A stretch of DNA of 47,788 bases from Candidatus Scatonaster coprocaballi (lineage in GTDB: Bacteria; Bacillota; Clostridia; Saccharofermentanales; Saccharofermentanaceae): assembly GCA_018064475.1 (NCBI GenBank), contig JAGHVD010000011.1:1-47788 (forward strand). The letters are read 5' to 3'. Positions 1-47,788 of the stretch are shown here, piece by piece. The notes below the pieces were generated by a model, which was not told the origin of the DNA, searched no databases, and saw nothing but the letters and a program-made list of their open reading frames with translations. The stretch's first letter is position 1. Each line of letters opens with the position of its first letter. The position numbers and the translations under genes were made by a program.

Positions 1-95
1 AGACGAAACGGAGAAGTCACCCTTGATTTATGGAATCTCTTTTCTTTCCATGCCTTTGTTAATTGTCTTCTATCCCAAGGAAAACGTGAAGAACC

Positions 96-134
96 AAAAA
101 AAGGCTCCTCTTGCCATGAAGCAATGAAGGAGTC
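96..134 (-). terminator. Rho-independent terminator of tRNA-Arg
   Basis: On the minus strand an imperfect hairpin (outer CTCCT/AGGAG, inner TTGC/GCAA pairs; bases 103-134) is followed at once by seven T residues (A96-A102 on the plus strand). It lies 11 bases after the CCA end of the tRNA and has no other gene to serve. Confidence 0.75.
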
Positions 135-144
135 TTTCGTGATT

Positions 145-219
145 TGGCGCTCCGAGCAGGAATCGAACCCGCATTGGCAGTACCGGAAACTGCAGTCCTA
201 TCCGTTGAACGATCGAAGC
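145..219 (-). tRNA. tRNA-Arg (anticodon CCG)
   Basis: The minus strand folds into a full cloverleaf: a 7-bp acceptor stem GCTTCGA/TCGGAGC with one T-G pair, a D-arm GTTC/GGAC, an anticodon stem GCAGT/ACTGC with loop TTCCGGT, a 4-base variable loop and a T-arm GCGGG-TTCGAAT-CCCGC. The anticodon CCG lies at 184-186 and reads the arginine codon CGG. The discriminator base is G and the CCA end is encoded (145-147). It has its own promoter and terminator, so it is transcribed alone. Confidence 0.95.
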
Positions 220-269
220 ATCTACTTATTGGGTCCTGCGCTTGATGATCGCAGAACCAAACAAGCAAC

Positions 270-298
270 ATTATATCTACCGAAGCGGATTTTTTCAA
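270..298 (-). promoter_or_regulatory. Sigma-A type promoter of tRNA-Arg
   Basis: The minus strand carries TTGAAA (293-298), a 17-bp spacer and TATAAT (270-275). Both boxes are near consensus with ideal spacing. The predicted start lies near 263, about 44 bases before the mature tRNA 5' end. Confidence 0.8.
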
Positions 299-317
299 CC
301 GAAACCCATGACAAGAG

Positions 318-351
318 AAGAACCTCATCCGTATTCACGAATGAGGTTCTT
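318..351 (-). terminator. Hairpin after uracil permease gene
   Basis: A perfect 11-bp stem (AAGAACCTCAT and its complement, 318-328 and 341-351) with a 12-base loop lies 44 bases after the permease stop. The U-tract on the minus strand is poor (CTCTTGTC), so it may end transcription inefficiently or only protect the 3' end. Confidence 0.5.
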
Positions 352-394
352 GATGGATCTATTCTGTCGATCGGTGAACTTCCAAGAAGATGAA

Positions 395-1768
395 TTACTT
401 CTTCTCTTCAACGAGTTCATTCTCAGACTTGGATTCTGTGTTTACACCCTTGTACTCCTTCTCTTCGAGAGGCAGGATTGCGTTCAGGATGATACCTACC
501 AGTGCACCGACTGCAAGGCCGGAGAGGGAGATATCAACTCTGCCGATGGAGAAGGCAATTGCACCATTCATATTACCGGTTGGATCGAAATATTTGATAC
601 CGGTGGACAGACCCAGGATCAATGCTGCAATGATGATGTTGCGGCTACGGCTGAAGTCAACCTGATTCTCGACAACATTACGAACACCAACTGCAGAGAT
701 CATACCGTAGAGTACGATGGAGACACCACCAATGGTTGCTGTCGGCATGGAAGAAATCAGTGCAGCGAATTTTGGTGAGAAAGAAAGGATAATGGCAAAT
801 ACTGCTGCCAGACGAATTACGAGCGGATCGTATACTTTCGTCAGAGAAAGTACGCCTGTGTTCTCGCCGTATGTAGTGTTCGCCGGCGCACCGAAGAGAG
901 ATGCGAGCATCGTTGCAAGACCATCACCCAGCAATGTTCTGTGAAGTCCTGGATCTTCGATGAAGTTTCTCTCTGTAGTGGAAGAGATCGCAGAAATATC
1001 ACCGATATGTTCAACCATTGTTGCCAAAGCGATTGGCATGATGGTGATGATCGAGGTAGCGATCAGGGATCCATCCGGATGCTTGAATACTTCGAATACA
1101 GTATCCTTCATCTTGAACGGAAGACCGATCCATGCAGCTTCCTTGACCGCGGTAAAATCAACGAGTTCCGCAACCCCTGCGCAGTCCAGGATCAGTGCGG
1201 CACCGTATGAAACGATGACACCCAGAATGATTGGCACGATCTTGACCATACCCTTACCATAGATGTTGCAAACGACAACGACGAGGATCGCAACGACTGC
1301 TACGACCCAGTTGCTCGTACAACTCTGAATCGCCGTACCGGACAATGAAAGACCGATTGCAATAATAATCGGACCGGTAACGATTGGTGGGAAGAAGCGA
1401 AGGACACGCTTCTGTCCGAAAGCCTTGATGAGCGCAGCCAATACCAGATAGAGCGCACCGGCAGCAAATACACCGATGCACGCATAAGGAAGCAGTTCAC
1501 GTTCGCCGTTCGGTGCAATCGCCCAATAGCCTGCCAGGAATGCGAAGGAAGAACCTAAGAAAGCTGGTACCTTACCCTTAGTGAGAAAATGGAATAATAA
1601 AGTACCCAGACCTGCAAAAAGAAGTGTTGCAGACACAGAAAGTCCGGTCAGTGCCGGAACGAGAACCGTCGCGCCGAACATCGCAAACATATGCTGAAGT
1701 CCAAGCACAACCATCTTTGGATATCCGAGCTTCTTCGCATCGTATATCGCTTCTTTGTTGTTACCCAT
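395..1768 (-). CDS. uraA: Uracil permease (NCS2 / UraA family)
   Basis: This 457-residue integral membrane protein resembles the uracil:proton symporters of the nucleobase-cation symporter-2 family and should bring uracil across the cytoplasmic membrane for pyrimidine salvage. The sequence shows about a dozen hydrophobic helices, the N-terminal QHMFAMFGATVLVP segment, the ATMVEHIGD motif (substrate-binding Glu, and His) and PANTTYGENTGV with the second Glu. The charged C-terminal tail is rich in Glu and Lys. Start is the ATG at 1768, preceded by TAAGGAGGGTATTTT. The gene stands alone between the lipase gene upstream and the tRNA. No PyrR-type leader was recognised in its 150-base 5' region. 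Xanthine permease is a less likely alternative, because the motif set fits UraA/PyrP better. Confidence 0.9.
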   Translation of the reverse strand: MGNNKEAIYDAKKLGYPKMVVLGLQHMFAMFGATVLVPALTGLSVSATLLFAGLGTLLFHFLTKGKVPAFLGSSFAFLAGYWAIAPNGERELLPYACIGVFAAGALYLVLAALIKAFGQKRVLRFFPPIVTGPIIIAIGLSLSGTAIQSCTSNWVVAVVAILVVVVCNIYGKGMVKIVPIILGVIVSYGAALILDCAGVAELVDFTAVKEAAWIGLPFKMKDTVFEVFKHPDGSLIATSIITIMPIALATMVEHIGDISAISSTTERNFIEDPGLHRTLLGDGLATMLASLFGAPANTTYGENTGVLSLTKVYDPLVIRLAAVFAIILSFSPKFAALISSMPTATIGGVSIVLYGMISAVGVRNVVENQVDFSRSRNIIIAALILGLSTGIKYFDPTGNMNGAIAFSIGRVDISLSGLAVGALVGIILNAILPLEEKEYKGVNTESKSENELVEEKK

Positions 1769-1921
1769 AAAATACCCTCCTTAATAATTGAGTTCCACTT
1801 ATTCAAGCATAACATAACCACTTCATTTCTGACGAGGAAAAAGTGTCAGATTTTATTGTGGAAAATCACTTGCTTAAGAGAGTATGTTTCGGGGACGATC
1901 GTTCCGGTGGTGAGAAAGAAA

Positions 1922-3280
1922 TCAGAATCCTCGGATGCGAAGCTTGCTGACCAACTGAACGTAGAACTCGCGCACGTCGTAACCATCAATATTTTCACGG
2001 TTCAAGTCGATCACATCGCCATGAGAGACGCCACGTTTTCCTTTGACGGTAATGAACTGATATTCCTGTCCCCAGGCAAAAGATTTCTCACCGACAAGTC
2101 CGTCATTCGGTCCGTCAAAATGACCCACCAGAAGTGTGGAGAAGTTCAGTGGAAATTGTCCGGACGTTGCACCGTTCAGTTTCGATCCGAAGCTCTGGCA
2201 GAAGATTCCATCCGGATATGGCATCTCTTCATTGAGACGCTCACAGGCACTGGAAGTCAGATCGTTGACGGCATCCAGGAAACTCGGATTCGGATCGCCC
2301 ATCTTGCGCAGTGTCGACTCGTAGATCGACGCTACTTTTTCCTGATAATTCTCGCCGATCTTACTTAATAGATAGTCTGCAAATTCACAACCGCGATGCG
2401 GTGTATTGATGGTCGTCAGGCTGGCCACATATGGTCCTGCGCCATATTTGGCAATGGCCATGCGGCAGTCCAGTCCACCTTTGGAATGAGCGATGATATT
2501 GACCTTCTCACAGTGATATTTCTCACACAGGCTCTTGATACGTTCTGCCAGTTCCTGGCCGCAAGAATCGACCGATGCGGCAGACTGCTGGTTACCGTAG
2601 TGGACCTGTGCGCCATTCTTCTCCAATTCCTCCGGAACACGTCCCCAGTAATTAAAGTAGTTCGAGTCTCTGAAGAAAACGCCGTGTACCAGTAGAATCG
2701 GATACTTACACGCGCAGATCTTCTGATCGGCGCGCTTCTCGTTGAGGATGATCTTGTCATTCTCAAACTTGACCTCTTTGTCTGCAATTCGAATCAGCAT
2801 GCCAAGCAGGACCAGATTCACGATTGGGATCAGTCCACACACCGCACAAGTCACGCGGAAAAGAAGACTCATCTGCTTGCCGGTGACATAGACTCGGATG
2901 ATTCCGTTCCAGAACACGATACTCTCGATTCCAATGATCAGGATGATGGCAAACGTCCACCACAGTGGCTCATCGGTGATGGGCGGAATGTCCATCGAAT
3001 CTTCCAATTTGCCCATCATGGCAGGAATGTTGAAGGCAATCGCGATGCTCGTAGACAGAAGAAAGATCTTGAGCAGCATAGAGCCAGCAGCTGTATTTCT
3101 TAACTTGAACGTGCGGATCTTTCGTGCCGCAATCGGGAAGAGTGGCATGAACTGGACCGCGAGGAAAAGCGGAATAAGCAACAAGAGCCAGATGGCCGAG
3201 ATTGGAAGCATCACCATATTGGCAAGCACACTGATTACCGCCGTGCAAAGGATAAAATAAAGGATCTCTATCAGTATCAT
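1922..3280 (-). CDS. Membrane-anchored lipase-like alpha/beta hydrolase
   Basis: The 452-residue protein has two parts. Residues about 1-170 contain four or five hydrophobic helices. Residues about 190-450 are a soluble alpha/beta-hydrolase domain close to bacterial triacylglycerol lipases. Visible are the oxyanion-hole segment ILLVHGVFF, the nucleophile elbow AHSKGG (Ser flanked as A-H-S-K-G rather than G-x-S-x-G), an Asp in GPNDGLVG and the final His in SHGDVIDL. The likely substrate is an acyl ester, perhaps a membrane lipid; this is inference. The ATG overlaps the mfd stop codon by 4 bases (3277-3280), so translation is coupled to mfd. The hydrolase domain probably acts at a membrane face; the topology cannot be decided by eye. 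Confidence 0.8.
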   Translation of the reverse strand: MILIEILYFILCTAVISVLANMVMLPISAIWLLLLIPLFLAVQFMPLFPIAARKIRTFKLRNTAAGSMLLKIFLLSTSIAIAFNIPAMMGKLEDSMDIPPITDEPLWWTFAIILIIGIESIVFWNGIIRVYVTGKQMSLLFRVTCAVCGLIPIVNLVLLGMLIRIADKEVKFENDKIILNEKRADQKICACKYPILLVHGVFFRDSNYFNYWGRVPEELEKNGAQVHYGNQQSAASVDSCGQELAERIKSLCEKYHCEKVNIIAHSKGGLDCRMAIAKYGAGPYVASLTTINTPHRGCEFADYLLSKIGENYQEKVASIYESTLRKMGDPNPSFLDAVNDLTSSACERLNEEMPYPDGIFCQSFGSKLNGATSGQFPLNFSTLLVGHFDGPNDGLVGEKSFAWGQEYQFITVKGKRGVSHGDVIDLNRENIDGYDVREFYVQLVSKLRIRGF

Positions 3281-6200
3281 TGTTCGTTTCTCTCCTTGGA
3301 AGTAACCGGTCCTTCTGGCACTTCTTCATTCATCAGGTCCAACAGTTCTGCTACATCGCTGACGAGACGGCTGCGGTCTTTCGGCGAAGGCGTGTACTGC
3401 AAGTACGGATGTGCTACAGAATAGACCATTACATGTCCTTGATATCGAAGGTCTGCACCGGCACGAAGTAGGGCTTGCGCTGCACCGGAAACATTCGGAC
3501 GGTAGAAGAGTCTTGCTTTCTCTTTGTCGATCTCCGCACGTTCGAATCCCAATTTTCCGGCCAAGTGTCGGATAATGGAGACATTCGCAAGGATCGTAAC
3601 TTCCTCCGGAATATCTCCGAAACGATCCAGAAGCTCATCTTCCAGATCCTCTCGTTCTTTCTTCGTGCAGATATTCTGAATGCGACGATACACATCCATA
3701 CGTTGTCCATCATCCGCGATGTAGGATGGGGAGATATACGCATCCTCCTGCATATGCACCACTGCATCCTCAGCCTGTGGTACCCATGTGCCGGAGAGTT
3801 TCTTGATCTCTTCATCCAGCATACGGCAATATAATTCATAACCAATGACATCCATCTGACCGTGCTGTTCAGCACCGAGAAGATTACCCGCACCACGGAC
3901 TTCCAGATCCTTCATGGCGATCTTGATGCCCGAACCCAATTCTGTAAAATCTCGAATGGCGGCGAGTCTTTTCTCCGCATCTTCTTTCAACACTTTGTCT
4001 GCCTGATACGTAATGTACGCATAGGCCTGGCGGTCCGAACGGCCCACGCGGCCCTTGAGCTGATAGAGCTGGGCAAGACCGAAGCGGTCACTATTCTCCA
4101 CGATGATCGTGTTGACGTTTGGCATGTCGACACCGGACTCAATGATGGTCGTACATACCAGAAGATCTGCTTCTTTGCGAATGAAGGACTCAATGATGTG
4201 TTCCAGTTCGCGCTCACTCATTTGGCCATGGGCGTACACGATGCGCGCGCCCGGCAGTAATGCAGACAGCTGCTCCGCCTTCTCTGCAATGTGATGGGTG
4301 TTGTTGTAGAGATAGAACACCTGACCATGTCGCTCGATCTCACGCAAGCACGCCTCTGCGATGATCTGCTCGTCGTACTCGACCACATAGGTCTGCACCG
4401 GTCGACGGTCCTGCGGTGGTTCTTCCAAGACAGAGATGTCACGGATGCCGGCCATCGACATATGGAGCGTACGCGGGATCGGTGTCGCGGTCAGGGTCAG
4501 TACGTCTACGGTATTCCGAAGATTCTTCAGTTTCTCTTTATGGTTTACGCCGAATCTCTGCTCCTCGTCGATGACCAGAAGCCCGAGGTTCTTCGGTTCG
4601 ATATCTTTGCTCAGTACACGGTGCGTGCCGACAACTACATCGATGGTGCCGTCATTGATGCCATTCACCGTACGTTTCACTTCTTTAGGCGTGGCAAAAC
4701 GACTCAAGACCGCGACACGGAACGGGTATCCGCGTAAGCGTTCTTTGAGGTTGTCGTAATGCTGTTGGACCAGTACCGTAGTGGGGGCCAGCATGATGGC
4801 CTGCTTTCCTTCTGCAATACACTTGAAGATTGCGCGGAAGGCCACCTCGGTCTTACCGAAGCCTACATCACCACAGAGCAGTCTGTCCATGGACTTATTG
4901 GATTCCATATCCTTCTTAATATCGTTGATGGCACGAAGCTGATCGTCAGTCTCCTGGAATGGGAAATCGTCTTCGAACTGGGCCTGCCAGACCGTATCGG
5001 GCTGGAAAGCATGTCCGCCCAATGCCTGTCGCTTGGCATACAATTCCACAAGATCGAAGGCCAGTTGTTTGATTGAATTCTGCGCACGGGCGACCGACTT
5101 GCTCCACTCGCTGCTACCGAGTCTTGCAAGCTTCGGTGTGCGTCCGTCAGAAGCAACATATTTCTGAATATGGTCGAGACGGTCCATCGGGATATAGAGG
5201 TGATCGTCGTTGGCATACGTGATCTGTAAGTAGTCACGCTTCGTGCCCTCGATCTCCAGATTGACCAGTCCATCGTAACGGCCTACACCATTCTCATCGT
5301 CTACGACCAGTTCACCCGGAACAAGATCCGAGAACAGATCGATGGTCATGCCACCCTTCTTCTTCTTCTTGATGCCATGGTCCACGCCGAAAACATCCTG
5401 CGTACCAATTACAAAGAGAGAGATGGCGGGATAGATGAATCCATCCGGAAGTGGTCTGGGGATCAGGACCGGCATACTATTTCGCTCGAACAGGAATGTA
5501 CGGAGTTTGTCCGCACGCTGTCCGCTTCCACACATGATATATGTAATCTGCCCTTCTGCATTTCGCTGGGAAATCAGGTCGGCCAGGGACTCTTCATGTC
5601 CGCGGTAACTGTTACAAGCAGTACCCGGAATACTGATCTTAACGCCACCCGGAAGTCCGTTGTTGGAACTCGGCAACACGGCCATAGCAATGACCTGCTT
5701 CTGGTCCAGTTCACGGAAAATGTCGGGTGTTTTTGCCAACGCTTCTTCACAGATGGAGGGCACCAGACCCTTCTCGAAAGCCGTCTTAAAGCGTGTCATG
5801 AAGTCCGCCGCTACACCGTCCATGCGGGACTTGACCTGCGCGATTTCGTCCACATAGATGGTATCCCCCATGCTCCGCACGAAGCTCAGGATCGACTCCG
5901 TTTCCGGACACAGCACGGAGATCCACTTCTCCCATCCGGCAAAAGTACCGCCGCTTCGGAGTGCGTCGCTCTCTTTGCCGATCATGCGGGTCATCGCATC
6001 GATACTGTTGCGCTCCGCACCAATGGCCGCCGCCTTGGTCGCGGCTTTCTCACCAATCGTGACCAATCGGTCCGCCAGACTATCCCATTTCTTCCCCGGC
6101 ACGAGAAGTTCCGTCGCCGGGAAGATCGTATATTCTTTCACCTGCTCTTCCGAGCGTTGGGAAGAGAGGTTGAACATCTTGATCTGATCGATCTCATCGT

Positions 6201-6822
6201 CGAAGAAGGAGATACGAACACCCATATCTGAGCCACTTGGGAAGACATCGAAGATATCTCCTCTTCTGGCAAATTCACCCACACCTTCCACTTCACGGGT
6301 GCGGATATAACCCATAGAAACCAGTGTCTGTGCCAAGTCTTCCGGTGAGATCCGTCGTCCAATACGCAGAGTGACCTTCGTCTCGATAAATGCCTTCATC
6401 GGGAGCATCTTCGTCAGCAGTGCGCCGGCCGTCACGATCAGCGCGCCGCACTCTCTGGTCGCGTATTTGATCAGCGTACGCACACGACCTTGCTCGATCT
6501 CACGGCTCGATGCCGATACCGCGGACAGACTGGTCTCACGGCCACGAAGGACGACGCACTCTTTCTCGAAGAATGCATCAAGATAGGATTTGAATCGTCT
6601 TGCTGAAAGTTCATCGGAAACCAGGATCATCGGAACAGGCGTCTCCTGGGTCTGCGATTTCTCAAGCGTCATCGCCGCAATCAGGTACGCTTTCTGCGTC
6701 TCGGTCATGCCACAGAGATTAATGTGACCCCGCTGATTGGATGTCGCATCCAGAAGTTCCGAGAAAGCAGGATCGGCTTTCGCCTCGCGAAGGAGTTTCT
6801 CAATTGTAGGAAGGAAAATCAT
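3277..6822 (-). CDS. mfd: Transcription-repair coupling factor
   Basis: Mfd removes RNA polymerase stalled at DNA lesions and recruits UvrA. The 1,181 residues match the family length. The order is a UvrB-like N-terminal module, an RNA-polymerase-interacting domain near residues 495-570 (PGELVVDDENGVGRYDGL), then a superfamily 2 translocase with Walker A GDVGFGKTE near 650, the DEEQ box in LLVIDEEQRFGV near 750, RTLHMSMAGIRD (motif III/TRG region) and the QLKGRVGRSDR motif VI. A C-terminal UvrA-binding inhibitory domain follows. The ATG overlaps the pth stop by 4 bases, and the stop overlaps the lipase start. This glmU-pth-mfd order is typical of Bacillota. Confidence 0.97.
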   Translation of the reverse strand: MIFLPTIEKLLREAKADPAFSELLDATSNQRGHINLCGMTETQKAYLIAAMTLEKSQTQETPVPMILVSDELSARRFKSYLDAFFEKECVVLRGRETSLSAVSASSREIEQGRVRTLIKYATRECGALIVTAGALLTKMLPMKAFIETKVTLRIGRRISPEDLAQTLVSMGYIRTREVEGVGEFARRGDIFDVFPSGSDMGVRISFFDDEIDQIKMFNLSSQRSEEQVKEYTIFPATELLVPGKKWDSLADRLVTIGEKAATKAAAIGAERNSIDAMTRMIGKESDALRSGGTFAGWEKWISVLCPETESILSFVRSMGDTIYVDEIAQVKSRMDGVAADFMTRFKTAFEKGLVPSICEEALAKTPDIFRELDQKQVIAMAVLPSSNNGLPGGVKISIPGTACNSYRGHEESLADLISQRNAEGQITYIMCGSGQRADKLRTFLFERNSMPVLIPRPLPDGFIYPAISLFVIGTQDVFGVDHGIKKKKKGGMTIDLFSDLVPGELVVDDENGVGRYDGLVNLEIEGTKRDYLQITYANDDHLYIPMDRLDHIQKYVASDGRTPKLARLGSSEWSKSVARAQNSIKQLAFDLVELYAKRQALGGHAFQPDTVWQAQFEDDFPFQETDDQLRAINDIKKDMESNKSMDRLLCGDVGFGKTEVAFRAIFKCIAEGKQAIMLAPTTVLVQQHYDNLKERLRGYPFRVAVLSRFATPKEVKRTVNGINDGTIDVVVGTHRVLSKDIEPKNLGLLVIDEEQRFGVNHKEKLKNLRNTVDVLTLTATPIPRTLHMSMAGIRDISVLEEPPQDRRPVQTYVVEYDEQIIAEACLREIERHGQVFYLYNNTHHIAEKAEQLSALLPGARIVYAHGQMSERELEHIIESFIRKEADLLVCTTIIESGVDMPNVNTIIVENSDRFGLAQLYQLKGRVGRSDRQAYAYITYQADKVLKEDAEKRLAAIRDFTELGSGIKIAMKDLEVRGAGNLLGAEQHGQMDVIGYELYCRMLDEEIKKLSGTWVPQAEDAVVHMQEDAYISPSYIADDGQRMDVYRRIQNICTKKEREDLEDELLDRFGDIPEEVTILANVSIIRHLAGKLGFERAEIDKEKARLFYRPNVSGAAQALLRAGADLRYQGHVMVYSVAHPYLQYTPSPKDRSRLVSDVAELLDLMNEEVPEGPVTSKERNEQ

Positions 6823-7388
6823 GCGCGACCTCCGCCACGGTTGCGTCCGTTGGGAATCGCCTTGCCCGCAATGATGTTCTCGATCGCTTCTGCTCCTTCC
6901 TCAAACGCCTTCTTCATGGTATCGTGCGCTTCCTTCGGGATGGTAGACAATACAAAATCTGCCAGATCCCAGTGTTCCGGGACAGGGCCACAACCAATGC
7001 GCACGCGAGGAAAATCCTGCGCGCCGAGGCAATAGATCACGGACTTCATGCCGTTATGTGTGCCGGCAGATCCGGACGCACGTACACGGATCGTACCGCG
7101 TGCAATATCGATATCGTCGTATACAACGATTAGGTGGTCATGTGGAATCTTATAGAACTGCATCACTTCGATCACACTCTGACCAGAGAGGTTCATGAAG
7201 GTACGCGGACGCAGAAGGATGCAATCCTCCCCACCAATCGTGCCCTTGCCATATTCACCTTTCCACTTCAGCTTGTCGATCTCAATATGGTGCTTCTGCG
7301 CCAGAATCCCTAGCGTGATGAAACCACAGTTATGAAATGTCTCTTCGTATTCTCTGCCAGGATTGCCCAGGCCAACAATTAACCACAT
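6819..7388 (-). CDS. pth: Peptidyl-tRNA hydrolase
   Basis: Pth cleaves peptidyl-tRNAs released from stalled ribosomes. The 189 residues show GLGNPGREYEETFHNCGF with the catalytic His, RTFMNLSGQSV with the conserved Asn, and VYDDIDIARG with the catalytic Asp region. The usual basic C-terminus is present (GRNRGGGRA). The position Arg/His before HN is Phe (TFHN rather than TRHN), a small departure from most relatives. It follows glmU by 56 bases and overlaps mfd by 4 bases. Confidence 0.95.
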   Translation of the reverse strand: MWLIVGLGNPGREYEETFHNCGFITLGILAQKHHIEIDKLKWKGEYGKGTIGGEDCILLRPRTFMNLSGQSVIEVMQFYKIPHDHLIVVYDDIDIARGTIRVRASGSAGTHNGMKSVIYCLGAQDFPRVRIGCGPVPEHWDLADFVLSTIPKEAHDTMKKAFEEGAEAIENIIAGKAIPNGRNRGGGRA

Positions 7389-7444
7389 ACGTCTTCTCTC
7401 ATCGTTCTTCTGTTACGAACATTCTCGCGTAGAATTCGTTCGGA

Positions 7445-8857
7445 TCACAGACCACTGTTACGCTTACGATCCGGCTGGATTACCGTCGAAGCACGGGAAC
7501 GGTTCTGCTTGGCAACCCAGTTCTCCTTCACGACCTGCTGGGATCTTGCAATCGCAAGACCAAGTTCCGGTACGTCTTCCGTAATGGTAGAACCAGCCGC
7601 GATGTAGGAGTTCTCCTCCAAGGTAACCGGAGAGATCAGGTTCGAGTTACCACCGATAAATACGTTATCACCGATGACACACCAGGTCTTATCCATACCA
7701 TCGTAGTTACAGGTAACTGTACCGCAACCGAAGTTGACGTTCTTACCGACCTTCGCATCACCTACATATGTCAGGTGGCGGGCACGGGAGTAATCACCGA
7801 TCGTCGCGTTCTTTACTTCAACATATGCACCAATGGTGACGTTGTCTTTCAGGATCGTATCCGGACGCAAGTGAGAGAATGGTCCGATACGGCAGTTCTT
7901 ACCCACGGTACAATCGGAAGCAACGGAATTGTCGATCGTGGATCCATCACCCACGATTACATTCTCCAGACGAGAATTCTCGCCGATCTCACATTCATCA
8001 CCGATCACGGTATTTCCCAGAAGCACGGTACCCGGCAGGATCTGTGTGTCCATACCGATTTTTACCGTATCCGCGATCCAAGTCGTATCCGGATCAACGA
8101 TCATGACGCCCTCGCGCATGAGTTTCTCACAGACACGGCGATTCAGCATCTTACCGACAGCCTGTAGCTGTACACGGTCGTTGACACCACGTGTCTCGTC
8201 GAAAGGTGCCACATACGCACCGACCTTGTGACCATCACGGATCAGGATCTCGATCGTATCGGTCAGATAGTACTCTTTCTGTGCATTCTTGGCATCGATG
8301 CGTCCCAGTGCGGAGAGCAGAAGCGGTGTCTTGAAGCAGTAGATCGAAGAGTTGATCTCACATACTTTGCGCTCTTCATCGTTGCAGTCACGGTCTTCGA
8401 CGATCTTCGTTACATTGCCATCTTCATTACGGATGATTCGTCCATATCCCTTCGGATCCGGCGCCATACCGGTAATGATGACCGCACCATAGTCGCCTTC
8501 TTCGAACAATTTCAGAGCTGCAGAGATCGTCTCAGAAGTGATCAACGGAGCATCACCCGGAAGAACGATGGTGCATCCATTTCTTCCTTCGAGGAAAGGT
8601 GCCGCCTGCATAACAGCATGTCCGGTTCCGAGCTGATGCTCCTGGAACACGAATGCTACATCTTCACCCAATACTTCACGGACTTCTTCCTGACGGTGTC
8701 CGACAATATATACCTGCTCATTGGCCCCTACACCTGTGAGCGCCTCTTCCACCCAGCGGATCAACGGTTTGCCCGCTGCCAACTGAACCACTTTCGAATG
8801 ATTCGAATGCATACGCTTACCTTCACCGGCTGCCATGACTACTGCACAAAGTTCCAT
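7445..8857 (-). CDS. glmU: Bifunctional UDP-GlcNAc pyrophosphorylase / GlcN-1-P acetyltransferase
   Basis: GlmU makes UDP-N-acetylglucosamine for peptidoglycan and teichoic acid synthesis. The N-terminal half carries the nucleotidyltransferase signature VVMAAGEGKRMHS and LPGDAPL. The C-terminal half is a left-handed beta-helix with many hexapeptide repeats (for example IGDNVFIGGNSNLISPV) and the GRIIRNEDG segment of the family. I set the start at the ATG at 8857, because AAGGGAG lies 10 bases before it and the protein then begins MELCAVVMAAG as the family does. An earlier ATG at 8893 would add 12 residues. At 470 residues it has a short basic C-terminal tail. A good promoter lies 130 bases upstream. 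Confidence 0.95.
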   Translation of the reverse strand: MELCAVVMAAGEGKRMHSNHSKVVQLAAGKPLIRWVEEALTGVGANEQVYIVGHRQEEVREVLGEDVAFVFQEHQLGTGHAVMQAAPFLEGRNGCTIVLPGDAPLITSETISAALKLFEEGDYGAVIITGMAPDPKGYGRIIRNEDGNVTKIVEDRDCNDEERKVCEINSSIYCFKTPLLLSALGRIDAKNAQKEYYLTDTIEILIRDGHKVGAYVAPFDETRGVNDRVQLQAVGKMLNRRVCEKLMREGVMIVDPDTTWIADTVKIGMDTQILPGTVLLGNTVIGDECEIGENSRLENVIVGDGSTIDNSVASDCTVGKNCRIGPFSHLRPDTILKDNVTIGAYVEVKNATIGDYSRARHLTYVGDAKVGKNVNFGCGTVTCNYDGMDKTWCVIGDNVFIGGNSNLISPVTLEENSYIAAGSTITEDVPELGLAIARSQQVVKENWVAKQNRSRASTVIQPDRKRNSGL

Positions 8858-8988
8858 ATTTGATGTCTCCCTTATGTTTTCCCTTGCACGCAAAAACCCC
8901 TTCGATCAGCGTCTTGATGTTGTGTGTAGATTCACCACGGACAGAAGAACACGATCTCAAGGATGCTCATACTTTTTCACATTTTTCT

Positions 8989-9018
8989 ATTATACTCACT
9001 TTTTTCTCTTCCTGCCAC
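8989..9018 (-). promoter_or_regulatory. Promoter of glmU-pth-mfd-lipase cluster
   Basis: The minus strand has a perfect TATAAT (8989-8994). The best -35 is GTGGCA (9013-9018) at 18 bp, with four of six consensus bases. The 5' leader would be about 125 bases. Confidence 0.6.
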
Positions 9019-9081
9019 TTATTTCAGAAATCTGTGTCATAAAAAGGAAATGAAGAGTCAATGGATTTTTACTTTGTGATT

Positions 9082-9090
9082 TGGTAAAAT
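9082..9090 (+). promoter_or_regulatory. Extended -10 element before nucleotidyltransferase gene
   Basis: TGGTAAAAT is an extended -10 box (TG-N-TAAAAT). No good -35 is seen. It lies about 95 bases before the ATG at 9186. Confidence 0.4.
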
Positions 9091-9185
9091 AGATAAAAAT
9101 CAATATTTCTGCAATCTTGAAAACGAATTTGAAGGGGGATTTTCAGTTGCGGAGAATGTTTGTGATGTGCAGAAAGGAATAACTT

Positions 9186-9947
9186 ATGATCGCCTTAATT
9201 CTTGCAGCCGGATACGCAACACGCTTATACCCGCTGACGATTGACACACCAAAACCACTTCTTCCTGTTGGACCGAAGCCCATGATTGACTATATTACCG
9301 ACGAGATCGAGACCTTGCCGGATATCACTAAGATCGTTGTAGTCACGAACCATCGTTTTGCAGAACAATTCGACAAATGGGCAGCTGTGAAGATGGAAGA
9401 CCGTCGTCGAATTATCCCGATTCAGGTCATTGATGATGGCACAACTGATGATTCCAATAAGCTCGGTGCAATTGGTGATATCCAGTTCGTCATCGAGAAA
9501 CTTCAGATCAAAGAAGACCTCATGATTATCGCAGGCGATAATCTCTTTACTTATAAGCTCCGTGACGTCTATGACTTCTTCATGGACAAGCGCAAGGATA
9601 CACTCGTTGCTATTCGTGTCGAAGACATTGACCAACTGAAGAAGTTGGCCGTCGCCACACTTGATGAGGATAGCAAGATCCTCTACCTTGCTGAGAAGCC
9701 GGAAATCCCGCGTTCTACCGTGGCCATCTACGCTACCTACTTCTACCTCAAGGAGACACTGCCACTCTTCAGCATCTATCTTGATGAAGGCAACTCTCCG
9801 GATGCTCCCGGTCACTTCCCATCCTGGCTCTACCAGAAGAAGGATGTATATGCACTCCGCGTGGACGGCACTTGCATCGATATCGGTACCCCAGAGAACT
9901 ACAAAGAAGTCTGCGACAACTACAAAGAGATCCTCGGCATCGAGTGA
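9186..9947 (+). CDS. Sugar-1-phosphate nucleotidyltransferase
   Basis: The 253-residue enzyme belongs to the nucleotidyl-transferase family of glucose-1-phosphate thymidylyl/uridylyl/cytidylyltransferases. It should couple a sugar phosphate to an NTP to make an activated sugar. The N-terminal signature LILAAGYATRLYPLT, the lysine motif KPLLPVGPKP, the metal-binding Asp in IIAGDNLFT and the late VDGTCIDIGTPENY are all present. It has no left-handed beta-helix and ends soon after the transferase domain. The start has AAGGAATAACTT before the ATG. No sugar pathway genes sit beside it, so the sugar and base are unknown. A role in cell-wall or capsule glycans is inference. Confidence 0.85.
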   Translation: MIALILAAGYATRLYPLTIDTPKPLLPVGPKPMIDYITDEIETLPDITKIVVVTNHRFAEQFDKWAAVKMEDRRRIIPIQVIDDGTTDDSNKLGAIGDIQFVIEKLQIKEDLMIIAGDNLFTYKLRDVYDFFMDKRKDTLVAIRVEDIDQLKKLAVATLDEDSKILYLAEKPEIPRSTVAIYATYFYLKETLPLFSIYLDEGNSPDAPGHFPSWLYQKKDVYALRVDGTCIDIGTPENYKEVCDNYKEILGIE

Positions 9948-9978
9948 TCCCGAAATTTCAGCAAACAAAACCGCTAGA

Positions 9979-10998
9979 TCACTCTTTGCAGAATTCTTGT
10001 AGCAGGTCACCGACTTCCTTGATCGTGTTGGCGTTCATGATACGGTTCTTGAATTCTGCCGCGCCGAATTCTCCCTTGAGATAACAGGCGATCTGCGCGC
10101 GCATCTCTTTGACACCGGTCTTCTCGCCAAGCTGGTCACATAGTCCCTGAAGATGGCGACGCATCACGTTCACCTTCGTTACACGATCTACCCGAGAAGG
10201 TAACATCTCGCCCAGAAGTGCGCTTCGAATTTCGGAGAAGATCCACGGATTTCCTTGGGCTGCGCGTCCGACCATCACACCGTCCGCGCCGGTCATTTCC
10301 AACATGGCCACTGCCGACGCACCGTCCTTTACATCACCATTTCCCCAGATCGGAATACCTGTATCGGCAATCGCCGCCTTGGTTCGAGCAATGACTTCCC
10401 AGTCGGCCTGACCACTATACATCATGGACTGCGTGCGGGCATGAATCGCAAGACCTGCCGCGCCGGCTTCTACACACATCTTCGCAAAATCCGGTGCGTT
10501 GATGCACGAAGGATCCCATCCGGATCGGAACTTTACCGTGACCGGTTTACCATATGCCGCGGCCGCATGGACCGAAGCCCGAATGATCTTCTCGGCAATG
10601 GCCGGTTCCTTCATGAGGGCCGCACCACAACCCGTCTTCACAACTTTAGAGACCGGGCATCCCATGTTCAGGTCGATCAGATCCACATCCGCCAGACGTG
10701 GGTCTTCTAATATCTTGTGAATGGCAAAGTCAAAGTCCTCCGGATCAAAGCCGAAGAGCTGGATGCCCGTGGCATCTTCTCTTGCCGGATCGATCGCCAG
10801 ATAGCGCATACTGATCTCCAGAGAATCTTTGAAGCGGATACCACGTGCAGAGACCAGTTCGGTCACGCCAAGTCCTGCCCCACACTCATGCGCGATGGTG
10901 CGGAAGACACACGTACTCGTTCCGGCCATAGGCGCGAGCGCCGTGTTCTCCGGAATCGTGGTTTTACCGATAGAAATAGGATGCAGGTAATTCTTCAT
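9979..10998 (-). CDS. dusB: tRNA-dihydrouridine synthase
   Basis: This flavoenzyme reduces specific uridines in the tRNA D-loop. The protein (339 residues from the chosen start) is a TIM barrel with the opening APMAGTSTCVFR, the catalytic-Cys segment DLNMGCPVSKVVKTGCGAAL, VKFRSGWD, and the FMN-phosphate site GNGDVKDG and DGVMVGRAAQGNPW. I chose the ATG at 10998 because the protein then begins MKNYLHPISIG, like the family; the frame is open for 57 more codons upstream but looks non-coding. No Shine-Dalgarno sequence precedes this ATG, and an extended -10 box lies so close that the mRNA may be leaderless. Its 3' end faces the nucleotidyltransferase gene at 31 bases. Confidence 0.92.
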   Translation of the reverse strand: MKNYLHPISIGKTTIPENTALAPMAGTSTCVFRTIAHECGAGLGVTELVSARGIRFKDSLEISMRYLAIDPAREDATGIQLFGFDPEDFDFAIHKILEDPRLADVDLIDLNMGCPVSKVVKTGCGAALMKEPAIAEKIIRASVHAAAAYGKPVTVKFRSGWDPSCINAPDFAKMCVEAGAAGLAIHARTQSMMYSGQADWEVIARTKAAIADTGIPIWGNGDVKDGASAVAMLEMTGADGVMVGRAAQGNPWIFSEIRSALLGEMLPSRVDRVTKVNVMRRHLQGLCDQLGEKTGVKEMRAQIACYLKGEFGAAEFKNRIMNANTIKEVGDLLQEFCKE

Positions 10999-11004
10999 AT
11001 GGGC

Positions 11005-11013
11005 ATCATACCA
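11005..11013 (-). promoter_or_regulatory. Extended -10 box directly before dusB
   Basis: The minus strand reads TGGTATGAT, an extended -10 element. The seventh base after it is the A of the dusB ATG at 10998. No Shine-Dalgarno sequence lies between them. Confidence 0.5.
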
Positions 11014-11059
11014 TGAATTTACGATAAATTTACGCGTCCTCAAGAAAATTTCATGGCCT

Positions 11060-11087
11060 TTCGCACTCAAGCAATGTACATTATAAT
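11060..11087 (+). promoter_or_regulatory. Promoter of PAP2 phosphatase gene
   Basis: TTCGCA (11060-11065), a 16-bp spacer and a perfect TATAAT (11082-11087). The leader to the ATG at 11170 is about 75 bases and ends in AAAGGAGCGACGCAC. Confidence 0.6.
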
Positions 11088-11169
11088 TACAAAAGTCGAT
11101 AAGAATAGTAGCACTTCGGAAGAATTGCTCGTATAAATATACAGAAACACAAAAAAAGGAGCGACGCAC

Positions 11170-11694
11170 ATGCCATCTTCAATATCTAAACGCGAATTGA
11201 AAGTCCTTGATTGGATCTATCACAACCTTCGCAGAGATTCCATCGATAAAGTGATGCATTTCCTGTCTATGAGCGGAAATTTCGGCATCGTCTGGTTTGT
11301 CGCCGCCGGTACTTTCTTCTTTGCAAATATCAATCGCCAGGCTGCACTCGGCATCCTGATCGCACTGGGTGTATCCCTGATTCTGGTAAATCTGCTTCTG
11401 AAGAACATCGCCAAGCGACCACGTCCATACGAAGTACGTGGTGAGGATCGAGACATCATCATCCGTGAGCCGAAGGACTATTCCTTCCCTTCCGGACATA
11501 CCTTCTCCTCATTCGCAGTCGCGAGCACGCTGGTTTATTTCTCACCGGCCATCGGTTTTGCCGCCATGGTCTACGCTTCCGGTATCGCTTTCTCGCGACT
11601 TTACCTGTACGTACACTACATCACCGATGTACTGACCAGCGCCATCCTCGGCGTTACCGTCGGCATCCTGATCAGCTACTTATACTTTCTTTGA
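11170..11694 (+). CDS. PAP2-family membrane phosphatase
   Basis: The 174-residue protein has a soluble N-terminus of about 30 residues and four or five membrane helices. It carries all three motifs of the phosphatidic acid phosphatase type 2 superfamily: KNIAKRPRPYE, FPSGHTFS, and SRLYLYVHYITDV with the catalytic His and Asp. The likely substrate is a lipid (pyro)phosphate on the outer face of the membrane; BcrC-type undecaprenyl pyrophosphate phosphatase is the attractive option, but phosphatidylglycerophosphate is also possible. Its last 15 bases overlap the end of the convergent zur gene. Confidence 0.88.
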   Translation: MPSSISKRELKVLDWIYHNLRRDSIDKVMHFLSMSGNFGIVWFVAAGTFFFANINRQAALGILIALGVSLILVNLLLKNIAKRPRPYEVRGEDRDIIIREPKDYSFPSGHTFSSFAVASTLVYFSPAIGFAAMVYASGIAFSRLYLYVHYITDVLTSAILGVTVGILISYLYFL

Positions 11695-12126
11695 TAGCTG
11701 TTCCCGACACTGCTTACAGTATCCATACACCTCCACCGTGTGGCCCACGATCATGAAATCCTGGTCCACCGCGTGGAGTGTTTTTTCCTCGGCAAAAGGA
11801 CACCCCTCGAGTTCAGTCTTCTTCTTGCAGTTCATGCAGATCGCATAGTGGTGATGTCCGTTCCCAGCCAGACTATAGAGCGCCTCCTGACTGTCAGATA
11901 GCACGGTCCTGCTCACCGCATGGGCATTGGCAAAAGCATCGAGTGCGCGGTAAATGCTGGAGAGCCATAGTGCCCCCTCCGTTGCACCCTCACCCTGCTG
12001 ATCTTTCGTATCCTGTGCCGCCCGTATGGCAATCTCTTTGGCCGTCAGCGGCGTATTCGCATGGTTCAGGATCTCCCACACACGCATGCGGGACTGGGTC
12101 TTTCGGATGTTACTTGGAAACTCCAT
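11680..12126 (-). CDS. zur: Fur-family zinc uptake regulator
   Basis: The 148 residues form an N-terminal winged-helix DNA-binding domain (MRVWEILNHANTPLTAKEIA ... SSIYRALDAF) and a C-terminal metal-binding dimerisation domain. Two CxxC pairs are visible, in HHHYAICMNC and YGYCKQC, which usually hold the structural zinc. HHHY and later His/Glu residues form the regulatory site. Specificity for zinc is inferred from its place as the last gene of the znuA-znuC-znuB-zur operon. It should repress that operon by binding the palindrome at 14929-14943 when zinc is plentiful, which would make it autoregulated. Confidence 0.9.
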   Translation of the reverse strand: MEFPSNIRKTQSRMRVWEILNHANTPLTAKEIAIRAAQDTKDQQGEGATEGALWLSSIYRALDAFANAHAVSRTVLSDSQEALYSLAGNGHHHYAICMNCKKKTELEGCPFAEEKTLHAVDQDFMIVGHTVEVYGYCKQCREQLSKKV

Positions 12127-12129
12127 CGC

Positions 12130-12996
12130 TCATGCCCCCTTGCTTTCTTCACTTGCACGTTTCGCTCCGTCCGCGCTACGGTTTCCCGAAGTCAGACGTC
12201 CGCGGAGCCACTTCAGAAGATACAGGATCAGGAACCACGCGACAGCAATCAGCACGATCGTACCACCGGGTTTCAGACCACAGTAGAATGAGAGTACCAG
12301 TCCGCCGATCGTAGAGGTAATGGAGATCACCGCCGCCCAGAGGATCGTGGTCTTATAGCTTCTGGCAATCGTCATGGCCGCCGCTACCGGCACCACCATC
12401 AACGAAGAGACGATCAGCGCACCCACTGTTCGGGCCGCAATGGAGATCGTCACCGCAGTCAGGATCGTGAAGATCGCATTCACCACACCTACCGGCACAC
12501 CGGAGATGGCTGCAGCCTGTTCGTCGAAAGAGATATAGAACAACTCCTTATAAAGCAGGAAGAACGCGAGTAATACCACCAGCGCCAGGACGATGACCAT
12601 GTAGGTCTCCATCTCACTAATGGCCACGATCGAACCGAAGAGGAAACTATTGAAATCCGCGGCACTCTTCACAAAGCCGGACATCACACCGGCAAGTCCG
12701 ATGCCCGTCGACATCACGATTGCCACCGCAAGTTCCGAGTGATTGCCGAGTTTCTTGCGGATCCCCTCAATGCAGAAGGCCGCCACCACACAGGCCGCGA
12801 TGGCACCGATGATCGGGTTGAATCCAAGGAGCAAGCCCAAGGCCACACCTGCCAAAGACGAGTGTGAAAGCGCGTCACCAATCAGTGACAGACGCTTATG
12901 CACCATGACCGTACCCAAGCAAGCCACAAGCAGTGCAAGAAGGAATCCTACCAGCAGCGCACGCTGCATATATGCATACTGAAGAATGGTCGGCAT
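12130..12996 (-). CDS. znuB: Zinc ABC transporter permease
   Basis: The 288-residue protein is a metal-type (ABC-3) permease with about eight or nine membrane helices, including KRLSLIGDALSHSSLAGVALGLLLG near the N-terminus and SIAARTVGALIVSSLMVVPVA. The start is the ATG at 12996, one base after the znuC stop; an open frame continues upstream but lies inside znuC in the wrong frame. The hydrophilic C-terminal tail (about 25 residues) ends RASEESKGA. It forms the channel through which ZnuA delivers zinc. Confidence 0.92.
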   Translation of the reverse strand: MPTILQYAYMQRALLVGFLLALLVACLGTVMVHKRLSLIGDALSHSSLAGVALGLLLGFNPIIGAIAACVVAAFCIEGIRKKLGNHSELAVAIVMSTGIGLAGVMSGFVKSAADFNSFLFGSIVAISEMETYMVIVLALVVLLAFFLLYKELFYISFDEQAAAISGVPVGVVNAIFTILTAVTISIAARTVGALIVSSLMVVPVAAAMTIARSYKTTILWAAVISITSTIGGLVLSFYCGLKPGGTIVLIAVAWFLILYLLKWLRGRLTSGNRSADGAKRASEESKGA

Positions 12997-12997
12997 A

Positions 12998-13843
12998 TTA
13001 CTTTCCCTCCTTCTCGTGGTCATGAGCATGATCGTGCTCGTGATGATTGCACTCAGGGCAATGTTCGCTATCGTGGTGGTGGTCCACCTCGTGTTTACAG
13101 TTCGCACTATGAATGTGCGCACCTTCACCCTTCGCATGCTTATGTGCATGCGCGTGAATGATCTCCGCCTGCGGCAACGCCTCTTCGTTACATGCGCCCT
13201 CCGACAGGCACAATACCTTGTTGGCAAAAGGACCCGCTTTGTCGACATCGTGGGTGACCATGAGGATGGTGACATTTTTCTCGATGTTCAGATGGTGCAA
13301 GATATGAAGCAGACGGTCGACCGACTCCGCATCCACGCCTACTGTCGGCTCATCAAGGATCAACACCTCCGGGCTACCGGCCAGCACACGCGCCAACATA
13401 ACACGCTGTTGCTGTCCGCCGGAAAGTTCGCCGATCAGGGCCTTCCGCTTGGCTTCCATCCCAACTGTCTTCAGGGCCTCCAGCGCGATGGCCTTATGTT
13501 TCTTTCCCGGCATCCGACCGAAGCCGATCTCGCGATAGAGACTACTTAAGACGATCTCTTCGCACGTCGCAGGGAAGGCCGCGGCACGTGAACCGCCGTT
13601 CTGAGGAAGATACCCGATGTGGCTGTCCTTCAGTGAACGGATCTTCTTCCCGCCCACCAGGATCTCACCGGATGTCGGCGTATTCACGCCAAGCAGAAGC
13701 TTGACCATTGTGCTCTTTCCTACACCATTATCGCCGATGATCAGGGCGAAGTCCCCTTTCTCCACGTAGAAATCAACGTGTTCCAGGACCTTCTCCCTGG
13801 TATAGCCGAAGGACATGTCCTTCACTTCAATCACTTTCTCCAT
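12998..13843 (-). CDS. znuC: Zinc ABC transporter ATPase with His-rich tail
   Basis: Residues 1-225 are an ABC ATPase with Walker A GDNGVGKST, signature LSGGQQQRVMLARVLAG and Walker B VLILDEPTVGVD. Residues about 227-281 are an added tail very rich in His, Asp and Glu, with a CPEC pair and runs such as DHHHDSEHC and HHEHDHAHDHE. ZnuC proteins normally end after the ATPase domain, so a tail of this kind, able to bind several zinc ions in the cytoplasm, is unusual. Start is the ATG at 13843. It is followed one base later by znuB and preceded by znuA with 34 bases between. Confidence 0.93.
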   Translation of the reverse strand: MEKVIEVKDMSFGYTREKVLEHVDFYVEKGDFALIIGDNGVGKSTMVKLLLGVNTPTSGEILVGGKKIRSLKDSHIGYLPQNGGSRAAAFPATCEEIVLSSLYREIGFGRMPGKKHKAIALEALKTVGMEAKRKALIGELSGGQQQRVMLARVLAGSPEVLILDEPTVGVDAESVDRLLHILHHLNIEKNVTILMVTHDVDKAGPFANKVLCLSEGACNEEALPQAEIIHAHAHKHAKGEGAHIHSANCKHEVDHHHDSEHCPECNHHEHDHAHDHEKEGK

Positions 13844-13877
13844 CGTCTACTCCTTCAACATTCTGCATGCGAACGTC

Positions 13878-14867
13878 TTACGCAAAAGCCTTCTGCAAAG
13901 CCAGAAGATTATCCCGCATCACCGTGAAATAATCTCGTCCGTTATCGATATCTGCCTGCGTCAGACCATCAAGTGGCGACAGCGCCGCCGTCTGGCATCC
14001 CGTCTCCCCCGCAATGGTCTCAGCCACCTTCGGATCCACCAGTTCTTCGAAGAAGATACAGTGGATATCGTACTCACCCACCATATCGATGATCTCACGC
14101 ATACGCGCCGCATCCGGCTCCTGATCGGCCGAGACACCCTCAATACCGATCTGATTCAGATTGAATTCGTGGCAGAGATAACCATATGCTTCATGCGCCA
14201 CGACAATGTATTTTCCTTCATAGGGTGCAAGCGCCATGCGGTATTCATCCATCAGTTTGTCGCACTCCGCCGCGGCAGTCTGATAGTTCTGTTCATAGGT
14301 CTCAGTATGATCCGGGTCAATCGCAATCAGCGCATCTGCAATCGCACGCATCTCCAGTTTCGCATTACTTGGAGACAGCCAGACATGCGGATCGAACTCG
14401 CCATGGTCGTGGTCTTCGTGACCCGCATCGTGGTCGTCCGCTTCATGATCCACACGCAGAAGCGGCACATCCTTCGATGCCTCAAGTTTCACCAGATCCT
14501 TGTTCTGGACGGTACCTAGAATGTCCGCCATCCAAGTCTCCATCCCTGCACCGTTATATACCACCAGATCCGCCTCTTCCAGGTCCATCATGTCACGGGT
14601 CGAAGGCTCCCACGCATGCGGCTCCGTCCCAGCCGGCACCATCATGTTCACTGCCACCAGATCCCCGCCGATCCGCTTCACAAAATCATACATCGGGTAG
14701 ATCGACGCCACGACTTTGACCTTACCTTCTGCATCCTTGCCGAAACCACTTTTCCGACAGCCACTAAGAAGACCCATGGTGCCCAGAAGCATCGAGGCTA
14801 CTAATATCCATGTCAAGAAGCGTGCTTGGCCCACACCGCTTCGATTATCCATATTCTTAGAATTCAT
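13878..14867 (-). CDS. znuA: Zinc-binding lipoprotein of ABC transporter
   Basis: This is the extracellular solute-binding protein (cluster A-I metal binding). From the chosen ATG at 14867 it has 329 residues with an N-terminal signal helix and lipobox LLSGC. Metal ligands are seen as the His in GTEPHAWEPS, His in FDPHVWLSP, the His in VVAHEAYGY and a late Glu/Asp pair. A His/Asp-rich loop (ADDHDAGHEDHDHGEFD) precedes the second ligand, as in ZnuA. The start is favoured because AAGTGGAG lies 8 bases before it, while an upstream in-frame ATG at 14984 overlaps the promoter. A Zur-type operator lies 62 bases upstream. Confidence 0.94.
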   Translation of the reverse strand: MNSKNMDNRSGVGQARFLTWILVASMLLGTMGLLSGCRKSGFGKDAEGKVKVVASIYPMYDFVKRIGGDLVAVNMMVPAGTEPHAWEPSTRDMMDLEEADLVVYNGAGMETWMADILGTVQNKDLVKLEASKDVPLLRVDHEADDHDAGHEDHDHGEFDPHVWLSPSNAKLEMRAIADALIAIDPDHTETYEQNYQTAAAECDKLMDEYRMALAPYEGKYIVVAHEAYGYLCHEFNLNQIGIEGVSADQEPDAARMREIIDMVGEYDIHCIFFEELVDPKVAETIAGETGCQTAALSPLDGLTQADIDNGRDYFTVMRDNLLALQKAFA

Positions 14868-14928
14868 ATTTACTCCACTTATCGTCACTGGGTCACCGCG
14901 ATGTGCAGTCTCGCCAGCTTGTTGTTTC

Positions 14929-14943
14929 TGCGAATGATTCGCA
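14929..14943. promoter_or_regulatory. Candidate Zur operator
   Basis: TGCGAATGATTCGCA is a perfect 7-1-7 palindrome. It resembles the Bacillus-type Zur box (TCGTAATnATTACGA) in half-site length, single central base and AATnATT core. It lies 12 bases after the -10 box of znuA, near +5 to +20, where binding would block transcription. Confidence 0.75.
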
Positions 14944-14955
14944 ATTGCAACAAGC

Positions 14956-14984
14956 AGTATACCCACTATGTCTCGTTTTCGCAA
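14956..14984 (-). promoter_or_regulatory. Promoter of znuA-znuC-znuB-zur
   Basis: The minus strand has TTGCGA (14979-14984), a spacer of exactly 17 bp and TATACT (14956-14961). The start would be near 14949, just before the Zur palindrome. Confidence 0.75.
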
Positions 14985-15050
14985 GTCTTTCTTCGCCCTT
15001 CTTAACCAAAGTGAAATAGTAATTCACCCATCCATGCGCTATACTGTATT

Positions 15051-15059
15051 TGGTAAAAT
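15051..15059 (+). promoter_or_regulatory. Possible extended -10 of VanY-like gene
   Basis: TGGTAAAAT is the same extended -10 as at 9082-9090. It lies about 75 bases before the ATG at 15136. No clear -35 is seen; TATACT at 15040-15045 is an alternative -10. Confidence 0.35.
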
Positions 15060-15135
15060 CACTCGTACTTACGGGGACTTGGCGTTTCTGTCCTTCTTAG
15101 TTGCCCCGAGCGAGTCTTGATGAAAGGAGTATCTG

Positions 15136-16041
15136 ATGAAGCGTTCGGTCCGCGTATTTGCGCTCATTACCGCTATTTCTTGCATGAGCATACTGGGTAC
15201 AGCATGCAACAAATCGAAGGAGGCAGACGATCGCGCCGATTCCGTGGTCGCATCGTCATCCGAAGTCATCGCGACAACACCTGCCGCGACCTCCACACCG
15301 ACCCCTTCTCCGGAGCCGACTTTCACTCCTACTCCAAGTAATACACCGACACCTTCTCCATCCCCGACGCCGATTCCGGAATATGTCGAACCGATTCTGG
15401 AAGGTGGTCCGATCTGGTACGATGGGTATGTCGACCCGCGTTCCGTTCGTGCAGAGATCGTGGCAGATCCATCCGACCTCACCGTACTCGTCAACAAGTA
15501 CTACGCCAGCCCAAGCTGGTACGTGCCGGAACTCGTCTATGCGAAGTATTCAGACAGTCAGCAACTTCGTCCGGAAGCTGCAGAAGCCTGGGAGAAGATG
15601 CATGACGCCTGCATGGCCGACATCGGCGGTGACCTGTATCTGATTTCCGGTTACCGTTCCTGGGAGACACAGACCTATAGCTTTAACAATGCCATCACAA
15701 GAAGAGGCCTGGATAAGGCTTGCTGCAAGAATGCTTATCCGGGACGTTCCGAGCATCCACTCGGTCTTGGATTGGACATTAACGTCCGAAGTGATCCGGA
15801 GATCCGAGACAACTTCGTCTACACAGACGTCGGTAAATGGGTCCTCGAGCATGGTCATGAATACGGTTTCATCTGGAGATATCCAGCAGAATGTGGATCG
15901 ATCACCGGCTATGGTGTAGAGGGTTGGCATTTCCGCTTCGTCGGTGTCGAAGTGGCAACCTATATGTACGACAACGGCATCCGAACATTGGAAGAATACT
16001 ACGGCAAGCCGCAGCTTATGCCGAACGAATACAACGAGTAA
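15136..16041 (+). CDS. VanY-type D-Ala-D-Ala carboxypeptidase lipoprotein
   Basis: The 301-residue protein starts with a signal peptide ending in a likely lipid-attachment Cys (ILGTAC-N), followed by a Pro/Thr linker of about 30 residues built from TPTP/SPTP repeats. The catalytic domain (about residues 150-285) is a peptidase M15/VanY fold with ISGYRSWETQ, the zinc-binding SEHPLGLGLDINV (SxHxxGxGxD) and GVEGWHFRFVG (ExWH). It should trim the terminal D-Ala from peptidoglycan stem peptides on the outer face of the membrane. AAAGGAG lies 7 bases before the ATG. The metallo-hydrolase gene follows after 13 bases, so they probably form an operon. Confidence 0.88.
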   Translation: MKRSVRVFALITAISCMSILGTACNKSKEADDRADSVVASSSEVIATTPAATSTPTPSPEPTFTPTPSNTPTPSPSPTPIPEYVEPILEGGPIWYDGYVDPRSVRAEIVADPSDLTVLVNKYYASPSWYVPELVYAKYSDSQQLRPEAAEAWEKMHDACMADIGGDLYLISGYRSWETQTYSFNNAITRRGLDKACCKNAYPGRSEHPLGLGLDINVRSDPEIRDNFVYTDVGKWVLEHGHEYGFIWRYPAECGSITGYGVEGWHFRFVGVEVATYMYDNGIRTLEEYYGKPQLMPNEYNE

Positions 16042-16054
16042 GGAATATCTCAAC

Positions 16055-16738
16055 ATGTTAGTCTATCGAGACGAGAACTATCAGTTCTTCAATATTGGAA
16101 CCAAACTCTATAACTGCTACTGCATCGCCCATAAGGACAAGATCGTCATGATCGACTGCGGGCCACTGGCTGAACGAGATGAGATCGAGAAAAACTTGCA
16201 GAAAGATTTCATCTTCGATGTAGACGCAATCATCCTGACACATGCCCATGGTGACACAGCCGGCAATGCCGAGTATTTCTCCATGTTGTTTAACTGCCCC
16301 GTCTACGTACCCAAGACCGTCATCGACCACGTCAAACAAGGTACGTGCAAGCGTCCAGGTAAAGATCATCCATATGTGAAGAAGGCTGGCGCCGCCGGTA
16401 ACGTCGTGGCGAAGCTTCCGGCTTTCATTCCCTATGAAGCCTGCCAGAATGTCGAACCAATCACGGTCACTTTGGTCAGAGAACTCCTCGGCGACGGCGT
16501 GACGCTTCTGATGACCCCAGGTCACACAGAAGATTCCATCTCCCTTCACATTGGAGAAGTCGCACTCATCGGCGATGCCGCACAATTTCTCAAGCGCGTC
16601 CTGGCCCCCGTCTTCGTAGATAACGAGGCACAACTTGGCCGCACCTGGCAGACCTTGCTTTCCCTAAAGTGCAAATACTATCTTTGTGCCCACGGGCGTG
16701 CTTTCTCCGCGGACGAATGGGTCAAACCACAGGAATAA
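16055..16738 (+). CDS. Metallo-beta-lactamase-fold hydrolase
   Basis: The 227-residue protein has the metal motif THAHGDTAGN (HxHxDx), the next His in MTPGHTEDS and the Asp in LIGDAAQF, followed by a final His in LCAHGRAF. This is the binuclear zinc site of the superfamily. Start is the ATG at 16055 with AAGGA upstream; the open frame upstream of it lies inside the VanY-like gene. The substrate cannot be told, since the superfamily includes glyoxalase II, lactonases and RNA hydrolases. The small size and lack of a signal peptide suggest a cytoplasmic enzyme. Confidence 0.8.
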   Translation: MLVYRDENYQFFNIGTKLYNCYCIAHKDKIVMIDCGPLAERDEIEKNLQKDFIFDVDAIILTHAHGDTAGNAEYFSMLFNCPVYVPKTVIDHVKQGTCKRPGKDHPYVKKAGAAGNVVAKLPAFIPYEACQNVEPITVTLVRELLGDGVTLLMTPGHTEDSISLHIGEVALIGDAAQFLKRVLAPVFVDNEAQLGRTWQTLLSLKCKYYLCAHGRAFSADEWVKPQE

Positions 16739-16801
16739 TGTCACGTCTACCTAATCCCAGATGGCTCTCTAAATCAATGGCTCTTCCCGTGAAGAACCAG
16801 A

Positions 16802-19435
16802 TCAATAGTACTCTTTACGGAGACCCTCGATAATGTCATCCTTCATGAAACTGGACAGACAGATTCCCGTCGTGACCACGACCACGAGCAGGTGCATCAG
16901 CACAACGATCACTGCGAACAGCACACGGATATATCGATAGATAGACGGATCGATCAGGAGCATGGAGAGCAGAAGTGCGCCACCGAACAGCAGGATCAGA
17001 AGCTGTACACCCTCCGAGAAGTAGATCAGACTCTCCGCGATGACCATACGGAAGAGCGTCTTGCGCGACATGCCGACCGACATCAGCAGAATATATTCCT
17101 TCCTTCTGAACATGATGTTCGAGATGACCGTCATCACCACATTCAAGAAGCACATCAAGCTCAACATGGCCACATAGCCGTACAAGATGATCTCCATCAG
17201 CTTATTGACGGCACGTGCAGCACGCGTTTCTCGACCCAGATCCACCAGTGGATCCGTCATGTATAGGCGTTCCTCGAGAATTTCCTTCATGGCTTCTACC
17301 GCCGTTCGCGGATCCTTGGCCGTAAACTGGAAAGTTTCCACACCGATATTTCCCTCCAGCTCATAGTATTCCATGCGGCTCATCGGCACATAGATCTGGA
17401 TACAAGACAGATCCGACGCCAGTTCCTCCACCCAGTCGACCTCCGCCACCGGCTCAAGATGCATCCTCTCCAGCAGTTCCGTCCTCGAATAACCGTATTC
17501 CGTAATCAGATACGGGAAGTCCATCCGCTCCGGAAGTTGTTCGAATACTGGGAGGACCTGGATCTGTTGCGTCGCCTCGTCGAAATACGTGCATTGGTTG
17601 TTGATCAGGCATTTTCTGGAACCATATGTGAGGAATTCCTCCGAATCGATCCCATACTTCTCGCACAACTCGCGCCAGGTACCGTCCTCTACGAATACCA
17701 TCTGCACCTGGCTTCCCACCGTCTCTTCTTCCACCATATCTGGGAAAAGCACCTGATACGATTCTGTGGTCTCTTCTTGGGGTAGGCTGATGTACATCTC
17801 CATGGTGAAGGACATGCGGCTACTACGGACACCTTCTACAGCGGCCATCTCATAGAACAACGACCGATCTTCCTTGCCGAATCCACCCACGTCCGTAGTC
17901 TGAATATAATGGATGACATCGGCCTGGCCGCTCTGTTCCGTATCGAAGAGCATGTTCGACACATTTCGCACCAGCATATTCGCGAAGATGATCATGAGCA
18001 CGCTGGCCACGATTGAGATGACCGTCGCACGATATCTCTTGCGATAGCGGAGATAGTTCTTCATGGACAGACCGCCGGCAAATCCGAAGATTCGCTCCGT
18101 GATCTTGGCATTGAAGTGGCCAAACACATTGGATCTGCTCTTCTCATCGAAGATCTCGCTATCACGCACCGCTTTGACCGGCGTCACGCGGGAGACCTTC
18201 ATCATCGGGACGAATACTGCGATCAGGATCGTAAAGATGGCCAGTAGCACCGGTGCAATCAGATTCTGATATCCCAAGCGGTACTCCAGATCAATATTCT
18301 TCGCGATGATGAAATTCGCAGCATCACTACTCATGTCCTGCAACGCATGGATCAGGCAGGCACTGAGGAACTGTCCGAGTGCGACACCGATGGGAATAGC
18401 GATGATCGAATAGTAGAAGGCTTCTTTCAAGATCAACTGTCGGACCTGCTTGCGCGTCGCGCCGACAGACTTCAGTAGGCAGATGGCCCGGAGTCGTTCC
18501 GACGAAGAGGTGGAGAAAGAATTGTAGATCAGCATGACAGCCAGAAGTACGATGATCGCCACGGTAAATGCCATAATGACCGCAAATGTCATCTTCGTGT
18601 GACTGTCATCCGCCGAATCCTCCAGTCGAATAAAATCCTTGTTATAGAGGCAGCTGTCCTCGTCTTCGAAATATGACTTCGTAAAACTACGATAGAGTGA
18701 AGCATCCTTAAGCTGATAATAGGCATTGACTGTATTACCGGTAATGATCGAATCTGAAGTCGTAAGGATCGTATTGTCGGCGATGTTTTTCCATGAGGCA
18801 TATTCCGGCACGACGAAATAACCCACGATCGTAAAAGTACTGCTTCCGGTCAGGAATACCTCTTCATCGATCAAGCCGCTACGGTCGCAGACCAGACTCT
18901 CAAGGTTCACTACTTTATGTCCTTCTGAATATCGCGTATACATATCCAGAGAGATCTGCGCGCCGATGCTCAATTCATTACGGTCATCGGCAAACATCTC
19001 CAGCGAGATGATTGCCTCGTTCTCATTCTCCGGCAACCGTCCCTGCACAAGATGGTAATTACAGAGTTCCTGGAATTTCGGATTCATGGCACCGACGAAA
19101 TACTTATATTTCTTCGTATGCGACACCAGCTCCATTCCACCCGGCCCCGGGTTACAACCAAGTTCCTGTACGTAGGCCACTTCTTCCACGCGAGAATCCT
19201 TCGCCATCTTCTGATAGTCGATCGAACTGATGGAATACGCCTGGACATGCCATTGACCATAGTCATCGTCCGCAAAACTCTTCAAGATATCCATTGCGCT
19301 CACATACGCCGAGCTGACAAGCGTGAACATCGTGGTCGCCACAATAATACCGATCAACGTCAGGATCGCTCTCCCTCGGTTGTTGAACACGGTACGCTTG
19401 GCATACTTGCTGATGATGTTCGCGCGTCCGCTCAT
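16802..19435 (-). CDS. ABC transporter permease, two FtsX domains
   Basis: The 877-residue protein has a helix near residues 23-45, a large extracellular domain, three helices near 280-410 (FtsX domain 1), another helix near 470-490, a second extracellular domain, and three helices near 730-855 (FtsX domain 2). This MacB/FtsX-like duplication is typical of mechanotransmission ABC systems that act on lipoproteins, peptides or antimicrobial compounds. The ATG overlaps the stop of its ATPase by 4 bases. It is the last gene of a regulator-kinase-ATPase-permease operon, so a role in sensing or resisting an envelope-active compound is likely but not shown. Confidence 0.88.
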   Translation of the reverse strand: MSGRANIISKYAKRTVFNNRGRAILTLIGIIVATTMFTLVSSAYVSAMDILKSFADDDYGQWHVQAYSISSIDYQKMAKDSRVEEVAYVQELGCNPGPGGMELVSHTKKYKYFVGAMNPKFQELCNYHLVQGRLPENENEAIISLEMFADDRNELSIGAQISLDMYTRYSEGHKVVNLESLVCDRSGLIDEEVFLTGSSTFTIVGYFVVPEYASWKNIADNTILTTSDSIITGNTVNAYYQLKDASLYRSFTKSYFEDEDSCLYNKDFIRLEDSADDSHTKMTFAVIMAFTVAIIVLLAVMLIYNSFSTSSSERLRAICLLKSVGATRKQVRQLILKEAFYYSIIAIPIGVALGQFLSACLIHALQDMSSDAANFIIAKNIDLEYRLGYQNLIAPVLLAIFTILIAVFVPMMKVSRVTPVKAVRDSEIFDEKSRSNVFGHFNAKITERIFGFAGGLSMKNYLRYRKRYRATVISIVASVLMIIFANMLVRNVSNMLFDTEQSGQADVIHYIQTTDVGGFGKEDRSLFYEMAAVEGVRSSRMSFTMEMYISLPQEETTESYQVLFPDMVEEETVGSQVQMVFVEDGTWRELCEKYGIDSEEFLTYGSRKCLINNQCTYFDEATQQIQVLPVFEQLPERMDFPYLITEYGYSRTELLERMHLEPVAEVDWVEELASDLSCIQIYVPMSRMEYYELEGNIGVETFQFTAKDPRTAVEAMKEILEERLYMTDPLVDLGRETRAARAVNKLMEIILYGYVAMLSLMCFLNVVMTVISNIMFRRKEYILLMSVGMSRKTLFRMVIAESLIYFSEGVQLLILLFGGALLLSMLLIDPSIYRYIRVLFAVIVVLMHLLVVVVTTGICLSSFMKDDIIEGLRKEYY

Positions 19436-20115
19436 TTACGAATCACCTCATCGTGACGGATCTTACCGTCCTGGATCGTAATGATGCGCTTCGCCTGCAG
19501 CGCCACATTCTCATCGTGCGTAATGAGAACTGTCGTCTGGTTGTATTTTGCATTGGAATATTTCAAGAGTTCGACGACTTCCTGGCTGTTCTTGGAGTCG
19601 AGATTACCTGTCGGCTCATCCGCCAGAAGGATCGTCGGCGCATTAATCAGCGCACGACCGATGGCCACACGCTGCTGCTGTCCACCGGACAACTGTCCCG
19701 GATAGAAATTCTTTCGTTCTTTGAGTTTCAGAATATCGAGAAGCTCATCCATTCGCTCCGGATTGACCTTACGATGGTCCAGCAGTACCGGCATCGCAAT
19801 ATTCTCCACCACTGTCAGTACCGGAATCAGGTTGAAGAACTGGTACACCAATCCGATCTCTCTTCTTCGGAAGATGGCCAGTTGCTCATCGTTCTGCTTG
19901 AAGATGTCTTTCCCGTCCACATACACCGTGCCGGAAGTCGGTCGGTCTACGCCACCCAGCATATGAAGCAGGGTCGACTTACCCGAACCGGACGCACCGA
20001 TGATCGCGACGAAATCACCTTTGTCGATGCTCAAGGATACATCGTCCAGCGCAGCGACCACGTTCTCGTCTTTACCATATGTCTTGACCAGATGTTCTGC
20101 TCGCAATAATTCCAT
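19432..20115 (-). CDS. ABC transporter ATPase, MacB/LolD type
   Basis: The 227 residues carry Walker A GASGSGKST, Q-loop VYQFFNLIPVLTVVENIAMP, signature LSGGQQQRVAIGRALI, Walker B ILLADEPTGNLD and the switch His in VLITHDE. These are the features of the LolD/MacB/BceA ATPase group. I set the start at the ATG at 20115, 7 bases after GAGG, since the protein then begins MELLRAEHLVKTYG. It lies 4 bases after the kinase gene and overlaps the permease gene. Confidence 0.93.
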   Translation of the reverse strand: MELLRAEHLVKTYGKDENVVAALDDVSLSIDKGDFVAIIGASGSGKSTLLHMLGGVDRPTSGTVYVDGKDIFKQNDEQLAIFRRREIGLVYQFFNLIPVLTVVENIAMPVLLDHRKVNPERMDELLDILKLKERKNFYPGQLSGGQQQRVAIGRALINAPTILLADEPTGNLDSKNSQEVVELLKYSNAKYNQTTVLITHDENVALQAKRIITIQDGKIRHDEVIRK

Positions 20116-20119
20116 CTTT

Positions 20120-21130
20120 TCACCTCGAAGATTTATATAGACGAATCGTGAATCTCGCGCCGTGTTCCGGCTCTTCACGATTCGACGCACGGGTCGTACC
20201 GTTCTGACGATCAATGATCATCTTCCCCAACGCAAGACCGATACCGATGCTGGAGTTGACGGCTACTTTTCCACGGTAAAAGCGCTCGAACACATGGGGG
20301 ATATCTTCTGGGTCGATGCCAGAACCGGTATCCTGGATCATAATCTCGCAGTAGATTGGGGTATCCTTCACGATCACGTCAATCCTTCCGCCGGAAGGGG
20401 TATGCTCCATACAGTTCTTGATGATGTTGCTCACCGTCTCGCAAGTCCACATCATGTCTCCGCGTACCTTCGCATCCTCCGGCACGTCGATCTTCAGCGC
20501 AATGTTATTGACATCCAGCGGCACAGCCAGCGAATCTGCTGCGCGCTTCACCATATCCTTGACCAGATATTCCTTGCTCTCGAAGTACACAGTATCCGCA
20601 TCAAGCTTACTCATCTTAAGAAGCGTGTTGATGAGCCACTCGATACGGTTGAGGCTCTGCATCATCTCACTGAGCAGATCGTATCGCTTCTCGTCAGGAA
20701 GGTCTTCCACTGCAAAGAGATCGGTAATGATGTTCATGGAAGTCAGCGGAGTACGAAGCTGATGGGCAATGTCTGCAATGGAATCAGAGAGGAAACGCTT
20801 ATCGGCCAGAAGTTGTGCGGCCTGTTCGCGAAGACGGATGACCATCTTATGGATCTCACTGCTTAAGATGGCCACTTCCCCTTCCTGGTACTCTTCGAAG
20901 TTCACCTTCTCGGCACCATGCAGGACCCTGTCGATGGCATCGGACAACTCTGCCATTCGGCGATACCGACGAGAATCTGCAATCACACGTACCATCATCA
21001 GGATTGCGAAGGTCACCACGACCGCGATGCCCGCGTAGAAGGAGAAGAAGAAAGCCGCAACGGACAGCACCACGGTCAGCGCAAAGCTGACTAGGTATTC
21101 TTTTCGAACTTCTGCATTATAACGGAACAT
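20120..21130 (-). CDS. Intramembrane-sensing histidine kinase
   Basis: The 336-residue kinase has two N-terminal helices (about 13-31 and 34-50) joined by only a few residues, so it lacks an extracellular sensor. This is the layout of BceS/VanS-like kinases that take their signal from a partner ABC transporter. A short HAMP-like linker leads to the H-box SIADIAHQLRTPLTSM (phospho-His 123), the N-box NIIKNCMEHTPSGG, G1 DTGSGIDPEDIPHVFERFYRG and G2 GIGLALGKMII. It follows the response regulator gene after 2 bases and precedes the ATPase gene. Confidence 0.92.
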   Translation of the reverse strand: MFRYNAEVRKEYLVSFALTVVLSVAAFFFSFYAGIAVVVTFAILMMVRVIADSRRYRRMAELSDAIDRVLHGAEKVNFEEYQEGEVAILSSEIHKMVIRLREQAAQLLADKRFLSDSIADIAHQLRTPLTSMNIITDLFAVEDLPDEKRYDLLSEMMQSLNRIEWLINTLLKMSKLDADTVYFESKEYLVKDMVKRAADSLAVPLDVNNIALKIDVPEDAKVRGDMMWTCETVSNIIKNCMEHTPSGGRIDVIVKDTPIYCEIMIQDTGSGIDPEDIPHVFERFYRGKVAVNSSIGIGLALGKMIIDRQNGTTRASNREEPEHGARFTIRLYKSSR

Positions 21131-21132
21131 GC

Positions 21133-21807
21133 TTACTCTCCGGCCTTATATCCGAATCCACGGATGGTACGAATCAGTGTCGGCTCAGCCGGATCGTCCT
21201 CGATCTTCTCACGAAGTCGCTTGATATATACGGTCAGCGTATTATCGTTGACATATTCGCCGCCGACATCCCACAGATCCTGAAGGAGCTTGGAACGTGT
21301 CAGCACGACACCCTGATTATTTGCAAAAAGCAACAGCAGACGATACTCCAGTGCGGAGAGAATGATCTCTTCACCATTGCGGCTGACATTTGCACGGGTC
21401 GTATCGATCTTGACCGGACCCAATTCGACGATATCGGAAGACTTGTGTGTTCTTCTCATAACGCTCTTGATTCGGGACAACATCTCTCTCGGACGGAACG
21501 GCTTACTGATGTAGTCATCTGCGCCCATATCCAATCCGGTCACGACACTATATTCATCTCCGGAAGCGGTCACAAAGATGACCGGAATATCCGGCTTCTG
21601 GGACTTGATGGCTGCACAGACTGCGTATCCATTCCCGTCTTTCAACGAGATGTCGATCAGTGCCAATTCGAAAGCTTCGTTCTCGATCTTCGTCATCGCG
21701 GTAGTCTGGCCAGGCGCCCAAATGACATCGAACCCCTCCGTTTTCAGGAATGCCGTCAGTGTTGTAACGATACTCGTATCGTCTTCTACAAGAAGAATCT
21801 TTATCAT
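21133..21807 (-). CDS. OmpR-family response regulator
   Basis: The 224 residues have a receiver domain with acidic pocket LLVEDDTS, phospho-acceptor Asp52 in ALIDISL, Thr in IFVTASG and Lys in YISKPFRP, and then a winged-helix DNA-binding domain (SALEYRLLLLFANN ... TVYIKRLREKIEDDP ... IRTIRGFGYKAGE). It is the first gene of the four-gene operon with the kinase and ABC transporter. Its likely targets are this operon or a transporter nearby, such as the ABC-2 exporter just upstream. Confidence 0.94.
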   Translation of the reverse strand: MIKILLVEDDTSIVTTLTAFLKTEGFDVIWAPGQTTAMTKIENEAFELALIDISLKDGNGYAVCAAIKSQKPDIPVIFVTASGDEYSVVTGLDMGADDYISKPFRPREMLSRIKSVMRRTHKSSDIVELGPVKIDTTRANVSRNGEEIILSALEYRLLLLFANNQGVVLTRSKLLQDLWDVGGEYVNDNTLTVYIKRLREKIEDDPAEPTLIRTIRGFGYKAGE

Positions 21808-21893
21808 AGGTCTACCTCATTGTCCCTCAATCATGGACGGATACGCCACAACATATGCCGATGTGTGCGAGCGCGACGCATACGTTCTCTATT

Positions 21894-21899
21894 ATTTTA
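21894..21899 (-). promoter_or_regulatory. Possible -10 box of regulator operon
   Basis: TAAAAT on the minus strand, about 86 bases before the ATG at 21807. The best -35 (TCTTCA at 17 bp) is weak. Confidence 0.3.
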
Positions 21900-21964
21900 C
21901 CTTTTTTCAGGATAAATGAAGAGAGCTTTTTACACAAGTTCTTCCTATTGCTATGAAGAATGAC

Positions 21965-24244
21965 TCAGATGGCTTCCGCCTGCACCGTCTCGGTCTTGGG
22001 TTGACGTTTATGTGTCAGAAGGAGTACGGCAAAAGCAACGACAATGACGATGGTGACGCAAAGTCCGCCTTCTGGTCCGAAACCACCGCCGGTCATGATG
22101 TCCCGAGCCGAAGCGTTCGTAGTAGAACGAAGTACGGAAGCATTGCCCGCATTACCACTGACTTCCAGTCCGAAGACATTGCCCTGGCAGAAGTTCCAGA
22201 CGGTGTGCATCGCGCAGACCATGTAGATGTTGCCATTACGAAGTGCGATACAGGCGAACAGGGCCGCAATGAGTGCCAGGTTGATGAGTGCCAGCCAGGA
22301 GTACCCCGCATTTCCGGCATGCATCAGACTGAAGCACATGGACGAGAAGAACACGGCAAAAGGTACGCCCAAGCGGGAGGCGACACGTGGAATCATGTAA
22401 CCACGCATCATGATCTCTTCCGTCGCACCCTGCGGGAGCCACATCAGGATGTAGAGCAGGAACATCGGAAGATGCTCGGTACGAAGGGCGAAGCCTTCAC
22501 ATGTCACCTGACCTGTCGCAAGCAGCAGACCATACACGGAACCAATCAGCAGAAGGCCCAGTCCAAGACCGCTGACATAAGATCTCCACGGAGTCATTTT
22601 CCCGTCTTTCTTCAAGGACTTCGCAGAAGGAAAACCCAGTGTCGACAGCGGGTTCTTCTCACGAAGGCGAACCAGCAGAACGTATAGACCGATGATGACC
22701 CAGTAGCCGAGTCCCATGAAGAAGATGAACCATTTATTCTGCATGAACTGTGCGAAAAGATCTGCCGATCTGTTCATCACTTCTGACACACCTTCCACGC
22801 CGGAAATGTCGCGGAACATTCGGATGAAGGACATCGATTCCGGGCTCTTCATGAACGAGACAATTGCCGGGATCATGGCGATCGGCTGGAACAGGGATAG
22901 AAGCGCAAGTGGCAGCACCGCATGTCCGACGAGGAACTTGATGAGTGAACGTCTCTTCTTCGCATGGTAGCCGAATACATTCGCACGAGAGATGGAAACA
23001 TAGTCTTTCTCCTGCTTCTTCGCAATCTTCGCCGCGCGGCGGAGTTCTCGCTCCGACTTCGTCTCAACTGCTACGGTGAATGCTTCTGTCTCAAGAAGTC
23101 TTCTCGATACGAGGATACATACTCCAGCAAGAAGGAATGTCACCATGCTCGTAATGATCACCGGAAGCACGCGGGCCGTACCCATCATGCAGTCTCCGAT
23201 CCCGTAGAAGTGTCCGTAGATTGGAATATAGTTATTCACAGGATTCGGTGTAGTGGACTGCATACAGGTTACACACGCCACCAACACGATCAGGAAGATC
23301 GGCAGGAATGTCGTCTGCGCCGAAGAGATCGATTGATTCAGGCAGGAGATCAGGATCGTGATCGCCGCCATGAAAGCAGCCAGAGACAATATCAGTAGAA
23401 GGAGACCTGGAAGTCCGTACCACTTCGACAGGAAGATCGTCGGTACCAGAAGTACGGCGCAGGGAATCAGTGCATGGAGCAGCACACCGATATAATTGCC
23501 CAGTACGATCGTCATTCGAGAGATCGGTGTCATGAGTATCGCGGCAAAAGTCCCTCGTTCCTTCTCACCTGCAATCGCGTTCATGCCGGAAAGCATGCAC
23601 ACATACATGATGCATACGAAGAACAGCAGTGGCATCACCATTCGACTCACGCGATCACGGACAACATTATGTTCCGATTGGGTATACATACCGGAGATCA
23701 TCTGTTCAGGCACTTCCTCCCGCTTGACTGGTATCTCAAGACTAGACTGGATATATGGGAGATATCCATCTGTAAGCATTTCATCGATTAATTCTTCTTG
23801 CGCTTCGACATATTCCAGATAGTCAGGCGAGCAATAAGTCAAGATCTCCGGTATTTCTTCCGGCACCTGTTCCAATACCAGTTCGTCAAAATCCTCTGGA
23901 AAAACCATCACCATGAATGCGTCTTCTTCTTCCATCCAAGATGTGAAGGTGAAGATATCGTAGTAGGCCTCCCATTCCTTCTTCTTGATCTGTGAATTCA
24001 AGTAGAAGTTCTGGGACGTCAGATATTCATCCATAGAATCCGGCATATTTACAATGATAAGATGGTCCGCATAATCCGGCATCGGCTCGCTACCGGAATG
24101 ATAGACTAGAAGACTCGTCATGAAGCAGATCACCACCATGACAAAACCAACGCAGGTCATAAGCGTCGAGACCGAAGCCTGTGCGCGCATGCTGTGGTTC
24201 TTACCGAATGTTTTGCGAACGAGTGCAATAATCGCGCGACGCAT
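21965..24244 (-). CDS. ABC-2 permease fused to CPBP (CAAX-type) protease
   Basis: This 759-residue protein joins two membrane proteins. Residues 1 to about 400 are an ABC-2/NatB-type exporter half, with one N-terminal helix, a long acidic extracellular region, then SGMNAIAGEKERGTFAAILM and five further helices. Residues about 430-759 are a CPBP-family intramembrane protease with its three motifs: ATEEIMMRGYM (EExxxR), FSLMHAGN (FxxxH) and AMHTVWNFCQGN (HxxxN). GGAGG lies 8 bases before the ATG, which is 4 bases after the ATPase stop. Such fusions occur in Clostridia. The protease part may process a peptide exported or inactivated by the transporter; this is inference. Confidence 0.88.
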   Translation of the reverse strand: MRRAIIALVRKTFGKNHSMRAQASVSTLMTCVGFVMVVICFMTSLLVYHSGSEPMPDYADHLIIVNMPDSMDEYLTSQNFYLNSQIKKKEWEAYYDIFTFTSWMEEEDAFMVMVFPEDFDELVLEQVPEEIPEILTYCSPDYLEYVEAQEELIDEMLTDGYLPYIQSSLEIPVKREEVPEQMISGMYTQSEHNVVRDRVSRMVMPLLFFVCIMYVCMLSGMNAIAGEKERGTFAAILMTPISRMTIVLGNYIGVLLHALIPCAVLLVPTIFLSKWYGLPGLLLLILSLAAFMAAITILISCLNQSISSAQTTFLPIFLIVLVACVTCMQSTTPNPVNNYIPIYGHFYGIGDCMMGTARVLPVIITSMVTFLLAGVCILVSRRLLETEAFTVAVETKSERELRRAAKIAKKQEKDYVSISRANVFGYHAKKRRSLIKFLVGHAVLPLALLSLFQPIAMIPAIVSFMKSPESMSFIRMFRDISGVEGVSEVMNRSADLFAQFMQNKWFIFFMGLGYWVIIGLYVLLVRLREKNPLSTLGFPSAKSLKKDGKMTPWRSYVSGLGLGLLLIGSVYGLLLATGQVTCEGFALRTEHLPMFLLYILMWLPQGATEEIMMRGYMIPRVASRLGVPFAVFFSSMCFSLMHAGNAGYSWLALINLALIAALFACIALRNGNIYMVCAMHTVWNFCQGNVFGLEVSGNAGNASVLRSTTNASARDIMTGGGFGPEGGLCVTIVIVVAFAVLLLTHKRQPKTETVQAEAI

Positions 24245-24248
24245 GGTG

Positions 24249-24983
24249 TCAGCCTCCTACGTGATACTCAGTATAAAGCTTGAAGAAAGCTTCTTCGAAA
24301 TTCTTACTTTGTGTCTTCTCGGTCAATGCTACTGCAGAGCCCTGATCCACGATTCGACCGTCTACCAGAATGGCGATTTCGTCGCAGAGTTGCTCGGCCA
24401 CTGAGAAAATATGTGTCGACAATAGAACACTCTTCCCCTGTTCTTTCAGTTCGAGCAAGTAATCCATGACTTGTCTCGAGGTCAGAATATCCAGACCGTT
24501 GGTCGGCTCATCGAAGATAATGACATCTGGATTATGGATGAGCGATATCACGATCGATATCTTCTGCTTCATACCGGTAGAGAGTTCCACGATTTTCTTA
24601 TCTGCGAAGGGGTGAATGCCGAAGCGCTGGAACTGTGCCATCTTGCGTGCTTCGACTTCCTCCTTCGGAATGTCGTAGAGTTCGCTGAAGAAATGATAGA
24701 GTTGATTCGGTGTAGAAAGCGGATCCAGCTTGATCTCTGTTGTCAGGAATCCGATTTTTCTTCTGATCTCTTGTGCCGAGCCCTGGCTGTCCAGGCCACA
24801 GATCGTGACCAGGCCGGAAGTCGGCTTGAGCAAGGTTGCGATCATCTGCATGAGAGTGGTTTTGCCGGCGCCGTTCGGGCCAAGGAGACCGAAGATCTGT
24901 CCTTTGTCCACTGAGAAACTGACACCTTTCACCACCAAATCACTCTTGTTATAACGTTTTGTAACATTGTTTACAGTAATCAT
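24249..24983 (-). CDS. ABC-2 transporter ATPase (NatA-like)
   Basis: The 244 residues carry Walker A GLLGPNGAGKTT, signature ELSTGMKQKISIV, Walker B VIIFDEPTNGLD and switch His LLSTHIFS. This set is typical of NatA and related drug or sodium exporters. It lies between the two permease genes (58 bases after the first, 4 bases before the fused one), so the working transporter is probably one ATPase pair with the two different permeases. Confidence 0.92.
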   Translation of the reverse strand: MITVNNVTKRYNKSDLVVKGVSFSVDKGQIFGLLGPNGAGKTTLMQMIATLLKPTSGLVTICGLDSQGSAQEIRRKIGFLTTEIKLDPLSTPNQLYHFFSELYDIPKEEVEARKMAQFQRFGIHPFADKKIVELSTGMKQKISIVISLIHNPDVIIFDEPTNGLDILTSRQVMDYLLELKEQGKSVLLSTHIFSVAEQLCDEIAILVDGRIVDQGSAVALTEKTQSKNFEEAFFKLYTEYHVGG

Positions 24984-25041
24984 TCTCGTTCTCCTTCTAT
25001 CGCATCATTGCGTCTCTTCATTCTCCGTTTCCGGAAGGTCA

Positions 25042-26415
25042 TCAGCTCTCTGCTCCCTTGGAAATATGGGTCATTCCTTCTTTGTTCTCTGCGCACCGCC
25101 AGAACAGCAGGATTGCCAATAGTATGTCAATCGCCGTCGCTACGAGGAAAGTGCTCATGCTGAATGAACCACGGAAAACATCTCGGATCACCATCGCAGA
25201 GTTATGTAATGGAATCATATACTCGGCAAGTAATCCGGCCGACGGGCGGAAGATCATCCCGAAGAAATCGAAGATCAATAACGCCAACGGCACTTGAAGA
25301 TTCATCATCACATCTTCCATGCGGCGCAGGCTGAACACCACGCTGAAGCACAAGGCGGCCATGAAGACAGCACCCACAAGAAGCGAGATGAAGCAGACCA
25401 GTAGTTGTCCTCCTGTTAGGAACAATCCGAACGGTAACATGGAGAAAGCACTATTACTGTGGTTCAACCATGATGAGAAGAATAGTAGCAAGAATGTTGC
25501 GGTTGCACTGACCATGCCCACTGTAACAACAGCAAGTGCTTTTCCCGTAAGAAGCGCCTGGCTCGAAATCGGAGTAAGATAGACTTTCGTGAGGAATCCG
25601 CTTTCTCGTGCGCTGGCCATCGTCTCTGCGGTCAAGGAGTAAATGCAATAATACATCAACAGGATCAGCATACATGGGATCGTACGGGCTGCACCTGCAT
25701 TCGCATCCGCTCTGTGCTTCATGACAAACTGGAACGGGTTGAACCCATCGATTTCCCAACGGTCGCCGCCACCCATCTCGATGTATTCATGTCCGAGCGT
25801 ATCCAGCAAATATCCTGCATACCCGTCCCCAATATCCAGTTGGAACTGTTCCGCTTGCATATTGCTCATAGCAGAGCTTGAATCACAGTAGATCACAATC
25901 TTATTCATGGTCGAGGGAATGCGTTTACCCTGTGCCAACTCGGAGAAATATGTCTTCACCGACTGGTCAAAATCCGCCTGATACCATTCTTGACCTACGC
26001 GTTCTTCCGCACGGAAGAATAAGAAGATCTCGCCGGACTGCAATTCTTTGCGAAGTGCATCGTTGCCTCGCAGATAGAAATCATATTCCGCCTTCTTACC
26101 AATTTCAAAATGTGATTTCTCATCTTTGGCACGAGTGTATAACTTCTCGAATTTCTTCTCAGACAACCAAGTGATGTCGTACTGATCTGCGAGCTTATTC
26201 CCCTCAAGATAGTCGATAAAACTTTCCGGAGCGCCCACAACGGTCAGCGGACGGCTCTGCAGATGTCCGGTCGATAGGTAATTCATCAAGAGTGGAAATA
26301 CATTGATTGCAGCAAGGAGAAGAATGGCCGGCAACAATAGTACAGCCAGCGTTCTTTGCCAGTTGCCCAGAAGTTTGTTCATCTCCCACTTGAATATTGT
26401 GAATGTGTGTCTCAT
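25042..26415 (-). CDS. ABC-2 type transporter permease
   Basis: The 457-residue protein has a first helix near residues 22-45, a long soluble region to about 235, and then five or six helices, starting with TIPCMLILLMYYCIYSLTAE and including ESGFLTKVYLTPISSQALL, the usual ABC-2 core segment. The start is the ATG at 26415 with GAGGG upstream. It is the first gene of the operon with the NatA-like ATPase and the permease-protease fusion. The exported substrate is unknown. Confidence 0.85.
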   Translation of the reverse strand: MRHTFTIFKWEMNKLLGNWQRTLAVLLLPAILLLAAINVFPLLMNYLSTGHLQSRPLTVVGAPESFIDYLEGNKLADQYDITWLSEKKFEKLYTRAKDEKSHFEIGKKAEYDFYLRGNDALRKELQSGEIFLFFRAEERVGQEWYQADFDQSVKTYFSELAQGKRIPSTMNKIVIYCDSSSAMSNMQAEQFQLDIGDGYAGYLLDTLGHEYIEMGGGDRWEIDGFNPFQFVMKHRADANAGAARTIPCMLILLMYYCIYSLTAETMASARESGFLTKVYLTPISSQALLTGKALAVVTVGMVSATATFLLLFFSSWLNHSNSAFSMLPFGLFLTGGQLLVCFISLLVGAVFMAALCFSVVFSLRRMEDVMMNLQVPLALLIFDFFGMIFRPSAGLLAEYMIPLHNSAMVIRDVFRGSFSMSTFLVATAIDILLAILLFWRCAENKEGMTHISKGAES

Positions 26416-26444
26416 AGGAAACCCTCTTGATGCTTGATGCTTTT

Positions 26445-26450
26445 ATTATA
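26445..26450 (-). promoter_or_regulatory. -10 box of ABC-2 exporter operon
   Basis: A perfect TATAAT on the minus strand, 30 bases before the ATG at 26415. No good -35 at 16-18 bp is seen, so regulation by an activator is possible. Confidence 0.4.
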
Positions 26451-26551
26451 CCGATGCGCATAATCAAGTGTGGTAAAGCAACCTTTCACTTTTCATGAAT
26501 AAAGTGTGAATTACTAAGAAAAGGTTAAGATACTGTCAAGCTACGTATGTA

Positions 26552-27250
26552 TTACTTGATTTGCTTTAGGTGTTCAGCATCGCATGCGAATTCCAGCACC
26601 GGCATGATGCGGCTTCCAGGTTCATTGTTCATGCGAATGGAAGTGATGGCCGTGTGGCGCATGCGGATAATGGCGCAGAGATATGGGAACGGCAAATTCA
26701 GGATGCGGGCTAACATGGCTGTGCCGGATCCACCGTGGCAGAACAGTGCGACGGTATGTTCTTGGTCATCTTCGCGGATGTTGCGGTAGTAGCGACCTTC
26801 GCGTCGGTAACCCAGTTCCAGCATCCATTCATCTGTTGCTTCGGCAATTCTGTCCACTTCTGAAGTCGCCACGTTGTCTCGGAAGAATGGTTCATCGTGC
26901 CAATTCAGATCAAGAAGTTCTCTGTCTTCTGTAGCCATCTTATCAGCTTCGTCCCAAGGATTACCAGTAGTATAGAGGGCTTCTCCCTGCCCATAGCGGA
27001 TCTCGCGCATGAAGTCCAGTTGTCGGATGGCTTCGATCTCCTTCGCGCTATCCTTGCCTGCTTGGGCGGCTGCCTCTCGTACGTAGGCCAGCGCAGTCTC
27101 ATACGCGCGTCCCATCGAGGAAGAGTAGACCGTCTCGATGTCCTCACTCATCAGTCGTACTGCCGCCGCCTCAGCCTGTCTTTGGCCCAACTCGGTAAGA
27201 CAATCGTGTGCATAGTCCGGATCACCGTGACGAATAATTAGTATTCTCAT
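26552..27250 (-). CDS. Histidine phosphatase (phosphoglycerate mutase-like)
   Basis: The 232-residue protein has the RHG motif near its start (LIIRHGDPDY), LTELGQRQAEAAA, VYSSSMGRAYETA and the second catalytic His in LFCHGGSGTAM. These define histidine phosphatase branch 1. The length and the long insert between the motifs fit a broad-specificity phosphatase (CobC/PhoE type) more than a glycolytic mutase. It stands alone between the ABC-2 exporter and ackA. The start is the ATG at 27250 after AGGGAG. The substrate is unknown. Confidence 0.85.
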   Translation of the reverse strand: MRILIIRHGDPDYAHDCLTELGQRQAEAAAVRLMSEDIETVYSSSMGRAYETALAYVREAAAQAGKDSAKEIEAIRQLDFMREIRYGQGEALYTTGNPWDEADKMATEDRELLDLNWHDEPFFRDNVATSEVDRIAEATDEWMLELGYRREGRYYRNIREDDQEHTVALFCHGGSGTAMLARILNLPFPYLCAIIRMRHTAITSIRMNNEPGSRIMPVLEFACDAEHLKQIK

Positions 27251-27338
27251 TTCTCTATCTCCCTCATAGATTACATATTATTCCTATCATCAGTAAATCA
27301 GATTCATTATGCACACGCAAGTGAAGTAGTCAAAAACA

Positions 27339-27372
27339 AACCGAACCGTAACACAAGTGCTACGGTTCGGTT
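27339..27372 (-). terminator. Terminator after ackA
   Basis: A perfect 12-bp stem AACCGAACCGTA/TACGGTTCGGTT with a 10-base loop is followed on the minus strand by TTTGTTTTTG. It lies about 97 bases after the ackA stop. The other strand also ends in GTTTTA, so it may act both ways. Confidence 0.85.
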
Positions 27373-27396
27373 GTTTTACAATAATAATTAACTATT

Positions 27397-27456
27397 CAGT
27401 CGGGGCAACCCGAGCGATTCGATATGGCTCGATCAGGTCGTATCAAGATCCGACTG
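27397..27456 (-). other. Structured 3' region after ackA
   Basis: Between the ackA stop and its terminator the minus strand can close a 7-bp outer stem (CAGTCGG/CCGACTG, 27397-27403 and 27450-27456). It encloses up to three short hairpins, including CGAGC/GCTCG (27411-27415 with 27427-27431) and GGG-TTG-CCC. It is tRNA-like in outline, but has no T-arm consensus and is not a tRNA. Confidence 0.35.
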
Positions 27457-27468
27457 GTATGTTGGTCA

Positions 27469-28662
27469 TTATTTAACCAGTTCTTCGGTCTCCTGTGCGA
27501 TTGCCAGCTCCTCGTTGGTCGGGATGATGGCAACAGTTACACGTGAATCATCTGCGGAGATAACTGCCTCGGAACGAACGCCGTCGTTCTTGCTTGGGTC
27601 GATCTTTACGCCCATGAACTCGAGGCCTTCGCAAGCTGCTGCACGGATGTAGTCTGTGTTCTCACCGATACCAGCTGTAAATGCGATGACATCAACGCCG
27701 CCCATTGCTGCTGCGTAGGAACCGATGATCTTTCTTGCCTGGTACTCGAACATATCCAGAGCCAGTGTTGCACGCTCGTTGCCTTCGCGGGAAGCCTTCT
27801 CGAGGTCACGGAAGTCAGAGGATACGCCGGAGAGACCTTCTACACCGGACTTCTTGTTCATGAGAACGTCGATGTCATCCGGAGTCATGTTCTCGTTTGT
27901 CATCAGGAACGGTACGATGGCCGGGTCGATATCGCCGCAACGTGTACCCATGCAGATACCTGCCAGAGGTGTCAGACCCATGGAAGTATCGACGCACTTA
28001 CCGTGGTCAACTGCAGCAAAGGAAGAACCGTTGCCGAGGTGGCAAGTGATGATCTTGATGTCGTTGTAGTCCTTGCCGAGGAATTCTGCAGCACGGCGGG
28101 AAACGTAGCGGTGGGAAGTACCGTGGAAACCGTAACGACGGATGGAGTACTTCTCTGTCAGCTCGTAAGGCAGTGCATAGGTGTAAGCCTTCGGCGGCAT
28201 GGTCATGTGGAAAGCGGTATCAAATACTGCAACTTGTGGTGTGCCGGCAGGAAGAACAGCTTCGCAAGCCTCGATACCTGTGAGGTTAGCCGGGTTATGC
28301 AGAGGTCCCAGAGGGAAGCATTCGCGAATGACGCGCTTTACATCGTCGTTGACGATAACAGACTTGCTGTAGTACTTACCACCATGGAGTACACGGTGAC
28401 CAACAGCCTTGATCTCGCCGATGTCGGAGAGTACGCCGTGATCTTTGTCAACGAGTGCGTCGAGGATCATCTGTACTGCAACCTTGTGGTCCGGCATCGG
28501 ATCGGTGCAGATGAAATCTTCGTTGCCAGGTGTCTTGTAGGTGAGCTTACCGTCGATACCGATACGCTCTGCGTTACCCTTAGCGAGTACGTCGCCGGTG
28601 GATGTTTCGAAAAGCTGGAACTTGCAGGAAGAACTTCCGCAGTTGATAACTAAAATCTTCAT
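27469..28662 (-). CDS. ackA: Acetate kinase
   Basis: AckA converts acetyl phosphate and ADP to acetate and ATP, the energy-yielding end of mixed-acid fermentation. The 397 residues match the family length and show [14 protein letters not shown] at the start, [21 protein letters not shown] with the catalytic region, [35 protein letters not shown] and the late [27 protein letters not shown] precedes the ATG. It follows pta by 133 bases that hold a hairpin and a tandem repeat. Confidence 0.97.
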
Positions 28663-28673
28663 TCAATTTCTCC

Positions 28674-28711
28674 TTTAGTACGATGTATGAGGTTTAGTAC
28701 AATGTATGAGG
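28674..28711. repeat. 19-bp tandem duplication upstream of ackA
   Basis: The unit TTTAGTACRATGTATGAGG occurs twice without a gap (28674-28692 and 28693-28711), differing at one base (G/A). It ends right at the ackA Shine-Dalgarno site (AAAGGAG on the minus strand overlaps the first unit's edge). Confidence 0.85.
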
Positions 28712-28762
28712 TTCGAGTGCTTTTACCAGATAGGCGGAAGCACAAACCAGATATTCAAATAA

Positions 28763-28786
28763 GGTGGGACAGTCGCCCGTCCCACC
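28763..28786 (-). terminator. Hairpin between pta and ackA
   Basis: A GC-rich 8-bp stem GGTGGGAC/GTCCCACC with an 8-base loop lies 9 bases after the pta stop. The following minus-strand sequence TTATTTGAATAT is a weak U-tract. It may be a leaky terminator that lowers ackA expression relative to pta, or a processing barrier. Confidence 0.55.
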
Positions 28787-28795
28787 CGATTCAAC

Positions 28796-29791
28796 TTAGT
28801 TATTCTGAGCCTGTACAGCTGTGATTGCGATTACGCCAACGATATCCTTGGCAGAGCAGCCACGGGACAGGTCGTTAACCGGCTTTGCAATACCCTGGCA
28901 CATTGGGCCGTAAGCTTCTGCCTTGCCGAGTCTCTGAACCAGCTTGTAACCAATGTTACCAGCGTCGAGGTCAGGGAAGATCAGGACATTTGCCTTACCA
29001 GCAACCTTGCTGTCCGGTGCCTTGCTAGCGCCGATGGAAGGAACCATTGCAGCGTCAGCCTGGAGCTCACCGTCGATTGCGAATTCAGGATACTGTTCCT
29101 TAGCGATCTTGGTAGCTTCTACAACCTTGGTTACGTCGTCGTGTTTTGCGGAACCCATGGAAGAGTGAGAAAGCAGTGCAACGATTGGCTCTTTGCCAAC
29201 GAGCTGCTTGAAGGATGCAGCAGAAGAACCAGCGATTGCAGCGAGTTCTTCCGGATTCGGGTTCTGAACGAGACCGCAGTCACCGAATACGAATACACCG
29301 TCTTCACCGTACTCGCAATCCGGAACTACCATTACGAAGAAAGCAGATACGAGCTTGGTGCCCGGAGCTGTCTTGATGATCTGGAGGGACGGACGAAGTG
29401 TGTTCGCTGTAGAGTGGCAAGCACCGGAAACGATACCGTCACCGTCACCCATCTTTACCATCATGCAAGCGTAGTACATATAGTCAGAAAGAAGTGTCTT
29501 CGTAGCTTCTTCCTTTGTCATGCCCTTAGCCTTACGCAGTTCAACGAAGCCATCGATATAAGCCTCTGTCTTCTCGTAAGTATTCGGGTTAATGATAGTA
29601 GCCTTGGAAATATCCAGACCTTCGCTGTTTGCCTTGACCTCTTCATCTGTACCGATGATGATCAGGTTTGCGATATCCTCAGCGAGGATCTCTGCAGCCG
29701 CCTCAAATGTTCTTCTGTCCATAGACTCAGGAAGAATGACGGTCTTCTTGTTGCTCTTTGCTTTTGCTTTAATCTCATCAATAAATGCCAT
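28796..29791 (-). CDS. pta: Phosphate acetyltransferase
   Basis: Pta turns acetyl-CoA and phosphate into acetyl phosphate, which AckA then uses. The 331-residue protein is the short class I form without the N-terminal DRTGG domain. Family segments seen are KKTVILPESMDRRTFEAA, VSGACHSTANTLRPSLQIIK, VVPDCEYGEDGVFVFGDCG, ALLSHSSMGSAKHD, ELQADAAMVPSIG and ANVLIFPDLDAGNIGYKL. The start is the ATG at 29791 after a modest AAGGCAGG site. A strong promoter lies about 90 bases upstream. Confidence 0.97.
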   Translation of the reverse strand: MAFIDEIKAKAKSNKKTVILPESMDRRTFEAAAEILAEDIANLIIIGTDEEVKANSEGLDISKATIINPNTYEKTEAYIDGFVELRKAKGMTKEEATKTLLSDYMYYACMMVKMGDGDGIVSGACHSTANTLRPSLQIIKTAPGTKLVSAFFVMVVPDCEYGEDGVFVFGDCGLVQNPNPEELAAIAGSSAASFKQLVGKEPIVALLSHSSMGSAKHDDVTKVVEATKIAKEQYPEFAIDGELQADAAMVPSIGASKAPDSKVAGKANVLIFPDLDAGNIGYKLVQRLGKAEAYGPMCQGIAKPVNDLSRGCSAKDIVGVIAITAVQAQNN

Positions 29792-29879
29792 AAAACTATC
29801 GCCTGCCTTAATTTATATTTTTCACCCGTTTTTCGCGCCCTCACAGGCAGGAATCACGGAACTGAAATCACATCTTTGT

Positions 29880-29909
29880 ATTATAAACCTTATTAGAGGG
29901 GATTTTCAA
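29880..29909 (-). promoter_or_regulatory. Promoter of pta-ackA
   Basis: The minus strand has TTGAAA (29904-29909), an 18-bp spacer and a perfect TATAAT (29880-29885). The leader is about 82 bases. Confidence 0.8.
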
Positions 29910-29918
29910 TTACAAATC

Positions 29919-29937
29919 ACATTCCCAACAGGAATGT
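29919..29937 (-). terminator. Small hairpin between repeat array and pta promoter
   Basis: ACATTCC/GGAATGT (7 bp, 5-base loop) is followed on the minus strand by GATTTGTAATTGAAAA. It may weakly end transcripts that pass through the repeat array. Confidence 0.35.
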
Positions 29938-30086
29938 AAGGCCAAAATTCGCATTCCCTCCATTCTAGCCGTACTTCACGATGATCTTGTACGGCCAGAA
30001 ACCGCATTCCGTCCATCCTAGCCGTACTTCACGATGACCCTGTACGGCCAAAAACCGCATTCCACCTATTCTAGCCGTACTTCACA
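29938..30086. repeat. 53-bp tandem repeat array with internal dyads
   Basis: The anchor CGCATTCC occurs at 29950, 30003 and 30056, giving a constant period of 53 bp. Two full units, a third cut off after CCGTACTTCAC and a partial leading copy (TGTAAGGCCAAAATT) make almost three copies. Each full unit holds an inverted repeat GCCGTAC ... GTACGGC with a 14-base loop (29968-29995 in the first). The array fills the gap between the nuclease gene stop and the pta promoter. On the minus strand a 31-codon frame (30060 to 29965) runs through two units in different frames; I regard it as chance. Confidence 0.9.
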
Positions 30087-30884
30087 CTACACCCCGAATA
30101 ATTCCCGCATCATCTGCCGAATCTCCCGCATATTGAGTTCACTTCCCTTGCCCTCAAACGTAGCAATCAAATTCACGCCTAGATACACACCGTTCCGACG
30201 ATACAAATCGAGTTTTCGGAAACAAGCCTCCCTATACTCTGGATCATCCATCAGGCCAAAATGTTCATGGAAAACGTAGCGACGGTGTCTCACGTCCAGC
30301 AATGTAAAATCCGGATACCTCACCGTTCCATCACGAAGTGTCAGTTTACTCTCATATCGGTATGGAATATCGAGTTCATAGTATAGGTTCGCAAACATGA
30401 GTTCACTCTTCGACCTCACTTTCTCGCCCCGTTTCGTCTCATACAATTTCTGATCACTAAAAGCCGGATTCATATCGTAGGTTTGCTTCATCCATCGCTC
30501 TACATACAATTTCGGACTAAGAAGAATCGGTGAGACTAGTTTCTGACGTTGCTTACTCAACATTTCGTATACATTATTGGGGTTCTTATGTTCGAGCGTC
30601 TGTATGTATGTTGCAATTAATCGAAGTTCCTTGTCTATCCGCCGAATGAGCCGATCAGCATAGTCCTTGCAAACCAGTTTCTCCGCCAAAGGCCGCTCTT
30701 CCTTCTTCATGTATCGGTCATATACCTGAATAGAATCCTGGTAAAGATAGTACTGGTCTTTTCCTCGGCGCGTCGAAACCCTTACCTTTCCTTCCGGCGC
30801 ACCTTCCAGCATCTTCTCCGCCTTCGCCCGCGCCGCAAGCAACATCTCCCGCCGCGCACACAATTCTTCCATCAAAGCATCCAT
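30087..30884 (-). CDS. PD-(D/E)XK nuclease-like protein
   Basis: The 265-residue protein has a basic, helical N-terminal half (about 1-110) with a likely coiled coil, and a C-terminal domain that looks like a restriction-endonuclease fold. Candidate active-site residues are Glu161 in VRSKSELMFAN, Asp192 in RYPDFTLLD and Glu207-His208 in VFHEHFGLMDD, where the usual ExK is replaced by ExH-like spacing. I set the start at the ATG at 30884, preceded by GGAGGCAGGTT; an earlier in-frame ATG at 30965 lies in the promoter leader. Similar proteins of unknown role are common in Clostridia. Whether it acts on DNA or RNA is not known. It has its own promoter. Confidence 0.7.
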   Translation of the reverse strand: MDALMEELCARREMLLAARAKAEKMLEGAPEGKVRVSTRRGKDQYYLYQDSIQVYDRYMKKEERPLAEKLVCKDYADRLIRRIDKELRLIATYIQTLEHKNPNNVYEMLSKQRQKLVSPILLSPKLYVERWMKQTYDMNPAFSDQKLYETKRGEKVRSKSELMFANLYYELDIPYRYESKLTLRDGTVRYPDFTLLDVRHRRYVFHEHFGLMDDPEYREACFRKLDLYRRNGVYLGVNLIATFEGKGSELNMREIRQMMRELFGV

Positions 30885-31055
30885 AACCTGCCTCCTTCTA
30901 CAAAGGACGCAAAGCCACATGCAACATATCATTTCACTGGGAGAAACACTCGCCCCCCATCGCAATTTGGGGAAGCCGTGTACCTACAAACATCACTACC
31001 ACGCACGCCACGATTGCAACTTCGCAATCTCAAGCCCTACGTCGAATGTACACCT

Positions 31056-31084
31056 ATTGTACTCGCAAAGATTCACCTTCACAA
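31056..31084 (-). promoter_or_regulatory. Promoter of nuclease-like gene
   Basis: The minus strand has TTGTGA (31079-31084), a 17-bp spacer and TACAAT (31056-31061). It lies between the cellulase stop and the nuclease start and gives a leader of about 165 bases. Confidence 0.55.
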
Positions 31085-31126
31085 TCGCTTATATGCACAG
31101 TTAGCAAGGATCCCCTTCCTCGCGGA

Positions 31127-33853
31127 TTAACTTGGTTCCTCACCGAACAGCTTATTCTTCGCACTACGGATAACAATGTTCTCCACCTTCTGCCGCGAAT
31201 AATCGTCGCCGAGGTTGAAGTCCGACCAGTCATTGTGGTGGATCGAGAACTGCACGATCAGCTTGTCGCCGGCGCTCAACTTCCCCGACCCAAAACCACT
31301 CATCGTGCAGACCGTGTCCGCGCCGTTTTTCTTCTCGGCCTTGGCAAAAGCACCCGCCACACTTTCAATCGCGCTATATTGTCCGTTCTTTGCGCTCACG
31401 GCACTGTGATAACAGTCGAACGTGAGTGCGCCATCCTTCTCGTTGGTGAAATAATAATCGATCGTCAATTCGCCCAGATTGATGGCTTCCTGACCTACAT
31501 TCTCAATTGTCATGTTTCCTGCAATCGCATTGCCGCTTCCACTCATCGTGTACTCGATTGAGACCGCCACCTTGCCATTGGCACCACTGTTTCCAGCACC
31601 GCCCTGGTTTCCACCCTGGCTCGGCGCGTTTCCACCTTGACTGCCGCCTTGACTGCCACCTTGGCTACCGCCCTGTGAAGCCCCCGGCGTCGGCGTGGTG
31701 ATCACTTCGGCCCCAGGACCGCCCGGCACCTGACCAAATACCAGCACACCATTCTCGAAGAGGCATGCGGATCCCGTCGCCGCCGCATCCGAAGGCAGAC
31801 CAGTGATCCGGAACTGCACTTCCTTCTTGTATTGACTCTGACCACCCGGATAGCACGAATACTCCGCAAGAAGAACCTGCACACAGGCCGTATCGCCGCT
31901 CGCATCGAGGATCGTCAACGAAGCCACGTCCTGACCATAGGAAGAGGACACCGAAAGATCCGACGCCTTCTTTCCCGATGGAACCGTGAAATAATAGCGC
32001 AGTTCCAAGTTCTTCGGCGCACGAGCCGGCCAACCGGTCATGTTATATGTCAGCGCCTTGATCTCGAGGAAGTCCGCACCCGACGCATTGACCGAAGTCT
32101 CCACGCGATACTCTTCGCCCACCGCTTCGCAGGCACCAAATCCCGTCAAAGTCTGACCGTGATAACGCGTATAGAGCTTCGCCATGAGTCCCGTAAAACC
32201 AGCGTTATAGTCACAAGCCACTTCGTTGGCACAATAGTCACTGACCACATCCGTATATCCATCCGAAGCATCCGGTCCACCCACCAGCGCACCGACGAGA
32301 ATATGTCGGGACGCTCCCGGCTCGTTCATGTTGTCGCAATAAGAACCCTGCGCCGTACGATGATGCGGATTCACAGGATAGGAATCCCCAAATCCAATCT
32401 GATACGAGAACCCCGTATCGCCCAGCGCATAGTTCGCCTGCGACACGGCAAAATCCCAGTACACATCTTTCTTCGAAGCCGTACAGACTTCACTCTCACT
32501 ATAGACCGCCGCCACGAATGACGTCGTCGTAGCATAACGCAGCGAACCCCAACTATCCAGCCAAGCAAGGCCCTTGGGGGTATAGGTGATCCGCTCTCCG
32601 GAAGCCGTACCGCAGCTCCAGAAGTCTAGGTGCTTCTCCACCGCAGAAGTATAGGTCTGCTCGCCCGTCTCCTGCGCAAGCAACACGGCCGCACCAATGT
32701 GCACATCGTCCCAGCAGAACGCCCAGTTGAAGTCCTGATTTGCTTTCGGATAGTACTCCTTCGCCTTCGAAAGATAGTTCGCATCGCCCGTTGCACGATA
32801 GAGCCAGACCGCCGCCCAAGAAAGCTCGTCGTAGTACCCGCTCCAGGAATCGTAGAAACCATTGGCAGCCGTGTATCCCGCATCGCTCTTATATTTATCG
32901 GCAAAAGCATAGAGTGCCATAGCATGTTGTAAGCATTCTTCGCTGAAGGCCGGATCCTCCGTCTTGAAGAGCATGCTACAGATCGCCAATGACGCCGCGG
33001 TCTCGCCGGTGACGGCTGAGCCCGGATGCTGCGCATCTACGAAGTATGAAGGGCGATCCATCCGATACTCCACACACTCCGCAGCGCCCCACCAACCATG
33101 GTCGGCCGAGCCATTGCCCACCTGATAGAAATACTTCTCCGGAGAAGGATGACACTTGATGAAATACTCGTTGGCCCAGCGGATATTAGCGAGCGCATAA
33201 GAGAGTTGACCGCTCTGCTCATAGGCATCCCGATCCTCATAGATGGACCATCCCAGGACTGATGCAGAATACGCCATCGGCAGGTTGAACTTCACATTGT
33301 CACCCGCGTCGAACCATCCGCCGGTCAGATCCACACCCGCGTCGGAACCGTCCTTCAGACAGGAGTCCCCACGCCAGTTGCACCTTGTATCCTCCGGCAG
33401 ATCACCGGAACGCTGAAGCTCATAGAAAAGCACCGACTTCTGCAAGGCCTCGCCGTAGTTATACTTGCCGGTGCCCTCTACACCTTCCACACCATCGCCC
33501 TGCATAGTGCCATGACTCCCTTTGTTCACCGGAATCTCGCCTGAACTTGGGACAGTTGTTTCCGTGGGAATCGAAGACTCCGCCGTTGAAGAAGGGTCTT
33601 CACTTTCTGAAGACGCAGAAGTAGTCGGCACGGCGTCTGTCGTCGCTTCGGATGAAGTCGACGAATGAGAAAGATTCGCACCGTCCTCTGTTTCTGGAAT
33701 CACCGCTTCGGAAACCGAAGGATCGGCAGGATCCTCCGCGCTCTTCTGATGCTTCTCGATGGTGTTCTTGACCGCAAAGACCGACACACCGATCAGTGTC
33801 ACAGACACCAGAATAATTCCTATAACAACCAGAAGACGTGCTTTGTTCTTCAT
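31127..33853 (-). CDS. Glycoside hydrolase family 9 cellulase with two CBM3 modules
   Basis: The 908-residue enzyme should hydrolyse cellulose outside the cell. It has an N-terminal signal/anchor helix (about 8-28), a Ser/Thr/Glu-rich linker, the GH9 catalytic domain (about 130-575) with DLTGGWFDAGDNVKFNLPM, NPHHRTAQG and NEVACDYNAGFTG (catalytic Asp and Glu), then a CBM3c-like module (about 590-735), a SQGG/NQGG repeat linker and a final CBM3. This is the 'theme B' layout of processive endoglucanases. No dockerin or sorting signal is present. I set the start at the ATG at 33853, 6 bases after GAGG, rather than the ATG at 33865; the preceding helicase stop at 33855 sits next to it, so translation is coupled. 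Confidence 0.93.
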   Translation of the reverse strand: MKNKARLLVVIGIILVSVTLIGVSVFAVKNTIEKHQKSAEDPADPSVSEAVIPETEDGANLSHSSTSSEATTDAVPTTSASSESEDPSSTAESSIPTETTVPSSGEIPVNKGSHGTMQGDGVEGVEGTGKYNYGEALQKSVLFYELQRSGDLPEDTRCNWRGDSCLKDGSDAGVDLTGGWFDAGDNVKFNLPMAYSASVLGWSIYEDRDAYEQSGQLSYALANIRWANEYFIKCHPSPEKYFYQVGNGSADHGWWGAAECVEYRMDRPSYFVDAQHPGSAVTGETAASLAICSMLFKTEDPAFSEECLQHAMALYAFADKYKSDAGYTAANGFYDSWSGYYDELSWAAVWLYRATGDANYLSKAKEYYPKANQDFNWAFCWDDVHIGAAVLLAQETGEQTYTSAVEKHLDFWSCGTASGERITYTPKGLAWLDSWGSLRYATTTSFVAAVYSESEVCTASKKDVYWDFAVSQANYALGDTGFSYQIGFGDSYPVNPHHRTAQGSYCDNMNEPGASRHILVGALVGGPDASDGYTDVVSDYCANEVACDYNAGFTGLMAKLYTRYHGQTLTGFGACEAVGEEYRVETSVNASGADFLEIKALTYNMTGWPARAPKNLELRYYFTVPSGKKASDLSVSSSYGQDVASLTILDASGDTACVQVLLAEYSCYPGGQSQYKKEVQFRITGLPSDAAATGSACLFENGVLVFGQVPGGPGAEVITTPTPGASQGGSQGGSQGGSQGGNAPSQGGNQGGAGNSGANGKVAVSIEYTMSGSGNAIAGNMTIENVGQEAINLGELTIDYYFTNEKDGALTFDCYHSAVSAKNGQYSAIESVAGAFAKAEKKNGADTVCTMSGFGSGKLSAGDKLIVQFSIHHNDWSDFNLGDDYSRQKVENIVIRSAKNKLFGEEPS

Positions 33854-33854
33854 A

Positions 33855-34991
33855 TCAAACCTCATTCTCCGCCGCGTCTAGTTTGAGTTCTTCCGTGGCC
33901 ACCTTGGCATAGCGCAGGATCTCGTCCATGCGGATGCTCTGACCGTAGGTCACGAAGGTGAACGCCTGGCCATCGCGGCCGGCACGACCGGTACGACCGA
34001 TACGATGCAGATAATACTCATTCTCATTCGGCACTTCGTAATTGAAGACCGTATCGATATCGGACACGTCGATGCCACGCGCCACCACATCAGAAGCAAC
34101 CAGAATATCGAACTTGCCCCGACGGAATTCCTCCATGATACGGTTTCTGGCACCCTGCCCGATATCACCGTGGAGGCAGTCCACCTGATATCCGAGACGA
34201 CGGATGCTCTCCGTCACCACACGCACACGCGTCTTCGTGTTACAGAACACGATGACGCGATGGCAGTTGTATCTCTCCATTAATTGGGTAAAAGCAGGCA
34301 TCTTCTCCCGCTCTTCCAGATGCAGGATATACTGTTTGATCTTCGGCATATCCTCTTCCTTCGGCGCCACTTCGATCTCGTCCGCACCTTCCATATACTC
34401 CCACGAAATGTCCATCACTTCGCGCGACATGGTGGCAGAGAACATCGCAATCTGCTTGTCCCGTGGCGTCAGCTTCATGATCCTTCTTATGTCCTTGATG
34501 AAGCCCATGTCCAGCATCTTATCGGCCTCATCCAGCACCAGCGTGTAGATCTGGGAGACGTCGATGGTCCGACGCTCCACGTGGTCTAAAAGTCGTCCCG
34601 GCGTCGCCACCACGATCTGCGGATTCTTCCGAAGCATCTGGATCTGCTTGTCCATCTTCTGGCCACCGATAATGCCGCATACCTGTAATCCTTTGATGTA
34701 AGCACCCAGCCCGCGAAGTTCTGTGCAGATCTGGAGTGCCAATTCACGTGTCGGGCACAGGATCAGCGCCTGCACGAACTTCGCATCCATGTTGAGGTAT
34801 TCCAGAATCGGAATACCGAAGGCGAAAGTCTTGCCGGTTCCGGTCGGAGCCTTAGCAATGACGCAACGGTTGTCCATGAGAAGCGGAATCGCCTGCTTCT
34901 GTACGGATGTCGGGGTGGTCATGTGCATCTTATTCAGCGCGCGCATAACCTCCGGAGATAAGTCCATCTGATCGAATGATGAATATTCCAA
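33855..34991 (-). CDS. DEAD-box RNA helicase
   Basis: The protein (378 residues) has all helicase motifs: the Q motif (FDQMDLSPEV ... TTPTSVQKQAIPLLM), Walker A APTGTGKT, PTRELALQ, TPGRLLDH, VLDEADKMLDMGF, FSATM, and the C-terminal VIVFCNTK, VASDVVARGIDVSD and HRIGRTGRAGRDG. It is a short CshA/RhlE-like form without a basic C-terminal tail. The start is a TTG at 34991: the upstream stop TAA is followed by A and then TTG, with AGAGG 9 bases before it, and the protein then begins with EYSSFDQMDLS. The frame is open further upstream but lies inside the previous gene. It unwinds RNA, probably in ribosome assembly or mRNA decay. Confidence 0.92.
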   Translation of the reverse strand: MEYSSFDQMDLSPEVMRALNKMHMTTPTSVQKQAIPLLMDNRCVIAKAPTGTGKTFAFGIPILEYLNMDAKFVQALILCPTRELALQICTELRGLGAYIKGLQVCGIIGGQKMDKQIQMLRKNPQIVVATPGRLLDHVERRTIDVSQIYTLVLDEADKMLDMGFIKDIRRIMKLTPRDKQIAMFSATMSREVMDISWEYMEGADEIEVAPKEEDMPKIKQYILHLEEREKMPAFTQLMERYNCHRVIVFCNTKTRVRVVTESIRRLGYQVDCLHGDIGQGARNRIMEEFRRGKFDILVASDVVARGIDVSDIDTVFNYEVPNENEYYLHRIGRTGRAGRDGQAFTFVTYGQSIRMDEILRYAKVATEELKLDAAENEV

Positions 34992-34992
34992 T

Positions 34993-37575
34993 TTAATTTT
35001 CCTCTTCTTCCTTCTTGGGAATATATTTGATCTCATCGAACAATTCGCTTCTTCGCTTACTACTCTCGAAAACATTGTTGTATGTGAGAATGTTGTACTG
35101 GTTGAGAATACCGGTATCGTCCGGCACCTCAGAGAGTGAATTATATCGATTGCCCTGCGCGTCATATACGCCCATGGTCGTGAGATACGGATACTGTTTA
35201 TACGCCTCTGCAATCAGCAGATTGTACTCAGGAAGATCCAGACCGGACATCTGAAGTACCAGCGTAGAGAGGTAATTGAGACTGATGCGCGGCACATCGT
35301 ATTCCGGAATGTCGTAGTTCGCCCAGATGAAGAAATCCGTCTGGTAGAGTTGCTGCATCTCTTCACCGGTCAGGTCCATGGTATCTTTCCCCAACATCGC
35401 CTGATAGAAACCATTCTCCATACTCGGGAGATGGTCACCGAAGAAGCAGATGAGGACCGGTTCATCGACCGAACTGAAGTAATCGATCAGCACTTCCACC
35501 GCCGCATCAGACTGACGGGCCAGAGACAGATACTGCTCCGTCTCGGTGAATTTCTCCGGATACTCCACCAGCTCCACATCCTGATTGAAATTCGGATTGG
35601 TACTGGAATAAGAACCGTGATTCTGCATCGTCACGTTGAACAAGAACAACGGATGGCCGGGTTCTTTTGCCTCATAAAGCTCAATCAACTTGGCATAAGA
35701 ACTGCGGTCGGAAATATAGGAGCGGATCAGCTCCGCGTCAGCATCGAAATCGTCGAGCGAGAGGAAATCGTCGAAGTCCATGCGCTCGTACACGTCTGGG
35801 CGGTTCCAGCCACTGGCCAGATACGGATGCACCGCGATGGTCTCATAGCCCTGTGTCTTTAGGAAACGCGGCAGCGCGCCGGTCGAGGAAGTCACATACT
35901 GCTGATACGGGATACTTCCGATGGGGAAGAACGCCATGGAATTGCCGGTCAGGAACTCGAACTCCGAGTTCGCCGTACCACCACCGAAAGTCGAGACACC
36001 CAGGTCACCGTGAATCACGTTTTCCCCGGTAAAAAGCTGGTCCATGTAAGGGTGAAGCGGAAGATTGGTCTCGAAATCCGCCACGGTCGACATATCGGTA
36101 TAGGACTCGTTCATGATGCAGATGATGGTCGGTTTCTCACCATCTTTCAAGACACGCTGACCCGCCTCAGCATGTGCGGACTTGTTCTGCGCGTAGTCCG
36201 CCAGCACCTCGTCAGGAAGCATGTGGTTCACGGAAGACTGCTCGATATGGTCCTGGATCTCCGTCACCGCATCGGCCCCATAGCCTTCCGGTACTTTGAC
36301 CGTCACATCCTGCGCACTCATGGTCAGCGCGATCACAAGACCGTTCTTCTGGAAGTTACTGGGCTGGTTCCAAGAATAGTTCTCCACACTCACACTATCT
36401 ACGAAATTGAAAGGCATGATGCGATACATATTCAGATGGAACAGAACCGGTATCAGGAACGCGGCAAGCACGGCGCCCACGCTCCCCAGCGCGACACGCA
36501 TCCGGCGAAGCAGGAAGCCGTAATTACACTTAGAAATGATCAGAATCGAGAGTACGAATAGAAGTGCCGCAATCAGTAGGATTGGGGACAGATTGATGTG
36601 GTAGTTGCCCGACACGTTCATGGCCGTCTGTAAGGTCACCACGTCCCACACCTGCACCGGCTCACCGCGCCACAGGAATTTGAAATAGTTGAAGATGGCG
36701 ATTGCGAAGATCACCGAGTTGGCAATGATCGTCGTCAGTCGGAATTTGTTGAACGCCACGAACAGGACGATGTAGAGGAGCAGGTAGAACACATAGTTCA
36801 CAATATAGGCCGCAGGTGTTTTCTTCAGAACAGAGTTGTTGTTGAGCATCTCCGTCACGGTAAACATCAGGATCGGCATGAGAAAAAGCACCACCATCGT
36901 CAATCGTTCCTCGCCCTTATCGGACAGGTCGACGTGCAGGAGCGCCAGCAATGCACAGACCAGGAGCAGGATCACCGTGGTCACCACCGCGGCATAGTTC
37001 ACTTCGGAGTAGCGGATCTGCACATTACTCTGTACATTATCGTCCTCCGCCAGCCCTGGGAAAACCACTCGCTCCAGTTCGTCGTTCACGTTGGAGGAGA
37101 CCCACGCCGTCGGCAATTCCTCGCCGATGGTGCCTTCGGTCTGAAGTGTGAACGCATACTGTTTCTTCGGTTCCAGTTCAAGATTCACATGGTATCTCTG
37201 ATATGCGTTATCTTTCAGGCGAAGCAGTGCAGTCGTCTCTTCGTAGAGGACATTGCCCTGCTGATCCAGTACACGGAAGATCAGGTTACCCTGTGGTTGA
37301 GATACGTTGCCCTCCTCCACATTCGTCGCCAATCGGATCTCGATAAAGTCGACATCCTCCTTGGTTGGGGTGAAATACTGCACCAGTGGCTGTTCGCCAC
37401 TGATGACGCCGATCGGTTGCGAGTCCCGGCCGAAGCAGGATACCGTCTCACGAGACTTGAAGATCGACGCATCGAAGCACACGATCAGAATCAAAACAAG
37501 TGTAACCAGAAGCACCAGGCCCCAACGCATGCGGTTCCTGGTAAAACTGATTCTCTTTCGCTCAAACTTAATCAA
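34993..37575 (-). CDS. LTA synthase-like phosphoglycerol transferase
   Basis: The 860-residue membrane protein has a first helix (about 17-36), a beta-rich extracellular domain of about 150 residues, seven or so further helices (about 200-400), and an extracellular sulfatase-like catalytic domain. The catalytic Thr is in STFGGGTANSEFEFLTG, and CIMNESYTD, FNVTMQNHGSY and CFFGDHLPS supply metal ligands. This is the LtaS/MdoB-type fold that moves glycerol phosphate from phosphatidylglycerol to a glycolipid or glycan. The extra N-terminal domain makes it longer than LtaS (about 640). The start is TTG at 37575 (ACT TTG ATT AAG) with AGGGAG upstream. It is the first gene of the operon with the helicase and the cellulase. 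Confidence 0.86.
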   Translation of the reverse strand: MIKFERKRISFTRNRMRWGLVLLVTLVLILIVCFDASIFKSRETVSCFGRDSQPIGVISGEQPLVQYFTPTKEDVDFIEIRLATNVEEGNVSQPQGNLIFRVLDQQGNVLYEETTALLRLKDNAYQRYHVNLELEPKKQYAFTLQTEGTIGEELPTAWVSSNVNDELERVVFPGLAEDDNVQSNVQIRYSEVNYAAVVTTVILLLVCALLALLHVDLSDKGEERLTMVVLFLMPILMFTVTEMLNNNSVLKKTPAAYIVNYVFYLLLYIVLFVAFNKFRLTTIIANSVIFAIAIFNYFKFLWRGEPVQVWDVVTLQTAMNVSGNYHINLSPILLIAALLFVLSILIISKCNYGFLLRRMRVALGSVGAVLAAFLIPVLFHLNMYRIMPFNFVDSVSVENYSWNQPSNFQKNGLVIALTMSAQDVTVKVPEGYGADAVTEIQDHIEQSSVNHMLPDEVLADYAQNKSAHAEAGQRVLKDGEKPTIICIMNESYTDMSTVADFETNLPLHPYMDQLFTGENVIHGDLGVSTFGGGTANSEFEFLTGNSMAFFPIGSIPYQQYVTSSTGALPRFLKTQGYETIAVHPYLASGWNRPDVYERMDFDDFLSLDDFDADAELIRSYISDRSSYAKLIELYEAKEPGHPLFLFNVTMQNHGSYSSTNPNFNQDVELVEYPEKFTETEQYLSLARQSDAAVEVLIDYFSSVDEPVLICFFGDHLPSMENGFYQAMLGKDTMDLTGEEMQQLYQTDFFIWANYDIPEYDVPRISLNYLSTLVLQMSGLDLPEYNLLIAEAYKQYPYLTTMGVYDAQGNRYNSLSEVPDDTGILNQYNILTYNNVFESSKRRSELFDEIKYIPKKEEEEN

Positions 37576-37615
37576 AGTCTATCTCCCTATACGGCAATCC
37601 CCACGCCGCATAATC

Positions 37616-37654
37616 ATCGTCTATATGAGACGATTTTCTTCGTCCATATGAGAC
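37616..37654. promoter_or_regulatory. Tandem dyads in LTA-synthase operon leader
   Basis: ATCGTCT-ATATG-AGACGAT (37616-37634) is a perfect 7-5-7 inverted repeat. Part of it, CGTCYATATGAGAC, recurs at 37641-37654, 23 bases further on. Both lie between the promoter and the TTG start. They could be paired operator sites or mRNA hairpins. Confidence 0.5.
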
Positions 37655-37682
37655 AGTCGTTCATTCTCTTACACTGACCCCT

Positions 37683-37710
37683 ATTATATATAGAATTCTC
37701 TATCTTTCAA
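37683..37710 (-). promoter_or_regulatory. Promoter of LTA synthase-helicase-cellulase operon
   Basis: The minus strand has TTGAAA (37705-37710), a 16-bp spacer and a perfect TATAAT (37683-37688). The leader is about 100 bases and holds the dyads at 37616-37654. Confidence 0.75.
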
Positions 37711-37766
37711 TCTCTCAAGGTTTAGCGGTTTTGCACAGAAAACACATTTGAATTGTATTTCGTGAT

Positions 37767-38165
37767 TCAAAGTACAAATGCCTTGGGTAGCAGATCCGCA
37801 AGGGTACAGACCTTGACCTCATCGCCGTCTCGCACAATCACCTCAAACTTGTCCATCTCCACGTGCTCGCTGAGCACCTGTCGACAGACACCGCATGGGT
37901 AGCAAGCCTCGGTAGGCGCTTGATCTGCTGGCGCACCGACAATCGCGATGGCGGCAAATCCGTGAATCCCTTCGCTGATCGCCTTACTCAAGGCCACCCG
38001 CTCCGCGCAGATACTGGGCGAGAACACCGAAGACTCTATGTTGCATCCGGTCGAAACACTTCCATCCAGTGCAAGCAACGCCGCGCCCACGGTAAAACCG
38101 GAGTACGGAGCATACGCATGTTCTCGAGCCTGTTCCGCAATTTCCAATAATGCAACATGATCCAT
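37767..38165 (-). CDS. cdd: Cytidine deaminase
   Basis: Cdd deaminates cytidine and deoxycytidine to the uridines. The 132-residue protein has YAPYSGFTVGAALL, the zinc motif ICAERVALSKAI (Cys and catalytic Glu) and PCGVCRQVLSE (two Cys ligands). The start is the ATG at 38165 with GGGGAT nearby; an upstream in-frame GTG at 38189 overlaps the deoC stop and is less likely. It lies 20 bases after deoC, last in the deoB-deoC-cdd operon. Confidence 0.95.
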   Translation of the reverse strand: MDHVALLEIAEQAREHAYAPYSGFTVGAALLALDGSVSTGCNIESSVFSPSICAERVALSKAISEGIHGFAAIAIVGAPADQAPTEACYPCGVCRQVLSEHVEMDKFEVIVRDGDEVKVCTLADLLPKAFVL

Positions 38166-38185
38166 CTCAACATCCCCGCCTTTCT

Positions 38186-38836
38186 TCACTTGATCAGTCG
38201 ACTAGTACCCAGTCGATCGGCTCCGGCTTCGATCAGCGCCGCAGCGTCGGCAAAATCCTTGATGCCGCCGGCTGCTTTAACCTTCACTTCCGGTGCACTG
38301 TTTGTGCGCATCAGACGCACATCCTCCACAGTCGCACCACCGGTAGAGAAGCCGGTAGATGTCTTGATGAAGTCGCACTTCGCTTGGCTGACCAGTTCGC
38401 AGAGCTTGATCTTCTCTTCTTCTGTCAGCTGGCAGGTCTCGATGATGACCTTAAGCACCACGTCCTTACAAGCATCTCGCATCGCCAGTAATTCCAGATA
38501 GACTCGGTCGAAATTCCCGTTCTTCACGTCACAGAGGTTAATGACCATATCGATCTCTTTCGCACCGAGGCGGATCGCTTCTTTGGCCTCGAACACTTTC
38601 GTGGCCGGTGTGGCATATCCATTCGGAAAACCAATTACGGTGCAGACCGGCAATTTCCCCTTCAGAAACTGCACGGCATCACTGACATAGCACGGTGGAA
38701 TGCAGACGCTTGCCGCACCGGCTTCCAGAGCCGCTTCACAGAGGCTCCGGATCTCGTCCAGAGTGGACGTTGTACGAAGCAAAGTATGGTCTACTTTACT
38801 GATGATTTTCTTCTCTTCTTCGCTGTAATTCATCAT
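38186..38836 (-). CDS. deoC: Deoxyribose-phosphate aldolase
   Basis: DeoC splits deoxyribose-5-phosphate into acetaldehyde and glyceraldehyde-3-phosphate, feeding deoxynucleosides into glycolysis. The 216-residue protein has DHTLLRTTSTLDEI, VCTVIGFPNGYATPATKVFE, KEIDMVINL, the Schiff-base Lys in CDFIKTSTGFSTGGAT and VKAAGGIKDFADA. The start is the first of two consecutive ATGs at 38836, 8 bases after GGAG; an upstream GTG is too near the ribosome site. It lies 26 bases after deoB. Confidence 0.95.
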   Translation of the reverse strand: MMNYSEEEKKIISKVDHTLLRTTSTLDEIRSLCEAALEAGAASVCIPPCYVSDAVQFLKGKLPVCTVIGFPNGYATPATKVFEAKEAIRLGAKEIDMVINLCDVKNGNFDRVYLELLAMRDACKDVVLKVIIETCQLTEEEKIKLCELVSQAKCDFIKTSTGFSTGGATVEDVRLMRTNSAPEVKVKAAGGIKDFADAAALIEAGADRLGTSRLIK

Positions 38837-38862
38837 AGCTGTCACTCCTTTGTTGCTTAGAT

Positions 38863-40041
38863 TTAAGATTGTCTCATTTCTTTCCAGAAAGACTCACCGG
38901 AAAGCGCATTCGTGTTGATGCCGAAATAGTCACCAATGGTCTTCGCAATATCGGCGAAGCTACTTCTCACACCCAGATCCGTTCCCGGACGAACACGGTC
39001 ACCGTATGCGAGGAAGGGCACATTCTCTCGTGAATGATCCGTGGACGGTGTGGACGGGTCGCATCCGTGATCCGCAGTGATCATGAGGATATCGTCCTTC
39101 TGAAGTCGGCATAAGATCTCCGGCAGACGGTCATCGAAATAGGTCAGTGCCTCCGCATATCCAGAGACGTTGTTACGATGACCATACAGCATGTCGAAGT
39201 CCACAAGATTGACGAAGATCAGTCCTTCCGGGGTCATGTCCATCGCGCCCAGGGTCTGCTCGATACCATCGATATTTCCCGATGTACGCACCGATTTCCC
39301 GACGCCCCGACCTGCGAAAATATCGTAGATCTTGCCAACGCCATAAACCGGAATATGCGCTTCGGTCAGCAGGTCCAGTAAGGTCGGCTTCGGCGGGACC
39401 AGTGAGAAATCGTGGCGATTCGAAGTCCGCTCGAAGTTCGGGTATTCGCCGGCAAAAGGTCTCGCAATGACGCGTCCGACGCCGTGTTCGCCGACGAGGA
39501 TCTTCCTTGCGATCTCGCAGTAGCGGTACAGTTCTTCCACCAGCACCACATCCTCATGGGCCGCAATCTGGAAGACACTGTCTGCCGAGGTGTAGACGAT
39601 GAGGTCGCCGGTCTTCATGTGTTCCTGGCCGTACGCCTGGATCACTTCCGTGCCAGAGTATGGCAGGTTGCAGAGTACTTTGCGACCGGTCTCCTTCTCG
39701 AAAGCCTCGATGACCTCCGGTGGAAAACCATTCGGATATGTCGGAAGCGGTTGTTCTGAAACCAGTCCCATGATCTCCCAGTGACCGATGGTGGTATCCT
39801 TGCCCTTCGATGCTTCCTCCAAGCGGGCCCATGCGCCCAAGCCGTTCGAAGCGCGCTGATCGTAAGGCAGTGCCCCCTCGATACAGTCCATGCCGATACG
39901 CTTCATGTTAGATATGGAGAAAGCACTGTCCTTCGAGCAGGCGGCAAGTGTATGGGAGCCTTCGTCTCCGAAGTCCGCAGCATCTTTGGCGCCACCGATT
40001 CCCACGCTGTCCAGTACGATCAATATTACTCGTTTACCCAT
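38863..40041 (-). CDS. deoB: Phosphopentomutase
   Basis: DeoB interconverts (deoxy)ribose-1-phosphate and -5-phosphate, the step before DeoC. The 392-residue protein is an alkaline-phosphatase-superfamily enzyme with the metal site ILIVLDSVGIGG, the catalytic region KGKDTTIGHWEIMG (Thr), DIFAGRGVGKSVRT, VDFDMLYGHRN and LMITADHGCDPST. The start is the ATG at 40041, 8 bases after GAGG; an ATG at 40080 would add 13 residues not typical of the family. It is the first gene of deoB-deoC-cdd. Confidence 0.95.
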   Translation of the reverse strand: MGKRVILIVLDSVGIGGAKDAADFGDEGSHTLAACSKDSAFSISNMKRIGMDCIEGALPYDQRASNGLGAWARLEEASKGKDTTIGHWEIMGLVSEQPLPTYPNGFPPEVIEAFEKETGRKVLCNLPYSGTEVIQAYGQEHMKTGDLIVYTSADSVFQIAAHEDVVLVEELYRYCEIARKILVGEHGVGRVIARPFAGEYPNFERTSNRHDFSLVPPKPTLLDLLTEAHIPVYGVGKIYDIFAGRGVGKSVRTSGNIDGIEQTLGAMDMTPEGLIFVNLVDFDMLYGHRNNVSGYAEALTYFDDRLPEILCRLQKDDILMITADHGCDPSTPSTDHSRENVPFLAYGDRVRPGTDLGVRSSFADIAKTIGDYFGINTNALSGESFWKEMRQS

Positions 40042-40139
40042 TATTCTTTCCTCGAATTTCTCCACCTCGTTCTCTGCCATTTGGCTCGACTCCTGTCGAA
40101 GAAATCTGGTGGTCTTCTGGTTTACTATTCTGTTTTTTT

Positions 40140-40145
40140 ATTATA
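40140..40145 (-). promoter_or_regulatory. -10 box of deoB operon
   Basis: A perfect TATAAT on the minus strand, about 99 bases before the deoB ATG. The -35 region (TAAGAA at 17 bp) is poor. Confidence 0.4.
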
Positions 40146-40189
40146 TCGTATATGTGTGAATTTTCTTATAACGCGTGGAGGATTTTCCT

Positions 40190-41422
40190 ATGGCTGATTG
40201 TCCGAGCGGACGCCCGATCATCATGATTTCTCTTGACGCTGTCTCCAATGACGACGTGAACTACTTACTCACGCTTCCGAATTTTAAGAAGCTTGCCTCA
40301 TACGGATATCTTCATCGCGAAGTGGATTCGATCTTTGTCACCCAGACATACTCTGTACACACCAGTGTCTCGACCGGTGAACTCCCCAGCGTGCATGGTC
40401 TTTTCGACAACGTCATTGACAATGTCGATGCGAAGATCGAACGTTGGCGTGCGCATAAGAAATACATCCAAGCGAAGACTCTCCCCACCCGTGCGACAGA
40501 GCGCGGCATGGTCATCTGTTCCCTGATGTACCCTGCAACACCTGGTGAGAAGATCCGCTACCACATTGCCGAGATTCCAGGTTCCGAGAGCATCATTAAG
40601 CGTGGCGCTGCTTTCCTACGATATACTTCTTTCGGCTGGATGCTTCGTAAGTACATCCGCTATGGTAAATATCTCCGTCCCTTCGATTACTACGGCATGG
40701 ACAATTTCATCGGCCGCGTTGCGCCACCACTGATTGCGAAGGACAAGGCCGATCTCTACATGATTCATCTTCTGAATGTCGACGCGAAGAAACACCGCAC
40801 CGGTATTGATTCGCCGGAGACGAAAGCCGCGTTGGATCATTGCGACAGTATGCTAGGCATGATCCTTGACGGAATCTGCGAACATGAGCGAAATGCCGGC
40901 GGTAATCCAGACGAAGCGCTCACACATTGTAATGTTCTGATCTTCAGTGATCACGCATGTAAGAACGTCGACCACAAGGTAGACATTCACAGCTTGCTGC
41001 TCAAGCACAATATCACCCGTGACATCGCCTATTTCCACAGCACCAGCGGTGCATGCTTCCTTCACGTGGAGAAGGACATCACCCCGGAAGCCCGTAAGAA
41101 CCTCGACGAGGCCATCGATGAACTTCGCAACATGCCCTGCATTGCACGCGCGCTGACCGAAGAAGAGATGACTGATAGCGGTGCCCGTAAGACTGGGTAC
41201 GAATGTGGTTTTGCCGCCAAAGAAGGATATGGATTCGGACTTACCTACCGCGGTCAGCACGGCTATACACTGGATACCCCGAACTACAAGATCTTCTACC
41301 TGGAGATCGGTCCGGATCTCACTTCCCCGGATCACATCGGCCAGCAGACCCACAGTGGTTCTGTCTTGGAAGTCGGTAAGAAAGCGATCCAGCTTGTCGA
41401 ACATCACCCCGGAAGGAAATAA
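40190..41422 (+). CDS. Alkaline phosphatase-superfamily phosphodiesterase
   Basis: The 410-residue protein looks like the type I phosphodiesterase/nucleotide pyrophosphatase group. Metal ligands are seen in MISLDAVS (Asp), LLNVDAKKHRTG (Asp and His), IFSDHACKNVDHKVDIH (Asp, His) and GQHGY (His). The nucleophile is probably a Thr or Ser in VTQTYSVHTSVSTGELPSVHG, where most relatives have TYPNH. No signal peptide is seen, so it may be cytoplasmic. The start is the ATG at 40190, 8 bases after GGAGG, rather than a GTG at 40175. The substrate is unknown. A MATE exporter gene follows after 53 bases. Confidence 0.82.
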   Translation: MADCPSGRPIIMISLDAVSNDDVNYLLTLPNFKKLASYGYLHREVDSIFVTQTYSVHTSVSTGELPSVHGLFDNVIDNVDAKIERWRAHKKYIQAKTLPTRATERGMVICSLMYPATPGEKIRYHIAEIPGSESIIKRGAAFLRYTSFGWMLRKYIRYGKYLRPFDYYGMDNFIGRVAPPLIAKDKADLYMIHLLNVDAKKHRTGIDSPETKAALDHCDSMLGMILDGICEHERNAGGNPDEALTHCNVLIFSDHACKNVDHKVDIHSLLLKHNITRDIAYFHSTSGACFLHVEKDITPEARKNLDEAIDELRNMPCIARALTEEEMTDSGARKTGYECGFAAKEGYGFGLTYRGQHGYTLDTPNYKIFYLEIGPDLTSPDHIGQQTHSGSVLEVGKKAIQLVEHHPGRK

Positions 41423-41475
41423 TCTTTGTAAATCATCACGGCTGGTTTTACTGTGCCTATTTTAAGGAGTTCATT

Positions 41476-42822
41476 ATGCACGCCATCACCTCAAAACGTA
41501 TTCGACTGTCTGACCATTTTACGTATGGAAGACTTTTCCGCTTCGTCATTCCGACGATCCTCATGATGCTCTTCACCTCCATGTATGGTGTCGTCGATGG
41601 TCTGTACCTCGCACGTTACACGGGTAAAGAAGCCTTCGCTTCCGTAACGCTGATCACACCATTACCGCTTCTTGTTGGTGCATGGGCCTATCTCATCGGT
41701 GCCGGCGGTTCCGCTGTCGTAGCAAAGTCCGTCGCTTCCGGCAAGCAGGAGGAAGCCAATCAGCAGTTCTCCTTCCTGACACTGGTCAGCATGATCGGTG
41801 CAATCGTTCTTGCAGTCATCGCACTGTTCCTCGTTCGACCGGTCTCCCTTTTTCTCGGTGCCAACGATGTGATGATGCCCTACTGCCTACGCTATGCTCG
41901 GATCCTTCTTGCTGCCACACCGCTCTTCGTTCTGCAGAATGTATTCCAGAGTTTCTTCATCGTGGCAGAGCGTCCGAAGGTCGGTCTTCTCATCAACCTC
42001 ATCTCCGCTTTCCTGAATATTTTCCTGGATTTCGTATTCATCCAACTCATCGACGATGCTGTATTGGCTGTCGCGCTGGCTACCGTTCTCAGCCAGTTCG
42101 TCGGTGGTATCGTCCCTTTCATTTACTTCTACCGAAGCCGCACCATCACGCTCCATTTTGGACGCCCACACCTGGCAGGTGCCACCCTCGGCGCAATCTT
42201 CGCCAATGGTGCATCTGAGTTCGTCAGTGAGATCTTCCATCCGCTGGCCAGCGTGATGTACAACTACCGTCTCATGCATCTTGAGGGACTGAACGGTGTG
42301 GCCGCCTATGGTGTACTCATGAACGTCGGCTTCCTCTTCGGTGCCGTATTCCTCGGTTTTGCCGTAGGATCTGCACCACTCTTCAGTTATCACTACGAGG
42401 TCAAGAACCACGAAGAACTGCACGGACTCTTCCGTCGAAGCACCATCTCCGTAGTTGTGATGGGCTTCCTGCTCTACGGTATCGCCACCTGCATTGAAGG
42501 TCCTTTTGCCAAAGTATTCTTCCCGGAAGACGAGGCGTTATTAACACTGACAGAAGAAGGATTCGCGCTCCATAGTCTCTCCTATATGGTCATGGGACTT
42601 TCGGTCTTCACTTCCGCATTCTTCACTGCGCTTCACAACAGCCGCGTATCCGCAATCATCTCTTTCCTGAGAACCTTGCTCTTCGAAGTGCTGGCTATCC
42701 TGATCCTGCCATATTTCTTCGACCTGAATGGCATCTGGGCCGCAAGTCTTACAGCAGAGATCCTCGCACTGTTCGTGACCATCTATTTCCTGGTAACGAA
42801 GAAGAAAGAATATCAGTACTGA
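41476..42822 (+). CDS. MATE-family efflux transporter
   Basis: The 448-residue protein has about twelve hydrophobic helices in two MatE halves. Typical segments are FRFVIPTILMMLFTSMYGVV near the start, AWAYLIGAGGSAVVAKSVASG, and ATPLFVLQNVFQSFFIVAER. TAAGGAG lies 8 bases before the ATG. MATE proteins export cationic drugs or metabolites in exchange for Na+ or H+. It may share a transcript with the phosphodiesterase gene upstream, and it ends 13 bases from the convergent XRE gene. The substrate cannot be told. Confidence 0.9.
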   Translation: MHAITSKRIRLSDHFTYGRLFRFVIPTILMMLFTSMYGVVDGLYLARYTGKEAFASVTLITPLPLLVGAWAYLIGAGGSAVVAKSVASGKQEEANQQFSFLTLVSMIGAIVLAVIALFLVRPVSLFLGANDVMMPYCLRYARILLAATPLFVLQNVFQSFFIVAERPKVGLLINLISAFLNIFLDFVFIQLIDDAVLAVALATVLSQFVGGIVPFIYFYRSRTITLHFGRPHLAGATLGAIFANGASEFVSEIFHPLASVMYNYRLMHLEGLNGVAAYGVLMNVGFLFGAVFLGFAVGSAPLFSYHYEVKNHEELHGLFRRSTISVVVMGFLLYGIATCIEGPFAKVFFPEDEALLTLTEEGFALHSLSYMVMGLSVFTSAFFTALHNSRVSAIISFLRTLLFEVLAILILPYFFDLNGIWAASLTAEILALFVTIYFLVTKKKEYQY

Positions 42823-42835
42823 CGCGAGAGCGACT

Positions 42836-43933
42836 TTATCTTCTGGACATGAGTCGGATGGCATAGGTCTGCCAGATTTCCTCGCTGACCAGCACATATT
42901 CTTCCACATACTTGTGATACAGTGTCTCGGCATCGGCCACGTAGAAGGTCTTTCGGGCGAAAGTCCCGTTGATATCAATGAAGGCCAAGGTGATGCGGAT
43001 ATATCCATTTCGGAAGAAATACTTGTGTCCGGATTCTTCCGCCTCGCCGAATTCATGGATCTCATCTGGGAAGATCCACTTCTCAATCGGTACGGAAGGC
43101 AGTCGGACCGGGATGCTCTTGGTCGCGTCCGGATGATTCACTGAAACGATATTTGTCTTCAGGATCTGGCGCCCCTCGTTGGAGAGCTGACGACGGTGGC
43201 AGACACGTTGCTGCTTCTTCAATTCCGCAAGTTCGGTATACTTCTCCATTCGTGTGTGCTCATCCGCATTGATTTCTTCAGCCAGCGCAGCGATCTTATC
43301 GGAGTATGCATTGTACTCTTCTGCATAGGCTTTCTTATCCGCCACAAGAAGTTCCGCCGGAATCAGCTTCGTCTGCTTCGTGACGGATTGGATACTGCCC
43401 ATGATTAAGTTATCGAAATCTTCTTTGCTACACCAGGTAGAATCCTGAATATCCTTCCCAAGTTGGATGGCCGCAACTTCTTTCCAGTTCGTATCAACTT
43501 CTTTACCGGCACGCTTACCGTCCGGCAGATAGATCTTGTCCACATGGGGCAGGATGAAACGACCGACCCAGCTTCTCGGAGCATGAAGAATCTGACAGAT
43601 ATCCTGCACGGACAAAGTATGTGTCGTTCCCAGAAGTTTCACTGCTTCCGGCCAAGTCCTTATCTTCTCCCAAGTCTGTCGGGCAGGCTTCAGTACCGCA
43701 GCAGATGCTACATCTTCAGCCAGTTCGGATTGATAACGTTCCGGGAACCACTCACGAGGATACACACCAAGGAAGTCCGCGATCTTCTGTGCCTCCTTAC
43801 GGACAGGCACGCGCGAACCCTTGAGATAACGCGAGATAGAGGATTCTGCAATCCCCAGCGTCTCCGCCATCTGTTTCTGTGTCATCTTCCGATCACGAAG
43901 AATTTCCTTAATATTCTCGCCCAGTTCCAACAT
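42836..43933 (-). CDS. XRE-family regulator with unknown C-terminal region
   Basis: Residues about 4-60 form an XRE/Cro helix-turn-helix (KMTQKQMAETLGIAESSISRY). Residues about 90-150 contain another possible helix-turn-helix (SVQDICQILHAPRSWVGRFI). A coiled-coil-like stretch follows (about 205-255), and the C-terminal third is a beta-rich region with no recognised family. At 365 residues it is far longer than simple XRE repressors. The ATG at 43933 overlaps a half-site of the palindrome at 43952-43964, which suggests autoregulation. It faces guaA divergently, with overlapping promoters. Its function beyond regulation is unknown. Confidence 0.75.
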   Translation of the reverse strand: MLELGENIKEILRDRKMTQKQMAETLGIAESSISRYLKGSRVPVRKEAQKIADFLGVYPREWFPERYQSELAEDVASAAVLKPARQTWEKIRTWPEAVKLLGTTHTLSVQDICQILHAPRSWVGRFILPHVDKIYLPDGKRAGKEVDTNWKEVAAIQLGKDIQDSTWCSKEDFDNLIMGSIQSVTKQTKLIPAELLVADKKAYAEEYNAYSDKIAALAEEINADEHTRMEKYTELAELKKQQRVCHRRQLSNEGRQILKTNIVSVNHPDATKSIPVRLPSVPIEKWIFPDEIHEFGEAEESGHKYFFRNGYIRITLAFIDINGTFARKTFYVADAETLYHKYVEEYVLVSEEIWQTYAIRLMSRR

Positions 43934-43964
43934 GTCATTTACCTATCGCTATGTCAAAATGACA
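43933..43964. promoter_or_regulatory. Candidate operator of XRE regulator
   Basis: TGTCAAAATGACA (43952-43964) is a perfect 5-3-5 palindrome in the 5' leader of the XRE gene. A half-site TGTCATTT (43933-43940) overlaps its start codon, 19 bases away in the same orientation. Confidence 0.55.
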
Positions 43965-43998
43965 ACAGCAGAGTAGAATTCATTCATAATTTAGGTCT

Positions 43999-44007
43999 AT
44001 TATATCA
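43999..44007 (-). promoter_or_regulatory. Promoter of XRE regulator gene (extended -10)
   Basis: TGATATAAT on the minus strand is a perfect extended -10. The region where a -35 would lie (about 44022-44027) overlaps the guaA -35 on the other strand. The leader is about 60 bases. Confidence 0.6.
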
Positions 44008-44023
44008 AATATTCCTATTCCCG

Positions 44024-44053
44024 TTGTAATCGATATATTTCTTGCTGTATTAT
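44024..44053 (+). promoter_or_regulatory. Promoter of guaA
   Basis: TTGTAA (44024-44029), an 18-bp spacer and TATTAT (44048-44053) give a leader of about 30 bases. No guanine riboswitch could fit in it. Confidence 0.55.
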
Positions 44054-44089
44054 AGGTGCATGATTTTTGTATATTAAGGAGTACTTCAT

Positions 44090-45070
44090 ATGGAAAACAA
44101 ACGTCCTGATGACATGCAAAGAATTACTACCCGTGAACAGGCAGATGCTTTCATCGCTGAACAGATTGCTGCAGTTAAAGAGCAGGTTGGCGATAAGAAA
44201 GTCCTTCTGGCGCTCTCCGGTGGTGTTGACTCTTCTGTCGTAGCCGCTCTTCTCATTAAGGCTATCGGCAAGAACCTCGTAAGTGTTCACGTAAACCACG
44301 GTTTACTTCGTAAAGGTGAAGCGGAGCAGGTTATCGATGTTTTCCGTAATCAACTGGATGCCAACCTGATCTACGTTGATGCAACCGATCGTTTCCTCGA
44401 TAAGCTCGCAGGTGTAGACGATCCGGAGACCAAGCGTAAGATCATCGGTGGTGAGTTCATCGAAGTATTCGCAGAGGAAGCTCGTAAGCTCGACGACATC
44501 GAGTTCCTGGCACAGGGTACGATCTATCCTGATATTCTCGAGAGCAAGGGCGTCAAGGCTCACCACAACGTAGGTGGTCTCCCTGAAGATCTCAAGTTCG
44601 GTCTCGTTGAGCCGGTGAAGTTCCTCTATAAGGATGAGGTTCGTGTTGTAGGTAAGGCCCTCGGTCTGCCGGACAACATGGTTTACCGTCAGCCATTCCC
44701 GGGTCCGGGACTGGGTGTTCGTTGCACCGGTGCAATCACACGTGACCGTCTCGAAGCACTCCGTGAGGCAGATGCCATCGTTCGTGAAGAGATCGACAAG
44801 CTCCCTGAGACACCATGGCAGTATTTCTGCGTGATCCCGGATATGCAGTCTACCGGCATCAAGTATGTAGACGGCAAGGGCGAGCGTTACATGGGCTGGG
44901 CAGTCATCATCCGTGCAGTCAACACAACTGACGCAGTGAAGGTAACTGTTCCGGAGATTCCGTTCGACGTGCTCTGCAAGATGAGAGACGAGATCGTCAA
45001 GATCCCTGGCGTCAACCGCGTACTCTGGGATATCTCCGAGAAGCCGCTGGCTACCATTGAGTGGGAATAA
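44090..45070 (+). CDS. guaA: GMP synthase, ATP pyrophosphatase subunit only
   Basis: GMP synthase aminates XMP to GMP. This 326-residue protein has the ATP-PPase P-loop SGGVDSS (43-49), the lid HVNHGLLRKGEAEQV, GTIYPDILES, RQPFPGPGLGVR and the dimerisation domain ending in PLATIEWE. The N-terminal class I glutamine amidotransferase domain of usual GuaA (total about 510 residues) is absent. The protein starts cleanly at an ATG with AAGGAG 8 bases before it, so this is a split form, as in archaea, and not a truncation by a nearby break. A separate glutaminase subunit must be elsewhere, or ammonia is used. Its 3' end is duplicated about 2 kb downstream. Confidence 0.92.
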   Translation: MENKRPDDMQRITTREQADAFIAEQIAAVKEQVGDKKVLLALSGGVDSSVVAALLIKAIGKNLVSVHVNHGLLRKGEAEQVIDVFRNQLDANLIYVDATDRFLDKLAGVDDPETKRKIIGGEFIEVFAEEARKLDDIEFLAQGTIYPDILESKGVKAHHNVGGLPEDLKFGLVEPVKFLYKDEVRVVGKALGLPDNMVYRQPFPGPGLGVRCTGAITRDRLEALREADAIVREEIDKLPETPWQYFCVIPDMQSTGIKYVDGKGERYMGWAVIIRAVNTTDAVKVTVPEIPFDVLCKMRDEIVKIPGVNRVLWDISEKPLATIEWE

Positions 45071-45071
45071 T
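45047..45071 (+). repeat. Direct repeat in guaA 3' end (putative attL)
   Basis: These 25 bases (from CTGGCTACC to GGGAATAAT) include the last codons and stop of guaA and recur exactly at 47069-47093. The segment encodes the conserved LATIEWE-stop tail that serves as an integration site in many bacteria. Confidence 0.8.
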
Positions 45072-45072
45072 C

Positions 45073-45142
45073 GTAAAGTTATTCCTCGGCTCAAGTCCTC
45101 GGTGCTTCGCGCCTGCGGAAAGAGCCTCGGAATGAACTTTAC
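45073..45142 (+). terminator. Long imperfect hairpin after guaA
   Basis: GTAAAGTT-ATTCC (45073-45085) pairs with GGAAT-G-AACTTTAC (45129-45142) with one bulge. GGCTC/GAGCC extends the stem, and CCTCGG and the GC-rich loop add more pairing. It starts 2 bases after the guaA stop. TTTCCTT follows. It may act as a terminator or 3' stabiliser. Confidence 0.5.
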
Positions 45143-45163
45143 TTTCCTTATCGTGTAATTCAA

Positions 45164-45206
45164 CAAGAGCTATCTGATTCGATGGATCAGGTAGCTCTTG
45201 TCTTTG
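45164..45206 (+). terminator. Rho-independent terminator after guaA
   Basis: CAAGAGCTATCTGAT pairs over 15 bases with ATCAGGTAGCTCTTG (one T-G pair, 7-base loop), followed by TCTTTGTTT. It is the strongest terminator in the window. Confidence 0.85.
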
Positions 45207-45211
45207 TTTAT

Positions 45212-45280
45212 AGAAGCCTCATGCGAAATTTGCGAGTCTATATGGCGGTTGGAGGAATGCCACAGGCTGTTGAAGCGACC
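45212..45280 (+). pseudogene. Fragment of AAA ATPase with DUF4143
   Basis: In one frame the plus strand encodes SLMRNLRVYMAVGGMPQAVE, which matches the conserved 'F..YM.VGGMP.AV' core of ATPases with a DUF4143 domain. The match starts right after the guaA terminator and is lost after about 23 codons. There is no start codon context, Walker motif or further homologous sequence, so this is a remnant. Confidence 0.55.
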
Positions 45281-45637
45281 ATTTTACCTGTTTCCATTCT
45301 TGATATAATGCGAATTCACATCTCAAATGTTATCTAACGATGATATGCGGACTACTATTAGTTCTCCTTTCGATCATCAATAATCGCGTTCACTCTGTCG
45401 ATCATCTGGCTCTGTGTATCGTATATTGGAAGAAACGAATATCAGGTGCCTCTATTTTACCATCTATTTTCCCTCTATTTTACCCGTTAAAATGCCTCTA
45501 TTTTACCTTATATGGTCACTTCTCATGGATCTACTTCTTCAATAACGAGTGTGCAGACGGCACCTTGACGCTCTGGCAGTTCCTGTCTGAACACTGAATC
45601 AAGCAGATTTCATCATCTTAGCGATGGTTGGTTCAGA
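45281..45637. other. Non-coding AT-rich stretch of the putative island
   Basis: No convincing gene is seen in these 357 bases. They hold three 23-bp repeat units (45449-45517). Short open frames here look accidental. Confidence 0.5.
45449..45517. repeat. Three 23-bp tandem repeats
   Basis: CCTCTATTTTACC starts at 45449, 45472 and 45495, a constant 23-bp period, with the remaining 10 bases of each unit diverged. A partial ATCTATTTTCC lies inside the first unit. The reverse strand reads GGTAAAATAGAGG, which could be the remnant of a Gly-Lys-Ile-Glu coding repeat. Confidence 0.75.
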
Positions 45638-46861
45638 TTAGAATGAACTGGTATATACGCTATTTTCGTGTCCAATGCCGGAGATTGCTATGCCGTAGAT
45701 ACTTTTCAGTTTCTCAATCCCGTCTGCGTTGGTAATGGCACCAAATGAACCATTATGTTCACGGTTGAAAGTAAGATATACAACCTGACCATCACAGTTA
45801 TAGTAACCGTCCTGATAACGAAGCATGCCAAAGTATCCGTTATTTGCAGACTCGATACTATAGAAGTTTCCCGTGTTGTCCTGTACAAGTCCTGAAACGA
45901 TCATACTTCCATTTGAATTTAAGAGATAATAGCTATTTTCTCCGGATTGGGAAATATTCGCACGACCAGGCAGGACCATCATCGCTTCTGAAGATACAGT
46001 GGCGCTTTGCGGCTGAATCGTGGTTCCGCTGCTGGTTCCTGTTTCATGACTATTTACTGTTTCACTACCAGTGGTTTCGTGACTGGTCGGTGTGCTATTC
46101 GTACCCTCACTACTTGGATGACTTTCCTCTTCTTCGGTATGAATCGCTTGGGAAGTTTCCGCTGGTTCTTCAACATGAATAGACGTGTTGCTCGTCTCCG
46201 CCTCACTCATCTTCGGCGCGCTTGTCTCCTGTGTGCCTGTCTCCTGTGTGCCTGTCTCCTGTGCGCTTGCCTCTGGTTCACTAGGGATATCTTCGTAGAA
46301 TACAGGTACATCATCATCAGGTCTGACCTGGGCCTGAGAAGGCTTCTCCGTAGATGTGGGCACCTGCTCAGCAGGTTCTTCAACCGTAGTTTCTGCGACC
46401 TGTGCTGTAGTTGCTTCGGCTTCTGATTCAACAGGAGCGGTCGCTTGCACTTTATGCTCAACCTGTTTCTCTTTCGGTTCAGTTATCACGATTTCTTCAA
46501 TGGTTGCCACAGTCTTCTTTTCTTTCGGTTCAGTTACCACAGGCGCCTCGTCAGTCACGTCATTGCGTGTTTTCGTCGTTTGGGATGTTTCTGTTGTTTC
46601 AGATATTTCTTCTGTTTCTGCTGTTGTTTCAACAGTTCCCAGTGTCTCTTTGGGCGCTTCGACCTGTGTTGCTTGGGATGTAGTCACTTCTGTTTCTTCA
46701 GGATTCGACTCGGTCTGTTCGGTTTCGGAATCATTCGCTGTGCTTTCCTCCATAGTCGCCAGACGTTCTTTTCCCGTCTGTGAATGAGCAGGCTGTTGAT
46801 TACACCCGCACAGAGCCAGAACCATTGTCATCGTAATCAATATTCCAATCGTCTTTTTCAT
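45638..46861 (-). CDS. Thr/Glu-rich cell-surface lipoprotein
   Basis: The 407-residue protein has a lipoprotein signal (MVLALCGC-N), then about 270 residues of low-complexity sequence rich in Thr, Glu, Ser and Pro with local repeats (QETGT three times, from a 15-bp DNA repeat at 46223-46267). The C-terminal domain (about 295-407) is rich in Tyr, Gly and Asn (SYYLLNSNGSMIVSGLVQDN ... NGYFGMLRYQDGYYNCDGQ ... GSFGAITNADGIEKLKSIYGI). Such tails occur on Clostridia surface proteins, but I do not know the function. The linker would hold the domain away from the membrane. GGGAGG lies upstream of the ATG. It is the only intact large gene in the putative guaA island. Confidence 0.8.
   Translation of the reverse strand: MKKTIGILITMTMVLALCGCNQQPAHSQTGKERLATMEESTANDSETEQTESNPEETEVTTSQATQVEAPKETLGTVETTAETEEISETTETSQTTKTRNDVTDEAPVVTEPKEKKTVATIEEIVITEPKEKQVEHKVQATAPVESEAEATTAQVAETTVEEPAEQVPTSTEKPSQAQVRPDDDVPVFYEDIPSEPEASAQETGTQETGTQETSAPKMSEAETSNTSIHVEEPAETSQAIHTEEEESHPSSEGTNSTPTSHETTGSETVNSHETGTSSGTTIQPQSATVSSEAMMVLPGRANISQSGENSYYLLNSNGSMIVSGLVQDNTGNFYSIESANNGYFGMLRYQDGYYNCDGQVVYLTFNREHNGSFGAITNADGIEKLKSIYGIAISGIGHENSVYTSSF
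46223..46267. repeat. 15-bp repeats inside lipoprotein gene
   Basis: TGTCTCCTGTGTGCC occurs three times in tandem (46223, 46238, 46253; the last copy has one change). It encodes the QETGT repeats of the linker and can vary in number without a frameshift. Confidence 0.85.
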
Positions 46862-46959
46862 TTCGAAACTTACCTCCCAAGTTTACCAAGTATTCAACAT
46901 GTCTTTCACTACTTAGTTGCATGATTGGGAAGAATTACTCACCTTTTTTCAAAAATCGA

Positions 46960-47079
46960 CTAAACTTTTACTGCTGCTTTCTTTTCCTCTCGATTAAGCA
47001 ACAGACATATTCCATATGTAATGGCGCCGGCTGCAAGGATCACCAGGATGTCGACCGGGGCCAGAAGCCTGGCTACCAT
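46960..47079 (-). CDS. Possible 39-residue single-helix membrane protein
   Basis: A short frame with ATG at 47079 encodes a strongly hydrophobic helix (VDILVILAAGAITYGICLLL) followed by the basic tail NREEKKAAVKV. The layout looks like a small membrane peptide, or the C-terminal anchor of a longer surface protein cut off at the guaA-derived repeat, inside which its start codon lies. No Shine-Dalgarno site is seen. I lean to a truncated remnant. Confidence 0.3.
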   Translation of the reverse strand: MVARLLAPVDILVILAAGAITYGICLLLNREEKKAAVKV

Positions 47080-47093
47080 TGAGTGGGAATAAT
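47069..47093 (+). repeat. Displaced guaA 3' end (putative attR)
   Basis: An exact 25-base copy of 45047-45071. A further 7 bases (AGAAGCC) upstream also match guaA, after a 2-base deletion. There is no guaA gene here, so it is a duplicated fragment. Confidence 0.8.
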
Positions 47094-47197
47094 TCCAAAT
47101 CTTTTTCTAATCTCCTTTGGGGAAATTTTTGCCTTCCAGTTTGTTTACATCTGTTTATACGAACGATGGAAAGAAGTACTACCAAAAAAGTCTAACA

Positions 47198-47203
47198 TAT
47201 AAT
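47198..47203 (+). promoter_or_regulatory. -10 box of interrupted lipoprotein gene
   Basis: A perfect TATAAT 43 bases before the ATG at 47247. No good -35 is seen. Confidence 0.35.
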
Positions 47204-47246
47204 AAAATATTACTGATATTATTTACTAACTTACGGAGGCCCTCCC

Positions 47247-47788
47247 ATGCGTTCCAAGAAATTCCTGCGCGCTATCCTAGCTATTACGCTCATCTTGAGT
47301 ATGTTGTCTATGGTCGCTTGTTCCAAATCGAAAGACAACAAGGTGGAGACTTCTTCCATTGAGAAGTCTGTTGCATCAGATGCTAGTAGCGAAACTTCTG
47401 TCACTCCAAGTAATGAATCAAATGCTGAAGTGACTCCTTCTGATGCGACATGCACCACAAAATCTGGTATTTCCATCAAGTTACCGGATGACTATATCGG
47501 TAACCTTATGTAGAGTCAGATGGACGAGAATGCGACAGGCTATACGAACATGGGATTCCCGAATGTGGAGACAGCACTCTCGGAGATGGATGCCATCCGA
47601 TGTGAACTCAGTACTTATCAGGACGGCTTCGATCGGAACACCGGTTACAACATTCATATTGACAGTATCGACGCACCCGAAGATCTATCGAACGACAGTC
47701 TTTTCACTACTTATAGTGATGCACTGGCCAAGAATATGGCAGGTGAAGTAGACCTCACATCTGCAACGGTTCTGGGCTATGGTACCGT
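47247..47788 (+). pseudogene. Lipoprotein gene with in-frame TAG, runs off the window
   Basis: The gene starts at an ATG 7 bases after GGAGG and encodes a signal peptide with a likely lipid Cys (LSMVAC-S), a Ser/Thr/Glu-rich linker and SGISIKLPDDYIGNLM. Codon 89 (47511-47513) is TAG. The same frame then continues open for 91 codons to the window edge with natural-looking sequence (MDENATGYTNMGFPNVETAL, DGFDRNTGYNIHIDS). This fits a nonsense mutation in a longer lipoprotein, possibly one codon from CAG or TTG. Suppression or a sequencing error is possible. The function is unknown. Confidence 0.7.

Follow-up and report, generated by a model that had tools for sequence, protein, structure and literature searches.

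Helically phased half-site arrays beside a family of PD-(D/E)XK-like nuclease genes in Clostridia

The array in the window

What could a short array of inverted repeats do directly behind the gene of a nuclease-like protein? This question was raised by a stretch of 47,788 nucleotides (the window; contig JAGHVD010000011.1 of assembly GCA_018064475.1) from Candidatus Scatonaster coprocaballi. Half-site matching and repeat finding placed a phased array with a 53-bp period, without assigned strand, at 29936..30080. Read directly from the sequence, it consists of six half-sites in which GTACGGC alternates with its reverse complement GCCGTAC, starting at 29936, 29989 and 30042 on the plus strand and at 29968, 30021 and 30074 on the minus strand. 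Half-site 1 reads GTAAGGC, with one mismatch, and half-sites 2 to 6 are exact. The start-to-start gaps are 32, 21, 32, 21 and 32 bp, giving the period of 53. Tandem Repeats Finder returned 29935-30085 with period 53, 2.8 copies and 0 indels. The window holds 15 copies of GTACGGC in total, whereas 100 shuffles averaged 2.9 and never reached 15. Five of these copies sit inside the array, which was the only spot with at least five copies of a 7-mer and its reverse complement when the window was scanned in 300-base tiles. The repeat finding, the half-site positions and the shuffle comparison verified the 53-bp tandem array proposed in the initial annotation. The intact stems described there were found for five of the six half-sites, but the remaining one carries the GTAAGGC mismatch, and the suggested hairpin GCCGTAC/GTACGGC uses just one of the two possible pairings of neighboring half-sites. 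Three further minus-strand copies, at 32352, 32478 and 32604, lie at exact 126-bp steps within a GH9-like gene and are probably a chance feature of the coding sequence.

The array adjoins the stop codon (TAG, 30087-30089) of the nuclease-like gene, which encodes 265 aa on the minus strand (30087..30884; ATG at 30884 with AGGAGG upstream, as read from the sequence). The last half-site ends seven bases before this stop codon, a contact that the initial annotation gave no more closely than as downstream of the gene. At the far end of the array lies a weak terminator-like hairpin (29917..29939, minus strand; one found, with a mean of 1.1 in shuffles). Just outside the array we noted a promoter-like site, TTGAAA-18-TATAAT (29880..29909, minus strand; one found, with a mean of 2.0 in shuffles). 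Across the array from the nuclease gene, it precedes a minus-strand gene at 28796..29791 that we take to be pta, encoding phosphate acetyltransferase. The nuclease copy of the window sits among metabolic genes.

Association of the arrays with a nuclease family

The family of the nuclease is PD-(D/E)XK-like, unnamed and multicopy; it is present in all 23 genomes of the genus, usually several times per genome. It was also found in 29 of 391 genomes from other families of the class at E 1e-20, and in named Butyrivibrio and Lachnospira genomes. Ninety loci were collected in the genus, of which one was excluded because the fetched stretch contained no stop codon, leaving 89; gene starts were taken from the longest open reading frame. 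Another 80 loci came from named genomes. Of these, 44 repeated genus loci, their records being mostly of ruminant origin, and were dropped, and 36, mostly from Lachnospiraceae, were kept. A class-wide set of 28 loci may overlap these 36. Most of the genomes compared are metagenome assemblies, the window's own genome consists of 105 contigs, and repeats break assemblies. Seven of the 89 genus genes contain one internal stop (L046 on contig C83 of the window's own genome G000, L051, L056, L063, L074, L088 and L091); all seven retain a one-sided array, and they were omitted from the conservation count. No relative of the nuclease was confirmed in viral contigs, where an exact pattern search for the array also found none. 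The nuclease matched three unannotated phage-labelled faecal contigs, in one case with 28.5% identity along 91% of the query. Partial matches, mainly to the nuclease domain, were obtained in nine plasmids.

Arrays were detected in each flank as exact copies of a 7-mer and its reverse complement, with a threshold of five or more. An array was located within 600 bp of the nuclease gene at 79 of the 89 genus loci, and the other ten showed no clear array. When 400 bp were examined on both sides, 67 of 81 genus loci had an array on one side and none (0/81) had one on both; the same count gave 7 of 39 for control genes, two of which lie beside a nuclease, and 3 of 474 for window tiles. Outside the genus, arrays were present at 24 of the 36 named loci and absent from 12, and in the class-wide set they were present at 18 and absent from ten. 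Five loci outside the genus (L120, L125, L208, L210 and L218) reached the threshold on both sides. The array may lie on either side of the gene and is upstream of it in many members. The half-sites mostly alternate in orientation across the family arrays, while the words differ between branches of the nuclease family. A nuclease copy found in four species at 88-93% identity (L016-L019) has kept the word GATAGAA upstream; this lineage looks vertically kept, unlike the fast-changing others.

Helical phasing of the half-sites

The unit periods clustered near 53, 63, 74, 84, 95 and 106 bp, which are multiples of 10.5 bp. Among the 79 genus arrays, 48 had periods of 51-55 bp, 22 of 61-64, three of 72-73, one of 81, one of 96 and four of 104-106; a period near 106 could also represent two units of 53. 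The 24 arrays outside the genus had periods of 53-54, 63, 73-75, 84-86 and 94-96 bp. The nucleases formed 43 clusters at 55% identity, and the median periods of 39 clusters followed a common step of 10.55 bp with a phase near zero (R 0.82); under either null, none of 20,000 random draws was as high. The 502 plus-minus-plus triplets of half-sites gave the same picture, with spans of 52-54 (262), 61-64 (88), 73-75 (67), 83-86 (9) and 93-96 bp (14). Only seven triplets fell between the peaks at 56-60 or 65-70 bp, and none at 76-82 or 87-92. A further 23 triplets spanned 35-45 bp, many of them probably involving extra one-mismatch sites.

Units inside one array also jumped by about 10 or 20 bp, with lengths of 64, 74 and 94 in L163 and 53, 63, 73 and 84 in L155. 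Overall, 77 of the 502 triplets departed by more than 3 bp from the mode of their own array, and these departures followed steps of 10.25-10.5 bp (R about 0.6). The half-sites and lengths were kept while the spacers drifted, often to near chance likeness: the median identity of spacers in successive units was 0.43, and 54 of 93 arrays were below 0.45. The lengths of protein residues 1-150 and 31-100 did not clearly track the number of turns, and unit spacing set by protein length was rejected on this basis. The steps of 10.5 bp point away from RNA hairpins and to a protein whose sites line one face of the DNA double helix; the binding of a protein to the repeats, one of the possibilities raised in the initial annotation, is probably correct.

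Conservation of the repeats as hairpins or RNA, which had also been suggested, found no backing. Changes in the half-sites showed no wobble or compensation signal: those keeping a G-U pair numbered 41 against 53 others, without excess of keeping, and complementary double changes numbered four against eight non-complementary ones, each counted once. In downstream arrays, G-U-breaking transitions outnumbered keeping ones by 20 to 8, an excess compatible with transcription of the opposite strand, while upstream arrays gave 33 and 33. Rfam gave no match at the window array. These counts and the Rfam result do not support an RNA hairpin function.

Predicted structure of the nuclease

The protein consists of an N-terminal helix, strands at residues 31-58, a long helix and a C-terminal PD-(D/E)XK-like domain. 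Residues are numbered from the D coded by 30881-30879. The AF2 model had a mean pLDDT of 91, and together with the alignment of the acidic triad it revealed the PD-(D/E)XK core fold. E160, D191 and E206 are invariant in 24 of 24 aligned members. At the third catalytic position, E206-H207 is followed by F, L, C or another residue; the classical lysine of (D/E)XK is absent there, so nuclease activity is not assured. The predicted C-terminal domain superimposed on Bax1 (8gy8; Z 8.2, rmsd 3.2, 98 aligned residues), TnsA (1f1z; Z 7.6, rmsd 3.4, 115 aligned) and Vsr (1cw0; Z 6.5, rmsd 3.9, 103 aligned), although such Z values may indicate no more than a common arrangement.

The window protein matched no Pfam family at E 0.001, and at the thresholds applied, searches of Pfam, NCBIfam and PDB gave the nuclease no relative by sequence. 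PADLOC matched its C-terminus to PDC-S68 (E 2e-27) and HEAT_CxxC_PDDEXK (E 2e-5), the former over profile positions 1092-1219 of 1221 only. The C-terminal domain also matches large AAA ATPase, RecD-like or RecQ genes on plasmids of many phyla. For the N-terminus, Foldseek found no named DNA-binding fold at E 0.001, and VIA-align returned generic coiled coils. We had presumed a likeness to the three-stranded sheets of integrase arm-binding or AP2-type domains, which was not confirmed.

Covariation of residues 31-58 with the word

The word was shared in all 26 nuclease pairs that are at least 80% identical, in 13 of 55 pairs at 60-80% identity, and rarely in more distant pairs. The similarity of words tracked residues 31-58, predicted to form the strands between the two helices and coded at 30708..30791 on the minus strand by computation from the reading frame. 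Given the rest of the protein, the partial rank correlation was 0.79 (36 disjoint pairs, n 35), and none of 20,000 permutations was as high. Five other segments had partial r values of -0.24 to 0.23. The pairs were chosen to be disjoint, and the family tree was not an explicit term in the statistic. As word and protein are chromosomal neighbors, part of their joint divergence is shared history; because the signal is specific to one segment, we argue that shared history is not the whole cause. The L084 and L087 nucleases are 76% identical and have different words, TGAGCTAA and TGGTCTAA. Two nucleases of one genome shared a word in only 1 of 126 pairs, and such paralogues are at most 56% identical, which argues against self-copying of the nuclease.

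Arrays elsewhere in the genome

A second array in the window's own genome, on contig C14, has the same word and the same 53-bp period with different spacers and without a nuclease. It lies between what we take to be pflA and a STAS-domain gene, in the opposite sense relative to its neighbors. For the nuclease on C49, arrays with its word and the same geometry were found twice on C50, on C47 and at the end of C61, where one of the C50 arrays probably continues over an assembly gap. The C102 nuclease likewise has its word repeated in such arrays on C43, C80 and C73. No nuclease is next to any of the arrays on these six contigs. The search for orphan arrays in this genome covered three words, and all orphan arrays that we read are intergenic, in convergent, divergent and codirectional settings. 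A few arrays of this genome are beside central fermentation genes, namely G000:C47:24397-24759 (L232), C43:1667-1955 (L233) and those on C14 and in the window; by likeness, the genes are presumably a ptb-like gene with a kinase, pyruvate kinase, pflA and pta.

The dispersal of repeats in intergenic DNA predicted from the window is therefore borne out within this genome by the C14 array. At the level of the genus, a search of DNA from this genome and 58 relatives found the 53-bp unit in only 1 of the 59 genomes, the window's own, so the idea of a single REP-like family spread in the genus was rejected. Two genus-mates hold one 7-mer pair each, which looks like chance. The search for copies had been proposed as a check on conserved structure; the unit is indeed not confined to the window, but compensatory stem changes are rare.

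Array positions varied within the genus. The surroundings of pta contained arrays in only 2 of 23 genomes, those with the nuclease there, and orphan arrays occurred near pflA in 4 of 19. The pflA orphan arrays of G002 and G004 carry the word of one of their own nucleases, and that of G003 had no clear match among the fetched nucleases. A conserved host site was rejected, as array positions at neither gene are conserved in the genus. Two nuclease genes were also seen near pflA, in two other species, one with a 73-bp array (G018:C37, L247/L086) and one without a clear array (G013:C19, L244/L050).

Proposed function and alternatives

The association of gene and array, the helical phasing, the covariation of residues 31-58 with the word and the same-word arrays elsewhere in the genome were all obtained by computation. 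On these grounds we consider it probable that the neighboring nuclease docks on the array, which would be its cognate platform of double-stranded DNA, and that the purpose is REPIN-like. We infer that the nuclease binds the array and cuts it. The N-terminal stranded module, residues 31-58, would read a word of about 7-10 bp. Copies of the nuclease would occupy the alternating half-sites, with sites of the same orientation on the same helix face, 5 to 10 whole turns apart. Nicking or cutting of its own sites by the nuclease could allow arrays to lengthen, to shorten and to arise in intergenic DNA that had none. In this way, each nuclease and its arrays might be a small population resident in the genome, matched to a single word and kept apart from its paralogues. 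As to purpose, we judge REPIN-like spread or remodelling of the arrays the most likely, followed by sequestration or defence.

In the latter case the array would store the nuclease in a harmless and ordered state until a disturbance of the DNA, such as a phage might cause, sets it free, and the pair would act as a guard or abortive-infection device. The PADLOC candidates matched by the C-terminal domain, the fast diversification of the words and the broken nuclease genes (7/89) are consistent with this. However, PDC-S68 is matched only at the last ~130 of 1221 positions, the window copy is placed among metabolic genes, no relative was confirmed in viral contigs, and a defence model does not need orphan arrays far from the gene. 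We therefore regard this as unlikely, though less so than the other alternatives. Arrays serving as nucleoid or insulator sites, with the protein as a structural DNA-binding component, would explain why the orphan arrays read are all intergenic and why half-sites are kept while spacers drift. Such a host chromosome function is improbable, since array positions vary (2/23 at pta, 4/19 at pflA) and the E-D-E triad, invariant in 24/24, is unexpected in a purely structural protein.

An RNA role is more doubtful still. The array could be co-transcribed with the nuclease gene, its repeated hairpins acting as RNA antitoxin or guides, as in type III toxin-antitoxin or TIGR-like systems. The window array does lie downstream of the gene and before the weak terminator-like hairpin, so that it may be in the transcript, and spacers differ between units in many arrays. 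Against this stand the 10.5-bp steps in unit length, the missing wobble or compensation signal, the position upstream of the gene in many members, the opposite sense of the orphan C14 array and the lack of an Rfam match at the window array. Least credible is the view that the repeats are neutral, of a tandem or MITE-like kind, and have no partner protein. Slippage can generate tandem arrays, and units of one array are often similar, but the gene association, the one-side exclusivity in the genus, the helical steps and the covariation with residues 31-58 all contradict this explanation.

The docking of the nuclease on its own arrays would be of interest for several reasons. Whole-turn phasing across a protein family, between and within arrays, is a strong footprint of ordered protein-DNA assembly. 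The family also supplies dozens of natural combinations of a 28-residue reader with its DNA word, by which a recognition code could be put directly to the test. Why hosts keep several nucleases and arrays is the open question of RAYT/REPIN, posed here in an unrelated protein.

Comparison with known systems

In the open-access PMC literature, a scope with few subscription journals and no preprints, we found no description of such a nuclease-array system. CRISPR arrays, with their identical direct repeats and unique spacers, differ from these arrays, in which half-sites alternate in orientation and spacers are partly repeated in many cases. In type III toxin-antitoxin systems, an RNA repeat array upstream of an endoribonuclease gene is processed to the antitoxin; here the array occurs on either side of the gene, and no RNA-type covariation was seen. 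With Bax1, TnsA and Vsr the family has the predicted fold of the C-terminal domain in common. The likeness to PDC-S68 is also in the C-terminal nuclease domain, but those models are about 1200 positions long, whereas the window protein consists of this domain plus its own reader module and does not match them over the full length.

Passages on TIGR-Tas (PMC12045711) describe a single effector gene with a Nop domain and an array up- or downstream, whose edge and loop repeats and two spacers are processed to 36-nt RNAs. One effector gene with an array on either side, and a repeat and spacing fixed within a locus and differing between loci, are features that recur here. In contrast to TIGR arrays, the half-sites alternate in orientation, the unit is 51-106 bp and the period follows the DNA helix. 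The N-terminal coiled coil aligned with TasH (Z 7.8, 63 residues, rmsd 2.2) no better than with generic coiled coils, with which it was tied. At E 1, a level at which distant relatives could escape, the Pfam matches shown for 24 members included no Nop family.

The closest resemblance in layout is to RAYT/REPIN, where palindromic repeats flank the gene of the enzyme to which they belong and occur as inverted doublets, tandem clusters and copies dispersed between genes. Sections of PMC3116915 report that a genome can contain several single-copy enzymes, all distinct, and that repeats specific to each of them lie nearby and dispersed; these sections and parts of PMC3733652 describe REP and BIME elements as inverted doublets, clusters and tandem arrays, with a repeat class for each enzyme. 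The repeats of the window family likewise adjoin the enzyme gene and are dispersed in intergenic DNA as inverted doublets. In the same parts of these papers, RAYTs are HUH tyrosine transposases whose cleavage substrates are single-stranded REPs tagged with GTAG (PMC3116915, PMC3733652). Here, instead, we found a PD-(D/E)XK-like protein with a separate reader module, member-specific words and unit steps of helical turns. No transposase family was among the 25 Pfam families shown for 24 nuclease members at E 1, and no common GTAG (or CGTC) tag was seen by eye in the half-site consensus of 103 arrays. Since protein, repeat and geometry do not match, we do not file the nuclease arrays as a member of RAYT/REPIN despite the layout. 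Taken together, they may represent a new genome-resident system of Clostridia, a tentative assignment to which we give nearly even chances. Each genome would contain several sequence-specific, mutually insulated nucleases, and every one of them would combine a short reader module with dispersed arrays of its own, phased to the helix, that it would load in order and remodel. Such a system would be a double-stranded DNA counterpart of RAYT/REPIN whose words change rapidly and are naturally diversified.
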